Assembly: GCA_016192145.1 (NCBI GenBank)
Contig: JACPUT010000013.1
Coordinates: 1-64,000 of the forward strand
From: Acidobacteriota bacterium
GTDB lineage: Bacteria; Acidobacteriota; Holophagae; Holophagales; Holophagaceae
Direction of reading: 5' to 3'
Length of the DNA stretch: 64,000 bases
Positions 1 to 64,000 of the stretch are shown here, piece after piece. The notes under the pieces are model-generated. The model searched no databases. It worked only from the letters and a program-made list of their open reading frames with translations, and was not told the origin of the DNA. Numbering within the stretch: the first letter of the stretch is position 1; the number at the start of each line of letters is the position of its first letter. The translations under genes and the position numbers were made by a program.

Positions 1-121
1 CCCCGAAAACTACTCCGAAAATCGACGCCGCCGTTCAAATCGACACCAACTTCTATGTCTCTTGAATGTGTACCACCACTGGGTTTCCCGTGATTGCTAG
101 GGATATAAGCCGGACACTAGT

Positions 122-360
122 GGTTCATCACTGTTCATCACTGGCTTGGCTATTGCTCTTAGGGGACGGTTCGAGGCCGGGGAGCATGGGCGTGGAGGGG
201 CGACCGGTGATGAAGCCAGAAAGGGGAAAAGATGGCCGGTGATGAACAGTGATGAACTGCGTTGATGAACAGTGATGAAAGATTGGCCGGGGATGAACGG
301 GGATGAACGGGGATGAAAGATGGAAATTCCATCTCTGTTCATCTGCGTTCATCTCCGGCG
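122..360. repeat. Intergenic hairpin-forming tandem-repeat element (TGATGAACAG / GGGATGAACG family)
   Basis: ggttcatcactgttcatcactgg at 122-144 is complementary to ccggtgatgaacagtgatgaa at ~236-256; the second half is ggggatgaacggggatgaa + perfect palindrome agatggaaattccatct (318-334) + ctgttcatctgcgttcatctcc. Confidence 0.8.
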
Positions 361-400
361 TTCATTGCTTTGGAGAAGTTGACGCGGCGCCTTCTCCGGC

Positions 401-2320
401 TCAGGCCTGCTTCTTCTCTTCCAGTTCCAGCCACTCCAGTTCCAGCTCCTCCAGCTCGGCCTTGGCGGCGTCGCGGTCCTTGAGGGCCTGGTGGCCGGGG
501 GCGTCGGCGGTGAGGAAGGCGCTGGGGTCGGCGAGGAGGAGGTCCACTTCCTCCAGGCGGGCGTGGAGGCCCACCATGGCGTGTTCGACGGCGGCGAGGC
601 GGCGCTCCTCCTTCTGGCTGAGGCCGGGCTTCCGGGCCTTGGCGGGGGCTTCGACTTTGGAGGCGACCTTGGCCGCTTCGGCCTTGGGGGCGGCCTCCAG
701 GGCGCGCTGCTCGCGCAGGCGCTTCACGGTATCGGGGGGGCCCTCGAAGAGCTCCCAGCGGGGATTGCCGGCGGCGTTCCAGGCGAGCGTGTGCGTGGCC
801 ACCTGATCCAGGAAGAAGCGATCGTGGCTCACGAGGAGCACGGTGCCGGGGAAGCCCTGGAGGGCCTCTTCCAGGTTCTGCAGGGTGGGGATGTCGAGGT
901 CGTTGGTGGGCTCGTCCAGCACGAGCAGATCGGCCGGGTGCAGCATGGCCTTGGCGAGCAGCAGGCGGTTGCGCTCGCCACCCGACAGCGTGGCGGCGTC
1001 GCGGCGCTGGTCCTCGGCGTTGAAGCCGAAGCGGCTGAGGTAGACCTGGATGGGCTGGGTGGCGCCGCCGGGCAGCTGCACGATGCCCGCGCGATCCGCG
1101 AGGTTGTCGCTGACGCTGCGGCCCGCCTCCAGTTCGCCGCGGCCCTGGCTGAGGAAGGTGACCTTGGCGCCGGGGTGGCGGGTGAGCTCGCCGCCTGTGG
1201 CGGTGAGGTTGCCCAGCAGCAGGTTGAGCAGGGTGCTCTTGCCGCAGCCGTTGGGCCCCAGCAGGGCCACGCGCATGCCGCGCTGCAGGAACAGCTCGAG
1301 GCCGCCCATGAGCTCGGGGCCGCCGGGGTAGCTGAAGGTCACCTTCTCGGCCCAGAGGAGGGCGTCGCTGCGGTTGCTGCCGCCCTGGAAGGCGAGGCTC
1401 GTGCGCTGCTCCACCCGGGTGCGGTCGCCCACGGTGTCCTTGAGGTCCAGCACCTCCTCGATGCGGATCTTGGACTTGCGGGTGCGGGCCTTGGCGCCGC
1501 GGCGCAGCCAGGCCAGTTCCGTGCGGAGGCGGTTCTGCATGTGCTCCGTGAGGCGGGCCTCGCGGAATTCCTGGTCGGCCTTGAGCAGGAGGTAGTCGCT
1601 GTAGCCGCCCTCGTAGCTGGTGAGCTTGCCGACCTCCAGCTCGATCATGCGATCCACCACGGCATCCAGCAGGTGGCGGTCGTGGGTGATGAGGAGCAAT
1701 GCGCCGGGGAAGTTCAGCAGCCAGTTCTGGAGGCGCTCCACCTGCTCGGCATCAAGGTGGTTGGTGGGCTCATCGAGGATGAGGAGGTCCGGGGCCTTGA
1801 GCCAGGCCTGGGCGAGGGCCACGCGCTTGCGCCAGCCGCCCGAGAGGCTCTCCACGGTGCGGGAGAGGTCGCCCAGCTCCCACTCGGTGCGGGCCTTCTC
1901 CAGGCGGGGGGCCAGATCCCAGCCCCAGTCGTTCAGCTGGTGCTCGATGTGCTCCAGCTCGTCGTGGAGCTTGGCGTCCTCGTGCTGATCCAGGGTGGCG
2001 TGCAGCTCCGCCTGGCGGTTCAGCAGGGCGGCGTGGTCGGCCAGGGCGGCTTCCAACGCTTCCTTGATGCTGGCGCCGGGGGCGAACTCGGGCTCTTGGG
2101 AGAGCCGGGCGATGCGCAGGCCCTGGGTGAGGATCACCTGGCCGCCATCGGGGGTGTCCTCGCCGGCCAGGAGGCGGAAGAGGGTGCTCTTGCCCGCGCC
2201 GTTGCGGCCGATGAGGCCCACCTTCTCCCCCTGCATGATGCCGAAGGAGAGCTCATCGAGGATGGCCCGGGCGCCGAACCGTTTGGTGACGCGGACAAGG
2301 CTGAGGGCGATATCGGGCAA
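401..2320 (-). CDS. uup: ABC-F family ATPase (Uup-like, duplicated ATP-binding cassettes)
   Basis: Two Walker A motifs ([18 protein letters not shown]), two LSGG signatures ([18 protein letters not shown]), C-terminal coiled coil. Confidence 0.9.
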
Positions 2321-2371
2321 GGGAAAGCTCCAGCCCTCCAGAATCGCATGGATAGCCCTTTGTCCGGCCCC

Positions 2372-3058
2372 TTACTCCACGTGGATGGGCAGGGCCCAGC
2401 GGTAGCCGCTGCCCAGCACGGGCTCCACGGGGGAGGGCTGATCGCCCACGGTCAGCTTGGCGCCGAGCTTCTTGATGAGGCCATCCACGGTGCGGCCGTT
2501 GGGGCGGGTCTTGGCGGCGCCCAGGACGGTCACGAGGGAGGCGCGGTCGCAGGGGGCGCCTCCGGCCGTGAGGAGGGCCTCCAGGAGGCGGAACTCCCGG
2601 AGGGTGAGATCCAGGCCTTCGCCCATCCGATCCACCCAGTGGCGGCGGGGATCGAAGCGGTAGGGCCCGCTGAGGAGCACCTCGGCCTTGCGGGGATGGG
2701 TGCGGCGCAGCAGGGCCTTGATGCGCAGGCGCAGCTCCTGGGGGGAGAAGGGCTTCACCGCGTAGTCGTCGCAGCCGAGCAGGAAGGCCTGAAGCCGGTC
2801 GAGATCCCCCTCCTGGGCGGAGTAGACGAGGACCGGGACTTCGTCCCCGAGGCTGCGGAGGGTGCGCAGCACTTCAAAGCCATGCACGCCGGGCATGACG
2901 AGGTCCAGCACGATGAGGTCCGCGGGCTTGACCTCGTGCAGGTCGAGGCCCTCGGCGCCGCTCGAGGCGAGCGCCACCTCGTGGCCATCCTTCATGAGGA
3001 GGACTTCCATCAGGCGGCGAAAGCCGGGATCGTCATCCACCACCAGGATTCGGGCCAT
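2372..3058 (-). CDS. OmpR-family response regulator (REC + winged helix)
   Basis: [21 protein letters not shown]...[11 protein letters not shown]...VLVYSAQ...KPFSPQEL and C-terminal [13 protein letters not shown]...[11 protein letters not shown]...GSGYRW. Confidence 0.9.
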
Positions 3059-3168
3059 GCGTTCCTCCGGGGTCCTCATCGGCCAGGGTGCATGAGGTTC
3101 CTGAAATCTGCGAGGGGAATTCGATTCCCGTTCACACGGGCGCAACGCCGGGGCCTTCCAATGGGGCC

Positions 3169-4110
3169 ATGCGCACCCTCCTCCTCCTGCTCCTCACGGT
3201 CACCACCACGCTGCTCTCCGGGGGCGAGACGAAGGCCCCCGCCCGGGCCCTCGAAGGGGAGCTGCTCCTCGTGGGCTCGGATTCCATGGATCCCCTGCTG
3301 CGGCTGTGGATCGAGGAGTTCCAGAAGCGGCACCCCCGGGCCCGGATCGACGCGATCTCCAAGGGCAGCCTCACGGCGCCGCCGGCCTTGGCCGAGCGGC
3401 GGACGGTGCTGGGGCCCATGAGCCGGCCCATGAAGGAAGCCGAGGCCGAAGGGGTGGAGAAGGTGCTCGGCTTCCGCCCTCAGCAGTTCATCGTGGCCTA
3501 TGACGCCCTCGCCATCTGGGTGCACCGGGACAATCCCCTGCGCCGGCTCACCCTGGAACAGCTGGACGCGATCTACTCGAAGACCCGCAACCAGGGCTGG
3601 GAGGTGCCCATCCGCACCTGGGGGGACCTGGGCCTGCGGGGCGCCTGGAAGCGCCGGGACATCGTGCCCTATGGCCGGGATGGCCTGAGCGGCACCCGCG
3701 GATTCTTCGATGAACATGCCCTGGGCAAGGGGCAGGTGAACGGGGCCTACCAGGTGGCCGGCGATCAATGGGCCGTGGTGGAGGCCCCCGGCAAGGATCC
3801 CCAGGGCATCAGCTACGGGCCCGTGAATTACGCCGAGCCCTCCGTGCGGCAGCTGCCCCTGGTGCCCATCTACGGGCGGGAGGGCATCCTGCCCACGGCG
3901 CAGACCATCGCCACCGGGCGCTATCCACTCACGCGGATGCTCTCCATCTACGCCGCCGCCGATGGGGCCCACCCCCTGCCCGAGCTGGCGCGGGAATTCC
4001 TCCGCTTCATCCTGAGCCCCGAAGGACAGGCCCTCGTGGCGGGTTACGGCTCCGTGCCCATCGCCCCGGAGCTCGCCGCTTCCCAGGTGATGCGCCTGGA
4101 GGCCCGATGA
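3169..4110 (+). CDS. PstS-like phosphate/substrate-binding protein
   Basis: Signal peptide; LLVGSDSMDPLLRLWIEEFQKRHPRARID...YGRDGLSGTRGFFDEHALG...FLRFILSPEGQALVAGYGSVPI. Confidence 0.8.
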   Translation: MRTLLLLLLTVTTTLLSGGETKAPARALEGELLLVGSDSMDPLLRLWIEEFQKRHPRARIDAISKGSLTAPPALAERRTVLGPMSRPMKEAEAEGVEKVLGFRPQQFIVAYDALAIWVHRDNPLRRLTLEQLDAIYSKTRNQGWEVPIRTWGDLGLRGAWKRRDIVPYGRDGLSGTRGFFDEHALGKGQVNGAYQVAGDQWAVVEAPGKDPQGISYGPVNYAEPSVRQLPLVPIYGREGILPTAQTIATGRYPLTRMLSIYAAADGAHPLPELAREFLRFILSPEGQALVAGYGSVPIAPELAASQVMRLEAR

Positions 4111-5810
4111 GGGCGGCCACGCGGCTCGGGGAGTACCGGCTCACGGCGCGCCTGAGTGAGGATGGCTTCGGTTCCCTGCACCGCGGGGTGCGGGTGGAAG
4201 GGGGCGCCTTCGGGCGGCACGTGCTCATCCGCCGCTTCGATCCCCGTTGGCTGGCCGCAGGCCTGCGCGCGGCCCTGGCGGAATCGGTGCCGCAGAGCCT
4301 GCGGCTCGGGGAGGCCCGGGGCCTCGCGCCGCACTGCCGCATCTACCACCAGGCGGCGGAGCCCTGGATCAGCTACGACCTGGATCCCGGCCTCACGCTG
4401 GCAGAGCTGCTGCAGCTCTGCCGCGCGCAGGGGATGGCGCTGGGCCTGGAGCACGTGCTCACGGTGCTGAGGGATCTCGCCGCCGTGCTGGAGCACCTCC
4501 ATGAGCGGAAGGTGGCCCATGGCCTGCTGGTGCCGGAGCTGGTCTGGGTGACCTACGAGGGCTCCGTGCTCCTGCTGGACGCGCCCCTGGCGCCCCAGCT
4601 GCGCCGGGTCCTCGGTTCCGGACCCGCCCCGGGGCTCGAGGCGCTGGCGCAAGGGCCGGCCTCGGGCGCCGCGCGGGATCTCTACCTGCTGGCCTGCCTC
4701 GGGTGGCGGATGCTCACGCTGGAGCCCGCGGTGCCCGCCCGGCCGGAGGAGCTGCTCCCCTCCCTGGAAACCTGGGCCAAGGCTTCCGAGGGCGGCCTGC
4801 CGGGGCCGCTGCGGACCCTCTTCGGGCGCATGGTGGGGCTGCAGCCGGCCTTCGGGGATCTCGCCGAATTCCAACGGGAGAGCGGCATCGCCCTCCAGCT
4901 CGAGGAGCATGCCCCCTCCACCTTCAACCTGGCCTTCCTCATCCACACCCTGCTGCGGGAGCGCATCGCGGCCGAGCTCCGGGCCCTGGAGCAGGAGCGC
5001 GCGGCCACCTGGACGGTTAGCGCCGCGGTGCCCACCCTGCCGGAGGCCCTGCCTCCTTCCGCACCAGGGGGGCGATCCTGGCGGGGTCTCGGGCTCGCGG
5101 CGGGGCTCCTCCTCGCGGCGGGGGCGGGCGTCTACGTCACCCAGCGGAGCGGCTCCCGGGAGACCGAGGATCTGCGCAGGGCCCTGGCCGAGGCCCAGCG
5201 GCGGCAGGCCGAGCGCGAGCAGGTGAAAGGGGATGTGGAGGCCTCGCTGCAGCGGGAAGCGGACCGCAGAGCCCGGCTCCAAGCCCAGCTGGCCGAGGCC
5301 CGGGACGTGGCGAAGCTGGAGGCCCTGAACCGGGAATTGGAGGCGGTGCGCCAGCGGCAGGCGGAACTCCAGGCCCGCCAGGCCAGGGCACGGATGGAGG
5401 CCGAGGAGGCGGCGGCGCAGGCGCGGCGGTTGCAGGCGAGGGCCCTGGTCGCCCCCACTCCCGTGCCTGCGCCCGTGGTCCCGCCGCCGAAGGCCGCGCC
5501 CCCTGTGGCGCCGCTGCCCGAGCCCCTTCCGGTGGCGCCCGCCGGCGGGGGGGATGCCCCGGCGCGGATCCAGGTGCAACCGGCCTGGCTGCCGCCCGGG
5601 GGCTTCCGGGGGCCCCTGCGCCTGCGGGTCTTCGTGAGCGAGGCGGGGCGGCCCCTGCGCGCGCTGATGATCGAGGGGCCGGGCGGATCGGTGGATGCGG
5701 CGGCCATGGAAGCGGCCCTGCGCTGCGCCTACCAACCCGCCCTGGTCGGGGGGCGGCCCGTGCGCGCCTGGCTGGAAGTGGACCTCACTGCGAGGGGCGG
5801 GTCCAGGTGA
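4107..5810 (+). CDS. Pseudokinase-like domain + TM + coiled coil + TonB C-terminal-like domain
   Basis: ATGA overlap with previous CDS; N-terminus LGEYRLTARLSEDGFGSLHRG resembles a kinase P-loop; one TM (GLGLAAGLLLAAGAGVYV); C-terminus GPLRLRVFVSEAGRPLRALMIEGPGGSVDAAAMEAALRCAYQPALVGGRPVRAWLEVDL is TonB_C-like. Confidence 0.75.
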   Translation: MRAATRLGEYRLTARLSEDGFGSLHRGVRVEGGAFGRHVLIRRFDPRWLAAGLRAALAESVPQSLRLGEARGLAPHCRIYHQAAEPWISYDLDPGLTLAELLQLCRAQGMALGLEHVLTVLRDLAAVLEHLHERKVAHGLLVPELVWVTYEGSVLLLDAPLAPQLRRVLGSGPAPGLEALAQGPASGAARDLYLLACLGWRMLTLEPAVPARPEELLPSLETWAKASEGGLPGPLRTLFGRMVGLQPAFGDLAEFQRESGIALQLEEHAPSTFNLAFLIHTLLRERIAAELRALEQERAATWTVSAAVPTLPEALPPSAPGGRSWRGLGLAAGLLLAAGAGVYVTQRSGSRETEDLRRALAEAQRRQAEREQVKGDVEASLQREADRRARLQAQLAEARDVAKLEALNRELEAVRQRQAELQARQARARMEAEEAAAQARRLQARALVAPTPVPAPVVPPPKAAPPVAPLPEPLPVAPAGGGDAPARIQVQPAWLPPGGFRGPLRLRVFVSEAGRPLRALMIEGPGGSVDAAAMEAALRCAYQPALVGGRPVRAWLEVDLTARGGSR

Positions 5811-5883
5811 TCAACGCGGTAAATACCCCTGAACCCCTAAGAGCTGATGGCGAAAGTACGCCGCCCGGGTTTCGATGAAAAGC

Positions 5884-6013
5884 CTAACGCAGAGGCGCGG
5901 AGGCGCGGAGGCGCTGAGACGCAGAGGGTGTGCAGGTCAAGCTCCAAGGCTACAAGTCGGCATTCATTCCTCTGCGCCTCCGCGTCTCTGCGCCTCTGCG
6001 TCTCTGCGTTAGT
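5884..6013. repeat. Intergenic inverted tandem-repeat hairpin (GCAGAGGC / GCGCCTCT family), copy 1
   Basis: ctaacgcagaggcgcggaggcgcggaggcgctgagacgcagagg faces cctctgcgcctccgcgtctctgcgcctctgcgtctctgcgttag. Confidence 0.9.
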
Positions 6014-6216
6014 CAGTTTCCTTTGATGCACGACACGCATTTTCAGGGGAAACCCCAAGGGGGCTCGACCCACCTCTGTCATCCCCTTCGGAGGCAGGCC
6101 CAGCTTCGCTGGACCTGGGTCCGCAGGCCCGGATGACCTTGGTGAATGGCCGAGGTGAGCCTGCTTTTCTTGGTGCCCTTGGTGTCTTGGTGGTTCAAAA
6201 GGAGGTGTTCATGCCA

Positions 6217-7968
6217 TTAGGCAGGCAGCTCCACGAGGAGGGCATCCACGAAGGCGAAGGCGGCGGTCTCCGAGAGCCCCTGCACCTTCAGCCAGCGGCC
6301 CGGCCCGAGCTCCAGGAAGAGGTCGCCGCCGGGGATCCACCAGCCCTTGCGCCCATTGCGGCCCTGGAGGCGGCGCGCGTCGTGGAGCTGGGATTCGGCG
6401 GGGCGCGGGCAGGCCGCCACTTCCAGACGGCCTGCCCCCGTGCTGAGCAGGAGACGGCCCTGGATCCAAGCCCAGCGGCCCTTGGGCCAGCGCAGTCGGG
6501 TGCCGTCGGGGGCCGTGAGGCGATCGCCCTCGATGACGGGGTCGGGAAGGGTGGGGATCCACTGGGCGGCTCCGAGCACCTGGGCGGAATCCCAGCCCAC
6601 GCTGCCGAGGTCGGCGAGGGGGGTGTCGCCCAGCTTCATGCGGAAGGCCGAGGCCGGGGCCTGGTCGAAGGTGGGATCCACGGGCACCCAGCGATCCCGC
6701 AGCCTCACCTCCACCCAGAAGTGGGGGCCGAGCACATCCGCGAGGGCCACCCAGCCCACGACGCCCCGGGCGGGCACACCGAGCCGGCGGAGCAGCGCCA
6801 CGGCCAGCAGGCCGTGCTCGGTGCAATCGCCCCTGGGAATCAGGGCCACTTCCCGCGCGGAGGCGAAGCCCACGCTGTAGTCCTTATCGCTGATCCACTC
6901 GAAGACGAAGCGGTTCACGGCGCGCGTGAGTTCCCACCGCGTCGCCCCCGCCCGGGGGGACAGGCGCCGCAGCAGGCCGTCGAAGGCGGGATCGCGGAAG
7001 GGCACCAGGGGGGTGGGGGCCAGGTAGGGGGCCTCTTCGGCGGCGGGCGTTCCCGTCACGGGCGCCTGGGCGGCTTCCGCGGCGGTGGGCTCGGCGGCCC
7101 GGCTCAGGCGCCAGCGATCCTTGGCCAGTTCCTGGACCTCTGCGGAGGGCGCGAGGGTGACGGGCTCGCCGCCCTCCTGGCGCACCTCGAGCTGGGGCAC
7201 CCAGGGCAGGAAGGCGTGGAGCGGCAAGGCCTTGAGGCTCTTGTCGAAGAGGTTCTCCTTCAGGCCCGTGGGCGAGGGGGCGGGGAGATCCGCCCGCTGG
7301 GTGAGCACCTCCACGCCGCCCAGCACCGTGCGGTGGCGCACCTCCCCTTGCGTGGGACTCACCCACAGCTCCGTGGGGAGGTCCTGGCGTCCCTCCGTCT
7401 CGTGGCCCCGGAAGCGCACGGCGTCGGGCACGCCCGGCAGGGGATCGGGCCCCAGGGGCGTGAGCTCCAGGGTGGACCACTGCTGCACCGCGAAGGTGTA
7501 GGTCACCAGCTTCACCGCCGTGCGGGCCTGGGCCGCGCGCTTTAGGATGGCCTGCTGCTCCAGCGGCCAGAGCACGGCGCCCTCGGGCAGCGACTCCACC
7601 TTGGCCTCCCCGTGGGCGGGCCTCACGCGCAATTCGCGGGGGGCGGCCGGGGACCAGGTGGCCTCGCCCGTGAGGGGTTCGTTGGCGAGGCGCAGGCTCC
7701 AGCGGAAGGCCAGGGTGCCATCGGTTTGGCGGGTGACCGTGAGGCTCTGTTCCTGCCGCACGGTCTGGCCTGCGCGGGAGAGCTCGAGCCACTCGCGGGC
7801 GGTGACCTCCTGATGGGCGCCGGCGGCGCGGAGGGTCTGCTCCGCGCCGCCGGTCTCCTGCCCATCCATCCACTGCCTGAAGCGCGTGGTCTCCGCGGCG
7901 GGTGCTGGCGCCGACTGGGCGAGGATCGGCGCGGTGAGGGCGAGGGCGAGCAGGAGGGAACGGGGCAT
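6217..7968 (-). CDS. Secreted transglutaminase-like (TGc) domain protein
   Basis: Signal peptide; catalytic Cys/His/Asp context RGDCTEHGLLAVALLRRLGVPAR, HFWVEV, VPVDPTFDQ. Confidence 0.85.
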   Translation of the reverse strand: MPRSLLLALALTAPILAQSAPAPAAETTRFRQWMDGQETGGAEQTLRAAGAHQEVTAREWLELSRAGQTVRQEQSLTVTRQTDGTLAFRWSLRLANEPLTGEATWSPAAPRELRVRPAHGEAKVESLPEGAVLWPLEQQAILKRAAQARTAVKLVTYTFAVQQWSTLELTPLGPDPLPGVPDAVRFRGHETEGRQDLPTELWVSPTQGEVRHRTVLGGVEVLTQRADLPAPSPTGLKENLFDKSLKALPLHAFLPWVPQLEVRQEGGEPVTLAPSAEVQELAKDRWRLSRAAEPTAAEAAQAPVTGTPAAEEAPYLAPTPLVPFRDPAFDGLLRRLSPRAGATRWELTRAVNRFVFEWISDKDYSVGFASAREVALIPRGDCTEHGLLAVALLRRLGVPARGVVGWVALADVLGPHFWVEVRLRDRWVPVDPTFDQAPASAFRMKLGDTPLADLGSVGWDSAQVLGAAQWIPTLPDPVIEGDRLTAPDGTRLRWPKGRWAWIQGRLLLSTGAGRLEVAACPRPAESQLHDARRLQGRNGRKGWWIPGGDLFLELGPGRWLKVQGLSETAAFAFVDALLVELPA

Positions 7969-8018
7969 TCCACCAGTTTAACGGTGAAGGGCTCCGAGCC
8001 CTTGGACTGAAGCGCCCG

Positions 8019-8486
8019 TCAATCCCCGCAGCGCATCCGCATCCGGCGCATCTGGCCCCGGGCGCGTTCCCGGTGGGTGGCCCGGAGGACGGAGGCCTTC
8101 TCGCGTTGCTCGGGAGTGAGGAGGGCGCGCACCTGAACGCGGTTGGCGCGACCCGCGAGGAGCAGCTGGAAGTGGGCCTCGGAGGCCTTCTGGTGCAGGT
8201 CGCGCAGGGTGGCCTCGGCCGTCGCGGGATCCTGCAGGGCCTGGGCGAGGGCGGCGCGGGCGGCCCGGGCGGAGGCGCGCAAGGGGGCTATGGCGTCGCG
8301 GTGACTGGCGCGCAGGGCGCGGATCTGGTTCTGCTGATCCGCCGTGAGCTGCAGGGCCCGGGCGAAGCGCTCGCCGCGGCCCGCCTGCCGGGGGCCATCC
8401 CAGCGGCCGCGGCCTTCCTGCGCTTGGGCGGGCAGGGCGGCGGTGAGGGGGAGGAGGGCGGCGAGGGTGAGGATGAGGGCTTTCAT
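8019..8486 (-). CDS. Spy/CpxP-like LTxxQ periplasmic protein
   Basis: Signal peptide MKALILTLAALLPLTAALPAQAQ; two LTxxQ-type motifs (LTADQQNQIRAL, LTPEQREKA). Confidence 0.75.
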   Translation of the reverse strand: MKALILTLAALLPLTAALPAQAQEGRGRWDGPRQAGRGERFARALQLTADQQNQIRALRASHRDAIAPLRASARAARAALAQALQDPATAEATLRDLHQKASEAHFQLLLAGRANRVQVRALLTPEQREKASVLRATHRERARGQMRRMRMRCGD

Positions 8487-8577
8487 GGTGGGCTCCTTCT
8501 GTACCAATGGACCGGCGTGGGACCGAAGGGTTGAGTTCGGATCCTTCGGGAGGTCTCGGGTGGTCAGGAAAAAACCC

Positions 8578-8681
8578 AACGCAGAGGCGCGGAGACGCAG
8601 AGGCGCAGAGAAACAGAGAGGAAGGAGCATCCCGCTTTTCTCTGCGTCTCCGCGCCTCTGCGCCTCTGCGCCTCTGCGTTA
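8578..8681. repeat. Intergenic inverted tandem-repeat hairpin (GCAGAGGC / GCGCCTCT family), copy 2
   Basis: aacgcagaggcgcggagacgcagaggcgcagagaaa faces tttctctgcgtctccgcgcctctgcgcctctgcgcctctgcgtt. Confidence 0.9.
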
Positions 8682-8697
8682 GTTCTTTTCATTGCCG

Positions 8698-9489
8698 ATG
8701 CACACCGACATTCCAGTTGGTTTTTGCGACACTCAGAGTCCCGGAGTCCCCCTGCTCAACGTTCTCGATGCCATCGTGCTGCGCCCCACGCCCTTCCAGG
8801 AGGGGGGCCTCATCGTCTCCTTCCTCACGGAGCACGGGGAGCGCGTGACGGGGCTCGCGAAGGGGGCGCGCAAGGCCTCGGCGAAGTGGGTGAGCAGCTT
8901 CGAGCCCCTCTCTCAGGTGCGGCTCACGCTGTTTGGCAAGGAGCAGAGCGACATCCGCCGCATCACCCGCTGCGAGCTGCAGGCGAGCCCGCTGACCCTG
9001 GGCCATCTGGAGTCCAGCCTCGTGGTGGCCTGCCTGGCGGACCTCTTCGACCGCTGCGCCCGGGAGGGCGTGGAGGATCCGCGCCTGTTCCGGCTGGCCA
9101 ATGCCTGCGCCCGGGCCCTCAAGGCCGAGCCCGGCAAGGCCATGGCCATCCTCGCCTACGCGGAGCACTGGCTGCTCCACCTCATGGGCCTGCTGCCCCA
9201 CCCGCGGGCCTGCGGCCGTTGCGGGCGGGAGGACACCCCCCTCGCGGCCCTGGTGGCCGAGGGAGGGTGGGTCTGCACGGCCTGCACCCCCATGGATCCC
9301 GGCGAGGGGCTGCCCCCGGGCGCCCGGGAACACCTGAGGCTGCTCCGCACGGTTTCCGCGGAGGCCTGCCCGCCCCTGGATCCCCGGGATGAGGCCCAGG
9401 AGGCGGTCACCCGCCTGCTCCGCCACCGCCTCCTGGATGAGCTGGGGGGCCGCCTGGCCAGCTACGAGGTGCTGTTCCAGATCCTCTGA
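8698..9489 (+). CDS. recO: DNA repair protein RecO
   Basis: DAIVLRPTPFQEGGLIVSFLTEHGERVTGLAKGARK N-terminal OB fold; CGRC zinc-binding region. Confidence 0.85.
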   Translation: MHTDIPVGFCDTQSPGVPLLNVLDAIVLRPTPFQEGGLIVSFLTEHGERVTGLAKGARKASAKWVSSFEPLSQVRLTLFGKEQSDIRRITRCELQASPLTLGHLESSLVVACLADLFDRCAREGVEDPRLFRLANACARALKAEPGKAMAILAYAEHWLLHLMGLLPHPRACGRCGREDTPLAALVAEGGWVCTACTPMDPGEGLPPGAREHLRLLRTVSAEACPPLDPRDEAQEAVTRLLRHRLLDELGGRLASYEVLFQIL

Positions 9490-9501
9490 GGCGTTCAAGG
9501 A

Positions 9502-9655
9502 GGGGCTTTGGGCTCTGGGCTCTGGGCTCTGGGCTCTGGCTGACCCGGGTGGGGCGGATCGGTACGGCCGGGTCGGCGCCAGCCAGAGCCAAGAGCCCAT
9601 AGCCAAGAGCCCAGAGCCAAGACCCCAAAGCCAAGAGCCCACGGCCCAGCGCCCA
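9502..9655. repeat. Intergenic inverted tandem-repeat hairpin (GGCTCTG family), copy 1
   Basis: (gggctct)n arm, apex ctgacccgggt...gccgggtcggcgccag, then agccagagccaagagcccatagccaagagcccagagcc. Confidence 0.9.
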
Positions 9656-9711
9656 GATTCATTCCGGAGCCCCCCTCCGGCCGATACGGGAGGGACCTTC
9701 GCGGGAGCCCC

Positions 9712-12318
9712 ATGACCCTGGACCACAAGCTCTGGAGCCACTTCGGCGGCCGGCAACTGCTCGTGGACGCGGGCATCCTGGCGGTGCTGGCGGGGGTGGT
9801 GTCGCTCATGCTGCGCTTTCCCGGAGGCCTGGAGCCCCTGGAAGGGGGCGGGCTCCTGGCGGCCGTGGGCTTCCTGTTGATCCTGGGTCGCCGGGCCCTG
9901 GGCTGGCACCGGGCCATCACCGTGCAGGCCTTCCTGCCCGAGTGGGCCGATCGCATCGCCGGGGGGGATTTCCGAACCGTGGAGCCGCCGCCGGGGTTGG
10001 ATCCGGATCAGCTCCGGGTGGCCGGGGTGCTCAATGCCTGCCTGCGGGAATTGGAGAGCCTGAAGGAGGCCCGGGTGGGCCTCGTGGCCGATCACCTGCG
10101 GGAGTGGGAGGCCGCCGAGGGCCTGCTGAAGAATCTGGAATCCGAGCGGGAGCGGAGCTTCGATTACCAGGAATCCCTGTTGCAGGAGCTCGATTCCTTC
10201 GCCTCGGAGCTCAAGGTGCAGCTGGAGGACACGCAGGTGATGGCCCGGGTGGCCGATCGCCGCCGGGGGCTCGCGGACGCGGCCACATCCTCCCTTGCCT
10301 CCGGGGTGGAGTCCTCCCTGGACACCCTCCGCCTGGGGCTGGAGCGCCAGGAGGAGCTGGTGCAGATCATCCGGGACACGCTCCCCCGGCTGCGGCGGGA
10401 ATCCGAAGCCATGTCCCAGCTGGCGGACCGGGCCACCCGCCGGGCCGCCCGGCTGGGTTCCACGGTCAAGGGGGTCACCTCCCACGGCTCCCAGATGCTG
10501 GAAGGGGTCCAGGAACGCTCCGTGCAGCTCCTCCGCATGCGTGAATTGACCCTGGATCTGAGGGAGCTGGGCGAGGGGCTGCAGCGGCGGGCCCGCCACC
10601 TCAAGCATGAGGGCAGCGAGTCGGAGGGCAGCCTGGATGGGATCCAGGAGAGCCTCCGGGGCATCGACCATGTGGCCAAGCAGACGGGGCTCCTGGCGGT
10701 GAACGCCGCCATCCTCTCCCAGGAGGGCCGAGGCTCCCGGGGCTTCCAGGTCATCGGCAGCAAGATCCGCCTGCTCTCGGAGCAGACGGCCCAGGGCACG
10801 GCGGAGGTGGCGCGGATCCTCGGGGAGCACCGGCTCGGGCGGGAGCGGGACGCCATGGAGGTGTCCTCGCTGGCCGAATCCATCGAACAGATCCACACGC
10901 GGTTGCATGAGCTGATCCTCAACATGGGGCGCATGGAGCACCAGGGGCAGGAGCTGGAGCGCTCCCTCGAGGCGCATCAGGAACTGATCCGCGACTTGGA
11001 TGTGGCGGCCCGGGACACGGTGGAGAGCCTCCAGGAGATCCCTCCCCGGGCGGACACCCTCGGCAACCTGGCGCTGCGGCAGCGGGCCTCCGAGCAGGAA
11101 CTGGAGAACGGCCAGAGTCAATCCCTCAAGCTGATGGACCGCCTCTCGGATGGCGCGGGCGCCCTGATCCGTTCCCAGGAGGAGGCCCACCGGGATCTCT
11201 GGATGGTGGTGGAGCGGCAGGAGTCGCTGCGGCTTTCCAGGGCCTTCCAATCACTCGCCCACGGGCGGCTGAACCAGCTCTGGGAGGAGGCCCGGAACCG
11301 GCGCACGGAGGAGCGGGCCTCCTGGGGCGCCGCCTCGAATCTGCGGGCCCAGCGCGGGCTCATCCTCGGGGGCGCGCCGCCCTTGCCACCGGGGCTTCCC
11401 GGACGCATCGAGGAGGACCGGGTGCTGCTCCGCCTCCTGGAGGAGGATGCCTTCGGCCTGCCCCGCCCGGGGGCGCTGCAGGGGCTGGATTCCAGCGATG
11501 GCGGCAAGACCTGGCGCCTGACCCTCGTGCCCTCCCTGCGGCATGAGGAAGGCCGCCTGGCCCTGCTCGTGGCGCTGCGGGATTCGCTCCACCCGGCGTG
11601 GATCCAGGAACCGGATCTGGTGTTGGGGGACGAGGGCGTGCGCATGTCCCTTCCCTTCGCCTACCCCAACCTGCCCCTCCTGCTCGCGGGGCTGGGGGCC
11701 GAGCTCTCCCTGGTTTCCGGCGTGCCCGATCAGGGCCTGCGGGCCGTCGGGGCGCGTACGCACCTGGAGCTCAGCTTCCTCTGGATCGGCGCGACCATTC
11801 CACCGCACGTGCGCCATCAGGTGCTGCAGGCCATCCATGGCAGCGTCGAGCACCTGCCGGGCCACGAACGGTTCCCCCTCGGGCCCGCGCCGGGCTTTGG
11901 CGGGCCCTGCCCCCGCTGCACGGGGGATGTGGAGACTCGCCAGGGTGAAATCCCGCCGGGCGTGGGCTTCAAGGCCTGGCGCCTGGGCGGGCCCGAAGCT
12001 CCGCTTCCGGCCTGGAGTGCCCGATTGGGTCTGCCGCCCAAGGGGGCCGACGCGGAGGTGGTGCTCGGCCGCGTGCTGCTTCCCTACGCCCGCCCGGAGG
12101 CCCTGCTGCTGGCCCTGGCGCACCCCTCAGCCGGGTTCTTCGATCCCGCGGCGCCGGCGCTGGTGGAGATCGATCGGGAGTTGAAGGCCGAGGTGCTCGC
12201 CCATCCCGGGGAAGCCAGCGCCGCCAAGGCCTGGGAGCTGCTCCGGAGGCTGGAGCGGGGGGGCTGGATCATGCCCCTTCCGAACCACCCGGACGGGGCA
12301 TCCTTTCCGGAATCGTGA
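9712..12318 (+). CDS. Membrane-anchored MCP-signalling-like coiled-coil protein with C-terminal extension
   Basis: N-terminal TM segments; IDHVAKQTGLLAVNAAILSQEGRGSRGFQVIGSKIRLLSEQT resembles an MCP hairpin tip; ~300 aa C-terminal region with CPRC. Confidence 0.7.
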   Translation: MTLDHKLWSHFGGRQLLVDAGILAVLAGVVSLMLRFPGGLEPLEGGGLLAAVGFLLILGRRALGWHRAITVQAFLPEWADRIAGGDFRTVEPPPGLDPDQLRVAGVLNACLRELESLKEARVGLVADHLREWEAAEGLLKNLESERERSFDYQESLLQELDSFASELKVQLEDTQVMARVADRRRGLADAATSSLASGVESSLDTLRLGLERQEELVQIIRDTLPRLRRESEAMSQLADRATRRAARLGSTVKGVTSHGSQMLEGVQERSVQLLRMRELTLDLRELGEGLQRRARHLKHEGSESEGSLDGIQESLRGIDHVAKQTGLLAVNAAILSQEGRGSRGFQVIGSKIRLLSEQTAQGTAEVARILGEHRLGRERDAMEVSSLAESIEQIHTRLHELILNMGRMEHQGQELERSLEAHQELIRDLDVAARDTVESLQEIPPRADTLGNLALRQRASEQELENGQSQSLKLMDRLSDGAGALIRSQEEAHRDLWMVVERQESLRLSRAFQSLAHGRLNQLWEEARNRRTEERASWGAASNLRAQRGLILGGAPPLPPGLPGRIEEDRVLLRLLEEDAFGLPRPGALQGLDSSDGGKTWRLTLVPSLRHEEGRLALLVALRDSLHPAWIQEPDLVLGDEGVRMSLPFAYPNLPLLLAGLGAELSLVSGVPDQGLRAVGARTHLELSFLWIGATIPPHVRHQVLQAIHGSVEHLPGHERFPLGPAPGFGGPCPRCTGDVETRQGEIPPGVGFKAWRLGGPEAPLPAWSARLGLPPKGADAEVVLGRVLLPYARPEALLLALAHPSAGFFDPAAPALVEIDRELKAEVLAHPGEASAAKAWELLRRLERGGWIMPLPNHPDGASFPES

Positions 12319-12529
12319 CGGTTCGCGCCTTCCTGGTGGCCTACGGCGCCACGCGGTGACAGCTTCGATCGGTTCACTCTGGAACGGGGCCCTTTCCCCC
12401 GGGAATGGAATGACCCATCGGTGGCAATGGGGGCCGCTCATCAGCGCCGCGTAACTTCGGCGGGGCGCGCCTTGACCCGCGCGGCGCGGAGCCGATGCTC
12501 GTTCAAACGATCTTTGGGCCACCCGGTGT

Positions 12530-12564
12530 GAGGCAGTCGCGAGCGGATCCCTCGCGGCTGCCTC
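12530..12564. promoter_or_regulatory. Hairpin in the 5' region of tonB-like gene (function unknown)
   Basis: gaggcagtcgcgag-cggatcc-ctcgcggctgcctc near-perfect stem ~100 nt upstream of the CDS at 12664. Confidence 0.4.
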
Positions 12565-12663
12565 AAGGACTATCAGGGGCGCGGATCGCCCTGGGAGTTC
12601 CTGCGAGGGCCCCGCCACCGGGGGGCGCGGATCGTTGCCACCGCCCATCTCAGGAGAGAACCC

Positions 12664-13440
12664 ATGTCCACCCATGCCCCCAGCGGCGGCCTTCGGCCTG
12701 CCCTCCCGCCCACCCTCCAGCCCATGGCCATCGCCCTCGCCGCGCCCCGCACGGACCGGCGTACCGCGCTCCTCGCCAGCGCCGTCGTCTACCTCTTCAT
12801 CCCCGCCGCGCTGATGGCGGCGGGGCGGATGATCCCCCAGGTTTCCATCTCGCGTCCCACCACCGGCGGCGGGGACATCATCTTCGAGCCCACCAGCACC
12901 CCCGTGGTGTTGCCTTCGCCCTCAAGCGGTCCCCGGCCGGCGGTTCCCGCCTTGGCCACTTCCCAGATCCCTTCGGGACCTGCCGTCGTGGACCCGCGCG
13001 TGGAGGAGAACCCCGAGTCCTTGATTCCCAGTTCCACGCTGCCCACGGGCCCCATCGCGCCCCTCGGCAACGGCCCCAGCACCGGGGATCCGCTGGCGAA
13101 GCCCGGAGGCCCTGGCACCGGGCCCTTCGTTCCCGGAACCACGGGTTCCGGTGAGGGCGGCCCCCTGCAGATCAGCAGCGATGCCGTGCGGATCCTCCAC
13201 CAGGACGCGCCCGTCTATCCCACCCTGGCCCGCGCGGCGCGCGTGCAGGGCGACGTGATCGTGCGCATGTTCATCGACACCCGGGGCGTGCCCACCAGCG
13301 TGCGCGTGGAGCAGGGGCATCCGGCACTACGCGCCACCGCGGAACAATCCGCGATGCTCTGGCGGTTCACCGCGGCCCAGGTGAATGGCCAGGCCGTGCC
13401 CGCCACCTTCCTGCTGACTTTGAAGTTCCGGCTGCACTAG
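12664..13440 (+). CDS. Energy transducer TonB family protein
   Basis: Single TM, Pro-rich linker, TonB_C: PVYPTLARAARVQGDVIVRMFIDTRGVPTSVRVEQGHPALRATAEQSAMLWRF. Confidence 0.85.
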   Translation: MSTHAPSGGLRPALPPTLQPMAIALAAPRTDRRTALLASAVVYLFIPAALMAAGRMIPQVSISRPTTGGGDIIFEPTSTPVVLPSPSSGPRPAVPALATSQIPSGPAVVDPRVEENPESLIPSSTLPTGPIAPLGNGPSTGDPLAKPGGPGTGPFVPGTTGSGEGGPLQISSDAVRILHQDAPVYPTLARAARVQGDVIVRMFIDTRGVPTSVRVEQGHPALRATAEQSAMLWRFTAAQVNGQAVPATFLLTLKFRLH

Positions 13441-13448
13441 GAGCGAAC

Positions 13449-14348
13449 ATGCGCATCCCCATCCTGGATCGACTGAATACACCCAGCTCGAAGGCCTGGG
13501 CGGTCGGTGGCACCTGCACCGTTTTGGGAATCCTGATTTTGGGGATTCGCACCTTCCCCACGACGGTGGAAGGACGCCGCCTCCAGAAGACCGTGAGCAT
13601 CGACATGGCGGAGATGTCAGCTTCCGCCATGGAAGCACCGCCTCCTGGAATATCACGGAGGGAGACCGCGGACCTCGCCTTGAAACGGATCCAGAAGGCG
13701 ACCATCCGCCTCGAGGTTGCGGATTTGTTGAAAGCCCGAGAGGCGGTTGCCTTGATGACGGGCGACCTCGGTGGGTACGTCGCCTCGAGCCGTTCGGGAG
13801 ATGCCAACGGGGGCACCGGGTCAGTTCAACTGAACCTCCAGATCCCCTCCGGCCGCTTCGACGAAGCCATGGCTGACCTGGAACGCCAAGGAAAGGTCCT
13901 CCAGGAACAGCGATCCGTGGAGGACATCACCCGGGCTTACGTTGATCTGGAGGCGCGGTTGCGCAACAAGCGTGTCTCCCAGGCTCGCATCCGCGACATC
14001 CTCGCCACTCGCACGGGCAAGATCGCGGATGTCGTGGAAGCGGAGGAGGCCCTCTCGGGGGTAACGGAGGAGATCGAGCGGATGGAGGCTCAGCGCCGGG
14101 TCTACGACCATGAGGTGGCTTTCGGCCTCCTGGATCTCACGTTGCAAGTAAAACCCACCGTGATGGCGGCACCTCCGTGGTGGACGCCACTGAAGGAGGG
14201 GCTGCGCGCTTCCGGAGACACCTTGGCCGGTTCCGCCCTGGGGCTCGCCCAGATCTTCGCCTTCCTTCTCCCCTGGGGGCTGCTGATAACCCCGCTCATC
14301 CTCTGGCTCCGCCGAAAATCGCGGCTCCAATCCCAACCCCAATCCTGA
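13449..14348 (+). CDS. DUF4349-like membrane protein
   Basis: RIQKATIRLEVADLLKAREAVALMTGDLGGYVASS...QIPSGRFDEAMADLERQGKVLQEQRSVEDITRAYVDLEARLRNK; C-terminal TM. Confidence 0.75.
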   Translation: MRIPILDRLNTPSSKAWAVGGTCTVLGILILGIRTFPTTVEGRRLQKTVSIDMAEMSASAMEAPPPGISRRETADLALKRIQKATIRLEVADLLKAREAVALMTGDLGGYVASSRSGDANGGTGSVQLNLQIPSGRFDEAMADLERQGKVLQEQRSVEDITRAYVDLEARLRNKRVSQARIRDILATRTGKIADVVEAEEALSGVTEEIERMEAQRRVYDHEVAFGLLDLTLQVKPTVMAAPPWWTPLKEGLRASGDTLAGSALGLAQIFAFLLPWGLLITPLILWLRRKSRLQSQPQS

Positions 14349-14359
14349 AGGAGCACGTC

Positions 14360-14746
14360 ATGGCTTCGCCCCGCTGTGAACCCAACATCACCCCCCTCAT
14401 CGATATCGTCCTCGTGCTGCTCATCGTGTTCATGGTGATGGTGCCGGGGCTCCAGGTGGCGGCCATCGTGAACCTCCCGGCCAAGGGGACGGGGGGCGCG
14501 GGGCGGCCTCCGCTCAAGGTCAAAATGGATGGCGCGGGCCTCATCAGCGTCGATGGCCAGCCCGTGATCTACCCGGAGCTGCCCCGGGCCGTGGCGGCGG
14601 GCCTGAGGGATCGCTTCGGCCAGGATCGCCGGGCCGTGGTGGCCGTCCATGCGGGCCAGCCCTTCCAACGGGCCGCGGATCTGCTGGACGTGGTGAAGGG
14701 GCTCCACCCGGACGTTACCGTCGCCCTGGTGGAGGCGAAGGAGTGA
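14360..14746 (+). CDS. ExbD/TolR family protein
   Basis: CEPNITPLIDIVLVLLIVFMVMVPGLQ. Confidence 0.9.
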   Translation: MASPRCEPNITPLIDIVLVLLIVFMVMVPGLQVAAIVNLPAKGTGGAGRPPLKVKMDGAGLISVDGQPVIYPELPRAVAAGLRDRFGQDRRAVVAVHAGQPFQRAADLLDVVKGLHPDVTVALVEAKE

Positions 14747-14762
14747 ATGCCATGTAGACTGG

Positions 14763-15138
14763 AGCTGTGGATCAGGGCGCCGCGGGTGGCAACACCTGAG
14801 GAAAGTCCGGACTCCGCAGGGCAGTGGGCCAGCTAACGACTGGGCGGGGCGACCCGACGGAAAGTGCAACAGAGAGCAGACCGCCGATGGCCCCGAAAGG
14901 GGATCAGGTAAGGGTGAAAGGGTGGGGTAAGAGCCCACCGCCGTCCTGGTAACAGGCCGGGCATGGTAAACCCCCCACGGAGCAAGACCAAATAGGCCGG
15001 CGTACTCGAAAGAGCGAGGATTGGCCCGATCGAGCCGGCGGGTAGGTTGCTTGAGGTGGCGAGTGATCGCCATCCCAGAGGAATGGCGCCCCAGACCCCT
15101 AACAAGGTGGGACAGAATCCGGCTTACCGATCCACCAC
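14763..15138 (+). ncRNA. rnpB: RNase P RNA (bacterial type A)
   Basis: gaggaaagtccggactccgcagggcagtg; cgacggaaagtgcaacagagagcagaccgccgatgg; 3' acagaatccggcttac; P1 pairing gtggatc (14767-14773) / gatccac (15129-15135). Confidence 0.95.
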
Positions 15139-15340
15139 GGCCCCCGCAAGGGGGCCGCGCTGGAGGCTCCATCTCCACGGCCCGCAGGGGCGTGGGAGTC
15201 AGGCGGCAGCCTGACGTCAGATGGAGGGGAAGCCGGCCGGCTTACCCTCCATCGATCGCGATGCTCTCGCATCGCTCCCACTCGCCTTTGGCTCGCGGAG
15301 ATGGAGCCTCCCACAACGGCCCCCGCAAGGGGGCGGCGCT
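15137..15340. repeat. Multi-stem-loop element directly after rnpB
   Basis: 25-bp direct repeats (15137-15161, 15316-15340; one mismatch) plus perfect 15-bp inverted repeat ggaggctccatctcc (15162-15176)/ggagatggagcctcc (15297-15311) and internal stem atggaggg-aagccgg-ccggctta-ccctccat. Confidence 0.85.
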
Positions 15341-15719
15341 ACTTGTTCCGGTTGAAGAGGCTCCTGGCGACGAGCAACCCCAGCATCGCCAGGCCGATGT
15401 AGATCGCGGTCATGACCTTGTCGTGGAAGCGTTTCTGCTCGGCGAGGCGCTCGGCGGCCCGGCGTTCCTCGGCATCGCGGCGTTCCTCGGCCGCCCGTTG
15501 CTCCCGCTCTTCGGTCCGGGCCTTTTCAGCTCGCGCGGCCTGCTCCCTTCGGGCGGCTTCGCGTTCCGCCTCGGTGGGTTGGGGCGGGGGGATCGGGTTG
15601 CCGAATCGGTCCCGGGGCACGGGTGCCGTTCCCTCCCGGCCCAGGGTTCCCCTGAGGTCCTGGGCGGGCCCCGTCAAGGCGAGGGGCAGCGCCAAGCCGA
15701 TTGCAGGGAGGATGCGCAT
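15339..15719 (-). CDS. Small secreted/membrane protein with charged coiled coil and C-terminal TM
   Basis: MRILPAIGLALPLALTGPAQ... E/R-rich coiled coil ... VMTAIYIGLAMLGLLVARSLF. Confidence 0.6.
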   Translation of the reverse strand: MRILPAIGLALPLALTGPAQDLRGTLGREGTAPVPRDRFGNPIPPPQPTEAEREAARREQAARAEKARTEEREQRAAEERRDAEERRAAERLAEQKRFHDKVMTAIYIGLAMLGLLVARSLFNRNK

Positions 15720-15951
15720 CATGGAACCAGCTTCCCAGAAATCAAAGGCGATCACGGGTCGAATCCGCTCCTTGAGAACCCAGCTATCCTGAGGGCTCAT
15801 CCTCCGAGTAGGCCTCTGTTCACGCACGGACATCCGACCCCCGCCACCCCTGCCGCAGGTGGGGACGCCATTCGCCGCTGAGGCGGAGGCGGAGGATCGA
15901 TCGGGCCGCCCCGTGCGGCCATGCGAAAGGCATTTTCGGAGACCGACTTCC

Positions 15952-16707
15952 ATGTCGAATGATTTCCTCGGGTTGGCCCGCCGCCTTGAGCGCGCCCAGG
16001 CCCTGCAGAACGACCGTTTCAACGCCGCCAGCGGCGGCCGGTCCCTTTCCATCGGCGGGGGCTTCGCCCACTTCCGTGGCGAGGGCCATCCCCTCAACCA
16101 GGCCCTGGGCCTCATCGAGCCCATCACCGAAGCCGCCCTGGCGGAGGTGGAGGCCTTCCTGGGCTCTCCCACGGTGCTGGAGCTCAGCCCTGCGGCGGAT
16201 CCGGAGCTCTGGCCCCTCCTCGCCCGGCGCGGCTACCGCCTGCATCAATTCCAGCAGCTCTGGGCGCGGCCGCTGGGCGATGAAGCCTGGACCCCCGATC
16301 CCGCCCGGACCCGGGTGGCGGAACCCGCGGAGTCGGACACCTACCACCGCGTGGTGGCGGGCGGCTTCTTCGAGCGGGACGATTGGCGGGACTTCGATCC
16401 GCCCTTCATCACGCCCCTGGGGCTCACCGATGCCTGGGGCTTCCTCGCCTTCATCGACGGCGAACCCGCCGGAGGCGGCATGCTCGGCATCGTTGAGGGC
16501 GTGGCCCTGCTCTCGGGCGATGGGGTGATCCCCCGGTTCCGGGGGCGGGGCCTGCAGAAGGCCCTCATCCGGGCGCGCCTCGCCTTCGCCCGGGCGAGGG
16601 GCTGCGACGTGGCCTGCGCGGGCACGGCGCCCTCCACCGCCAGTCAGCGGTCCTACGAAGCCTGCGGCTTCCGGGCCGCCTATCCGAAGGTGGAGATGGC
16701 CCGGTGA
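15952..16707 (+). CDS. GNAT family N-acetyltransferase
   Basis: LLSGDGVIPRFRGRGLQKALIRARLAFARARGCDVACAGTAPSTASQRSYEACGFR. Confidence 0.85.
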   Translation: MSNDFLGLARRLERAQALQNDRFNAASGGRSLSIGGGFAHFRGEGHPLNQALGLIEPITEAALAEVEAFLGSPTVLELSPAADPELWPLLARRGYRLHQFQQLWARPLGDEAWTPDPARTRVAEPAESDTYHRVVAGGFFERDDWRDFDPPFITPLGLTDAWGFLAFIDGEPAGGGMLGIVEGVALLSGDGVIPRFRGRGLQKALIRARLAFARARGCDVACAGTAPSTASQRSYEACGFRAAYPKVEMAR

Positions 16708-16783
16708 GGGGTTAGGAACAGGATGGACAGGATGGATGGACTGCACGTCGGTCCTTTCATCCTGTTTCAGCGATCATGGAGCG

Positions 16784-17938
16784 ATGCGCCGCCTCCACCC
16801 CAAGACCGCCGCCCTGCTCGTGACGGCCCTGGCCTTCCACGTGGACATGCTCCTGTACTACCTGCTGGTGCCGCTGCTGCCGCGCTACGCCCGGGAGCTG
16901 CACCTCTCCCAGATGCAGGTGAGCGTGCTGTTCGGCTGCTATGCGGTGGCGCTGCTGGCGGCCACCTTCCCGGTGGCGAAATTCACGGATCGCCACGGGC
17001 GGCGGGCGCCCATGCTCTGGGGGCTCATCGGCTTGGCGGGGACGACGCTGATCTTCGCCTTCGCGAAGTCCTACTGGCTGCTGCTCCTGGCCCGCACGCT
17101 GCAGGGGGTGGCGGGGGCCTTCACCTGGCTGCCGGGCATGGCGCTGTTGGCGGATCACTACCCTTCGGATCAGCGGGGCAAGGCCATGGCCACGGCCTTC
17201 GCGGCGGCGAACCTGGGCGTGCTCCTGGGCCCCGCGCTCTCGGGCTTCCTGGATCACCACGTGGGGCCCTTCGCGCCCTATGCGGTGGGCATCGCCTTGG
17301 TGCTGCTGGATGCCGCGGGGCGGGCCTTCCTCCTGCCGGATGTGGAGGCGGTGCGCGAGGAGGCGATCCCCTTGGGGCGGCTGCTGCGCAACCCCGTGAT
17401 CCGGCTCTTCGCCGGGGCCATGGTGCTGGGGTCCGCGCTGTGGGCGTTGCTGGAATCGACCCTGCCCCTGGATATGGATGCGCGCTTGAAGGTGGGTGCC
17501 CCGGCCATCGGCCTCTGCTTCTCCGGCGTGGCCCTGGCCCACACGGCGACCTCGCCCTTCATGGGCGCCCTGTCGGATCGCATCGGGCGGGTGAAGGTGC
17601 TTCGCATCGGGCTCCCCCTCGTGGCGATCCTCCTGCCGCTGCCCGCCATCCTGCCCGGCATCTGGACGGTGGGTCTCGCCATGGCGGCCCTGGGGATCTG
17701 CTGCTCCTTCATCATGAGCCCCTGCAGCCCCGCCATCGCCGATCAGATCGAGGGGATGGACAGCCGGGCCTTCGCCTCGGGCTTCGCCATCCTGAACATC
17801 TCCTACAGCACGGGCATGATCGTGGGGCCCTACCTGGGCGGCGCGCTGGTGACGCTCTTCAACCTGCCGGTGGCCCTGGCGGTGTGCGGCCTCGGCTATG
17901 GCGCCTACCTGTTCGCCACGCGGAGTGTCAGCGCTTGA
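16784..17938 (+). CDS. MFS transporter
   Basis: ~12 hydrophobic segments; VAKFTDRHGRRAPMLWG and SDRIGRVKVL motifs. Confidence 0.9.
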   Translation: MRRLHPKTAALLVTALAFHVDMLLYYLLVPLLPRYARELHLSQMQVSVLFGCYAVALLAATFPVAKFTDRHGRRAPMLWGLIGLAGTTLIFAFAKSYWLLLLARTLQGVAGAFTWLPGMALLADHYPSDQRGKAMATAFAAANLGVLLGPALSGFLDHHVGPFAPYAVGIALVLLDAAGRAFLLPDVEAVREEAIPLGRLLRNPVIRLFAGAMVLGSALWALLESTLPLDMDARLKVGAPAIGLCFSGVALAHTATSPFMGALSDRIGRVKVLRIGLPLVAILLPLPAILPGIWTVGLAMAALGICCSFIMSPCSPAIADQIEGMDSRAFASGFAILNISYSTGMIVGPYLGGALVTLFNLPVALAVCGLGYGAYLFATRSVSA

Positions 17939-18638
17939 TCGCCCGGTAGATCCAGCGCCCCGCGCCGGGGTACCAGGGCTGGCCCGTGAGGCCGGCGTAG
18001 GCGCGCTCCACCCGGAAGCCCGCGCGGTGGAGGATGTCCCGCACTTCGGCATCCGTGGGGATCCAGATGTCATGGCGGAAGTCTTCGCCGTGGACCTTCC
18101 GCTCCGTCCAGATGCGGCGGCCATCGGGGCTCCAGGTCACCCGCTCGGTGTAGTCCTCGTAGGGGAGCCACTGGCCCACCACGTTCTTCAGGAGGGCCTG
18201 CAGCCGCTTGCGGCCCACGAGATCCAGCACCAGCACGCCACCGGGCCTGAGGGCGCGGGCGAAGCCCTGGAGCTGGGCGAGGTTCTCGGCATCCGTGGCG
18301 AAGTAGCCGAAGGAGGTGTAAGCGCAAAGCACCCCCTCGGCACAGGCGGCCCGGAAGGGCAGGGCCCGCAGGTCCAGCCTCGCCACGGGCCCGGGGAACT
18401 CCTCCCGGTGCCGGGCGAGGTTCAGGGCGCTGAGATCGCCACCGATGACCTCCAGTCCCTGGGCTTCGAGGTAGGGACGCAGGCGGCCCCACCCGCAGGG
18501 CAGATCCAGCACGCGGCTGCCGGCCGGCAGATCCAGCATCCGAGCCAGGGCCGGCCCCTCCTCCGCCGCGTCGGCCACCTTGTCTTGGTAGACCGCGAAA
18601 TAGGCGGGGTGGTCGAAATCCTTGACGAACCATTCCAT
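17928..18638 (-). CDS. SAM-dependent methyltransferase
   Basis: GSRVLDLPCGWGRLRPYLEAQGLEVIGGDLSALNLARHR; convergent 11-bp overlap with upstream MFS gene. Confidence 0.85.
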   Translation of the reverse strand: MEWFVKDFDHPAYFAVYQDKVADAAEEGPALARMLDLPAGSRVLDLPCGWGRLRPYLEAQGLEVIGGDLSALNLARHREEFPGPVARLDLRALPFRAACAEGVLCAYTSFGYFATDAENLAQLQGFARALRPGGVLVLDLVGRKRLQALLKNVVGQWLPYEDYTERVTWSPDGRRIWTERKVHGEDFRHDIWIPTDAEVRDILHRAGFRVERAYAGLTGQPWYPGAGRWIYRAIKR

Positions 18639-18679
18639 CCATCCAATGTGGCACATTGAACGATCGTCCCGGAGTTCCC

Positions 18680-20092
18680 ATGCGCCTTGCGGCCCTACTG
18701 TTCGCGCCCGCCATCCTCATGGCCCAGCCTTCGACCAGCCACCATGGGGTCCGGCTCCCCGGTTCCTTCTTCGCCGGCAACCGGGCGCGCCTCCTCGCCG
18801 AGCTGCGGAAGCTGGGGCCGGGCACGGTGGCGGTGGTGAAGTCCATGCCAGAACAGGCGCGCAACGGGGATTCGACCCATCTCTACCGCCAGGACTCCGA
18901 TTTCTACTACCTGACCGGGGTGGAGGAGCAGGAGGCCGTGGCGATCCTGGATGCGGACAGCGACCAACCCTACCGGTTGTTGGTCCGGGCCCGGAATGCC
19001 AGCCGGGAGGCCTACGACGGCCCCAGGCTGGGGACGGAGGGGGCCCTGAAGGCGGGTGCGGACCACGCCGAATCCTTTCCGGGCGCGGAGCAATCCCTGA
19101 AATCAGCGGTCCAGAGGGCCCGCCGGGTGATGCTCATCTGCAACTTCGATGACGACTTCCGCCGGAAGGTGATCGACTGGGTCCTCCCCCAGGGCAGCGA
19201 CAACAACCACGCGACCTATCAGCGAACCCTGCTGGATGGCCGGAACCTCATCGGGGAAATGCGCCTGATCAAGCAGCCCGTGGAGGTCGAGATGCTTCAG
19301 CGGGCTGTGGATGTATCCATCGCGGGGCATCTGGCCGCCATGAGGGCGACGGCCCGCGCGGTCAATGAAGGCGAGGTCGCAGGGGCCTTCGAAGGCACCA
19401 CCCGCGGCCTCGGGGCGAGGTTCCTGGGCTACGACACCATCGCGGGCGCGGGCCGGAACAGCTGCATCCTCCACTACCCCTTCAATGACCAGGTGCTGGA
19501 AAAGGGCGCGGTCTTCCTGATGGATGCCGGGGCCGAGGTGGGTTACTACACGGCGGACATCACCCGCACCTGGCCCGTGTCCGGATCCTTCTCCAAGGAG
19601 CAGCGGGCCCTCTACGACCTCGTGCTGAAGGCGCAGGACGCGGCCATCGCCGTGTGCCGGCCCGGGCGCAAGCACCATGAGGGATATGACCTGGCCATGC
19701 GGATCCTCAGCGACGGGCTCGTGGATCTGGGCATCCTCAAGGGCGACAAGGCCGAGGTCTACAAGGGCGGGACCTGGAGCCGCTTCACCTTGCACGGGAT
19801 CAGCCATTGGCTGGGCCTGGACGTCCACGACACCGGCAGCTACCACCGGGAGCCCGGCGCCAAGGGCGGCCAGCGCCTCCTGGAACCCGGCATGGTGCTC
19901 ACGGTGGAGCCCGGCCTCTACATCCCGAAGGACGCGAAGGAGGTGGATGCCAAGTGGCTGGGCATCGGCGTGCGCCTGGAGGACGACATCCTCATCACCC
20001 CCGAGGGCCACCGCAACCTCAGCGAGAAGCTGCCGCGCAAGCCCGAGGCCGTGGAGGCCATCGTCAAGGAAGGGCTCCGCGCCAAGAAGTGA
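18680..20092 (+). CDS. Xaa-Pro aminopeptidase (M24 family), secreted
   Basis: Signal peptide; FLMDAGAEVGYYTADITRTWPVSG, HGISHWLGLDVHD, LEPGMVLTVEPGLYI, GIGVRLEDDILIT. Confidence 0.9.
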   Translation: MRLAALLFAPAILMAQPSTSHHGVRLPGSFFAGNRARLLAELRKLGPGTVAVVKSMPEQARNGDSTHLYRQDSDFYYLTGVEEQEAVAILDADSDQPYRLLVRARNASREAYDGPRLGTEGALKAGADHAESFPGAEQSLKSAVQRARRVMLICNFDDDFRRKVIDWVLPQGSDNNHATYQRTLLDGRNLIGEMRLIKQPVEVEMLQRAVDVSIAGHLAAMRATARAVNEGEVAGAFEGTTRGLGARFLGYDTIAGAGRNSCILHYPFNDQVLEKGAVFLMDAGAEVGYYTADITRTWPVSGSFSKEQRALYDLVLKAQDAAIAVCRPGRKHHEGYDLAMRILSDGLVDLGILKGDKAEVYKGGTWSRFTLHGISHWLGLDVHDTGSYHREPGAKGGQRLLEPGMVLTVEPGLYIPKDAKEVDAKWLGIGVRLEDDILITPEGHRNLSEKLPRKPEAVEAIVKEGLRAKK

Positions 20093-20102
20093 TGCTTCAC
20101 CT

Positions 20103-20143
20103 CAAACGAAGCTGGGGCGCCTGAGGCGCCCCAGCTTCGTTTG
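20103..20143. terminator. Bidirectional terminator-like hairpin between convergent genes
   Basis: Perfect 19-bp stem: caaacgaagctggggcgcc-tga-ggcgccccagcttcgtttg. Confidence 0.85.
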
Positions 20144-20154
20144 AAATGGAAGAA

Positions 20155-20715
20155 CTACTCGGCGTCGACGCTTTCCGCCTTGATGAGCTTCACGGGGGCG
20201 GAGGATTTCTCCTTGGCTTCCAGCACGCCCTTCAGCACGTAACGGGTGCCGCGCTTCTGGCCCGTCTTGCCGATGATGCCCTCCTCCTCCAGGTCGGAGA
20301 ACAGGCGGCGCAAGGTGGCGGGGGCGCCATCCTGATCCTTGAGGCCCAAGGCCTCCTGGGCCTCGAAGCTGCTGAGGGAGCCCTTCTTGCGGAGTTCATC
20401 CACGAGCTTGCCGCGGAGATCCTGCTTATCGGCCTTGTTCAGGCGGGCGGCCTTCTTCGCGGCCGTGGAGGTGGGCGGGAGGGCCGCCTCGAAGGCGGGA
20501 ACCACCACCAGGGAAGGTGCGGCCGCGGGTAGGTGGGCGGCGGGGGCCTCCACCAGGAGGCTGTCCATGTAGACGTCTTCGATGAGGGGCTTGAAGATCA
20601 CCACCGTGGAGGCCGGGGAGATCCCGGCCTTCTGCAGCTCGTATAAAATGCCGTTCCCCAAGCTCTTCTTCTGCTCTTTGGTCAGGAGAGGAAGCTGAAG
20701 GGTAATGATGGCCAT
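20155..20715 (-). CDS. Tautomerase-like N-terminus fused to winged-helix-like C-terminus
   Basis: MAIITLQLPLLTKEQKKSLGNGILYELQKAGISPASTVVIFKPLIEDVYMD; C-term LRGKLVDELRKKGSLSSFEAQEALGLKD...TLRRLFSDLEEEGIIGKTGQKRGTRYVL. Confidence 0.55.
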   Translation of the reverse strand: MAIITLQLPLLTKEQKKSLGNGILYELQKAGISPASTVVIFKPLIEDVYMDSLLVEAPAAHLPAAAPSLVVVPAFEAALPPTSTAAKKAARLNKADKQDLRGKLVDELRKKGSLSSFEAQEALGLKDQDGAPATLRRLFSDLEEEGIIGKTGQKRGTRYVLKGVLEAKEKSSAPVKLIKAESVDAE

Positions 20716-20820
20716 GGGGACTCCTGAATATGAGTGAGGGAACAATATGATATACCGCACAAACTCGGATAAAACGGTCTGTTACCTGAAAGGAGTAGAC
20801 TGATGAGAACGAGGGCGAAC

Positions 20821-21315
20821 ATGACTCAGACTCCCAGCCTCCCCGAGGAACAAGTCCGGTTCGAGAGCTTCCTCCGCTCCCGGCAGCTGAAGCTCACCGA
20901 TGAGCGGCGCACGATGCTCCGGGCCGTGTTCGGCGCCGAGCACCACTTCGACGCCGACGAGCTGCACATGGAACTGAAGCGCGAAGGCCACGACGTGAGC
21001 CGCGCCACGGTGTACCGCACCCTGGACCTGCTGGTGCAATGCGGTCTCGTGCGCAAGAGCAGCTTTGGCGACATGCACGCCCATTACGAGGCCGTGCGCG
21101 AGGGGGAGCACCACGATCACCTCATTTGCCTGAACTGCCAGACCATCATCGAGTTCTTCCGCCCCGATCTGGAGGCCCTTCAGGAAGCCATCTGCGTGGA
21201 GCATGATTTCAAGCCCCTGCACCACAGCCATCAGATCTTCGGCCTGTGCGTGAACTGCAAGGACAAGGCGGATGCCGGGCTCGTGGCGCATCGGGTGAGC
21301 CAGCTGAACACGTAG
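20821..21315 (+). CDS. fur: Fur family transcriptional regulator
   Basis: RQLKLTDERRTMLRAVFGAEHHFDADELHMELKREGHDVSRATVYRTLDLLVQCGLV; HHDHLICLNC...CVNC metal site. Confidence 0.9.
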   Translation: MTQTPSLPEEQVRFESFLRSRQLKLTDERRTMLRAVFGAEHHFDADELHMELKREGHDVSRATVYRTLDLLVQCGLVRKSSFGDMHAHYEAVREGEHHDHLICLNCQTIIEFFRPDLEALQEAICVEHDFKPLHHSHQIFGLCVNCKDKADAGLVAHRVSQLNT

Positions 21316-21323
21316 GGGCTTTA

Positions 21324-21428
21324 GGATCTTGGCTCTGGGCTTTGGCTGGATCCGACCCACACGGGCTTCAGAGCCGCTGGGTCCGGGTCAGCCAGAGCCC
21401 AGAGCCTAAAGCCTAAAGCCCAGAGCCT
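21324..21428. repeat. Intergenic inverted tandem-repeat hairpin (GGCTCTG family), copy 2
   Basis: ttggctctgggctttggctgg...cgacccac...gctgggtcc...cagccagagcccagagcctaaagcctaaagcc. Confidence 0.9.
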
Positions 21429-21449
21429 CCACCGGGTGTACCCTTCTCC

Positions 21450-22517
21450 ATGCCAAAGCTCACCCTCGCCGACATCCAGCGCCTCCCCAAGACCGATCTG
21501 CACGTCCACCTGGACGGCTCCCTGCGGCCCTCGACCATCCTCGAATTGGCCGAGCAGCAGAAGGTGAAGCTGCCCGCGGACACGGTGGAGGGGCTCATGC
21601 CCCACGTCACCAAGGGCGAGGATTGCCCCTCCCTGGTGGAGTACCTCAAGGTCTTCGACATCACGCTCTCCGTGATGCAGACGTACGACAGCCTCGTGCG
21701 CACGGCCTTCGAGCTGGCCGAAGATGCCGCTCTGGAAAACGTCCGCTACATGGAGGTGCGCTACGCCCCCATCCTCCACCAGCAGCAGGGGCTCTCGCTG
21801 TCTACCATCGTGCAGGCGGTGCTGGAGGGCCTGCGCCTCGCGGAGAAGAAATACGACATCAAGACCGGCGTGATCATCTGCGGAATCCGCCACATCAGCC
21901 CCGAGGTGTCGCTCAAGCTGGCGGATCTCACCGTCGCCTTCAAGAACAAGGGCGTGGTGGGTTTCGACCTGGCGGGCGCCGAAGAGAACTTTCCCGCCAA
22001 GAAGTTCAAGGATGCCTTCAGCCGGGTGTTGGCCAACAACATCAACTGCACCCTCCATGCCGGCGAGGCCTTCGGCCCCGAGAGCATCCACCAGGCCGTG
22101 CACCTCTGCGGCGCCCACCGCATCGGCCATGGCGTGCGGCTGGTGGAGGACGGCGACCTCATGAACTACGTGAACGACCACCGCATCCCCCTGGAGTGCT
22201 GCCCCAGCTCCAACGTGCAGACGAAGGCGGTGAAGCGGATGGAGGATCACCCCATCCGCCTTTTCTACGACCTGGGCCTGCGCGTCACCGTGAACACCGA
22301 CAACCGCCTCGTCACGGGCACCACCGTGAGCGAGGAGTTCCTGAAGCTCCACGAGACCCACAACTTCAACCTCGAGGAGATGAAGGAGATCATCATCATG
22401 GGCTTCAAGAGCGCCTTCCTCCCCTACGCCCTCAAGCGCGCCCTGCTCGCCGACGTCGTCGCCGAGCTGAAGGCCTTCAAGCCGGGCAGCCTTGAATCCA
22501 AGCGGGAGAGCCTTTAG
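21450..22517 (+). CDS. add: Adenosine deaminase
   Basis: LPKTDLHVHLDGSLRPSTI; LHAGEAFGPESIHQAV; GHGVRL; CPSSNVQT; NTDNRLVT. Confidence 0.92.
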   Translation: MPKLTLADIQRLPKTDLHVHLDGSLRPSTILELAEQQKVKLPADTVEGLMPHVTKGEDCPSLVEYLKVFDITLSVMQTYDSLVRTAFELAEDAALENVRYMEVRYAPILHQQQGLSLSTIVQAVLEGLRLAEKKYDIKTGVIICGIRHISPEVSLKLADLTVAFKNKGVVGFDLAGAEENFPAKKFKDAFSRVLANNINCTLHAGEAFGPESIHQAVHLCGAHRIGHGVRLVEDGDLMNYVNDHRIPLECCPSSNVQTKAVKRMEDHPIRLFYDLGLRVTVNTDNRLVTGTTVSEEFLKLHETHNFNLEEMKEIIIMGFKSAFLPYALKRALLADVVAELKAFKPGSLESKRESL

Positions 22518-22612
22518 AACGCGAAGAGCGCGAAGAAGTGCGCAAAGAGCGCGAAGAAAAGCGGGTTATCTAATTGGCGCCCTTCGCGCTTTTCTTCGCG
22601 CTCTTCGCGTTC
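22518..22612. repeat. Intergenic inverted tandem-repeat hairpin (GCGCGAAGA family)
   Basis: gaacgcgaagagcgcgaagaa (perfect 21 nt) faces ttcttcgcgctcttcgcgttc; additional unit copies in both arms. Confidence 0.9.
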
Positions 22613-22636
22613 CCCTTTTGATGGTGAAATGGAGGG

Positions 22637-23632
22637 ATGCTCGATCGCTTCGCCTCCTTCCTCGACCTGCACACCCGCATCCTCCTGACCACCCACGAGA
22701 ACCCCGATGGGGATGGCGTGGGGGCCATGTTGGGCCTCGCGCGGTACTTGAAGACTCAGGGCAAGGACGTGCGGATCGTCGTGTATCCCCACGTGCCGGA
22801 CAACCTGGCCTGGATGGACACGGAGGCCTGGATCGAGGCCTACGCGCCCGAGGGTGCCCCTGCGGAGCTGGCCGCCTGGCCCGATGCCTGGATCATGGTG
22901 GATGCCAGCGAGCCCAAGCGCCTGGGCAAGTTGCACGCCGCCTTCGAGGCCACGAAGGCCGTGAGGGCCACCCTGGATCACCACATCAAGGACGCGCCCC
23001 AGGGCTACGACGTGGAGTTCACGGATGCCACGGCCACGGCCAGCGGGGAGTTGGTCTACGATCTGGCGGTGCCCCGCATGGGCCTGCCCCTGCCCAAGGC
23101 CATGGCCGATGCCCTCTACGTGAGCCTCGTGAGCGACACGGGCAACTTCCGCCACTCCAACACCACGCCCAAGGTGCTCCGCATGGCGGCTCAGCTCGTG
23201 GAGCAGGGCGTGGAGCCCGCCCGGGTCTACCAGAACCTCTACCACCAGGATCGGCCCGAGCGGTACAAGCTCATGGGCCGGGCCCTGGAGGGGCTGCGCA
23301 TGAGCGCTGGAGGCCGCTTCGGGCTGCTGGCCATCTCCAAGGGCGACCTCGAGGGCGCGGGCGCCGAGTACGACGACCTGGATGGCTTCGTGGACCTGCC
23401 CCTGAAGCTGAAGGGCGTCGAGGTGGCCGGCCTGATGTACGAAAACCGCGAGGGCCTCATCAAGGTCTCCCTGCGCAGCCGGGAGCGGGTCAACGTGAAT
23501 GCCGTTTGCCGGCGCCACGGGGGCGGCGGCCATCGTCTCGCCTCGGGCTGCAAGGTGGAGGGAACCCTGGCCCAGGCCATGGCCACCCTTGAGGCGGAAG
23601 TCACGGCCCAGATCGACCTGGACTGCTGCTAG
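22637..23632 (+). CDS. nrnA: DHH/DHHA1 phosphoesterase (NrnA-like oligoribonuclease/pAp phosphatase)
   Basis: LLTTHENPDGDGVGAMLGL; LDHHIKDAP; DTGNFRHSNTTP; C-terminal GGGGHRLASG. Confidence 0.88.
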   Translation: MLDRFASFLDLHTRILLTTHENPDGDGVGAMLGLARYLKTQGKDVRIVVYPHVPDNLAWMDTEAWIEAYAPEGAPAELAAWPDAWIMVDASEPKRLGKLHAAFEATKAVRATLDHHIKDAPQGYDVEFTDATATASGELVYDLAVPRMGLPLPKAMADALYVSLVSDTGNFRHSNTTPKVLRMAAQLVEQGVEPARVYQNLYHQDRPERYKLMGRALEGLRMSAGGRFGLLAISKGDLEGAGAEYDDLDGFVDLPLKLKGVEVAGLMYENREGLIKVSLRSRERVNVNAVCRRHGGGGHRLASGCKVEGTLAQAMATLEAEVTAQIDLDCC

Positions 23633-23726
23633 GTACTTACTTCCCGGTGCCTGGTTGCCAGGGGGTCCCTCGGGCCCCAGACTGATGGACCGGTCACAAG
23701 GACCCCTCAAGGGCATCCAACCCTCC

Positions 23727-24395
23727 ATGTCGAACCCGCATCCCCGCCAAGACACCGGCGCGCCCAAGCTCGAGCTCTTCTGCAAACTGCAGGGGGAGGC
23801 GGTTCCGTTCATCGCCAAGGCGAACATCCCCACCCAATTCGGGAAGTTCACGGTGTATGGATTCCTGGAGCACAAGACGGGCAAGGAGCATCTCGCCATC
23901 GTCGCGGGCGAGATCGACGCCCGGAAGCGCATCCCCGTGCGCATCCACAGCGAGTGCTGGACGGGCGACGTGCTGGGCAGCCTCAAGTGCGACTGCCGGC
24001 AGCAACTGGAAGCCGCCCTCACCCACGTGGGCGAGCATGGGGGCATAGTGCTCTACCTGCGCCAGGAGGGCCGCGGCATCGGCCTCCTGAACAAGCTCAA
24101 GGCCTACGCCCTGCAGGAGCAGGGCATGGATACCGTGGAGGCGAACCACGCCCTGGGCTTTCCGGACGACCTCCGCAGCTACGAGTGCGCGGTGGAGATG
24201 CTGAAATTCTTCGGCATCCACCAAGTGAAGCTGCTCACCAACAATCCCAAGAAGATCGGCGCCCTGGAGCTGGCGGGCATCGAGGTGGAGCGGGAACGGC
24301 ACCAGCTGGAGTCGAACCCCCACAATCTCCGCTACCTCAAGACCAAGGCCAAGAAGAGCGGGCACCTGCTGGACTTCGAGGAAGAGGCGCTCTGA
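23727..24395 (+). CDS. ribA: GTP cyclohydrolase II
   Basis: VRIHSECWTGDVLGSLKCDCRQQLEAAL; LYLRQEGRGIGLLNKLKAYALQEQGMDTVEAN; LLTNNPKK. Confidence 0.93.
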   Translation: MSNPHPRQDTGAPKLELFCKLQGEAVPFIAKANIPTQFGKFTVYGFLEHKTGKEHLAIVAGEIDARKRIPVRIHSECWTGDVLGSLKCDCRQQLEAALTHVGEHGGIVLYLRQEGRGIGLLNKLKAYALQEQGMDTVEANHALGFPDDLRSYECAVEMLKFFGIHQVKLLTNNPKKIGALELAGIEVERERHQLESNPHNLRYLKTKAKKSGHLLDFEEEAL

Positions 24396-24549
24396 CCCCC
24401 TGAAGGGTCCACCGGATTCCTTGGATGGATTCGGGGGGAAACGCAGTCCAGTGATGATGGAAATGTCAGGCGATGGATCCCGGGGAGCCCACTAAACTCG
24501 GGGGAATCTGGCGATATCTTGCCGAGAACTGACGATTGGGTGCGATCTC

Positions 24550-26283
24550 ATGACGCAATTGATCTACGCCTGCGAGAGAAATCCCGCCGAGGGCCTCTTG
24601 GAGGGGCTGGTGCTGGGGGTCGCGGACCGCATCGCTCCGGAGGTCGAGGGGGTGGGGGCCCATCGGATCGCGCGATCGCCGGGGGAGCGGTTATGCCTGG
24701 TGCGGCCCGCGGCTGCGGGCCAATGCCGGACCCTCCACCCCGGGTTGGCGGGGCTGGTGGGCGCGCTGGGGGAAGGCGACGAAAGTTGGGTCAACCTGGG
24801 CGGCACCGCCCCCGAGGGCAGCTTCGCCTTGGTGAGGTCCACCCCCGGTCAGGTGGAGCTCTGCACCGATTTCGCGGGGTCGCGATCCCTCTGGTATGCC
24901 TTCGACGCCCAGCGCCTGATCGCCTCCACCTCCCTGCGGGCCCTTTTGGCCATGCTTCCGGATCGCCAGTTGAACCGGAAGGCGCTGGCCTCGTTCCTGA
25001 GCACGGGTTCCTTGGGCATCGACGACGCCTGGGACCAGCGCGTCCGGCGGGTCCCCGCCGACGGGATGCTCCGCCTTGACCGGGAACGCTGGACGATCGA
25101 GGCGAGATCCAATCCGGTGGTCTTCGCTCCCGAGGAGGCTCCGAAGGAGGTCTGGAGGGCGCGGTACCGGGACGCGGTGGATCAGGCGATCCAGACCTGC
25201 GACGTGGCGAGGGAAGGTTGGATCCTTCCGCTCTCGGGGGGCTACGACAGCCGCATGCTGTTGGTCTCCCTCATGGCGAAGGGAAGCCGGCCCCGCACGG
25301 TGACATGGGGGCGCCCGGGCGCCCAGGCGCAAGGGGGCAACGATGCCCAGGTGGCCACGAGGCTGGCCGGGCACTTCGGGCTTTCCCACGAGTACCGGTT
25401 GACCGAGAGCCGAACCGGCCCCGCGGAACCCATCGTCGATGCCTTCCTGGCCACGCATGGGGGTACTACGGATTCCATGCCCTCCTACCTCGATGGCATG
25501 GCCATGTGGCGGGACTTCGCCCGACAGGGCGTGCAGGGCATCGTCCGCGGGGATCACGGATTTGGCTTCACCGCAAGACCGGCGAGGGAGGCCCGGCACG
25601 CGGTCGGGCTGATGTTCGCCCAGGAATTATTGCCCCTGGAGCAGGCGGAGGCCCTGGGCGATGGCCTGCTGGAGCTGCCGGCCCACCTTCGGCAGGGGGA
25701 TGGGGAGAGCGACGCCACCTATGGGGATCGGCTCTACCATGCCTATCGCCTGCCCGTGGGGTTGGCCGCCCTGAACGATGTGAAGGCGCCCTTCGTGGAG
25801 ATCGCCAACCCCCTGCTCTGTCGATCCGTGCAGTCCCTGATCCGGGCCATGCCGGACCACCTTCGGGTTGATCGGGCCCTCCACTGCGAGATCGTGGCGT
25901 CGCTGATTCCGGCGATCCCCTTCGCCACCCTCTCGGCCGATGACAACGATTGCCAATTCATCGGGGCCCCGGCCTACGAGCGTTGGATGCGCCGTGAGCT
26001 GGAGGGGGAGGCTTGCGGGCACTTGATTCCAGAGGCCCTGAGGCTGGACCTGATCGCCTCCCTCAAGGGGAGCGCCTCCATCGCCGCGCCGGCCCAGAGC
26101 CTGCGGTCCCTGCTCAAGCGCGTGCTGCCCACGGGGTGGCTCAATGCCCTGCGTGCCCGCATGCCGCAGTGGCGACCCCCCATGCGCATGATCGCGTTCC
26201 GCGCCGCCCTCGCGGGGCGGCTGATGGCCCAATGGGAACGCGACCAGGCGGCGGTGCAGGCCCACCTGGACCTGGCGGGGTAG
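24550..26283 (+). CDS. Asparagine-synthase-like protein (class II amidotransferase-like N-terminus + PP-loop)
   Basis: LPLSGGYDSRMLLVSLMAKG PP-loop; N-terminus lacks catalytic Cys2 (MTQLIYACERNP). Confidence 0.8.
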   Translation: MTQLIYACERNPAEGLLEGLVLGVADRIAPEVEGVGAHRIARSPGERLCLVRPAAAGQCRTLHPGLAGLVGALGEGDESWVNLGGTAPEGSFALVRSTPGQVELCTDFAGSRSLWYAFDAQRLIASTSLRALLAMLPDRQLNRKALASFLSTGSLGIDDAWDQRVRRVPADGMLRLDRERWTIEARSNPVVFAPEEAPKEVWRARYRDAVDQAIQTCDVAREGWILPLSGGYDSRMLLVSLMAKGSRPRTVTWGRPGAQAQGGNDAQVATRLAGHFGLSHEYRLTESRTGPAEPIVDAFLATHGGTTDSMPSYLDGMAMWRDFARQGVQGIVRGDHGFGFTARPAREARHAVGLMFAQELLPLEQAEALGDGLLELPAHLRQGDGESDATYGDRLYHAYRLPVGLAALNDVKAPFVEIANPLLCRSVQSLIRAMPDHLRVDRALHCEIVASLIPAIPFATLSADDNDCQFIGAPAYERWMRRELEGEACGHLIPEALRLDLIASLKGSASIAAPAQSLRSLLKRVLPTGWLNALRARMPQWRPPMRMIAFRAALAGRLMAQWERDQAAVQAHLDLAG

Positions 26284-26289
26284 GCGCTA

Positions 26290-27429
26290 TCAGAGCGCCC
26301 GCACCGCCGCGATCTCGTTGGGGTGGAGGAAGCGCCAGGCGCCGGGCTTGAGCAGGGGATCGGCGATGGGGCCGAACTGGATGCGGCGGAGCTTGTGCAC
26401 GGGGTGGCCGATGGCCTCGAACATGCGGCGGATCTGGCGGTTCTTGCCCTCGGTGAGGGTGACCTTGAGCCAGGGGTTCTGCTGCTTGTCCATGACCTCG
26501 ATGGTGCAGGGCTTGAGGCGCCGGCCATCCAGGCGGAAGCCGCCGCTGAGCTCGGCGATCTGCTCCTTGGTGAGGGCGCGGTGCACCTTCACGAGGTAGA
26601 CCTTGGGCAGCTCGTGATCGGGGCTCATGAGCCGTTCCGCCACGGCGCCATCATTGGTGAGCAGCAGCAGGCCCTCGCTGTTGAAGTCGAGGCGGCCCAC
26701 GGGGTAGAGGCGGGCGTCGATGCCCGACACGAGCGCCATGACGGTGGGGCGGCCCTGGTCGTCCTTCACGGTGGTGATGTAGCCCATGGGCTTGTTCACG
26801 AGCACGTAGACGTGCTGCTCGCGCTGGATGGGCTTGTGGTTGACGGTGATCTCGTCGCGGGTGGGATCGGCCTTGGCCCCCAGTTCCATGACCACCTCGC
26901 CGTTCACATGCACGTGGCCCCCGAGGATCAGCTCCTCGCAGGCCCGGCGGCTGGCTATGCCCGCGTGGGCGAGGATCTTCTGCAGGCGCTCCAGGTGGCT
27001 GTTGCGGGCCGAGCCGGGCTTGGGCGTGGAGGTCTGCACGCGGCCGGGCTTGGTGACGAGGGCGGGGCGGGGGCGGTTCTGGGAGCGCAAGGGCCGCGCG
27101 GGGGCCGCACCGGCTTCCTGGGAGGAGGAGGCGGGCCGGGGAGCGGCGGCGGGGCGGGCCGGGCGGCTCGCAGCCCGGGCACCTTGGCCAGCCGGGTTCG
27201 CAGGCTTGGGGGAGACCTTGGGGGCAGGGCGGCGCTGGCCAGAAGCGGCCCTGGAGGGCGCCTCGTGCTCGGGCTCCGCCGACCGGGCGGTGATCTTCAC
27301 GCCCGGCCGGGAGGGGCGTGAAGCGGCCTCCGGGCGCGCGGGCTTGGTCGAGACCTTGTGGCCGGGCTTCGCCGGACGCTTGGTGGTCGCGGGCTTGGAA
27401 TAGGCGGCATTGGGACGGCGGACGGCCAT
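26290..27429 (-). CDS. rRNA pseudouridine synthase (RsuA/RluB family) with long basic N-terminal extension
   Basis: S4 domain ERLQKILAHAGIASRRACEELI; VGRLDFNSEGLLLLTNDG; TEGKNRQIRRMFEAIGHPV. Confidence 0.9.
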   Translation of the reverse strand: MAVRRPNAAYSKPATTKRPAKPGHKVSTKPARPEAASRPSRPGVKITARSAEPEHEAPSRAASGQRRPAPKVSPKPANPAGQGARAASRPARPAAAPRPASSSQEAGAAPARPLRSQNRPRPALVTKPGRVQTSTPKPGSARNSHLERLQKILAHAGIASRRACEELILGGHVHVNGEVVMELGAKADPTRDEITVNHKPIQREQHVYVLVNKPMGYITTVKDDQGRPTVMALVSGIDARLYPVGRLDFNSEGLLLLTNDGAVAERLMSPDHELPKVYLVKVHRALTKEQIAELSGGFRLDGRRLKPCTIEVMDKQQNPWLKVTLTEGKNRQIRRMFEAIGHPVHKLRRIQFGPIADPLLKPGAWRFLHPNEIAAVRAL

Positions 27430-27477
27430 GGGAACTCCTTCGGCGTCATCGCGACGCGGACCGGATAGTTTCCCACG

Positions 27478-27511
27478 CTTCAGGAAATCAGCTAGCGCCG
27501 ATTTCCTGAAG
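27478..27511. terminator. Hairpin overlapping 3' end of the 27492 gene
   Basis: cttcaggaaatc-agctagcgcc-gatttcctgaag, perfect 12-bp stem. Confidence 0.65.
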
Positions 27512-27770
27512 GGGTATCCAGGCGCTTGCGGGCATCCCGTTCCGCCTTGAGGTTCTTCTCGAGGGCCTTGGTGGTGCCTTCGTCCACGTTCCCCACCACA
27601 CCCGTGGGATTTTCTGGGGGCTTTTCAATCTCGCCCTCGGGCATCGCCCGGGGGCGAACGGGGCGGGCGTGTTTCTGCCACAGGTCGCTCTGGGCCGAGA
27701 GGGCCCAGGCCAGGGCGGCCAGGAAGGCCACCGCGAAGAGGAACACGAAGAGCTTCGAGGACCTCCGCAT
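27492..27770 (-). CDS. Small single-TM hypothetical protein
   Basis: MRRSSKLFVFLFAVAFLAALAWALSAQ; shares start/stop boundary with next CDS. Confidence 0.6.
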   Translation of the reverse strand: MRRSSKLFVFLFAVAFLAALAWALSAQSDLWQKHARPVRPRAMPEGEIEKPPENPTGVVGNVDEGTTKALEKNLKAERDARKRLDTPSGNRR

Positions 27771-28804
27771 CAGCCCTCCTGGAACCAGCGGCTGGCCCGG
27801 TAATCCACCATCAGCGCATGCCAGGCCACCTTGGCGACGATCATGAGGGGCACGGCGAAGAGCAGGCCCACCAGGCCGAACCAGTGTCCGAAGGCCACGA
27901 GGGCCAGCAGCACCTCAAGGGGGTGGAGTCCCGAGGCCTTGCCCACCCAGACGGGGGTCAGGTAGAGGGCCTCCACCTTCTGCACGAGGGTGAAGACGAG
28001 GGCCACGAGCCCCAGGTAGCCCGAGCGGCCACCGTCCAGGTAGGCCAGGACGAGGGCGGGGACCAGCGCCGTGAGGTAGGGCGTGTAGGGCACGAAGTTG
28101 GAGAACCCGGCGATGAGTCCCAGCAGCCAGGCCCAGGGCACGCCGAACAGGGTCAGCGCGAGCGCGTGGAGCAGGGACATCACGAGGGCCACGCCCAGCT
28201 GCCCCCGGATGTAGCCGCCGATGCGCTTGTGCACTTCCAGGACCATGGACTGGATGCGGGGCTGATGGCGAGGCGGGGCCACCTCGAGCAGGTGCGTGAG
28301 GAGGTCCCGTCCTTCCTGCAGGAGGAACCAGAGGATCACGGGGACGAGCACCAGCTCCAGGGTGGAGAGCAGCACGTCCAGCACTCCGCCCCCCGTCACC
28401 TTGAGGCCCCGGAGCAGCGTGGCGGGCTCGATGCCCTCCACGAGGGCGGTGGCCTTCGAGGAGATCCAGGGGTGGGCCGAGAGCCAGGGCCCCACCTTCG
28501 CCTGGGCCTGGGCCTGCCAGTGGGGCAGGCTCTCCAGCAGCCGGGCCCCCTGGAGGAAGAGCCAGGGGATCAGCACCCAGAGGAGCCCCACGAGTGCGCC
28601 CACCGAGGCCAATAGTGTGACCCCGGCGGCATAGGCCGGGCGCATGTGCCGCCCCAGCCGATCCACGAGCGGGGCCAGCAGGTAGGCCAGGAGCGTGGCC
28701 ACGATGAAGGGCAGGAGGGCATAGCGTAGGAACCAGATGGCCAGGAGGAGGCCCAGGGCCGCCGCGGCGAAGCGGAGGGGGATGCGCCGGGCGCCTTCCG
28801 TCAT
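27770..28804 (-). CDS. AI-2E transporter family (PerM-like) permease
   Basis: Hydrophobic; YIRGQLGVALVMSLLHALALTLFGVPWAWLLGLIAGFSNFVPY...HPLEVLLALVAFGHWFGLVGLLFAVPL. Confidence 0.85.
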   Translation of the reverse strand: MTEGARRIPLRFAAAALGLLLAIWFLRYALLPFIVATLLAYLLAPLVDRLGRHMRPAYAAGVTLLASVGALVGLLWVLIPWLFLQGARLLESLPHWQAQAQAKVGPWLSAHPWISSKATALVEGIEPATLLRGLKVTGGGVLDVLLSTLELVLVPVILWFLLQEGRDLLTHLLEVAPPRHQPRIQSMVLEVHKRIGGYIRGQLGVALVMSLLHALALTLFGVPWAWLLGLIAGFSNFVPYTPYLTALVPALVLAYLDGGRSGYLGLVALVFTLVQKVEALYLTPVWVGKASGLHPLEVLLALVAFGHWFGLVGLLFAVPLMIVAKVAWHALMVDYRASRWFQEG

Positions 28805-29355
28805 GCGGGCCTCGGGGAGGTGGTGGCCCGCCAGAAATAGTGCAGGCCCGAGGCGAGCACGAAGGCCGCGCACATCCAGTAGAGGTACGGGAAGGAGGCC
28901 TGGGTCCAGGGCCTGGGGCCCATGGCGTTGGCCAGCAGGCCGAAGCTCAGCGCCGCCAGCTGCACGGCGGTGGTCACCTTGCCCAGGAAGGAGGGGCGAA
29001 AGATGTCCGTCCGCCAGTTCCCCATGTGGGCGAGGGCCGTGAAGCTCATGAGCACGTCGCGGGTGATGGCGAGGATGGCCACCCAGACAGGCACGGGGGC
29101 GGCCATGCCATCGGTGCGCCAGGTCATGAGGATGAAGGCGGTGGTGGTGAGCAGCTTGTCCGCGGCGGGATCCAGGATGGCGCCCAGGGCGCTCTTCTGG
29201 TGGAAGGTGCGGGCGATCCACCCATCCAGCAGATCCGTGATGCCGGCGCCCGCGAAGAGCAGCACGGCCTCCAGGTGGTGCCCGTACCACACGGCGATGG
29301 CGAAGAAGGGCACCGCCAGGATGCGGAGGAGCGTGAGGGCGTTGGGGACGGTCAT
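28801..29355 (-). CDS. pgsA: CDP-diacylglycerol-glycerol-3-phosphate 3-phosphatidyltransferase
   Basis: CDP-alcohol phosphatidyltransferase motif ITDLLDGWIARTFHQKSALGAILDPAADKLL. Confidence 0.88.
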   Translation of the reverse strand: MTVPNALTLLRILAVPFFAIAVWYGHHLEAVLLFAGAGITDLLDGWIARTFHQKSALGAILDPAADKLLTTTAFILMTWRTDGMAAPVPVWVAILAITRDVLMSFTALAHMGNWRTDIFRPSFLGKVTTAVQLAALSFGLLANAMGPRPWTQASFPYLYWMCAAFVLASGLHYFWRATTSPRPA

Positions 29356-29522
29356 AGGTGCCTAAAGCCTAAGCCGGAGTTCCAAATTCGCCTATCGGAC
29401 CTGAGCAAGGCCCCCTAAGGGGCAGGATTGGCCGTGAGAAGGGTCGGCTCTACCCCATCTGTGCGCCAGATCACCTTGTTCATCCGCTCCAGGCCGTTAC
29501 ACTTGGATTCGGAGTTGAGACA

Positions 29523-29768
29523 ATGACTCAGGATCAAGGAGTTCCCCTCAGCAGCCTCCAACCTGGCCAGGAAGGGGAGGTTCTCGGCCTTCACGCCCAG
29601 GGACCCATCCGTCAGCGGCTGCTGGAGATGGGGTTCATCCGCGGGGCTCATCTCAAGGTCGAGAAGCTCGCCCCCTTGGGGGATCCCATGGAGCTGATCA
29701 TCAAGGGCTATCACCTGAGCCTTCGGCGCGAGGAGAGCTCCTGCATCCTCGTGGCCCTGACGGCCTGA
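29523..29768 (+). CDS. feoA: Ferrous iron transport protein A
   Basis: VPLSSLQPGQEGEVLGL...IRQRLLEMGFIRGAHLKVEKLAPLGDPMELIIKGYHLSLRREES. Confidence 0.88.
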   Translation: MTQDQGVPLSSLQPGQEGEVLGLHAQGPIRQRLLEMGFIRGAHLKVEKLAPLGDPMELIIKGYHLSLRREESSCILVALTA

Positions 29769-29796
29769 ACCCAGCTTCCCCAAGGCGGTCTGACCC

Positions 29797-32001
29797 ATGT
29801 CGCACCTCGTCGTCGCCCTCGCGGGCAATCCCAACTGCGGGAAGACCACCCTCTTCAACGCCCTGACCGGAGCCCGCCACCACGTGGGCAACTGGCCCGG
29901 GGTGACGGTGGAGAAGCGCAGCGGCGCCTTCGAGGCGGAAGAGGGCCTGCGCCTGGAGGCGGTGGACCTCCCGGGCACCTACAGCCTCTCGGCCAAGAGC
30001 GAAGATGAGCGCATCGCCGGGCACTTCGTGAGCCAGGGGAAGGTCGACCTCATCCTCAACGTGCTCGACGCCTCCAACCTCGAGCGCAACCTTTTCCTCA
30101 CCACCCAGCTGCTGGAGCTGGGCAAGCCCATGGTCTTCGTCCTCAACATGGTGGACGACGCCGAGCGCAAGGGCATCACCTTCGACCGCGCCGGGCTGGA
30201 AACCCTGCTGGGCGGCCCCGTGATCGCCACGGTGGGCAACCGCGAGGAGGGCATCGCCGAATTGAAGGCCGCCATCGCCTCCGTGGCGAAGGGCCGGGAT
30301 CCCCGGGTGCGGGACTGGAGCCGCGAAGCCTCGGGCCACGGCCCCGGCGACTACGGCCACGACATCGAAGGGGAGCTCGTGAAGCTCCAGACGGAGCTCG
30401 CCCGGGATGAGAAGCTCGCGGCCTCCGTGCCCAACCGCTGGCTGGCCCTGCAGCTGCTGGAGAATTCGAAGGAGGCCCACGCCCTCGTGGCGGCGAGTTC
30501 CGCCCGTCAGGCCATCGAAGCGCAGCTGCACAAGAGCCTCGCCTTCCTGGAGAAGCACCTGGGCGCCGATGGTCAGACCCTCGTGGCCGAGCAGCGGTAC
30601 GGCTTCGCCCATGGCCTCGTGAAGGAGATGGTGAAGACCGACACCCCATCCGGTGAAACGCCCACCCAGCGCCTGGATGGCCTGCTCACCCACCGCTACC
30701 TGGGCATCCCCATCTTCGTGGCCATCCTCACGATGGTGTACGTGCTGAGTTTCGTGCTGGGCAAGTACCCCCAGGATTGGATCGGGGACGCATTCAAAAC
30801 CATGGGCGATGCCCTCGGCGCCAAGCTGCCTCCTGGGGAACTCACGAGCCTGCTGGTGGATGGCGTCATCCCGGGCGTCTCCGCCGTCATCGTCTTCCTG
30901 CCCGTGATCATGATCCTCATGGGCTGCATCAGCTTCCTGGAGGACACGGGCTACATGGCCCGGGCCGCCTTCATCATGGATCGCGTGATGCACCTGATGG
31001 GCCTCCATGGGAAGAGCTTCATCCCCCTCATCATGGGCTCCGGCTGCAACGTGCCCGCCATCCAGGCCACGCGCACCATCGAATCCAAGACGGACCGCCT
31101 CATCACGATCCTCGTCACGCCCCTCGTGAGCTGTTCGGCCCGGCTGCAGGTGTACATCGTCATCGCCGGCACCTTCTTCACCCCCATCAAGGCGGGTCTC
31201 GCCATCGTGGCCATGCACTTCCTGGGGCTGGGCCTCGCCATGCTCATGGGCCGCCTCCTGCGCAGCACACTTTTTAGCGCGGAGACGGCCCCCTTCGTCA
31301 TGGAGCTCCCGCCCTACCGCCTGCCCGTGGCCAAGACGACGGCGATCCACATGTGGGAGAAGGGCAGCATCTTCCTGAAGCGCGCGGGCACCACCATCTT
31401 CGCGGGCGCCACGCTCGTCTGGTTCATGAGCCGCTACCCCGGCATCGCCAACCGCGAGTGGTCCGCCGAACTGCTGCGTAACCAGCAGACCGTGCAGGCC
31501 CTCCAGATCCCCCAGGCCGAGAAGGACGAGCAGCTCGCCGAGCTGCACTTGGCCCACGAGAGCCGCATCGTGAACACGAGCCTCGCCGCCCGCTTCGGCC
31601 GCGTGCTGGAGCCCACCCTGCGGCCCATCCTGGATCCCGACCATACCCGCCCCGAGGCCTGGAAGGATGTCATCGCCCTCACGGCGGGCTTCGTGGCCAA
31701 GGAGATCGTCGTCTCCACCATGGGCGTGATCCACGGAGCCAGCGATGAGCCCAAGGAAGGGGAGAAACTGAGCCCGCTGCAGGTGGCGCTGCGGGACCAC
31801 GCGGGCCTCACGCCCCTCACGGCGCTGGCCTTCATGGTCTTCATCCTCATCTACACGCCCTGCATCGGCACCGTGATCATGATCCAGCGGGAGACCGGCA
31901 GCTGGGCCTGGGCCTTCTTCACCATCGTCTACGGCTCGGTGCTGGGTTGGCTTCTGAGTTGGGGAACCGTCGTGGTTGGCCGTATGATGGGCATGCGCTA
32001 A
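29797..32001 (+). CDS. feoB: Ferrous iron transport protein B
   Basis: ALAGNPNCGKTTLFNALTGARHHVGNWPGVTVEKRSG; DLPGTYSLSAKSEDE; MGSGCNVPAIQATRTI gate motif. Confidence 0.95.
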   Translation: MSHLVVALAGNPNCGKTTLFNALTGARHHVGNWPGVTVEKRSGAFEAEEGLRLEAVDLPGTYSLSAKSEDERIAGHFVSQGKVDLILNVLDASNLERNLFLTTQLLELGKPMVFVLNMVDDAERKGITFDRAGLETLLGGPVIATVGNREEGIAELKAAIASVAKGRDPRVRDWSREASGHGPGDYGHDIEGELVKLQTELARDEKLAASVPNRWLALQLLENSKEAHALVAASSARQAIEAQLHKSLAFLEKHLGADGQTLVAEQRYGFAHGLVKEMVKTDTPSGETPTQRLDGLLTHRYLGIPIFVAILTMVYVLSFVLGKYPQDWIGDAFKTMGDALGAKLPPGELTSLLVDGVIPGVSAVIVFLPVIMILMGCISFLEDTGYMARAAFIMDRVMHLMGLHGKSFIPLIMGSGCNVPAIQATRTIESKTDRLITILVTPLVSCSARLQVYIVIAGTFFTPIKAGLAIVAMHFLGLGLAMLMGRLLRSTLFSAETAPFVMELPPYRLPVAKTTAIHMWEKGSIFLKRAGTTIFAGATLVWFMSRYPGIANREWSAELLRNQQTVQALQIPQAEKDEQLAELHLAHESRIVNTSLAARFGRVLEPTLRPILDPDHTRPEAWKDVIALTAGFVAKEIVVSTMGVIHGASDEPKEGEKLSPLQVALRDHAGLTPLTALAFMVFILIYTPCIGTVIMIQRETGSWAWAFFTIVYGSVLGWLLSWGTVVVGRMMGMR

Positions 32002-32011
32002 GGAGTGGGGA

Positions 32012-32197
32012 ATGACGCTGCAACTGGGGATCGTGCTGATGCTGGTGACCCTCTCGGCCGCCTGGTTCGGGCGCGGCTTCCTGCGCGGCCTCCTCAGCGG
32101 CGAGTGCGGTGGCGGCTGCGAAGGCTGCACCAAGGGCGGTTGCACCCTCACCAAGCTCGAGGCGCTGAAGCAGGAGCTGGAAGCCAAGCGGAACTGA
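32012..32197 (+). CDS. Small Cys-rich membrane protein downstream of feoB
   Basis: TM followed by GECGGGCEGCTKGGC; position directly after feoB. Confidence 0.7.
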   Translation: MTLQLGIVLMLVTLSAAWFGRGFLRGLLSGECGGGCEGCTKGGCTLTKLEALKQELEAKRN

Positions 32198-32209
32198 ATC
32201 GAACCGCCT

Positions 32210-34462
32210 TTAAGCGCCGACCGCCTCGCTGACGCCGCACTCCGAGCACCGTATGAACCACTGCCCCTTGCGGGTGCTGGGGATGACGCGCCGGGCCTCG
32301 CCACAGGTGGGGCAGGGGGTGGGCAGGGGGGCATTGAGGCCCTGCTCGCGGTTGCAGGCCACGCAGACCTTCCGCCCGGACTTCTCCTCGCGCACGGGGC
32401 CCTGGCAGGCTTCGCAGCGGATGGCGGGCGCGCCCTGCTCGTCGCAGTCGAAGGCCACGGGGCAGTCGGAATCCTTGGAGCCATCGCACCGGGCGTAGGT
32501 GCGCCCCTCCCACGTCCGCAGCCGGAGCGTTGAAGCACACCGCGGACATGCGCCAATCTCCGGCCCCGTCACGGGCCTTTTCACTCCCTTCGGGGCGGAA
32601 CTCCGAAGGGTCTGGATGAGGTCGCGGACGAAGCCCTTGATCTCGTCCATGAAGCCATCTCGCTGGGCTTCGCCCCGGCGCATGGATTCCAGCTTGGCCT
32701 CCCACTCCCCCGTGAGCTGGGGGCTCTTGATGCGTTCATCCGGGATGGACTGGATGAGGGCGATGCCTTTTTCGGTGGGCACGAGGGCCGTGCGCTTGCG
32801 CTCGGCGTAGCCGCGTTGGAGGAGGGTCTCGATGATGGCGGCGCGGGTGGCGGGGGTGCCCAGGCCGCGGTCCTTGAGGGCGCCCTTCAGGGCCTCGTCG
32901 TCCACGAAGCGGCCGGCACCCTGCATGGCCCCCAGCAGATCCGCCTCGGAGAGGCGCTTGGGCGCCGAGGTCTTGCCCTCCTTGGGATCGAAGCCCAGCA
33001 CCTCCGCGGCCTGGCCCTTCTTGAGGGGTGGGAGACCCTGGTCCTCCTCGTCGTCCTCCTCTGGGGCCTCGCCCTCGGGGTCGGGGTCCTTGGCCTTGGC
33101 TTCCTTCGGGGCCTTGCGCTGGGGCGGATCCACTTCGGCCCAGCCCAGCTGCTTCATGACGGCGCCCGTGGCCTTGAAGGCCTCGCCCTCGATCTCCGTC
33201 AGCACCGTCGTGCGGGCCACGATGCGATCGGGCCAGTGGGCGGCCAGGAAGCGGCGCGCCACGAGGAGGTAGAGGGCGGCCTCGTCGCCGTGGAGGCCCT
33301 GGGCGGGCACCTCCGTGGGCACGAGGGCGCTGTGGTCCTCCACCTGGCTATCGTCCACGAATCGCTTGCCCAAGCTGACGGGCCAGCGTTTTCGGAGGTC
33401 CTGGATGAAGGGCTCCAGCTCGTTGAACTGGCCGTCCGCCAGGGCTTTGATCCAGCGGGGGGCCTTGGCCACGTCCGCCTTGGTGAGGTGGCGGCTGGCC
33501 GTACGGGGGTAGCTGAGCAGCTTCTTCTCGTAGAGGCTCTGGGCGATCTCCAGCGTGCGCTCGGCGCTCCAGCCGAAGCGCTGGTTGCCCGCCTTCTGCA
33601 GGGCCGTGAGGTCGTAGAGGAGCTCGGGGGCCTTCTTTTCCGTCTTGGCCTGGACGCTGGCCACCTTGGCGCCGTGGCCCGTGAGCTTCTCCGCCAGGGC
33701 CTTGGCTTCAGCCTCGGACTTGAACCGCTCCACCGTCTCGCCATCGGCGATCTGTTGCCACTTGCCCTTCCAGGTGCCCTCGGGCACCTGGAACTTCGCC
33801 CATAGCACCCAGAAGGTCTGCGGTTTGAAGTCCCTCAATTCCAGCTCGCGATTCACCAGAATCGCGAGGGTAGGCGTCTGCACGCGGCCCACGCTGTACA
33901 CGCCCTCGCCGCCGGCGCGGCGCATGAGCAGGGTCTGGGCCCGGGTGGCGTTGATGCCCACGAGCCAATCGGATTCCTGGCGGCTGCGGGCGGCATCGCG
34001 CAATCCCGCGTAGGCTTCCCCGGGCTTGAGCTTGCCGAAGGCCTCGCGGATGGCCTCCTCCGTGAGGCTGCTCGTCCAGAGGCGTTTCACGGGTTTGGTG
34101 CAGCCGCTGAGGCGGTAGACGAGATCGAAGATGAGCTCGCCCTCGCGCCCGGCGTCCGTCGCGTTCACCACCTCCGTCACCTCGGCGCGGTTCAGCCATC
34201 CGGCCACGGTTTCGTACTGATCCTTCGTACGTTCGATGGCCGCGTAGCGGAAGGCCTCGGGCACGATGGGCAGGGCCTCCATGCGCCAGGACTTCAGTGC
34301 GGGATCGTAGCCCTCGGGCTGCAGGGCCTCCACGAGGTGGCCCACGCACCAGGTCACGGCGAGGCCCTGGCCCGTGATGGCGTTCCGCCCGGAGCCGCTC
34401 AGGCCCAGGGCCTGGGCGATGGCCCGGCCCATGCTGGGTTTTTCGGCGACGATGAGGCGCAT
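32210..34462 (-). CDS. topB: DNA topoisomerase III (type IA) with C-terminal zinc ribbons
   Basis: MRLIVAEKPSMGRAIAQALG; NATDAGREGELIFDLVY; YSVGRVQTPTLAIL; LSYPRTASRHL; several CxxC pairs at C-terminus. Confidence 0.92.
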   Translation of the reverse strand: MRLIVAEKPSMGRAIAQALGLSGSGRNAITGQGLAVTWCVGHLVEALQPEGYDPALKSWRMEALPIVPEAFRYAAIERTKDQYETVAGWLNRAEVTEVVNATDAGREGELIFDLVYRLSGCTKPVKRLWTSSLTEEAIREAFGKLKPGEAYAGLRDAARSRQESDWLVGINATRAQTLLMRRAGGEGVYSVGRVQTPTLAILVNRELELRDFKPQTFWVLWAKFQVPEGTWKGKWQQIADGETVERFKSEAEAKALAEKLTGHGAKVASVQAKTEKKAPELLYDLTALQKAGNQRFGWSAERTLEIAQSLYEKKLLSYPRTASRHLTKADVAKAPRWIKALADGQFNELEPFIQDLRKRWPVSLGKRFVDDSQVEDHSALVPTEVPAQGLHGDEAALYLLVARRFLAAHWPDRIVARTTVLTEIEGEAFKATGAVMKQLGWAEVDPPQRKAPKEAKAKDPDPEGEAPEEDDEEDQGLPPLKKGQAAEVLGFDPKEGKTSAPKRLSEADLLGAMQGAGRFVDDEALKGALKDRGLGTPATRAAIIETLLQRGYAERKRTALVPTEKGIALIQSIPDERIKSPQLTGEWEAKLESMRRGEAQRDGFMDEIKGFVRDLIQTLRSSAPKGVKRPVTGPEIGACPRCASTLRLRTWEGRTYARCDGSKDSDCPVAFDCDEQGAPAIRCEACQGPVREEKSGRKVCVACNREQGLNAPLPTPCPTCGEARRVIPSTRKGQWFIRCSECGVSEAVGA

Positions 34463-34506
34463 CCAATCAGGCTAACGCAGGGCGCGGGTGCCGGCCCAAA
34501 GTCCAT

Positions 34507-34669
34507 GGTCCTTAGTCCTTAGTCCTTAGTCCTTGGTCCTTGGTCCTTAGCTCAAGTCGACCCATTCCGCCCTTGCGATGGTTCCATCAGGTCTGAAAAA
34601 CGAAGGGCTTGTCGAGGCTCAATTCTCGAATGGTGTAGCCAAGGACCAAGGACCAAGGACCAAGGACTC
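34507..34669. repeat. Intergenic inverted tandem-repeat hairpin (CCTTAGT/CCTTGGT family)
   Basis: ggtccttagtccttagtccttagtccttggtccttggtccttag faces ccaaggaccaaggaccaaggaccaaggac across ~90 nt. Confidence 0.88.
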
Positions 34670-36401
34670 AACCCGCCATGAGCTTGCCCTGCACCAGTTC
34701 TCGCACGAGGTTCATGAGCTCCGCCCGCCCCTGGGCGCCCTTGCGGAGGATGCGGTGAACCTGGGGTACCTCGAGACGCTTGCGTTCCTCGGGGGTGGGG
34801 TCCTTGGAGGAAAGGACGACCACGGGGATGTCCCGCCAGCGGGGCTCCTTCTGGAATTCAGCCACGAGGCCGAAGCCATCCAGGCCCGGCAGCATCAGAT
34901 CCAGCAGGACGAGATCGGGCGTCTGGCTCCTCAGCAGCTCCAAGGCCGTTTCCCCATCGGGGGCTTCGAGGGGATTCCAGCCGGAGCGGCGGATGATCTC
35001 CACGATGCCGGCCCGGATGATGCCCTCGTCCTCCACGACGAGCACCTGGTGGGGCTGGGCCCCCTTGCGGAACCGGGTCAGGAGGCTGGAGAGGTCTTCC
35101 TGGGACACGGGCTTCTGGAGGAACTCGGCGGCGCCCATGGCGAAACCCCGGGCCCGGTCATCCATCATGGAGACGAGCACCACGGGGATCTTGGCCGTCT
35201 CGGGGTCGCGCTTCAGGTGGGCGAGGACTTCATAGCCGTCCATGCCCTCCATGAGCAGATCCAGGGTGATGATGTCGGGGCTCAGGGCCTTGGCCAGGGC
35301 CAGGCCTTCCTCCCCGTTGGCGGCACTGCCCACCCACAACCCCTCGCGGGTGAGGGCCCGCACGAGCATGTCGCGCATGAGCGGATCATCATCGATGACG
35401 AGGGCCTTGGCCTTGGTGGGCAGGCTCGCGGCGGCGCGGGGGGCGGGGATCGCCTGCTGCTCGCTCAGGGGAAGGTCCACGGTGAAGACGGCCCCGCGGC
35501 CCGGTTCGCTCTCCACGCCCAGCTCGCCGCCCATGAACTCCACGAGCTTCTGGGCGAGGGCCAGCCCGAGGCCCGCGCCACCGTGCTTCTTCGCGGTGCC
35601 TTCGTCGCCCTGGGCGAAGGCCTGAAAGAGGCGTTGGGCCTTCTCCGCGTCGAGGCCGATGCCGGTGTCGCGGACCCGGATCCGGAGCATGCCCTGGGGG
35701 CGCTCGGCGGTGAGCGCCACTTCCCCGCCTTCGGTGAACTTGGCCGCGTTGGAGACGAGGTTCACGACGATCTGCCGCACCTTGCCGCCGTCGATGGAAT
35801 GCGTGCCCAGGAACGGGTCGATGTTCAGCTCGAAGCGGTTGCCCTTCTTGTTCACCACGCCCTTGAGCTGCTCCGCGAGATCGACGAGCAGTTCGTGGAG
35901 ATCCGTGGGCTCGGGGTGGAGGGTCATGCGGCCCGCTTCGATGCGGGCGAGATCCAGCACGTCGTCGATCATGGAGAGGAGGTGCCGCCCCGCGCCCTGG
36001 ATCTTGCCGAGATCATTCACGAGGCCATCGTCGCCGCGATCCTTCGCGTCCTCGGCCGAGAGTTCGCTGTAGAGGAGGATCGCGTTGAGGGGAGTGCGCA
36101 GCTCGTGGCTCATGTTGGCCAGGAAGGCGCTCTTGGCCTTGGAGGCCGTCTGCGCCTGCTCCATGGCGATCATGAGTTGCGTGTTCACGGCCACCAGCTC
36201 GGAGGTGCGCTCGGCCACCTCCCGCTCAAGCCCCTTGCGTTCCCGGCGCGCCATCCACAGGAGGAAGATGGCGAGGGCCCCGAGGGCGCCGGCGAGGGCG
36301 GCGATGGCCATCCACCCCGCGAAGGCGGTTGCGTTGGCAGGTGGCATCATGAGGAGGGTCATGGGCTCAGTTAGGCTCGGAGGGCTCATCGGCGGGGCCA
36401 A
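34668..36401 (-). CDS. Hybrid sensor histidine kinase with two receiver domains
   Basis: FLANMSHELRTPLNAILLYSEL H box; GGAGLGLALAQKLVEFMGGELGV; two REC domains (ALVIDDDPLMRDMLV..., VLVVEDEGIIRAGIV...). Confidence 0.92.
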   Translation of the reverse strand: MAPPMSPPSLTEPMTLLMMPPANATAFAGWMAIAALAGALGALAIFLLWMARRERKGLEREVAERTSELVAVNTQLMIAMEQAQTASKAKSAFLANMSHELRTPLNAILLYSELSAEDAKDRGDDGLVNDLGKIQGAGRHLLSMIDDVLDLARIEAGRMTLHPEPTDLHELLVDLAEQLKGVVNKKGNRFELNIDPFLGTHSIDGGKVRQIVVNLVSNAAKFTEGGEVALTAERPQGMLRIRVRDTGIGLDAEKAQRLFQAFAQGDEGTAKKHGGAGLGLALAQKLVEFMGGELGVESEPGRGAVFTVDLPLSEQQAIPAPRAAASLPTKAKALVIDDDPLMRDMLVRALTREGLWVGSAANGEEGLALAKALSPDIITLDLLMEGMDGYEVLAHLKRDPETAKIPVVLVSMMDDRARGFAMGAAEFLQKPVSQEDLSSLLTRFRKGAQPHQVLVVEDEGIIRAGIVEIIRRSGWNPLEAPDGETALELLRSQTPDLVLLDLMLPGLDGFGLVAEFQKEPRWRDIPVVVLSSKDPTPEERKRLEVPQVHRILRKGAQGRAELMNLVRELVQGKLMAG

Positions 36402-36504
36402 AGGGGACCTGATTTATGGGTTCGGGGCCCACCCGAGCCAGGTTGGGGGCCCGGTATTGGCCATTCGGGCCCGGGCTTCGCTACCCTGATCCCAGGGAGT
36501 ACCT

Positions 36505-36930
36505 GTGGCCTTCAACCCCGGATCCAAGCGCGGTGCCATGGCGGACATCAACATGACGCCGCTCATCGACGTCATGCTCGTGCTGCTCATCATCTTCATG
36601 GTGGCCGCCCCCATGCTGACCACGGGCGTGGACGTGAATCTGCCCGAGAGCCGCACCGGGCGGAATCTGGAGAGCGAGGCCCTCACGGTCACCCTCATCA
36701 ACGACGGCCGGATCCAGTTCGGGGAAAAGTTCGTGGCCCTGCCCACCCTGCAGAACCAGCTGAAGAAGAAGGCCGGGGAGGGCCCCAAGCGGCCCGTGAT
36801 GGTGCGCTCCGATGCCGCGGTGCCCTACGGCCGGGTGATCCAGGTGGTGGATGCCATCCGGGAGGCGGGCTTCACGCAGGTGGGCTTCGTCACTGCACCG
36901 GCTCCGGCGAAGGCCCCGGAGGCCCCCTGA
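36505..36930 (+). CDS. ExbD/TolR family protein
   Basis: MADINMTPLIDVMLVLLIIFMVAAPML. Confidence 0.92.
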   Translation: MAFNPGSKRGAMADINMTPLIDVMLVLLIIFMVAAPMLTTGVDVNLPESRTGRNLESEALTVTLINDGRIQFGEKFVALPTLQNQLKKKAGEGPKRPVMVRSDAAVPYGRVIQVVDAIREAGFTQVGFVTAPAPAKAPEAP

Positions 36931-37001
36931 GCCAGGATCTGCAGGCCTTCCTGCGGGAGCGCTCCCACCAGGGCGAGACGAGCCTGGGCCTGGGGCTCGC
37001 C

Positions 37002-37751
37002 GTGGCGGCGGGCCTGCACCTCCTTCCGCTGGTCTTCGTGTTCTGGCCCCAGAGCCGGACCCCCGACCCTGAACCCGTCAAGGTCACCTGGGTGAACCTG
37101 CCCGCCGCCTCCGCAGGCCCCAGCGGCGGCGCCGCCGGCACGGAGCTCGGCGAGGAAAAGGGCCAGCGCCTGCGTCGGGCCGATGAGGTCGCCCCCGAGC
37201 GCAAGGACGCCACCCCCGGGTCCCTCACGCAGCCGGATCCCTTCGCCTCCCGCGTCACCAAGGGCGCCATCAGCGGCAAGAACGCCGATCCCACGAGCAA
37301 GGGCACCAACACCACCGCCGCCAAGAGCGCCACGCCAGCCCCCGTGCCCCAGGGTGGCGCCGCGGGCAGCGGCAACGGCGGCGGCATCGGCATGGGCACT
37401 CCCGTCCCCGGCCTCCGGGCCACGGCCAGCGCCCAGGGCGGCGTGGGCCTCATCGGCGGCACCGAGGGCGGCACCTTCCCCTACACCTGGTACCTCAACC
37501 AGGTGCAGGCCCAGATCACCGCCAACTGGAACCGCATGGGAGGCCAGCAGGGCCGGGTGCAGGTCTACTTCCGCATCCGCCGGGATGGCAGCCTGGCCGG
37601 AGAACCCAAGCTCGTGAGCGAGAGCGGCAACGCCGCCCTGGACGAGAGCGCCCGCATGGCCGTGCGCCGCGCCCAGCTGCCGCGGTTGCCCGAGGGCTAC
37701 GAGGCGGAATGGCTGGGGGTGTACATGTGGTTCACCTACCTGGGCCAGTGA
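37002..37751 (+). CDS. TonB/TolA C-terminal domain protein (start uncertain, may begin upstream)
   Basis: N-terminal TM; YTWYLNQVQAQITANWNRMGGQQGRVQVYFRIRRDGSLAGEPKLVSESGNAALDESARMAVRRAQLPRLPEGY. Confidence 0.8.
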   Translation: MAAGLHLLPLVFVFWPQSRTPDPEPVKVTWVNLPAASAGPSGGAAGTELGEEKGQRLRRADEVAPERKDATPGSLTQPDPFASRVTKGAISGKNADPTSKGTNTTAAKSATPAPVPQGGAAGSGNGGGIGMGTPVPGLRATASAQGGVGLIGGTEGGTFPYTWYLNQVQAQITANWNRMGGQQGRVQVYFRIRRDGSLAGEPKLVSESGNAALDESARMAVRRAQLPRLPEGYEAEWLGVYMWFTYLGQ

Positions 37752-37774
37752 GTGGCGCCGGCCGGAGTTAAGCA

Positions 37775-37995
37775 AAGAAAGCCGGAGATGAACGGAAATG
37801 AACGGAGATGGGCACATCGACCTGCCATCACTGTTCATCACTGTTCATCACTGGTTTTCCTTTTTTGCCTTTTGAATCCACCGCATCTCGCCTAATGCCT
37901 GGCCATCAAAGATCAACCGGTGATGAACAGTGATGAAAAATGATGAACAGTGATGGCACTTGAACGGTCGATCTCCGTCCATCTCCGGCTTTCTT
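37775..37995. repeat. Long nested intergenic hairpin of tandem repeats (TGATGAACAG family)
   Basis: Outer arms aagaaagccggagatgaacggaaatgaacggagatgg / gatctccgtccatctccggctttctt; inner arms tgccatcactgttcatcactgttcatcactggtt / aaccggtgatgaacagtgatgaaaaatgatgaacagtgatggca. Confidence 0.92.
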
Positions 37996-38045
37996 TTCCC
38001 CGGCCCTCTTTGCATCCCGGCCCCGAATCGGTTGAAATCATCACT

Positions 38046-38095
38046 GGCGATGGTGTCCGCCCCATAACCGCTTCCCATGCATCGACACGCTCCGT
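38046..38095 (+). promoter_or_regulatory. Candidate fluoride riboswitch (crcB motif), 3' half imperfect
   Basis: ggcgatggtgtccgccccataaccgc matches the 5' half of the fluoride riboswitch consensus with ggcg/cgcc pseudoknot; gtgt/acac P1; directly upstream of CLC-F-like gene. Confidence 0.55.
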
Positions 38096-38107
38096 GGAAC
38101 CGTAGGC

Positions 38108-39319
38108 ATGTCGCACCTCCCCGCCCGCATCACCCGCCTGACCTGGGACCTCGCCATGGGGTCCCTGGTGGGCCTCCTCTGCGGTGGCGCGGCAGCGGCA
38201 TTCCTCTTCCTGCTCACGCTGACCATCGGCCTCCGCAAGGCCCATCCCGCCCTGCTGTTCGCGTTGCCCCTGCTGGGCTTGCTCAGCGCCTGGATCTACC
38301 GGCGCTGGGGCGGCACCGCCGAGGGGGGCACGGCCCTCGTCCTCGATGAGGTCACCGAGTGGCGGGGCCAGGTGCCCAGCCGCATGGCGCCCCTGGTGCT
38401 CATCGGCACCCTCCTCGCCCACCTGGGCGGCGCCTCGGTGGGCCGCGAGGGCACGGCCGTGCAGATGGGCGCGGCCCTGGGGCGCACGCTCGCGAAGGCC
38501 CGGGGGCGCCTGGGCGCGTGGCTTCGCCTTACCCGCACCCGCCAGCGGCTCCTCCTCCAGGCGGGCCTCGCGGGGGGCTTCGGGGCCGTGTTCGGAACCC
38601 CGCTGGCGGGCGGGATGTTCGGCCTCGAGGTCGTGGGCCGGGGCGGCCTTCGCACCGAGGGTCTGCTCATCTGCCTCGCCTCCAGCCTCGTGGGGGATCG
38701 CATCGCCCAGGCGCTCGGCAGCCACCACCTGCACTGGACCGCCGCGCCCCCGGAGCTGTCGGGCCTCGTCTGGCTGAGGCTGCTGGCCTTCGCGCCCCTG
38801 GTGGCCGCCGCGGCCTGGGCCTACGTCCACGCGAGCCACGGCCTCGCGGCCTGGACGCGGCTGCGCTTCCCCTGGTGGGCGCGCCCCCTGATCGGCGGGG
38901 TCGCCTTCGCCTGCATGGCGCCCCTCTTCTCCCCGGCCCACCTGAACCTGGGCACGGACTGGTTGCCCCGGATCTTCAGTGGGGGCTCCGTCCCCACGCT
39001 CGCCTTCGCCCTGAAGCTGGCCCTCACCGCCTGGTGCCTGGGTTGGGGCTTCAAGGGCGGCGAGGTGACGCCCCTCTTCGTGAGCGGTGCCCTGCTGGGC
39101 GTCGCCGTGGCGCCCGGCCTGGGGCTGCCCGCGCCCTTCCTGGGGGCCGTGGGCTTCGTCACCCTCTTTGGCGCCGCCTCCCACACGCCGCTCACCAGCC
39201 TGCTGCTGGGGGTGGAACTCTTCGGCACCCCGTTCGCCGCGCCCATCCTCGTGGTGGGGGCCCTGGCCTACGGCCTCGTGGGCGCGCGGAGCCTTTACCG
39301 GCCTGGACCGGCGGGTTGA
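38108..39319 (+). CDS. CLC family channel/antiporter, CLC-F (fluoride)-like
   Basis: LVLDEVTEWRGQVPSRMAPLVLIGTLLAHLGGASVGREGTAVQMGAALG; GLAGGFGAVFGTPLAGGMFGLE. Confidence 0.85.
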   Translation: MSHLPARITRLTWDLAMGSLVGLLCGGAAAAFLFLLTLTIGLRKAHPALLFALPLLGLLSAWIYRRWGGTAEGGTALVLDEVTEWRGQVPSRMAPLVLIGTLLAHLGGASVGREGTAVQMGAALGRTLAKARGRLGAWLRLTRTRQRLLLQAGLAGGFGAVFGTPLAGGMFGLEVVGRGGLRTEGLLICLASSLVGDRIAQALGSHHLHWTAAPPELSGLVWLRLLAFAPLVAAAAWAYVHASHGLAAWTRLRFPWWARPLIGGVAFACMAPLFSPAHLNLGTDWLPRIFSGGSVPTLAFALKLALTAWCLGWGFKGGEVTPLFVSGALLGVAVAPGLGLPAPFLGAVGFVTLFGAASHTPLTSLLLGVELFGTPFAAPILVVGALAYGLVGARSLYRPGPAG

Positions 39320-39326
39320 AGAAAAA

Positions 39327-39733
39327 TGGTTCTTCGCACATTTCCGGGGAAAAGCAGGAACGAAGAGGGCCCTTCGGGCCTTCGCCGAGGGTCGCTGCGC
39401 GACCACGCGGAGGTACACGCCCCATGGATCCATTCAGGCCATGGGCGCGGAGCGCGGATGGCCCTGGCGCGACGCGCCCAAGGGCCGCCTGAAGCGGCCC
39501 TTGCTTCAGATGGGGGTCATGGCGGCCCTTTGGGGGGCCGCCCGGACCCCGGCATGAAGAGGGTCCAGCCGCTGAATGGGTCGGCGGGCCTCTGCGCCCT
39601 CTGCGAAGGCCCGCAGGGCCCTCTGCGTCCTCTGCGTTCCATCTTTTCGATTCGAAACGCGAAGCGATCCGTCGTGGCCCAACCCATATTTCGTTGCAGC
39701 GGGACAGGATCCCCGGAAATTCGCGATGAACCA
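39327..39733. repeat. Large nested inverted repeat region
   Basis: tggttcttcgcacatttccgggga (39327-39350) vs tccccggaaattcgcgatgaacca (39710-39733); ggaacgaagagggcccttcgggccttcgc (~39358-39386) vs gcgaaggcccgcagggccctctgcgtcctctgcgttcc (39603-39640); internal aagggccgc-ctgaa-gcggccctt. Confidence 0.75.
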
Positions 39734-39745
39734 GAAAAATACCAA

Positions 39746-39838
39746 CGCGGAGGTGAGCGGAGAAATGCCGGAGGTGAGCGGAGTAAACCCCATGGGTTCT
39801 TCCTCCGCTCACCTCCGGCTTTTCTCGTCGTTTCTCCG
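39746..39838. repeat. Intergenic inverted tandem-repeat hairpin (GGAGGTGAGCGGAG family)
   Basis: gccggaggtgagcggag (39767-39783) faces ctccgctcacctccggc (39803-39819); outer copy gcggaggtgagcggagaaa / tttctccgcg. Confidence 0.9.
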
Positions 39839-39901
39839 CGAATGTAGTTGATCTTTCCCCACTGCTTCGGATCCGAAACCCTTCGGTGCGACACTGAATC
39901 C

Positions 39902-40792
39902 ATGAAAGCCATCTCCCTGCGCGTGGACGTCGACACCCTGGAGGGATCCCTCACGGGCATCCCCACGCTGATCCGGCTGCTGGAGAAGCACCGCATGCGG
40001 GCGAGCTTCTACTTCAGCTTCGGGCCCGATAACAGCGGCAAGGCCATCCGCCGCATCTTCCGCAAGGGATTCCTGGACAAGATGCGCCGCACGAACCCCG
40101 GCAAGCTCTACGGCTTCAAAACCATGATGTACGGCACCCTGCTGCCCGCCCCCATCATCTGGAAGCGGGCCGCCGCCGAGATGAAGCTGGCCGCCGCCGC
40201 GGGTCACGAGGTGGGCATCCACGCCTGGGACCACGTGCAGTACCACGACCTCCTGGACCGCAAATCCCGCACGTGGCTGGAGGCCTGGTACCAGGACGCC
40301 CACAAGGCCTACGCCGACATCTTCGGCCACCCCGCCAAGGGCGCCGTGAGCCCCGCCTGGCGGAGCAACGACGCCACGCTGGAGATCCAGGACCGGTACG
40401 GCCTCGACTACGCCGGCGACTGCCGTGGCTTCGAGGCCTTCTACCCCATCGTCAATGGGAAGACCCTCAGGACGCTGCAGGTGCCCACCACGCTACCGAC
40501 CCTGGATGAGCTGCTGGGCCTCGACGGCCGCACCGCGGACGACGTGAACCGCGAAGTGTGGAACCTCGTGCGCGAGGACGCGCTGAACGTCTATGCGCTC
40601 CACACGGAAGTCGAAGGCGGCGCCTTGCACGACACCTTCGACACCTTCCTCGGTGGCCTCAACGATCGGGGCGTGGTGGCCCGCACCCACGCGGAGTGGG
40701 TGCCCGAGCTGAAGGCCGCGAATCCGCCCGCCAAGGCCATGGGCCGGCGCGAAATCGAAGGCCGGGCTGGCTGGGTGAGCTGGGAGGGGTAG
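39902..40792 (+). CDS. Polysaccharide deacetylase, ArnD-like
   Basis: ISLRVDVDTLEGSLTGIPTLIRLLEKHRMRASFYFSFGPDNSGKAIRRIF...GHEVGIHAWDHVQYHD. Confidence 0.88.
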   Translation: MKAISLRVDVDTLEGSLTGIPTLIRLLEKHRMRASFYFSFGPDNSGKAIRRIFRKGFLDKMRRTNPGKLYGFKTMMYGTLLPAPIIWKRAAAEMKLAAAAGHEVGIHAWDHVQYHDLLDRKSRTWLEAWYQDAHKAYADIFGHPAKGAVSPAWRSNDATLEIQDRYGLDYAGDCRGFEAFYPIVNGKTLRTLQVPTTLPTLDELLGLDGRTADDVNREVWNLVREDALNVYALHTEVEGGALHDTFDTFLGGLNDRGVVARTHAEWVPELKAANPPAKAMGRREIEGRAGWVSWEG

Positions 40793-40814
40793 CCCCGACC
40801 CAGCGGACCGACTC

Positions 40815-41399
40815 TCAGGCGGGCTCTCTCCTGAGCCGTGACCAGGCCGCCACCCGGGGCGCGGCGAATACCATGAGGGCCGGGATGCCGATCCACACGG
40901 CCTCGGTTCCGAGGGAGAAGAGGAACCACTCCCACAGCTTCCCCGAGAGGGGGATCGGCGACACGAAGATGGGCTGCCAGACGCCCACGTACCGGGCGCT
41001 GGAAAAGGGCAGGAGGAACGCCACGCCCGTGCCGCCAAAGGTGCAGGCGTCCAGGAGGCTGTGCGAGAAGGCCGCCGCCAGCATGCACCCCCAATGGCGG
41101 GGGCTCCCGAGGTGGCGCCTGAACCCGAGCACCATGGCCAGGGAGGCGAGGCCCGCCGCGGCGAGCAGGGAATGGCTCATGCCCCGATGCGAAAAGGCGG
41201 TTCCCGGGGAGCGCAGGAGGAAGTCGACAAACCAGTCCAGATCCGGGGCCACCGCGCAGGCCGTGGCCAGGACCCAGGTCCGGCGGGGCGGTTTGCCTTG
41301 GGTGAAGGCGGCGCTGATGGTCAGGCCCGCGAGGGTGTGGCCGAGGATGGAGGGCATGGAAGGGCTCGAGGGGCGTGGGGCGGACCCGCGAGAAGCCAT
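40815..41399 (-). CDS. YdjM/LexA-binding-type metal-dependent hydrolase membrane protein
   Basis: MPSILGHTLAGLTISAAF...VAPDLDWFVDFLLRSPGTAFSHRGMSHSLLAAAGLA. Confidence 0.8.
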   Translation of the reverse strand: MASRGSAPRPSSPSMPSILGHTLAGLTISAAFTQGKPPRRTWVLATACAVAPDLDWFVDFLLRSPGTAFSHRGMSHSLLAAAGLASLAMVLGFRRHLGSPRHWGCMLAAAFSHSLLDACTFGGTGVAFLLPFSSARYVGVWQPIFVSPIPLSGKLWEWFLFSLGTEAVWIGIPALMVFAAPRVAAWSRLRREPA

Positions 41400-41510
41400 G
41401 CGGAACCAGTCGTGGGGGAAGGGGATCTCGTGTCGGGCGAAGGTGTCCAGAGATCGGAATCGACCGGGACCCCTTATTAAATCTTACCATCAGGGCCCGG
41501 GCCGATCCGA

Positions 41511-42686
41511 TCACTCCACGGCGAACACCACCTTGTCGTTCCTGAACCGGGGGATGGAGAGCAGCTCCACGGTGGCGGTCTGCCGGTCCGCGCTGATGGT
41601 CAGTTGGTAGTGCTCGCCCTTGAGGTAGGACCCCGGGACCACGGTGACCCCGCTGATGCGGGGCAACCCCAGCTCCTTCGCATGGATGAGGAGGGTCCGT
41701 TCCCTTCGCAAGTCGAGGCTCCGGGTGAACATCTCATCCCGCCAGCCGGGGCCCGACCGGTCCTTGTCGAAAAAGGGGATTTCGATGACCCCCTCCCGTT
41801 CGAGGTCCCGGCGGACCCCCACCCGGTAGTTCAGGGAGTTCAGCCGCTCGAGCTGCCGCAGGTTATCGGTCTGGAGCTGGGATCGCCCCTCCAATAGGCT
41901 CCTCCGCTCCTCCTGGATGGCGGTGATCTCCTGCTCGATGCTCCGCTTCTGGCCCTCCAGGATGCTCAGCTCCTTCTGGAGGCGCTTATTGAGCTCGGGG
42001 CCCTTGCCCCGTGCCGAATCGGCCCGGTCGAGCTCCTGGCGCGCCAGCTCCCGGGGGCTGAAGGCCGCGGTGCCCTGGGCGACCCAGGTTCCATAGGTGC
42101 CATGGAGGTAGAAGTGGTAGACCTCGAAGCCCGGCGCGATGCGTTCCGAGATGGGCACCCGGCTCAGCAGGGCCCGCGCCTCCTGATCCGTGACCCCCCG
42201 GCCTTTGAGGAAGCGGAGGGCCAACCCGTAGTGGCTGTCGTTCCGCTGGACGACATCCGGCCGAGGCAGGCCGGATCGGAACTGGGCCAACCGGGCCTCC
42301 AGTTCCCGGATCTCCCCATCCTTCTCCAGGGCCTCCCGCAACAGGGCCCGGCGGGAGCTGTCCTTCTCGAGGCTGATCCTCGCTTCGAGGGCTTGGCGCT
42401 GCTCAACGGTCAGGCGCAGGAGGCGGTCGCCTTCCGGCGGGTCCATGACCCCGGCTCGGGCGAGCCGTTTCAGCTGCTCGCTCCAGGCCTGCCTGAGCTC
42501 CTGGGAGGCCTCATCCGTATGGGCCGCCTTCTCGGTGAGTTCCTTGATCTCGGGGTCTTCCCGCCGACACGCGATCAGCAGGCAGGGGAGGGCAGCCACC
42601 CGGAGCCGGGCGCTCCACCTCGACCGGCGTTGGACCTCCACGCTTCCTCCCAGGTTCCTCCCACCCCGGGGTGGGGTGCTGATCAT
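41511..42686 (-). CDS. Putative lipoprotein with coiled coil, unknown function
   Basis: Lipobox-like LPCLLIAC; long coiled coil; no recognised family. Confidence 0.6.
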   Translation of the reverse strand: MISTPPRGGRNLGGSVEVQRRSRWSARLRVAALPCLLIACRREDPEIKELTEKAAHTDEASQELRQAWSEQLKRLARAGVMDPPEGDRLLRLTVEQRQALEARISLEKDSSRRALLREALEKDGEIRELEARLAQFRSGLPRPDVVQRNDSHYGLALRFLKGRGVTDQEARALLSRVPISERIAPGFEVYHFYLHGTYGTWVAQGTAAFSPRELARQELDRADSARGKGPELNKRLQKELSILEGQKRSIEQEITAIQEERRSLLEGRSQLQTDNLRQLERLNSLNYRVGVRRDLEREGVIEIPFFDKDRSGPGWRDEMFTRSLDLRRERTLLIHAKELGLPRISGVTVVPGSYLKGEHYQLTISADRQTATVELLSIPRFRNDKVVFAVE

Positions 42687-42744
42687 TGATACCCCGGTTT
42701 GGGGCCCGGTGTCCCGAAGGCGGGTGGGTACCTGGACGGGGCTC

Positions 42745-44622
42745 CTAGGCCAAGGTGAAGTTATCCGCCGTGCTGGCGAGGCCGATGGCCACCCCGGCCA
42801 GCTCCTTGGCCGTGAGGTTTACCTCCGGCACCGTGTTCGCGAGCTGGGCGGCGGCGAGCTGCACCTCGCCCGTGCCCCGGGAGGTGTCCTGCATGCGCCG
42901 GGAGACTTCCCGGCTCGCGGCCACCTGATCCCGGGCCACCAGCCCGATCTCCTGGGCCAGGTGATCCATGGCGGCGAGGGCCTGGAGGTTCTCCTCCAGG
43001 GCGGTGCCCAGGTCGTTGAGGCGGGAGTGGCTCTCGGCCACGGCGAGGCCGTTCTGCTTGGCCAGGCCGGCGGCGGCCTCGGAGGCCTGGATGCTGCGCT
43101 CCAGGGCCTGGCGGATGGCCTCCGAGGGGACGTTGGCCAAGGCCTGGGTGAGGCGGCGGCCCAGCTCGGAGATGAGGGCGGAGGCCTGCACGGCCTGATC
43201 CGAACGCAGGCGGATGCCCTCCACGAGGGTGCGGGCCTCCTCGCCCAGGGAGCGGGCTCCGCGCGCCAGGTCCATGGCCCGCCGGCCTTCGCCGCGCACG
43301 GCGTGGAGGGTGGTCTCGAGGTCCTCCACGGAGCTGCTCAGCTGGAGCATGGCCGCGGACACCTGCTCGGCGGCCTGCCGCTGACCCAGGGTGCTTTTGG
43401 CGAGCTGCTGGGTGGTGCCGCTCACCCGGTCGGCGCTGGCGGAGAGGCCCTGGGCCTCGCCGGCCACCCGGTGAGCGGCATCCTTGAGGAGGCTCGTCAT
43501 GAAGCCCAGCTGCTCACAGGTGCTGTTGAACGCCTCGGTCACGCGGGCCGTCTCGTCCTGGCCGTCCACCGCCAGGCGGACGCTGAGGTCCCCCTTCCGG
43601 AGCCGGGCAAAGCCCTCTTCCAGGGCGTGGATGGGGCGCAGCACCTTCTCCCCGGTGACGTGGGTCCAGGCGAGCACGAGGGCCCCGAAGGCGAGGCTTC
43701 CGGCCACCAGGAGGATGCCGGTGCGTTTGGCGGCGCCTTCGAGCGCCTCGGCCTCGGTGATGAGGTCCTGGGTGAAGCGGCCCTCCGCGGCCTTGAAGGC
43801 CTCGAGGCGGGCCGTGGCGATGCGGAACCAGACGAAGGGATCCACCTCTGGCAGGTGGGTGGAGGCCGCGGCGCCCTGCTCCTGGATGCGCCGGTAATCC
43901 TCCTGGAAGGAGCCTCCCAGGGCCTGGTCATGGGCGGCCTGCCACGCGGGGGGCGCCGAACGGCGGAAGGCCCGGGCCTCGGCGTCCTGGCGGGCCATGA
44001 GGCCCACGAAGCGGTCCCGCTGGTCCCCGGCGAAGGCCTGGTTGGAGAAGGCGTTGGCCAGCACCGCGCGCTCCAGCTCCGCCTGCTCCTTCTGATGCAT
44101 GAGGGCGGAGAGGGCGTGGAAGCGGGCTTCCAGGGGCGTGCCTGCGGCCGGCTGGACGAGCCGGTCCTGCAGGGCCAGCAGCTCGCCCACGAGGGTCGAG
44201 TAGTCGTCCATCAGGGCCGCGGCGGAGCGGCTGCCTTCCACGGAGAGGCGGAGGGCGGCGAGGCGCTTGAGGGAATTCAGGGCCGGGGCGGCCAGGGTGG
44301 CGATGCGGGGCGTCTGCTGCTCGGCGGCGAAGGCTTGGAGGGCGGCGTCCGTGGCCTGGCGGCGCGCCCGCAGCTCCTGGATGAAAGCCTGCCCCTTCGT
44401 GCCCTGGAAGAGGGCCGTGAAGCCCCGCTCCGCCTGGAGGGCGTGCACGAGATCCCCGAGCCGGGCGCCCAAGCGGGAGGTGGCCGTGAGGGGGGTCAGC
44501 CCCACCACCACCTCGTATTGGTGGTGGATGCGCAGGGCCGTCAGGGCCGCGCCCGCGCCCAGGGGCAGGAGCACCAGCACCATGAGCTTCGCCCGCAGGT
44601 GGGAGAGGAGGAAATTCATCAT
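42745..44622 (-). CDS. NIT/HAMP chemoreceptor-like protein
   Basis: NIT-like DLVHALQAERGFTALFQGTKGQAFIQELRARRQATDAAL; HAMP-like KVLRPIHALEEGFARLRKGDLSVRLAVDGQDETARVTEAFN; coiled-coil C-terminus. Confidence 0.75.
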   Translation of the reverse strand: MMNFLLSHLRAKLMVLVLLPLGAGAALTALRIHHQYEVVVGLTPLTATSRLGARLGDLVHALQAERGFTALFQGTKGQAFIQELRARRQATDAALQAFAAEQQTPRIATLAAPALNSLKRLAALRLSVEGSRSAAALMDDYSTLVGELLALQDRLVQPAAGTPLEARFHALSALMHQKEQAELERAVLANAFSNQAFAGDQRDRFVGLMARQDAEARAFRRSAPPAWQAAHDQALGGSFQEDYRRIQEQGAAASTHLPEVDPFVWFRIATARLEAFKAAEGRFTQDLITEAEALEGAAKRTGILLVAGSLAFGALVLAWTHVTGEKVLRPIHALEEGFARLRKGDLSVRLAVDGQDETARVTEAFNSTCEQLGFMTSLLKDAAHRVAGEAQGLSASADRVSGTTQQLAKSTLGQRQAAEQVSAAMLQLSSSVEDLETTLHAVRGEGRRAMDLARGARSLGEEARTLVEGIRLRSDQAVQASALISELGRRLTQALANVPSEAIRQALERSIQASEAAAGLAKQNGLAVAESHSRLNDLGTALEENLQALAAMDHLAQEIGLVARDQVAASREVSRRMQDTSRGTGEVQLAAAQLANTVPEVNLTAKELAGVAIGLASTADNFTLA

Positions 44623-44994
44623 GGTGACTCCAGGCCGGAGGCGGCCTGCGGAAGCGCAGGCTCGACTCGCGAGGTGGGCCGGGATCGCAAGAGGATCGAA
44701 AGCTCCGGACCCCTTCATCCTCCCCTGCGGACCCCTCGACCTGACAATGATGGGGGTCACACCCGGCGTGGCTTTGATCAAGGCGCTCGGGAAATGGGGC
44801 ATCCTGGATCCATGGCGAAGGCATCGCTCCAGAGCTCTGAAGGTCGGCGCAAGAGCCGGCGGGCGGAGCATGAGCCTCGTTCCTCGTGCGAGGAGGGCGG
44901 CCGGGCCTGATACAGCCCAGTCGATTCCGCGGCCTTGGGCCGCGTTGTTCCCCTCCCATCCCGGGACGCCGCCGTGCGTCCACTCGAGGTAGCC

Positions 44995-46365
44995 ATGCCC
45001 ACCACCCTCATCGAACCCTTCCGCATCAAATCCGTGGAGCCCATCCGCATGACCACCCGCGCCGAGCGCGAGGCCCTGCTGGAGAAGGCCCACCTGAACC
45101 CCTTCCTCCTGCACGCGGACGACGTGCTCATCGACTTCCTCACGGACTCCGGCACCGGGGCCATGAGCGCCAAGCAGTGGGGCGCCATCATGGAAGGCGA
45201 CGAGAGCTATGCCGGCGCCCGCAGCTTCTTCCGCCTGGAAGCCGTGATCCAGCGCCTCACGGGCTATCCGCACCTGATCCCCACCCACCAGGGCCGCGCC
45301 GCCGAGCGCATCCTCTTCACCGTGGCGGGCAAGCCCGGCGACATCGTGCCCAGCAACACCCACTTCGACACCACCCGCGCCAACCTGGAGGCGAGCGGCG
45401 TGGTGGCCCTGGATCTCGTGATCCCCGAGGGCCTGCAGCCCCGGACCATCCACCCCTTCAAGGGCAACATCGATCTGGACCGCGTGGAGGACCTGCTGAA
45501 GCGCGACGGCGACAAGGTGCCCTTCGGCATGCTCACCGTGACCAACAACAGCGGCGGCGGCCAGCCCGTCTCCATGGCCAACCTCCGGGCCTATTCGGCG
45601 CTGCTGAAGCGGTACGGCAAGCCCCTCGTGCTGGACGTGTGCCGCTTCGCCGAGAACGCCATGTTCGTGAAGCTGCGCGAGGAGGGCTATCAAGATCGCA
45701 GCATCGAGAGCATCGTGCAGGAGATGTTCAGCTACGGCGATGGCTGCACGATGAGCGCCAAGAAGGACGGCATGGTGAACATCGGCGGCTTCATCGCCCT
45801 GAAGGATGAGCGCTGGCTGGAAGCCGCCCGCAACCTGCTGATCCTCACCGAGGGCTTCCCCACCTACGGCGGGCTCGCGGGCCGGGATCTGGAGGCCCTG
45901 GCCGTGGGCCTGGAGGAGGTGCTCCACGAGGACTACCTTCGCTACCGCCTGCGCACGGCCGAGTACATGGGCGAGAAGCTCAAGGCCGGGGGCGTGCAGA
46001 TCGTGGAGCCCACGGGCGGCCACGCCGTCTACATCGACGCCAAGGCCTTCCTGCCCCACCTCCAGAGCGAGGATTACCCCGCCTGGTCCCTGGCCAACGC
46101 CCTCTACCTCGAAGGCGGCATCCGGGGCGTGGAGATCGGCTCCGTGATGTTCGGGCGGCGGGACGACGACGGCACCGAGCACTACCACCCCATGGAGCTC
46201 GTGCGCCTCGCCTTCCCCCGCCGGGTCTACACTCAGAGCCACTTCGACTACGCCGCCGAGGTCATCTGCGAGCTCAAGTCCAAGGCGGAGCAGGTGAAGG
46301 GCGTCCGCATCACCAAGCAGAGCAAGTACCTGAGGCACTTCACGGCCCAATTTCGCTGGGCCTAG
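44995..46365 (+). CDS. tnaA: Tryptophanase (beta-eliminating lyase family)
   Basis: EPFRIKSVEPIRMTTRAEREALLEKAHLNPFLLHADDVLIDFLTDSGTGAMSAKQWGAIMEGDESYAG; SYGDGCTMSAKKDGMVNIGG PLP-lysine region. Confidence 0.9.
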   Translation: MPTTLIEPFRIKSVEPIRMTTRAEREALLEKAHLNPFLLHADDVLIDFLTDSGTGAMSAKQWGAIMEGDESYAGARSFFRLEAVIQRLTGYPHLIPTHQGRAAERILFTVAGKPGDIVPSNTHFDTTRANLEASGVVALDLVIPEGLQPRTIHPFKGNIDLDRVEDLLKRDGDKVPFGMLTVTNNSGGGQPVSMANLRAYSALLKRYGKPLVLDVCRFAENAMFVKLREEGYQDRSIESIVQEMFSYGDGCTMSAKKDGMVNIGGFIALKDERWLEAARNLLILTEGFPTYGGLAGRDLEALAVGLEEVLHEDYLRYRLRTAEYMGEKLKAGGVQIVEPTGGHAVYIDAKAFLPHLQSEDYPAWSLANALYLEGGIRGVEIGSVMFGRRDDDGTEHYHPMELVRLAFPRRVYTQSHFDYAAEVICELKSKAEQVKGVRITKQSKYLRHFTAQFRWA

Positions 46366-46635
46366 GAGGGTGTCCAAGCAACCCGTGGGAACCGCGTTGA
46401 AACCAAAGGGGCCTCAGCCGAGGAGGCGTGCGCAGCGCGATGCGTGGGCATCGTGCAAGCGCGCCGACACTGGATCAGGCCCCTTTGATTTCAGCCCTTC
46501 GGGCTGGAGCGGCGGCCGTCGCGCCCCTGCGTTGGCCTCCCTCAGTGGTGCGCCCACACCACCTTCGGTCGGCCGCCTTGGGGCGCTCGGCCGGCGCTCC
46601 AGCGCGGCCCCAGGGGTTGCTTGGACACCCTCCTA
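46363..46635. repeat. 273-bp element with perfect 22-bp terminal inverted repeats
   Basis: taggagggtgtccaagcaaccc (46363-46384) and gggttgcttggacaccctccta (46614-46635); internal gctggagcggcggccgtcgcgcccc / ggggcgctcggccggcgctccagc. Confidence 0.85.
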
Positions 46636-46715
46636 ATTCGCGTCCTACCCCAGGGGCTCAACGCAAGGAGTCGTAGGGCGTATCTTGGGTCTCCCAACCT
46701 CTCTTGGAGTCCTGA

Positions 46716-49700
46716 ATGCGCCCTCTGACCTCCTTGGCCTGCGCGCTCGTGCTGGCTTCAACCGCCGGGGCCCAGGCCCAGGTGGATGCCCGCCTGATGC
46801 GGTACCCCGCCGTCTCCGCGACCCAGATCGCCTTCTCCTACGCGGGGGATGTGTGGGTGGTGGGGAAGGCCGGCGGCCTGGCCACCCGGCTCTCCACCCC
46901 CAAGGGCGAGGAGTCCTTCGCCCGCTTCTCCCCGGATGGCAGCCTGCTCGCCTTCTCCGGCAACTACGACGGCAACACGGATGCGTACGTGATGCCCGTG
47001 GCGGGGGGCGTTCCCACGCGGGTGACCCACCACCCCATGTCCGATCGCGTGGTGGGCTGGTATCCGGATGGGAAGTCCCTCCTCTTCGCCTCCGGCATGC
47101 AATCGGGCCGGGACCGCTTCAACCGCCTGTTCAAGGTGGGTCGGGAAGGCGGCCTGCCCGAGGCCCTGCCGGTGCCCTACGGCGAGTTCGGCGCCATCTC
47201 CCCGGATGGGAAGACCCTGGCCTACCTCCCCGTTTCCACGGACTTCCGCACCTGGAAGCGCTACCGGGGCGGCATGGCCTCGGAGATCTGGTTCTTCGAT
47301 CTGGAAAAGAAGACGGCCAGCCGCCTGCCCAGCGCCAACGGCTCCAACGACTCCATGCCCATGTGGCATGGTGGCAAGCTCTACTTCCTGTCCGATCGGG
47401 ATGGCGTGAAGCGCAACAACATCTGGTCCTACGATCTGAAGACGAAGGCCTTCAAGCAGCTCACGCACTTCAAGGAATTCGACGTCCACTTCCCCGCCAT
47501 CGGCCCTTCGGACATCGTGCTGGAGGCGGGCGGGAGCCTGTACCGCCTCGAGCTTCCCTCGGAAAAGCTGGTGCCCGTGAAGGTGGATGTCGCCACGGAC
47601 CGGGCCACCCTGAAGCCCCGCACGGAAAACGCCAGCAAGCTGATCCGGAACGCGGATGTCTCCAGCCAGGGCAAGCGGGCCGTCTTCGAGGCCCGCGGCG
47701 AGCTCTTCTCCGTGCCCGCGGAAAAGGGCTACGTGCTCAACCTCACCCGCACCTCCGGGGTGGCCGAGCGGTTCCCGGCCCTCTCGCCGGATGGCAAGCG
47801 CGTGGCCTACTTCAGCGATCGCGGCGGCGAGTACGAGCTGTGCGTCCGCGCGGCCGACGGCTCGGGCGAAGAGCGCCAGGTGACCCGCATGGGCCCCGGG
47901 TTCCGCTACCACATCACCTGGTCTCCGGATGGGAAGCAGGTGATCTTCCCCGACCAGGCCATGCGCATCAACCTCTGCGATCTGGAGACGGGGAAGGTGC
48001 AGGCCATCGACAAGGGCCTCTTCATGTTCGAGGACCCCTTGGATGCGTTCCGGGCCAGCTGGTCCTCGGACAGCCGCTGGGTCACCTTCGTTCGGGACAC
48101 GGAGAACCGCAACGGGGTGGTGATGCTCTATGACACCCGGACCGGGAAGCGCCATGAGTTGACTTCCGACTACTACAACGCCAACGAGGCGGCCTTCGAT
48201 CCCGAAGGCAACTACCTCTACGTGACCACGGGGCAGGAATTCAGCCCCACCTACAGCGACCTCGACAACAGCTGGGTCTACGCGTCCTCAACCCGCCTGG
48301 CGGCCATCCCCCTCCGGGCGGACGTGGCCAGCCCCCTGGCCGCCCGCAACGACGCGGACGAGGTGAAGGAGGAGAAGGCGAAGGACGAGAAGAAGGACGA
48401 GAAGAAGACCGAAGAGACCAAGAAGGCGCCCAAGGCCGTGGAGATCGAGTTGGAAGGCCTGGAATCCCGCATGGTGATCCTGCCCCCGGCGGCTGGCACC
48501 TATGCGGACCTCAGGGGCGTGAAGGGGAAGGTGATCTACCGCCGGGCGGACAAGGTGAACGCGGCGGGGGAGACCAAGTTCGGCCTCTTCTACTACGACC
48601 TGGAGGAGCGGGAGGAGAAGGCCATCCTCGCGGATGCGGACGGCGTCACCGTCACCCCTGACGGGAACAAAGCCCTGGTCAAGAAGAAGGACGCCTTCGC
48701 CATCCTCGATCTGAAGGCGGATCAGAAGCTGGACAAGAAGCTGCCCACGGGCGAGCTCATGATGCAGCTGGATCCCGTGGCGGAATGGCAGCAGATCTTC
48801 AATGACGCCTGGCGGCTGGAACGGGACATGTTCTACGACCCCGCTATGCACGGCGTGGATTGGAAGGTCATGAAGGCCCGCTATGGGGGCCTGCTCAAGC
48901 ACTGCGTCACCCGCGAGGACGTGAACCACGTCATCGGCGAGCTGATCTCGGAACTCAACGCCTCCCATGCCTATCGGGGCGGCGGCGATCAGGAGGTGCC
49001 CCTGCGCGTGGGGGTCGGAATGTTGGGGGCGGACTACGCGCTGGAGAACGGGGCCTTCCGCATCAAGAAGATCCTGGGCGGCGCGGCCTGGGACGCCCAG
49101 GCCCGAGGCCCGCTGGCCCAGCCGGGGCTGAAGGTGAAGGAGGGCGACTACCTCCTCGCGGTGAACCGCACGCCCCTGGATCCCCACCAGAACCCCTGGG
49201 CCGCCTTCCAGGGACTGGCCGGCAAGACGGTGCTCATCACCGTCAATGACAAGCCGACCCTGGAAGGGGCCCGCGAGGTGCTGGTGACCACCCTGCCCAG
49301 CGAGGATCGCCTCCGCTATTGGGCCTGGGTGGAGGCCAAGCGCCAGTATGTGGAGAAGGCCTCCCACGGCCGCATCGGGTATGTCTACGTGCCGGATACC
49401 GGCATCAACGGGCAGACGGATCTGGTGCGCCAGTTCCGCGGCCAGTGGAAGAAGGACGGCCTCATCGTGGACGAACGCTTCAACAGCGGCGGCCAGATCC
49501 CGGATCGCTTCGTGGAGATGCTGGGCCGGCGGATCAGCAACTACTGGGGCGTGCGGGACGGCATGAACTGGCAGTGGCCCCCCGTGGCCCACAACGGTTC
49601 CATGGCCATGCTGATCAACGGCTGGAGCGGCTCCGGCGGGGACCTCTTCCCCCACTACTTCAAGCAGGCGGGCCTCGGCCCCCTCATCGGGCGCCGCACC

Positions 49701-49976
49701 TGGGGTGGCCTCATCGGCATCAGCGGGGCCCCCGGCCTCGTGGATGGCGGCTCCGTGACCGTGCCCACCTTCGGGATCTACTCCAAGGAGGGGGCCTGGA
49801 TCGTGGAGGGCCACGGCGTGGAACCCGATATCGAGGTGATGGATGATCCCGGCCTGATGGCCCAGGGCAAGGATCCCCAGCTGGATCGGGCCATCCAGGA
49901 AGTGGAAGCGGGGCTCAAGCTGGCGCCGCCCAAACCCACGGCCCGCCCGGCCTTCCCCGACCGCTCGGGTTACTGA
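46716..49976 (+). CDS. Tricorn-like protease (PD40 beta-propellers + PDZ + S41 peptidase)
   Basis: Signal peptide; repeated FSPDGS/WYPDGK/SPDGKT blades; GRIGYVYVPDTGINGQTDLVRQF; GWSGSGGDLFPHYFK S41 Ser region. Confidence 0.88.
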   Translation: MRPLTSLACALVLASTAGAQAQVDARLMRYPAVSATQIAFSYAGDVWVVGKAGGLATRLSTPKGEESFARFSPDGSLLAFSGNYDGNTDAYVMPVAGGVPTRVTHHPMSDRVVGWYPDGKSLLFASGMQSGRDRFNRLFKVGREGGLPEALPVPYGEFGAISPDGKTLAYLPVSTDFRTWKRYRGGMASEIWFFDLEKKTASRLPSANGSNDSMPMWHGGKLYFLSDRDGVKRNNIWSYDLKTKAFKQLTHFKEFDVHFPAIGPSDIVLEAGGSLYRLELPSEKLVPVKVDVATDRATLKPRTENASKLIRNADVSSQGKRAVFEARGELFSVPAEKGYVLNLTRTSGVAERFPALSPDGKRVAYFSDRGGEYELCVRAADGSGEERQVTRMGPGFRYHITWSPDGKQVIFPDQAMRINLCDLETGKVQAIDKGLFMFEDPLDAFRASWSSDSRWVTFVRDTENRNGVVMLYDTRTGKRHELTSDYYNANEAAFDPEGNYLYVTTGQEFSPTYSDLDNSWVYASSTRLAAIPLRADVASPLAARNDADEVKEEKAKDEKKDEKKTEETKKAPKAVEIELEGLESRMVILPPAAGTYADLRGVKGKVIYRRADKVNAAGETKFGLFYYDLEEREEKAILADADGVTVTPDGNKALVKKKDAFAILDLKADQKLDKKLPTGELMMQLDPVAEWQQIFNDAWRLERDMFYDPAMHGVDWKVMKARYGGLLKHCVTREDVNHVIGELISELNASHAYRGGGDQEVPLRVGVGMLGADYALENGAFRIKKILGGAAWDAQARGPLAQPGLKVKEGDYLLAVNRTPLDPHQNPWAAFQGLAGKTVLITVNDKPTLEGAREVLVTTLPSEDRLRYWAWVEAKRQYVEKASHGRIGYVYVPDTGINGQTDLVRQFRGQWKKDGLIVDERFNSGGQIPDRFVEMLGRRISNYWGVRDGMNWQWPPVAHNGSMAMLINGWSGSGGDLFPHYFKQAGLGPLIGRRTWGGLIGISGAPGLVDGGSVTVPTFGIYSKEGAWIVEGHGVEPDIEVMDDPGLMAQGKDPQLDRAIQEVEAGLKLAPPKPTARPAFPDRSGY

Positions 49977-50040
49977 ACGGGATGTTCAACGCACCGGCCT
50001 CCTTCGGGAGGCTGGTTTCTTCTTGGGCGGAGCCCGATGG

Positions 50041-50445
50041 CTACTGCTTCCGCCGGGCCCAGGATCCATCGGGCTGCTTCTCGAAGAGGAAGCCGAACAC
50101 GGCCTTGTCACCGGGAAGGGGGCCCCGGGGCCTGGCTTCGGCCTGGAGGATGGCCTTGGTCTGGCCCGTCTTCTCGATATCGGCCTTCAGGTGATCGAAG
50201 AGGGCCTGGGCTTCGGCCTCGAGGCCCTTGGCATCGCCCGGTTGGCGCTCGGTGAGGTAGAGCACGAGGGCGGCGCTTTCGCCGGTCTTCTCGAACTTAA
50301 CCTGGCCACCCCGCAGCACCGTTACACGGTGCCGCGGGTCCAATTTAACCAGCTGGCCTTCCTGGCGACCGCACCCTAAGCCGAGCACGGCCCCCCCCGC
50401 CAGGAAGGCCAGGAACGCCGCGCGGCTAGACCGGAGCACGATCAC
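50041..50445 (-). CDS. Small secreted hypothetical protein (GTG start overlapping secDF stop)
   Basis: VIVLRSSRAAFLAFLAGGAVLGLGCGRQEG lipobox-like; GTGA overlap with secDF stop at 50442. Confidence 0.6.
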   Translation of the reverse strand: MIVLRSSRAAFLAFLAGGAVLGLGCGRQEGQLVKLDPRHRVTVLRGGQVKFEKTGESAALVLYLTERQPGDAKGLEAEAQALFDHLKADIEKTGQTKAILQAEARPRGPLPGDKAVFGFLFEKQPDGSWARRKQ

Positions 50446-53279
50446 GCGTGCTTCTGCTTGAGCTTTTCCTTGGGGGGGAACCACTTCTCCCAGTACACGA
50501 CCACGGGGCTGGCGATGTAGATGGAGGAGTAGGTGCCGGTGAGCACGCCCACCACGAGGGGGAAGGCCAGATCCTTGAGGGCCGGGCCGCCCCACAGCCA
50601 CAGGCAGACGCTCACGAAGAGCACGGAGCAACTGGTGAGGATGGTGCGGCTGAGCGTCTGGTTGATGGAGTCGTTCACCAGCTGGGTGATGGTGGAGCGC
50701 CGGTACTCGGGCTTGTGGCTGTTCTCGCGGATGCGGTCGAACACCACGATGGTGTCGGCCATGGAGTAGCCCATCAGCGTGAGGAAGCTGGCGACCACGG
50801 GCACGTTGAACTCGTAGCCGAACACCGCGAAGAGGGCGAGGGCCATGATCACGTCGTGGATGAGGGCCACGATGCCGCCCACGGCGAAGCTGGTGGTGAA
50901 GCGGAGCATCACGTAGATCAGGATCGCGAGGGTGGCCAGGGCCACGGCGGTGAGGGTCTTGCTCGTCCACTCGCCGGAGATGCTGGGGCTGAAGCTCTCG
51001 TTCTTGCGGATGACCACCGTGCCGAGGCGGTAGTCCTTCTGGACCTGGGCCTTGAGCACATCGTTCAGCCCCGCGGGCAGTTCTCCGAAGGAGCGGTAGA
51101 GCCCGGCGCGGAGGCGATCCCGCGTGGAGATCACCTGATCGGCGGGGGCCTGGTAAGCGGCCTTGAGGGCCTCCTCCGTGGCGGGCACGTTCAGCGGATT
51201 GGCCTGGACGAATTTATCGAAGAGCCCCTTGCTGCCTTCGAGGTTCAGGGGGGTGAGGGGGCTCGTGGCCGCCTCGGGATCCAGCTGCCGGAAGATGCCG
51301 AGCAGGGCGGTGGCCTGGGCGGAGGAATCCTTCTGGTCGCCGCCCTTGGGAGCCTTGACCTTCACGGCGTAGTCCTGGATGCCATCGGCATCCTTCTCGT
51401 AGGCCACCACGGAGGCATCGGGGAAGCCGGCCACGCCGAGGGCCGAGCGGAGCTTGGCCTGATCGACATCCTTGGTGAAGCGGACGGTCATGTCGTTGCC
51501 GCCCACGAACTGCATGCCCAGCTTGATCCGGGGGTTGTCGCTGAAGTTCCAGGGGCGCACCAGGGCGACGCAGAGGAGGATGAGGCCCCAGGAGACGCCC
51601 AGCGCCAGCCCCTTGTACTTCATGAAGTCGAACTTGGCGCCCTTGAAAAAGGTGTGGGTGCCCACGCTCAGGGTCTTGGTGCCGGGGTGGCGCTCCAGGA
51701 TCCAGTCGTAGATGTAGCGGCTGATGTAGATGCTGGTGAAGAGCGAGGCGATGACGCCCACGGCCAGGGACACGGCGAAGCCCTTCACGGGGCCCGTGCC
51801 GAAGAGGAACAGCAGCAGCGCGGCGGCCAGCTGGGTCACGTGGCTATCCACGATGGTCCAGAACACGCGGTCGAAGCCCGCGTCGATGGCGGCGGATACG
51901 GATCTGCCCGCGGCCATTTCTTCCTTGATGCGTTCGAAGATGAGGATGTTGGCGTCCACGGCCATGCCGATGGTGAGGGCGAAGCCCGCGATGCCGGGCA
52001 GGGTGATCACGGCCCGGAAGGAGCCCAGGAGGCCCATCATCACGATCACGTTCACGGTGAGCGCGATGATCGCGTTCAGGCCGCTCCAGTGGTAGAAGAG
52101 CACCATGAACACCATGATCACGACGAAACCCAGGCCCGCCGCGAACACGCCGCTCTTGATGGAGTCCTCGCCGAGGCTGGCGCCCACGGCGTGCTCCTCG
52201 AGGAACTTCATGGAGGCGCGCATGGCGCCGCTGCGGAGGCTCAGCGAGAGATCGTCCGCCTCCTCGGAGGTGAAGGAGCCCGTGATCTGGACGCTGCCGC
52301 CGATGATCTTCTCGTGCACCGTGGGAGCGCTGATGACCTTGCGATCCAAGACGATGGCCAGGTAACGCTCGTCCGTGGCGGCGATGCCGGTGGCGGTGGC
52401 GAAGGCGTCGCCGCCGTCGCGGTTCAACTGGAAGGAGACCGTGTGGGCGCCGAGGTCGTTGCTGCTGCGGCGGGCGTCGGTGATCTGGGTGCCGTTCACG
52501 TCCACGCGGGTCTGCACCAGCCACCACTGGGCGATGCGCTCCTGCCCCTTGGCGGGTTTGGCCTGGCCGGCCTGGCGGGCGGCGCGCTCACTCTCCATCT
52601 CGGGCAGCAGTTCATAGCCGGCGGGGAGCTGGCCTTTGTAGAACTCCAGTCCGGCTTCCCGGGTCATGAAGCGGCCACCGGCCTGCTTCATGGGGGCGGT
52701 GAGGCGCAGCTCGAGGCGGCCGGGGCTGCTGAGCAGGCCCTTGATGCGCTCGCGATCGCCTTCCTCGACGCCGGGCAGTTCCACCACGATGCGGTTGCCT
52801 TCGGCCCCGCTGGCGGTGATCTCCGGCTCGGACACGCCGAATTGGTTGATGCGGTTCTCGATGATCTGGAGGGCACGCTTGTTGGCGTCATCCTTCAGCT
52901 GCGCGGCCTGGGAATCCTTCAGGCTGAGGCGCGCCTGGGCGCCCTCGATCTTCAGGTCGTAGCCGCCGATGTGGTCCTTGACGACCTTCTCGAAGCCCGC
53001 GCGCTGGGATTCCTGGAGGCCCTCCACGAGGACCTTGTCCCCCTCGGCCTTGAGGGTGAGCCCCATGACGGCGGCTTCCTTCAGCTTGTCCTCCAGCCGG
53101 TCCCGGGTATCCCGGGCGTGGGCCTCCAGGGCCTCATGGCCCTGGACTTCCAGCTCGAAGTGCACGCCGCCCTGGAGATCGAGGCCCAGGCGGACCTTCT
53201 TGAGGGGCGTGAAGAAGAAGGCACACCCGGCGCAGACCGCCAGGGTGAGGAGGAGGCGCCAGAGGCTGCGCTTGGACAT
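50442..53279 (-). CDS. secDF: Fused SecD-SecF protein translocase subunit
   Basis: SecD: GLDLQGGVHFELEV...; SecF: GMQFVGGNDMTVRF...; both TM blocks in one frame. Confidence 0.92.
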   Translation of the reverse strand: MSKRSLWRLLLTLAVCAGCAFFFTPLKKVRLGLDLQGGVHFELEVQGHEALEAHARDTRDRLEDKLKEAAVMGLTLKAEGDKVLVEGLQESQRAGFEKVVKDHIGGYDLKIEGAQARLSLKDSQAAQLKDDANKRALQIIENRINQFGVSEPEITASGAEGNRIVVELPGVEEGDRERIKGLLSSPGRLELRLTAPMKQAGGRFMTREAGLEFYKGQLPAGYELLPEMESERAARQAGQAKPAKGQERIAQWWLVQTRVDVNGTQITDARRSSNDLGAHTVSFQLNRDGGDAFATATGIAATDERYLAIVLDRKVISAPTVHEKIIGGSVQITGSFTSEEADDLSLSLRSGAMRASMKFLEEHAVGASLGEDSIKSGVFAAGLGFVVIMVFMVLFYHWSGLNAIIALTVNVIVMMGLLGSFRAVITLPGIAGFALTIGMAVDANILIFERIKEEMAAGRSVSAAIDAGFDRVFWTIVDSHVTQLAAALLLFLFGTGPVKGFAVSLAVGVIASLFTSIYISRYIYDWILERHPGTKTLSVGTHTFFKGAKFDFMKYKGLALGVSWGLILLCVALVRPWNFSDNPRIKLGMQFVGGNDMTVRFTKDVDQAKLRSALGVAGFPDASVVAYEKDADGIQDYAVKVKAPKGGDQKDSSAQATALLGIFRQLDPEAATSPLTPLNLEGSKGLFDKFVQANPLNVPATEEALKAAYQAPADQVISTRDRLRAGLYRSFGELPAGLNDVLKAQVQKDYRLGTVVIRKNESFSPSISGEWTSKTLTAVALATLAILIYVMLRFTTSFAVGGIVALIHDVIMALALFAVFGYEFNVPVVASFLTLMGYSMADTIVVFDRIRENSHKPEYRRSTITQLVNDSINQTLSRTILTSCSVLFVSVCLWLWGGPALKDLAFPLVVGVLTGTYSSIYIASPVVVYWEKWFPPKEKLKQKHA

Positions 53280-53293
53280 GGGAACTCCGTTCA

Positions 53294-53356
53294 AGGCTGG
53301 AGGCTGGAGGCCGGAGACTGCAGGCCCTCCAGCCTCCAGCCTCCGGCCTCCGGCCT
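53294..53356. repeat. Inverted tandem-repeat hairpin (GGCTGGA/GGCCGGA family) between yajC and secDF
   Basis: ggctggaggctggaggccggag (53295-53316) faces ctccagcctccagcctccggcctccggcc (53327-53355). Confidence 0.88.
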
Positions 53357-53359
53357 GAA

Positions 53360-53674
53360 TTAACTCTGCGCTTCGGGCTCGCCGGCCAGCTGGGCGACGG
53401 CGGAGCGGCGGGCCTTCACGGTGGCGCTGCCGAGCTTCAGCCAGATGACCTTGGCGTCCTTCTCGTCGAGGCGGTCGACGGTGGCGAAGAGGCCGCCGTG
53501 GAGCACGACCTCATCTCCGCTCTTGAGCTTGGAGAGGCGCTCTTCCATGGCCTTCCGGGCCTTGCTCTGGGGGCGGATCATCAGGAAGTAGAAGAGCAGG
53601 CCCATGCCCACGAGGGGGAGGAACTGCATGAGGGGGTTGGCGGCGGGAGCGGCCTGGAGCATTGCGATGTTCAT
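53360..53674 (-). CDS. yajC: Preprotein translocase subunit YajC
   Basis: LPLVGMGLLFYFLMIRPQSKARKAMEERLSKLKSGDEVVLHGGLFATVDRLDE. Confidence 0.92.
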   Translation of the reverse strand: MNIAMLQAAPAANPLMQFLPLVGMGLLFYFLMIRPQSKARKAMEERLSKLKSGDEVVLHGGLFATVDRLDEKDAKVIWLKLGSATVKARRSAVAQLAGEPEAQS

Positions 53675-54829
53675 TTAGGGTTCCTCGGTGGCCCAGCCTT
53701 CGCGCGTGGCCGCGGCGAAGGCCTCGAAGCGGCCCTCGAGCAGGGCCAGACGGGCAGCTCGGGTAAGTCCCACAGTGTAACTCAGGTTGTGGATGGTGTT
53801 GAGCGTGAAGGCCAGCAGCTCCCCGGCCCGGAAGAGGTGGTGCAGGTAGGCCCGGGAGAAGGTGCGGCAGGTGTAGCACCCGCAATCGGGATCCGCGGGC
53901 TGATCCGCCTCCCGGTGCCGGGCGTTCTTGATGCGCACGCGGCCCCGGCTGGTGAGCAGGGTGCCGTGGCGGGCTTCCCGGCTGGGCAGCACGCAATCGA
54001 AGAGATCCACCCCTTGCTGGATGCCGAAGAGGAGGTCCTCGGGGGTGCCTACGCCCATGAGGTAGCGAGGGCGTTCGGCGGGCAACTCCCGCACGAATTC
54101 CGTGAGGGTGGCATTCATGAGTTCCTTGGGTTCCCCCACGCTGAGGCCGCCCACGGCGAAGCCCTGGAAGGGCGTCTGGGCGTCCAGCTCCAGCGCCTCC
54201 TCCAGGTGCCGGCGCCGCAGATCGAGGTGGGTGCCGCCCTGATTGATGGCGAAGAGGCCTTGATGCGGGGCCAGTTCAAAGTCCCTGCAGCGTTTCAACC
54301 AGCGCGTGGTGCGGGCCATGCTGCGTTCGAGGTCCGGGCGTTCGCATCGCCCGGGAGGGCATTCGTCCAAGGCCATGACGATGTCGGAGCCGAGGTTCCG
54401 CTGGATCTCCATGCTCCGTTCCGGGCTGAGGAAGTGCCGCGAGCCATCCAGGTGGCTTTGGAAGGCCACGCCTTCCTCCGTGATCTTCCGGAGGGACGAC
54501 AGGGAAAAGACCTGGAAGCCCCCGCTGTCCGTGAGGATGGGCCCATCCCAACCCATGAAGCGGTGCAAGCCCCCGAGTTTTGCCACGAGGTTGTCGCCCG
54601 GCCGGAGGCCCAGATGGTAGGTATTGCCCAGGATCACCTGGGGGCCGATTTCCTTGAGCTGGGCAGGACTGATCCCTTTTACGGTCCCCTGCGTGCCCAC
54701 GGGCATGAAAGCCGGGGTGAGAACCGTGCCATGGGCAGTCTCGAACCGGCCGGCCCGGCCGGGTCCGGTGGGGTCGGTGGTTTCAGGTGTGAAGGCGAAT
54801 GCGAGAGGGCGTGACGAAGGTGTGACCAA
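53675..54829 (-). CDS. tgt: Queuine tRNA-ribosyltransferase
   Basis: [67 protein letters not shown] zinc site. Confidence 0.94.
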
Positions 54830-55090
54830 TTGGGGGAATCTCGCGGGAAACCGTCACGGCGGCATCATGGTTGTCGGGTGCGCTGTCACGTGGGTGGAAC
54901 TTGTGATGCGGAACGCGCAAATGAAGGGGTGGCGCGGTTTTCCGAGGCTTGACGGACTCCGCTCCGCTTGTCATCTTACCCCTTGGGCCTGCCCCAGATC
55001 TTTATCCTTCATCGTTGAGCCGATCCACGTGGAATCACCCCGGGATTGGCTTTTTTCCTTTACCCCCAACCGGATCTTTCAGGGAGCCGC

Positions 55091-55897
55091 ATGAGTAAAG
55101 ATCCCAAAAAGACCCCCGCCCCCGCGGCGCCGGCCAAGCCGGAGAGCCTCGAGGACGCTGTCTATAGAACATCGCTCTCCTCAGGGAATAACGACATCAA
55201 GCGGGGCAACCCCTTGATCACGATCCCCCTGACCGTGGCGATGTACGGCAGCCTGGCCGGGGTAACCGCGTGGTTGATGCTCACTCAGACCGATGCAGGG
55301 AAGAAGCTGCAGAAGACGGTCGGCATCAGCTTGAACGAGGAGGCTGAGGCTCCACCGCCGCCGCCACCACCGCCGCCCCCGCCGCCGCCGCCGCCGCCTC
55401 CCTCGGCGCCGGTGACCCGCACGGTGGAGAAGGAACCTGATCCCACGCCCCTGACCCCCGATGCCATCCCCGAGACCCCCAAGGAACTTCCCAAGGAGGA
55501 TCGCTCCACCTCCGGTGGCGCTGGTGCCGGCCAGACGGGTGGCGCCACGGGTGGCGTTCCGGGTGGTGTCCTTGGCGGCGTCGTAGGCGGCGTTGTCGGT
55601 GGCACCGGCAAAGTGGTTGAATTCGACTTCACCCAGATCAGGGAACTCTCGCGTCCCCCCACGCCTCCCTATCCCGCCGTGGCTCGCGCCGCGCGGGTGC
55701 AGGGCAAGGTGGTGGTCGAGATCGTGATCAACCCCGAGGGCGTGCCCACCCAGGCCACGGCCGTCGAGGGCCCCCCGCTCCTCCGCAAGGTGGCGCAGGA
55801 CTACGCGATGGGTTGGCGCTTCGAGCCGGCCCTCTTGAATGGCCAGCCCCAGTGGGCCAAGTTCAAGCTCGTGATGCCCTTCAAGTTGACGAACTAG
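55091..55897 (+). CDS. Energy transducer TonB family protein
   Basis: TM, long poly-Pro run, C-terminal PPYPAVARAARVQGKVVVEIVINPEGVPTQATAVEGPPLLRKVAQDYAMGWRFEP. Confidence 0.9.
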   Translation: MSKDPKKTPAPAAPAKPESLEDAVYRTSLSSGNNDIKRGNPLITIPLTVAMYGSLAGVTAWLMLTQTDAGKKLQKTVGISLNEEAEAPPPPPPPPPPPPPPPPPSAPVTRTVEKEPDPTPLTPDAIPETPKELPKEDRSTSGGAGAGQTGGATGGVPGGVLGGVVGGVVGGTGKVVEFDFTQIRELSRPPTPPYPAVARAARVQGKVVVEIVINPEGVPTQATAVEGPPLLRKVAQDYAMGWRFEPALLNGQPQWAKFKLVMPFKLTN

Positions 55898-55907
55898 GGA
55901 GTCCCCG

Positions 55908-56120
55908 ATGACCCGTTCCACGATCATCGGTGCCGGCCTCGCGGTGGCCCTCCTCCTGACCATCCTCGTGATGGCGGGCGGTTCCTCCGCGCCCAAGGCC
56001 GCTCCGGCCCCGCGCACCCTCGAGGAGGCCCCCCTCCAGAAGGTCGCTTTCATGACGGATCCCGCCGCCGCCAAAGCCGCCGCGAAGTCCGAGCAGCAAC
56101 CCACTCCCGCTCATCACTGA
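55908..56120 (+). CDS. Small single-TM hypothetical protein between tonB and exbB
   Basis: MTRSTIIGAGLAVALLLTILVMAGGSS; in-operon position. Confidence 0.6.
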   Translation: MTRSTIIGAGLAVALLLTILVMAGGSSAPKAAPAPRTLEEAPLQKVAFMTDPAAAKAAAKSEQQPTPAHH

Positions 56121-56159
56121 AATCGCTTTCAACCTTTTCCCCTTTCACAAGGACCCACC

Positions 56160-56867
56160 ATGAACTTCTTCTCCCTCGCGCTCCTCGAAGGCGGTTTCGG
56201 CCCCAAGGAAATCTGGGCTTCCGCCACCCCCATCAACAAGGGTGTCATCGTCGTCCTCTTCATCCTCCTGGCCTACCAGATCTACGTCGCCATCGAGCGC
56301 TTCGTGATGTACGCCCAGAGCACCTCCGCCTCCGACAAGTTCCTCAAGCTCTTCATGGACACCCTGCGCCGCGGTGACTTCGAGGCCGCCAAGCGCGCCG
56401 CCACCACCCACAACAAGTCCCACGTCGCCCTCGTGCTCAAGCACGGCCTGGATATCTTCCAGTACGAGAAGCAGCTCAAGAACATGAACGCCAACCACGA
56501 CGTGATCCAGCCCGTGGAGCGCGCCATCGAGCGCGGCGCCGCCGAGGTCCACGAGCTCCTGAAGAAGGGCATGTCCTCCCTCGCCACCATCGCCTCCCTG
56601 GCCCCCTTCATCGGCCTGCTCGGCACCGTGATCGGCATCATCGCCGTGTTCAGCCAGCTGAAGGAGAAGGGCGCCGGCGACATCAACGCCCTGGCCGGCT
56701 CCATCGGTGAGGCCCTGGCCACCACCGCCCTCGGTCTGATCGTCGCCATCCCCGCCGCCTGGTTCTACAACCTGCTCACCACCAAGCAGGACATGGTCAC
56801 CACCAACATCAACAACGCGGCCTCCCAGATGATCGACGAGTTCATCCGCCGCGAGAGCCAGAACTAA
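56160..56867 (+). CDS. exbB: MotA/TolQ/ExbB proton channel family protein
   Basis: LATIASLAPFIGLLGTVIGIIAVFSQL...IGEALATTALGLIVAIPAAWFYNLL. Confidence 0.93.
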   Translation: MNFFSLALLEGGFGPKEIWASATPINKGVIVVLFILLAYQIYVAIERFVMYAQSTSASDKFLKLFMDTLRRGDFEAAKRAATTHNKSHVALVLKHGLDIFQYEKQLKNMNANHDVIQPVERAIERGAAEVHELLKKGMSSLATIASLAPFIGLLGTVIGIIAVFSQLKEKGAGDINALAGSIGEALATTALGLIVAIPAAWFYNLLTTKQDMVTTNINNAASQMIDEFIRRESQN

Positions 56868-56931
56868 GTCCCATCAATCTTAGGCGGGGGGAGGCGATCC
56901 CTTTCCCCGCCCCCTTTAGAAGGAGGAGCCT

Positions 56932-57432
56932 ATGGGTGCAAGTGTAGGCGACAAGAAGGGTGGGCTCAGCGCCAACATCAACGTCACGCCCCTCGTGGAC
57001 ATCGTGCTGGTGCTTCTGATCATCTTCATCGTGATCACGCCCGCGGTGGACGCCAGCGTGAAGTTGCCCCTGGCGAAGCACTCCCCCAAGGTGGAGAAGG
57101 ATCCCGGAGCGAAGTACCTCACCGTGGTGTACCAGTCCAAGAAGGACCCCAACGGCAAGTACCTCGGACCCGGCCCCATCTCCATCGATGAGAAGGATGC
57201 CCAGAACAAGCTGTTCGCCCTCGATGGCGGTGCCAAGGAGCAGGAGCTGGGCGATTTCATCAATCGCAACGTCTCCTATCTGACGGACAAGCGCGTCTTC
57301 GTGAAGGCCGACGGCGACATGCCTTACTCCGAAGTGGACAAGCTCTTCAAGCTCATCAAGAAGAGCGGCGCCGATGAGGCGTCCATCGTCACCGGCGAGG
57401 ACAAGGACACCAAGAAGGAAGGGGGCAAGTAA
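56932..57432 (+). CDS. exbD: ExbD family protein
   Basis: LSANINVTPLVDIVLVLLIIFIVITPAV. Confidence 0.93.
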   Translation: MGASVGDKKGGLSANINVTPLVDIVLVLLIIFIVITPAVDASVKLPLAKHSPKVEKDPGAKYLTVVYQSKKDPNGKYLGPGPISIDEKDAQNKLFALDGGAKEQELGDFINRNVSYLTDKRVFVKADGDMPYSEVDKLFKLIKKSGADEASIVTGEDKDTKKEGGK

Positions 57433-57914
57433 TGGGTGCTGCAGTCGGACCCAGCAAGGGCGGCCCGAAGAGCGAGATCAACGTCACCCCGCTCATCGAT
57501 ATCGTGCTCGTGCTCCTCATCGTCTTCATCGTGATGGTGCCTGGCCTCACCAAGGCCCAGAAGGTGGTCGTGCCCCAGGTCGTCGTGACCAACGCCCCTC
57601 CGCCGAAATCCTCCCAGTCCATCGTCGTCACCGTCGACAAGGACGGGAAGTACTTCCTCCAGCAGGACGAAGTTCCCCTCCAGGAGCTGAGTTCCAAGCT
57701 CGTACCGGTCATCAAGCTGCAACCTTACGGTGAACGCAAGGTGGTCCTGAAGGTCGAGGAGGATCTGCCCTTCCAGTACGCCGTGAATGTGCTGGACGTG
57801 ATTCGCGTCGCGTCCGACCAGGCCCGCAAGGAAACCCTGGATGGCGCGGGCGCGGGCATGCAGGATGGCGGCGACACCAAGGTGGCCGTGGCCATGAAGA
57901 AGAAGGATCAGTAG
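57432..57914 (+). CDS. exbD: ExbD family protein (second copy)
   Basis: SEINVTPLIDIVLVLLIVFIVMVPGL; TAATG overlap with upstream exbD. Confidence 0.93.
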   Translation: MGAAVGPSKGGPKSEINVTPLIDIVLVLLIVFIVMVPGLTKAQKVVVPQVVVTNAPPPKSSQSIVVTVDKDGKYFLQQDEVPLQELSSKLVPVIKLQPYGERKVVLKVEEDLPFQYAVNVLDVIRVASDQARKETLDGAGAGMQDGGDTKVAVAMKKKDQ

Positions 57915-57939
57915 GTTTTCAGCACAGTCGAACACCAGT

Positions 57940-57957
57940 GGCGCCCGAAAGGGCGCC
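57940..57957 (+). terminator. Terminator-like hairpin after exbD
   Basis: ggcgcccgaaagggcgcc. Confidence 0.6.
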
Positions 57958-57966
57958 GCTGCATTT

Positions 57967-58066
57967 ATGAGGCTTTTGGCTTTGGGCTCTGGCTGTATTC
58001 GACCCATCCGTGCCGCAGCGCTGGGTCGAAAACAGCCAGAGCCAAGAGCCCAAAGCCAAAAGCCAA
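57967..58066. repeat. Intergenic inverted tandem-repeat hairpin (GGCTCTG family), copy 3
   Basis: aggcttttggctttgggctctggctg-tattcgacccatccgtgccgcagcgctgggtcgaaaa-cagccagagccaagagcccaaagccaaaagcc. Confidence 0.93.
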
Positions 58067-59566
58067 TCAGGGGTTGTACGCGCCCTGGGGCTGGTTCAAA
58101 CCGCTCGCATGGAAGATGGCTCGAAGATCGCCCTTCAGCCCCGCGGCCCGTTCGGCGGCCTCCAGGTGATCCAGCAGCTGGGCGAGGTTGGCGCCACCGG
58201 GTACGACGGGGCGGCCGAGATCCCGGTGGAGGTCCGCCAAGGTGAGGTCGTCCAGAAAGGTGCCCTCGGCCTTGGCTTCGACGCCATGGAGGGTGTACTG
58301 GTCGCTGGGGCCCGTGTGGGTGCGCAGCGTGGCGCTGGGCACCACCACGGCATCCACCCAATCCGGGCGCCCGCCATGCTCCAGGCGGTCCGCGTGGGCG
58401 GATTGGAGGAGATCCCGGCCACAGAGCAGGCCCGCCACGGTGACGCTCTCCCCGAAGGCGAGGTTCGGCACGGCCACGGCCCGGAGCTGGCTTCCGGTCA
58501 TCCGGTTCAACTCCATGAGCGTCTGATTGAGGATGGGGGCGAAGCTGGCGCCCGTGAGCAGCAGGGCCTTGCGGCCCTGGAAAGCCTGGGCGCGGGGAGT
58601 CTTCATGAAGCGCTTGGCGTGATCCAGGAACCTCCTCAGCAGGCCCACGCCGTTTTCCAGCTGGGCCCAGGAGCGGCTGTAGAAGGTGCGGCCCGGCACG
58701 TCCACCCGGGCCCGGGTGAACCACTCGTCGGCCAGCAGGAACCAGGGCTCACCGTCGTTGGCCGCGGTGTATTTACGCACTTCGGGCATCCAACGCTTCA
58801 CCCAGGCCTGGGCGAACTCGCCGGTCATCTCGGGGATGTCGGGCAGGCCTTCGCGGTGGGCGGTGAGCCCCACGGGCACGCAGGAGAGGGAGAGCACGCC
58901 GCCCTGGCCCGCGCGGGGGCCCGTGGTCTGGAAGGCCCGGCGTTCCCACAGCTCGGCCAGCGTCTTTTCCCACACCCAATCATCGTTGAGGCCGGGGGTG
59001 AGCACCACCTGGGTGTGCACGTCGATGCCGCCCGCCAACAGGTGGTCGATCTTGCGGAGGATGTGGCCTTCCCGGGGGTTGCCCGTGAGCTTCACCCGCA
59101 CCTCGGGGTCCGTGGCGTGCACGGAGACGTGGATGGGCGAGAGCCGCTCGCGGATGATGCGATCCAGCTCCGCCTCGTTGCTGGAGCTGAGGGTGCTGAA
59201 GTGGCCGTAGAGGAAGCTGAGGCGGATGTCCTCGTCCTTGAGGTAGAGGCTCTTGCGGAAGCCCTTGGGCATCTGGTGCACGAAGCAGAAGACGCAGTTC
59301 ATCTTGCAGACCTTCACCTCGTCCGCCGCCAGATCCACGCCGATGCCATCGCCGCAGTTCTCCAGCTCCGCCAGTTCCTCGCGCCCATCGGGCTTGCGCC
59401 AGCGCACGAGGGTCTCGTCCTTCTGGCTCACGAGGAATTGGTAGTTCAGCTGATCGAGGACGGGCTCGCCGTTGATCTCGAGGATCACGTCACCCGGCTC
59501 GATGCCGGCTTCCGCGGCCAGGCTCTCTGCCTCCACCGCGATCACCTGCACGCCCTTTTGAGCCAT
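58067..59566 (-). CDS. PDZ + radical SAM-like DUF512 protein
   Basis: PDZ-like AGIEPGDVILEINGEPV; CKMNCVFCFVHQMPKGFRKSLYLKDEDIRLSFLYGHFSTLS. Confidence 0.85.
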   Translation of the reverse strand: MAQKGVQVIAVEAESLAAEAGIEPGDVILEINGEPVLDQLNYQFLVSQKDETLVRWRKPDGREELAELENCGDGIGVDLAADEVKVCKMNCVFCFVHQMPKGFRKSLYLKDEDIRLSFLYGHFSTLSSSNEAELDRIIRERLSPIHVSVHATDPEVRVKLTGNPREGHILRKIDHLLAGGIDVHTQVVLTPGLNDDWVWEKTLAELWERRAFQTTGPRAGQGGVLSLSCVPVGLTAHREGLPDIPEMTGEFAQAWVKRWMPEVRKYTAANDGEPWFLLADEWFTRARVDVPGRTFYSRSWAQLENGVGLLRRFLDHAKRFMKTPRAQAFQGRKALLLTGASFAPILNQTLMELNRMTGSQLRAVAVPNLAFGESVTVAGLLCGRDLLQSAHADRLEHGGRPDWVDAVVVPSATLRTHTGPSDQYTLHGVEAKAEGTFLDDLTLADLHRDLGRPVVPGGANLAQLLDHLEAAERAAGLKGDLRAIFHASGLNQPQGAYNP

Positions 59567-59640
59567 CGAACCTCCGACCTTCCAGTTTCGGCCGGAAAGC
59601 CTTGATTTTCAAGGAATGAGGCGCCCCAGGAACAGAGTCC

Positions 59641-60189
59641 TCAGTCTTCTTTCTTGTAGACCAGTTTGTAGCTGAACGGATTCACCAGCATGGGGTGTTC
59701 GTAGGTCACCTGCATCGCGAAGCTCCGGCTATCGGGCCGCATGGTGTACCGGTAGGTCAGGGTGTAGCCGTCTCCCTTGAGGATCTGGACCATGGTGGCC
59801 CCGTCCTTTTTCAGGGTGACGGTGAATTTATCGCCGTCGCGGTTCTTCCACTCGTTGGCGGTGCCATCCGTCTGGGCATCCAGGGGCACTTCCTTGCCCA
59901 TGGTCACGCTGAAGGTATCGGAGGCGAAGATGTCCAGCTTTTCGTAGCTGGGGCAGGCCTTCTCGAGCTTCTTCTTCCAGAAGATTTTCATGGCGAAGTT
60001 CTGGTCCTTCACGTGCTCCTCGATGGCCTCGGGCACCTTGTCGCTGCTGGAGGGCTTGAGCTTCCACTCGCCGTCCCAATCGATCTTGGGGGCCTTCTCT
60101 TCGATCTTCGGAGCGGTCTTCTCGGGGGCCTTGGCTTTCTGGGCGGCCAGGGGCAGGATGAGGAGGCCTACGAGCAGGGCGAATCGCAT
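59641..60189 (-). CDS. Secreted hypothetical protein
   Basis: Signal peptide MRFALLVGLLILPLAAQ; WDGEWKLKPSSSDKVPEAIEEHV. Confidence 0.65.
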   Translation of the reverse strand: MRFALLVGLLILPLAAQKAKAPEKTAPKIEEKAPKIDWDGEWKLKPSSSDKVPEAIEEHVKDQNFAMKIFWKKKLEKACPSYEKLDIFASDTFSVTMGKEVPLDAQTDGTANEWKNRDGDKFTVTLKKDGATMVQILKGDGYTLTYRYTMRPDSRSFAMQVTYEHPMLVNPFSYKLVYKKED

Positions 60190-60329
60190 GGGAGCTCCAG
60201 GAGGTTGATGAGCATCCTAGCCCCAAGCAACCGGCTGGAGCGATCCCGAATTCCCCTTTCCCGCCCGCCCGGGACTGCGTCACAATCATGGCATCCCCCT
60301 GACAGGGCCCCATTCAACGGATCCAATCC

Positions 60330-62324
60330 ATGCTTCGATGCCTTTCCTTCTTCATGTTCGTACTCCTGTTGCCGGTTCATGCCGCGTTCGCCCAATCGGA
60401 GCTCTCATCGGAAGCCAAGGCCCGGGCCTACGCGGCGTCCTTCGAAGTGGTGATCCCCAAGCCGGACCATGACCCCCTGAAGTACGAGAAGGAACTGCCA
60501 TGGGCGCAGATCCCCTTCAACCTCCGGAACGATAAGTACTATTCCATCGGCACCGCTTTCGCGATCTCCCCGACGGAATTGCTCACCGCATTCCATGTGT
60601 TGGACCTCCACCTGGTCTCCCGCACGTTCACCCGGATCTTCATCCGGGATCGGGAGAATCAGGTGTTTGAATTGGATCGCATCCTCCTTGCCGACCAGGC
60701 CCGGGATGTCGTGAAATTCTCCGTGAAACGGCCTCCATTCACGCAATGGCTTGGCCTCTCCACCACCTACACCTTGAATCAGACTGTGTTCACCATGGGC
60801 AACGCCTATGGGGAAGGGTTGGTGCTCCGGAAGGGGGATCTCATCGGCACCATTCCCGAATCGGAAGGGGGAAGGTGGAACCTGCTCCGCAGTTCCGCGG
60901 ACGTCAACTCCGGCAACTCGGGAGGCGCGTTGATCGATGGCCAGGGCAAGGTCATCGGCGTGGTGTTGGCGCGGAAGGACAACATCAGCCTTTCCCTTCC
61001 GGTGGCCGAATTCCAGGCCCTGAATCCCGGGGTGGCCCATTTCCACCGGAAGACCGGGTACAGCTTTGCCCTGGTGCCCGAGCGGGTGGATCTCGTGGAT
61101 AACGATTTCGAAGTGTCCCTTCCCAAGGGATATGCCGAAGTGCGGGAGGAGGCCCACAAGGAGGGGATGAAGATCTACGACCAGCGCATGGGGGAACTGT
61201 TCGCCCAAGCTCAGGATCAGTACTTTCCCAAGGGGGAAGCCTCCCATGAGGCCATCCTGGACATTCCCAACAGCACGGGGCTGGAATTCTGGTTCAAGGA
61301 CAAGGACACCAAGAAATGGGCCCTTAGCGATCTGGAATACAAGGCCCATGAAGCCGGGGGCGAGGCTCGGGTGTTCTTCGCGGCCTCCAACAACCTGGGC
61401 TTCGGGGTGGTCAAGCCCAACACCCCCGAGGAACTGCCCACGCTTTTCTCCAATCCCCGTGCCTTGATGGATCTCTTCCTCAAGGGCATCAATTACCCCC
61501 GCGAGATGGCCGGCCAGCAGATCCGGATCACGTCCCTGGGCGATCCCATCGAGAGCCAGGAACTCCGGGATTCCATGAGGCGGACGTGGCGCCTGCACAT
61601 CTGGCTCCTGCCGCACCTGGATCAGTACGTCGCGATCTACACGGCCCCAGTTCCTCGCGGAGTCGGTTTCGTGCTGAAGCAGATGCCCACCTTTGCAATC
61701 CACGAATGGCGCTACGACATGCGCAGGATCCTGGATCTCGTCTACCTCCCCTATTCCGGGAACACCTTGCAGTGGAACGTCTTCCTGGGCATGCGGGAGT
61801 GGATTCCTGGCGATCTCAAACAGGTGAAGGTCCACTTGGAGGCCGATCGGAGGTTGCTGGTCCAGACGCCCTGGGTCACGTTCCAGGTGGGCAAGGAGGA
61901 TCTGGAACTCGACCCCCTCATGACCGTCAATCTGGGAATGGGATTCGCTTGGCAGGGTTCGGACGTCGTCTGGGATCTTCGGCGCGCCAATGTCGCCGAA
62001 GCTGAGGAGGATGGGTTCGTGACCCTGCTACGCCACCTCAAGCCGACCCCCTCCATGTCGGATGCCTTCCAGCGAAGCTGGCGGGAGGTCCAGAAGCGCC
62101 GGCATCCCTACACAGGGGCCCCCTTCTCCGAAGACGGGGCCACCCGCATCGCCACGGTGCTCAACCTGGGCCAGGGGGCCGCGGGAGAAGCACCTTCCTC
62201 CCTTTACACCCTCTACCTCTCCAAGGCTGGAACCCAATCCGACCGGGCGATGAAGAACGTCTTCAAACATCTGGGCGAGGGGTACAAGGCTCCCGTTCAA
62301 TCCCTGCCCGCAGGCACGCCCTGA
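60330..62324 (+). CDS. Secreted trypsin-like serine protease with ~400 aa C-terminal region of unknown function
   Basis: TAFHVLD (His), ARDVVKFSV (Asp), SADVNSGNSGGALIDGQGKVIGVVLA (Ser). Confidence 0.75.
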   Translation: MLRCLSFFMFVLLLPVHAAFAQSELSSEAKARAYAASFEVVIPKPDHDPLKYEKELPWAQIPFNLRNDKYYSIGTAFAISPTELLTAFHVLDLHLVSRTFTRIFIRDRENQVFELDRILLADQARDVVKFSVKRPPFTQWLGLSTTYTLNQTVFTMGNAYGEGLVLRKGDLIGTIPESEGGRWNLLRSSADVNSGNSGGALIDGQGKVIGVVLARKDNISLSLPVAEFQALNPGVAHFHRKTGYSFALVPERVDLVDNDFEVSLPKGYAEVREEAHKEGMKIYDQRMGELFAQAQDQYFPKGEASHEAILDIPNSTGLEFWFKDKDTKKWALSDLEYKAHEAGGEARVFFAASNNLGFGVVKPNTPEELPTLFSNPRALMDLFLKGINYPREMAGQQIRITSLGDPIESQELRDSMRRTWRLHIWLLPHLDQYVAIYTAPVPRGVGFVLKQMPTFAIHEWRYDMRRILDLVYLPYSGNTLQWNVFLGMREWIPGDLKQVKVHLEADRRLLVQTPWVTFQVGKEDLELDPLMTVNLGMGFAWQGSDVVWDLRRANVAEAEEDGFVTLLRHLKPTPSMSDAFQRSWREVQKRRHPYTGAPFSEDGATRIATVLNLGQGAAGEAPSSLYTLYLSKAGTQSDRAMKNVFKHLGEGYKAPVQSLPAGTP

Positions 62325-62338
62325 TCGCCCTGGAAGTG

Positions 62339-62362
62339 GCGCACCCCTGACCCGGGGTGCGC
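62339..62362. terminator. Bidirectional terminator-like hairpin
   Basis: gcgcacccc-tgaccc-ggggtgcgc between convergent genes. Confidence 0.75.
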
Positions 62363-62935
62363 TCAACCCTGCCAGCGTCGTGGATCTTCTTCCGCGAGCC
62401 CCAGCTGATCCATCACCCGCAGGGCGAAGGTATCGAAGAGGGCCTCGAAGTCGGCGGGGTTGCTGTACCAGCCGGGCATCAGCGGCATGACGATGGCGCC
62501 GGCATCGTGCACCCGGAGCATGTTCTCCAGGTGGATGCGGTTGAGCGGCGTCTCCCGGAGGCAGAGGACGAGGGGGCGGCGCTCCTTGAGCATCACGTCG
62601 GCGGCCCGGCTCACGAGGCCCTCGCTGATGCCGGTGGCGATGCGCCCCAGGGCCCCGGCGCTGCAGGGGACGATGGCCATGCCGTCATTCCGGTAGGAGC
62701 CGGAGGCGATGTCGGCGCCCAGGTTCTGCTCGCCGCGGTGGACGATCTTCGGGGAGAGTGCGAGGAGGTCATCCACCTTCAGGCCCGTCTCGTCGAGGAG
62801 ACAGCGGCGGCCGGTGGGGGAGGCGAGGAGGGCGACCTGCTCCACCTCGGGGTGCCGGATCATGCGCTTCAGCGTGGCCACGCCGAAGGCGGAGCCCGAT
62901 GCTCCGGTGATGGCGAGGATGAGGCGGCGACCCAT
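62363..62935 (-). CDS. ubiX: UbiX family flavin prenyltransferase
   Basis: MGRRLILAITGASGSAFGVATLKRM; GSYRNDGMAIVPCSAGALGRIATGISEGLVSRAADVMLKERRPLVLCLRETPLN. Confidence 0.92.
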   Translation of the reverse strand: MGRRLILAITGASGSAFGVATLKRMIRHPEVEQVALLASPTGRRCLLDETGLKVDDLLALSPKIVHRGEQNLGADIASGSYRNDGMAIVPCSAGALGRIATGISEGLVSRAADVMLKERRPLVLCLRETPLNRIHLENMLRVHDAGAIVMPLMPGWYSNPADFEALFDTFALRVMDQLGLAEEDPRRWQG

Positions 62936-63001
62936 CCGTCCATCTAACCCCGCCTGGGGGCGCCGCGCCACTCTCGGGTTGAACCTGGTTCGGGTGGGCC
63001 T

Positions 63002-63595
63002 ATGCTCCCTGGCATGTTGATGCCTCCCTTCCTAGGACAACCCTCCCCGCCGGTCCCACCGCCAGGAGCTTCCGATCTGCAGCTCCTGGCCAAGCTGCCC
63101 ATCCAGATCAAGGAGGGCATTCCAGTGGCCATCTGCACAGTGCGGGTGGATGGCGCGGCCCTGAGGCGGCTATTGCGGGGCACCCCCAGCAGGGGGCGGG
63201 GTGCGAGGGCCCTCGAGCTGATCGGGCAGGGGCGGGTCCGGGTGTGGCTGACGTCCGAGTACCTCGAGGGCATCAGCAGTCAGCTGCGGCTTCGGCGGAT
63301 CGAGCACTGGCTGCGGGCGGCCTGGCCCACCCCGGGTGAGGATCTGATGACCCGCCCCGCCTGCAGGGCCTACATCGAGGCGGCGGGGATCGAGATCAAT
63401 CCGCCCGACGTCCACAGCCGCTTCGTGGAGCCGGGCGCGGCCCTCTGGTTCCAGGCTCCGGGCAAGCCCTGGCGCAGGTTTCCGGATCCGAGCCTGGCGA
63501 GGGCCTATGCCATGAGCGAACTGGCGAGCCCGGAACAGGACCCGAAATACCACGCCGAGCTGGTGAAGGCCCTCGATGCCCTCCTGGAGGATTGA
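63002..63595 (+). CDS. Hypothetical protein
   Basis: Uninterrupted ORF with consistent codon usage; no family recognised. Confidence 0.55.
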   Translation: MLPGMLMPPFLGQPSPPVPPPGASDLQLLAKLPIQIKEGIPVAICTVRVDGAALRRLLRGTPSRGRGARALELIGQGRVRVWLTSEYLEGISSQLRLRRIEHWLRAAWPTPGEDLMTRPACRAYIEAAGIEINPPDVHSRFVEPGAALWFQAPGKPWRRFPDPSLARAYAMSELASPEQDPKYHAELVKALDALLED

Positions 63596-63596
63596 T

Positions 63597-63621
63597 CCCG
63601 AGGGCGGGTTCCGCCCTCGGG
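63597..63621. terminator. Bidirectional terminator-like hairpin
   Basis: cccgagggcgg-gtt-ccgccctcggg between convergent genes. Confidence 0.8.
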
Positions 63622-63625
63622 AGTT

Positions 63626-64000
63626 TCATTCCTCCCCGTGACTCCGGTAGGGCCCGAAGAAGATCGCGTTGAGGAAGGCACGGCGGGTGTAGGGCTGGTT
63701 GGCGCGGAAGAGGGGATCCCCCGCGAAGGCCACGATCGTCCCCGTGCCCAGGGCCTCCCGGAACGCGTAGGCGCTCTGCTGAAGCATCTCCTCCAGGGGT
63801 TGGGCCAGCAGGCCGGACACCTTTAGCGGAGCCTTGGGGAAGTGGAGCGGATTCTCGCCGCCGGGGGAGAGCTCGAGGATCGGATCGGAGAGGTTGAGCA
63901 CGGCCCCTTCGGAGCCGTGAAGCCCCCAGGCCAGCGGATGCGTGCCATCCACCTTCACGCGGAGCAGGGAGCCCGGGATGCTCTCCTTGAGGGCGCGATC
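63626..64000 (-). CDS. C-terminal part of a protein running off the window (possibly peptidase-associated)
   Basis: Open to window edge; VKVDGTHPLAWGLHGSEGAVLNLSDPILEL...AFAGDPLFRANQPYTRRAFLNAIFFGP. Confidence 0.6.
   Translation of the reverse strand, partial: DRALKESIPGSLLRVKVDGTHPLAWGLHGSEGAVLNLSDPILELSPGGENPLHFPKAPLKVSGLLAQPLEEMLQQSAYAFREALGTGTIVAFAGDPLFRANQPYTRRAFLNAIFFGPYRSHGEE

Follow-up and report, generated by a model that had tools for sequence, protein, structure and literature searches.

Heptamer repeats between genes are known from several bacteria, and there is no agreed mechanism for their spread. An inverted heptamer hairpin at positions 57967-58066 of a 64,000-nucleotide stretch of Acidobacteriota DNA (hereafter the window) raises the question of whether such elements possess a conserved part besides their arms and in what form that part is read. 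A sequence-only reading had proposed that three hairpins of the window share a conserved apical stem while their arms vary in unit number, as expected if a protein or RNA recognises the apex. This proposal was followed through the whole assembly (3.80 Mb in 19 contigs, 97.97% complete, 0.07% contamination) and through related genomes. The conserved part is a 7-bp half-site, CGACCCA, carried by members of a population of dozens of hairpins of about 100 bases that lie directly after gene ends.

Hairpins of the window

The GGCTYTG-arm hairpin of this locus spans 57971-58064 and belongs to class I, with a 47-nt core. Its left arm (57971-57991) is followed by GCTG (57992-57995), a forward-strand half-site CGACCCA (58000-58006), a loop of variable sequence and of the commonest length, 15 nt (58007-58021), and a reverse-strand half-site reading TGGGTCG (58022-58028) ahead of the right arm (58033-58064). 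A second GGCTYTG-arm hairpin at 21317-21427 has an exact left half-site at 21353-21359 and a right one with one mismatch, TGGGTCC, at 21378-21384. The copies at 57967-58066 and 21324-21428 both read GCTG-NNNN-CGACCCA...TGGGTC(G/C)-NNNN-CAGC, and both fold far beyond shuffled sequences (z of -10.4 and -6.2, respectively). The shared apex was confirmed for these two hairpins but not for the third, at 9502-9655. This GGCTYTG-arm hairpin (9504-9639, with arms of 5 and 8 units and a 47-nt core) contains GACCCG...CGGGTC in a shifted register only; its right half-site is degenerate (CGGGTCG, one mismatch), and none is found in register on the left. The proposed alignment of the two apical loops likewise did not extend to the family, in which the loop varies from 5 to 33 nt (15 nt in 16 copies). 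An Rfam search at gathering score gave no match except RNase P RNA at 14764-15142.

A half-site conserved among arm-defined hairpins

The GGCTYTGGGCTYTG pattern gave 81 matches in the genome and 0 for the reversed control. These collapse to about 36 loci, 3 of them inside the window, and the pattern is near-absent from 60 relatives (0-5 per genome). GGCTYTG hairpins were gathered genome-wide on their arms alone, and the resulting 33 usable copies provide the unbiased measure of half-site conservation; a 34th match (L043), without a true left arm, was left out. Family tallies throughout are counted by exact patterns and are therefore lower bounds.

CGACCCA occupies a fixed register, 4 bases inside the closing GCTG, and is exact on 34 of the 66 sides, where about 0.01 is expected from the window base-frequency probability multiplied by 66 sides. 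Allowing at most one mismatch raises the in-register count to 41/66. An exact half-site is present on both sides in 13 of the 33 hairpins and on at least one side in 21. The statement that the arms vary and the core motif is kept thus holds for arm-defined copies across the genome, and a lack of apex conservation in further copies, the outcome that would speak against it, did not occur among these 33. Information content is 0.35-1.3 bits at half-site positions versus mostly 0.05-0.6 bit in the spacer and loop, conservation being concentrated in the half-site along with the closing GGCTG.

Core length is quantised: of the 33 hairpins, 11 have a core of 47 nt and 9 one of 63-64 nt, and the commonest core bears CGACCCA as an inverted pair with constant spacing from the arms. 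Most of the 12 hairpins that lack an exact in-register half-site have the different 63-64-nt core, and their existence indicates that the half-site is not strictly required for persistence. Several longer cores read, by eye, GCTG-RTTC-CGG...TTGCAT...ATGCCGTACCCAGC. The CG at half-site positions 1-2 is kept on 60/66 sides, longer cores included.

The genome contains 33 instances of the paired form CGACCCA-N5-34-TGGGTCG versus one of a reversed-pattern control, and the single 7-mer CGACCCA is not enriched over the 200-264 kb sampled (41 in 200 kb versus 46 expected). Across 76 further family genomes the paired apex stays at background level, at 0-2 each (control patterns, 0-5).

The half-site in other arm families

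The inverted arms, mostly of 3-5 tandem units, are built from one of three heptamers, GGCTYTG, GGTCCTT or GGAGRCY. With regard to G-quadruplex formation, GGGCTYT tracts fit G3N4 by eye, but the GGTCCTT and GGAGRCY families have GG runs only. When hairpins were again collected by their arms alone, at least one exact half-site was present in 16 of 19 CCTTRGT hairpins (both in 5) and in 6 of 25 GGAGRCY hairpins, the chance of an exact half-site being about 0.01 per interior in either family. Nineteen paired apices lie outside the first arm set: in 8 the GGCTYTG arms diverge too far to match the first arm pattern, 5 have CCTTRGT arms and 6 have GGAGRCY arms.

Both additional types are represented in the window. 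The CCTTRGT-arm hairpin at 34508-34667, with a 90-nt core, retains one exact half-site, CGACCCATTCCG, at 34558-34564, so that the suspected link between this CCTTGGT element and the GGCTCTG family was well founded and extends to three arm families. The GGAGRCY-arm hairpin at 53294-53356 is without the apex module. About eleven GGAGRCY hairpins (L321, L337, L343, L350, L361, L364, L369-L372) have a different core, made of two small GC stem-loops; their stems differ (GCGGGCGCC..., GCGGCC...), and the fold is branched in several copies.

Search for a mobiliser and wider distribution

The mobiliser search covered the Y1 transposase and reverse transcriptase in an assembly that misses 2% of the genome. 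Y1 tyrosine transposase/RAYT (PF01797) gave 0 matches in the genome, with 5 of 14 control genomes matched, and reverse transcriptase (PF00078) was absent from the 98% complete assembly. Because both genes are absent from the assembly, the REPIN-type Y1 route and the reverse-transcriptase routes are unsupported; a group II intron, retron or diversity-generating element was rejected on the same absence of PF00078. The stretches between neighbouring copies within L036 and within L042 were inspected for an autonomous element, and their ORFs appeared by eye to be ordinary-looking host genes. No target-site duplication was visible at the gap sites read in the comparison with relatives.

The composite arm-plus-apex pattern gave 30 matches in 84,980 GTDB genomes and 18 in IMG/VR, all of them single; they were treated as chance because no second half-site lay within 50 nt and the sequence was ordinary by eye. 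Plasmid and phage collections gave no match, and neither did a literature search with exact sequence strings. GGCTYTG hairpins are present in another genus (G033), without the CGACCCA apex.

Proposed nature of the elements

With confidence only a little above even, we favour describing these elements as lineage-specific, non-autonomous dispersed palindromes at gene ends, with a half-site that would be read by a protein and arms that would evolve by slippage and template switching. The elements are dispersed and share the half-site; a recognising protein, a copying enzyme and the mechanism of arm change are inferred. Since the short core motif is constant across arms of at least three kinds, CGACCCA is probably what the putative protein recognises during element copying or retention. 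The protein would read the half-site by its sequence, either in duplex DNA or in an extruded hairpin, and a half-site common to elements with different arms offers a 7-bp bait for a protein that spreads or uses them. The arms may change through slippage and through template switching from one palindromic half to the other, and these processes would account for both the variable unit number and the concerted unit sequence. The sharing of one half-site by elements with different arms also suggests that the arm repeat sequence can turn over with element identity kept. Points that speak against this description are the failure to find a Y1 transposase or reverse transcriptase, the lack of a definable target-site duplication, the 12 of 33 GGCTYTG copies without an exact in-register half-site, and the loops, which in most copies bear almost no relation to one another, contrary to the prediction of a simple, recent burst of copying and pasting.

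It is also possible, although doubtful, that the elements are modular mobile hairpins in which a constant apical half-site is combined with swappable arm "dialects", spreading with no known REP transposase or reverse transcriptase. If so, each sister species would have evolved its own arm dialect and core.

Position relative to genes

All 52 apex- or GGCTYTG-bearing elements are intergenic with respect to genes called by a heuristic codon-usage caller written for this analysis, and the neighbouring stop codons mostly lie 0-20 bp away. Elements are over-represented in convergent gaps (17/52 versus 18/138 in the background, p 0.003), whereas they are under-represented in divergent ones (5/52 versus 36/138, p 0.017), in a test that is conservative because the background includes element-holding gaps. 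If the elements are dispersed palindromes, placement at stop codons could reflect a choice of 3' ends as targets or, alternatively, selection against insertions elsewhere.

The positions just past stops, the enrichment in convergent and depletion in divergent gaps and the very stable RNA folds would also suit hairpins that act mainly at the RNA level, as bidirectional terminators or 3'-end stabilisers under selection, the apex then being either a by-product or bound by a factor of termination or processing. We take such a role seriously, as a rival or as an additional function, but consider it rather unlikely as the main explanation. No U-tract follows the GGCTYTG hairpins of the window that were read, termination needs no short conserved half-site, and a lineage-specific apex and arms are not needed of a general terminator. 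Moreover, a separate GC hairpin (AGTGGCGCCC-GAAA-GGGCGCCGCT, 57937-57962) persists in the convergent gap of the 57967 element, and relatives carry an ordinary GC hairpin there.

Gain and copying of elements

Relatives were compared at three window sites of these arm families, namely 21324, 57967 and 53294. At 21324, no heptamer hairpin is found in the same gap of G001, G003, G004, G006, G007, G008, G010 and G011, which are eight of nine relatives; the ninth, G005, with an 814-nt gap, was left out. At 57967, the convergent gap of G001, G004 and G006 contains a terminator-like GC hairpin and no heptamer hairpin, and since the GC hairpin at 57937-57962 still adjoins the element in the present genome, the element looks added. 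On the simpler reading of these gaps, the elements at 57967 and 21324 would be gains in this lineage rather than losses in relatives. The GGAGRCY hairpin at 53294 has an orthologous same-unit hairpin in the sister species G001 (C128), which indicates that this arm family predates the split.

Inverted tandem hairpins occur at 9.5 per 100 kb here and 6.0 per 100 kb in the sister species, whose assembly is 76% complete, and 0 were found in 400 kb from three other genera. G001 has a heptamer family of its own, with GGCRTCR arms and a core that looks by eye like GGGCC-TGC...GCA-GGCCC. The hairpin at 22517-22612 of the window has the unit GCGCGAAGA versus CCACGAAGA in the orthologous gap of G001 (L182, 1536-1597); both are nine-base units, and the difference may represent either in-place unit turnover or independent gain. 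In the G001 gap orthologous to window 57915-58066 (L271, C150), the terminator-like GC hairpin is lengthened on each side by one complementary stretch of CACCACGAAG, resembling a nine-base unit, as if arms can grow on an existing terminator.

Two elements on different contigs, L042 and L055, have the whole element and about 20-35 nt of flank in common at 84% identity, which is direct evidence that elements have been copied from locus to locus and so do spread. The homology (L042 1872-2049, L055 880-1065) continues past the arms, with AGCCC-CAGCCC on the left and CCTGCACYGGTGAGTCGAACTG on the right, which suggests that some elements are longer than their hairpin.

This pair, clearly homologous through the core, and the predominance of the 15-nt loop are what common descent alone would leave, with recent copies retaining a half-site that has no role. 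We regard this account as improbable, as conservation in the arm-selected copies is concentrated on the half-site and GGCTG and not on the spacer and loop, and the half-site crosses three arm families.

Pairing within the core

Pairing was examined in 37 cores whose two half-sites each contain no more than one mismatch; overlapping registers cause one core to be counted twice. The seven half-site pairs are essentially invariant across these cores, an invariance that is partly built in because the set was selected on half-sites. No compensatory changes were found within the 7-bp half-site stem of the 37 cores. Pairing in their 4-nt spacer and inner loop does not exceed that of shuffled partners (p above 0.1), in contrast to arm positions further out, where it does. 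Many copies retain one half-site only. Rather than a structured RNA apex, the simplest reading of this pattern is a short half-site, recognised by sequence and present as an inverted pair. Recognition of the apex as a conserved RNA (or DNA) stem-loop, as first envisaged, is therefore very improbable, even though CGACCCA and TGGGTCG are able to pair and a loop of 5-33 nt without loss of the half-site is tolerable for a hairpin, given a stem without compensatory changes, a spacer and loop equal to shuffles and the many one-sided copies.

Comparison with known repeats

The GGGAATC heptamers of Xanthomonas and GGGGAYT heptamers of Nostoc are intergenic with about four units strongly preferred, lie less than 50 bp from stop codons on the coding strand and are rare between divergent genes; 70-75 inverted heptamer pairs per Xanthomonas genome are potential stem-loops or cruciforms (Rehm et al. 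2015, PMC4692102). The present elements are similar in their G-rich heptamer, about four units, intergenic location near stops and under-representation in divergent gaps. Unlike the Xanthomonas repeats, they typically have inverted arms, a core of defined length and a conserved half-site, and three heptamer families with a common core occur in one genome. In one Xanthomonas genome that we searched, GGGAATC repeats were mostly unpaired direct arrays, and no conserved apex or core was seen at them.

REPINs consist of a short invariant sequence that occurs as inverted pairs at dispersed extragenic sites. The pairs form hairpins around a variable spacer; their ends are invariant, and the stem of the spacer shows compensatory changes (Bertels and Rainey 2011, PMC3116915). 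The inverted pair of an invariant short extragenic sequence is also found here; however, the present elements differ in the absence of a Y1/RAYT transposase, in a half-site located at the apex, in arms of tandem heptamers and in the lack of compensatory spacer changes. Judging from these sequence features, we read the elements as probably related in kind to the Xanthomonas heptamer inverted repeats and to REPINs.

Bacterial MITEs are non-coding, intergenic elements of about 100-150 bp with inverted arms. The elements described here are likewise short, inverted-armed, non-coding and intergenic, but they are without fixed termini, with no target-site duplication seen and no parent insertion sequence found. 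A 273-bp stretch of the window at 46363-46635, largely intergenic by the heuristic gene calls, has 27-bp terminal inverted repeats that are 96% complementary and looks like a separate MITE-like element.

Further inverted tandem-repeat hairpins of the window lie at 286-359, 5886-6010, 8578-8680, 22517-22612, 37824-37957 and 39737-39849, all without the CGACCCA core. Their units are about 8 to 10 bases long (CGCAGAGR, GCGCGAAGA, TTCATCACTG and others). Finally, two stretches within called genes, 14383-14465 and 56971-57034, gave several matches each in most relatives searched, at about 72-87% identity.
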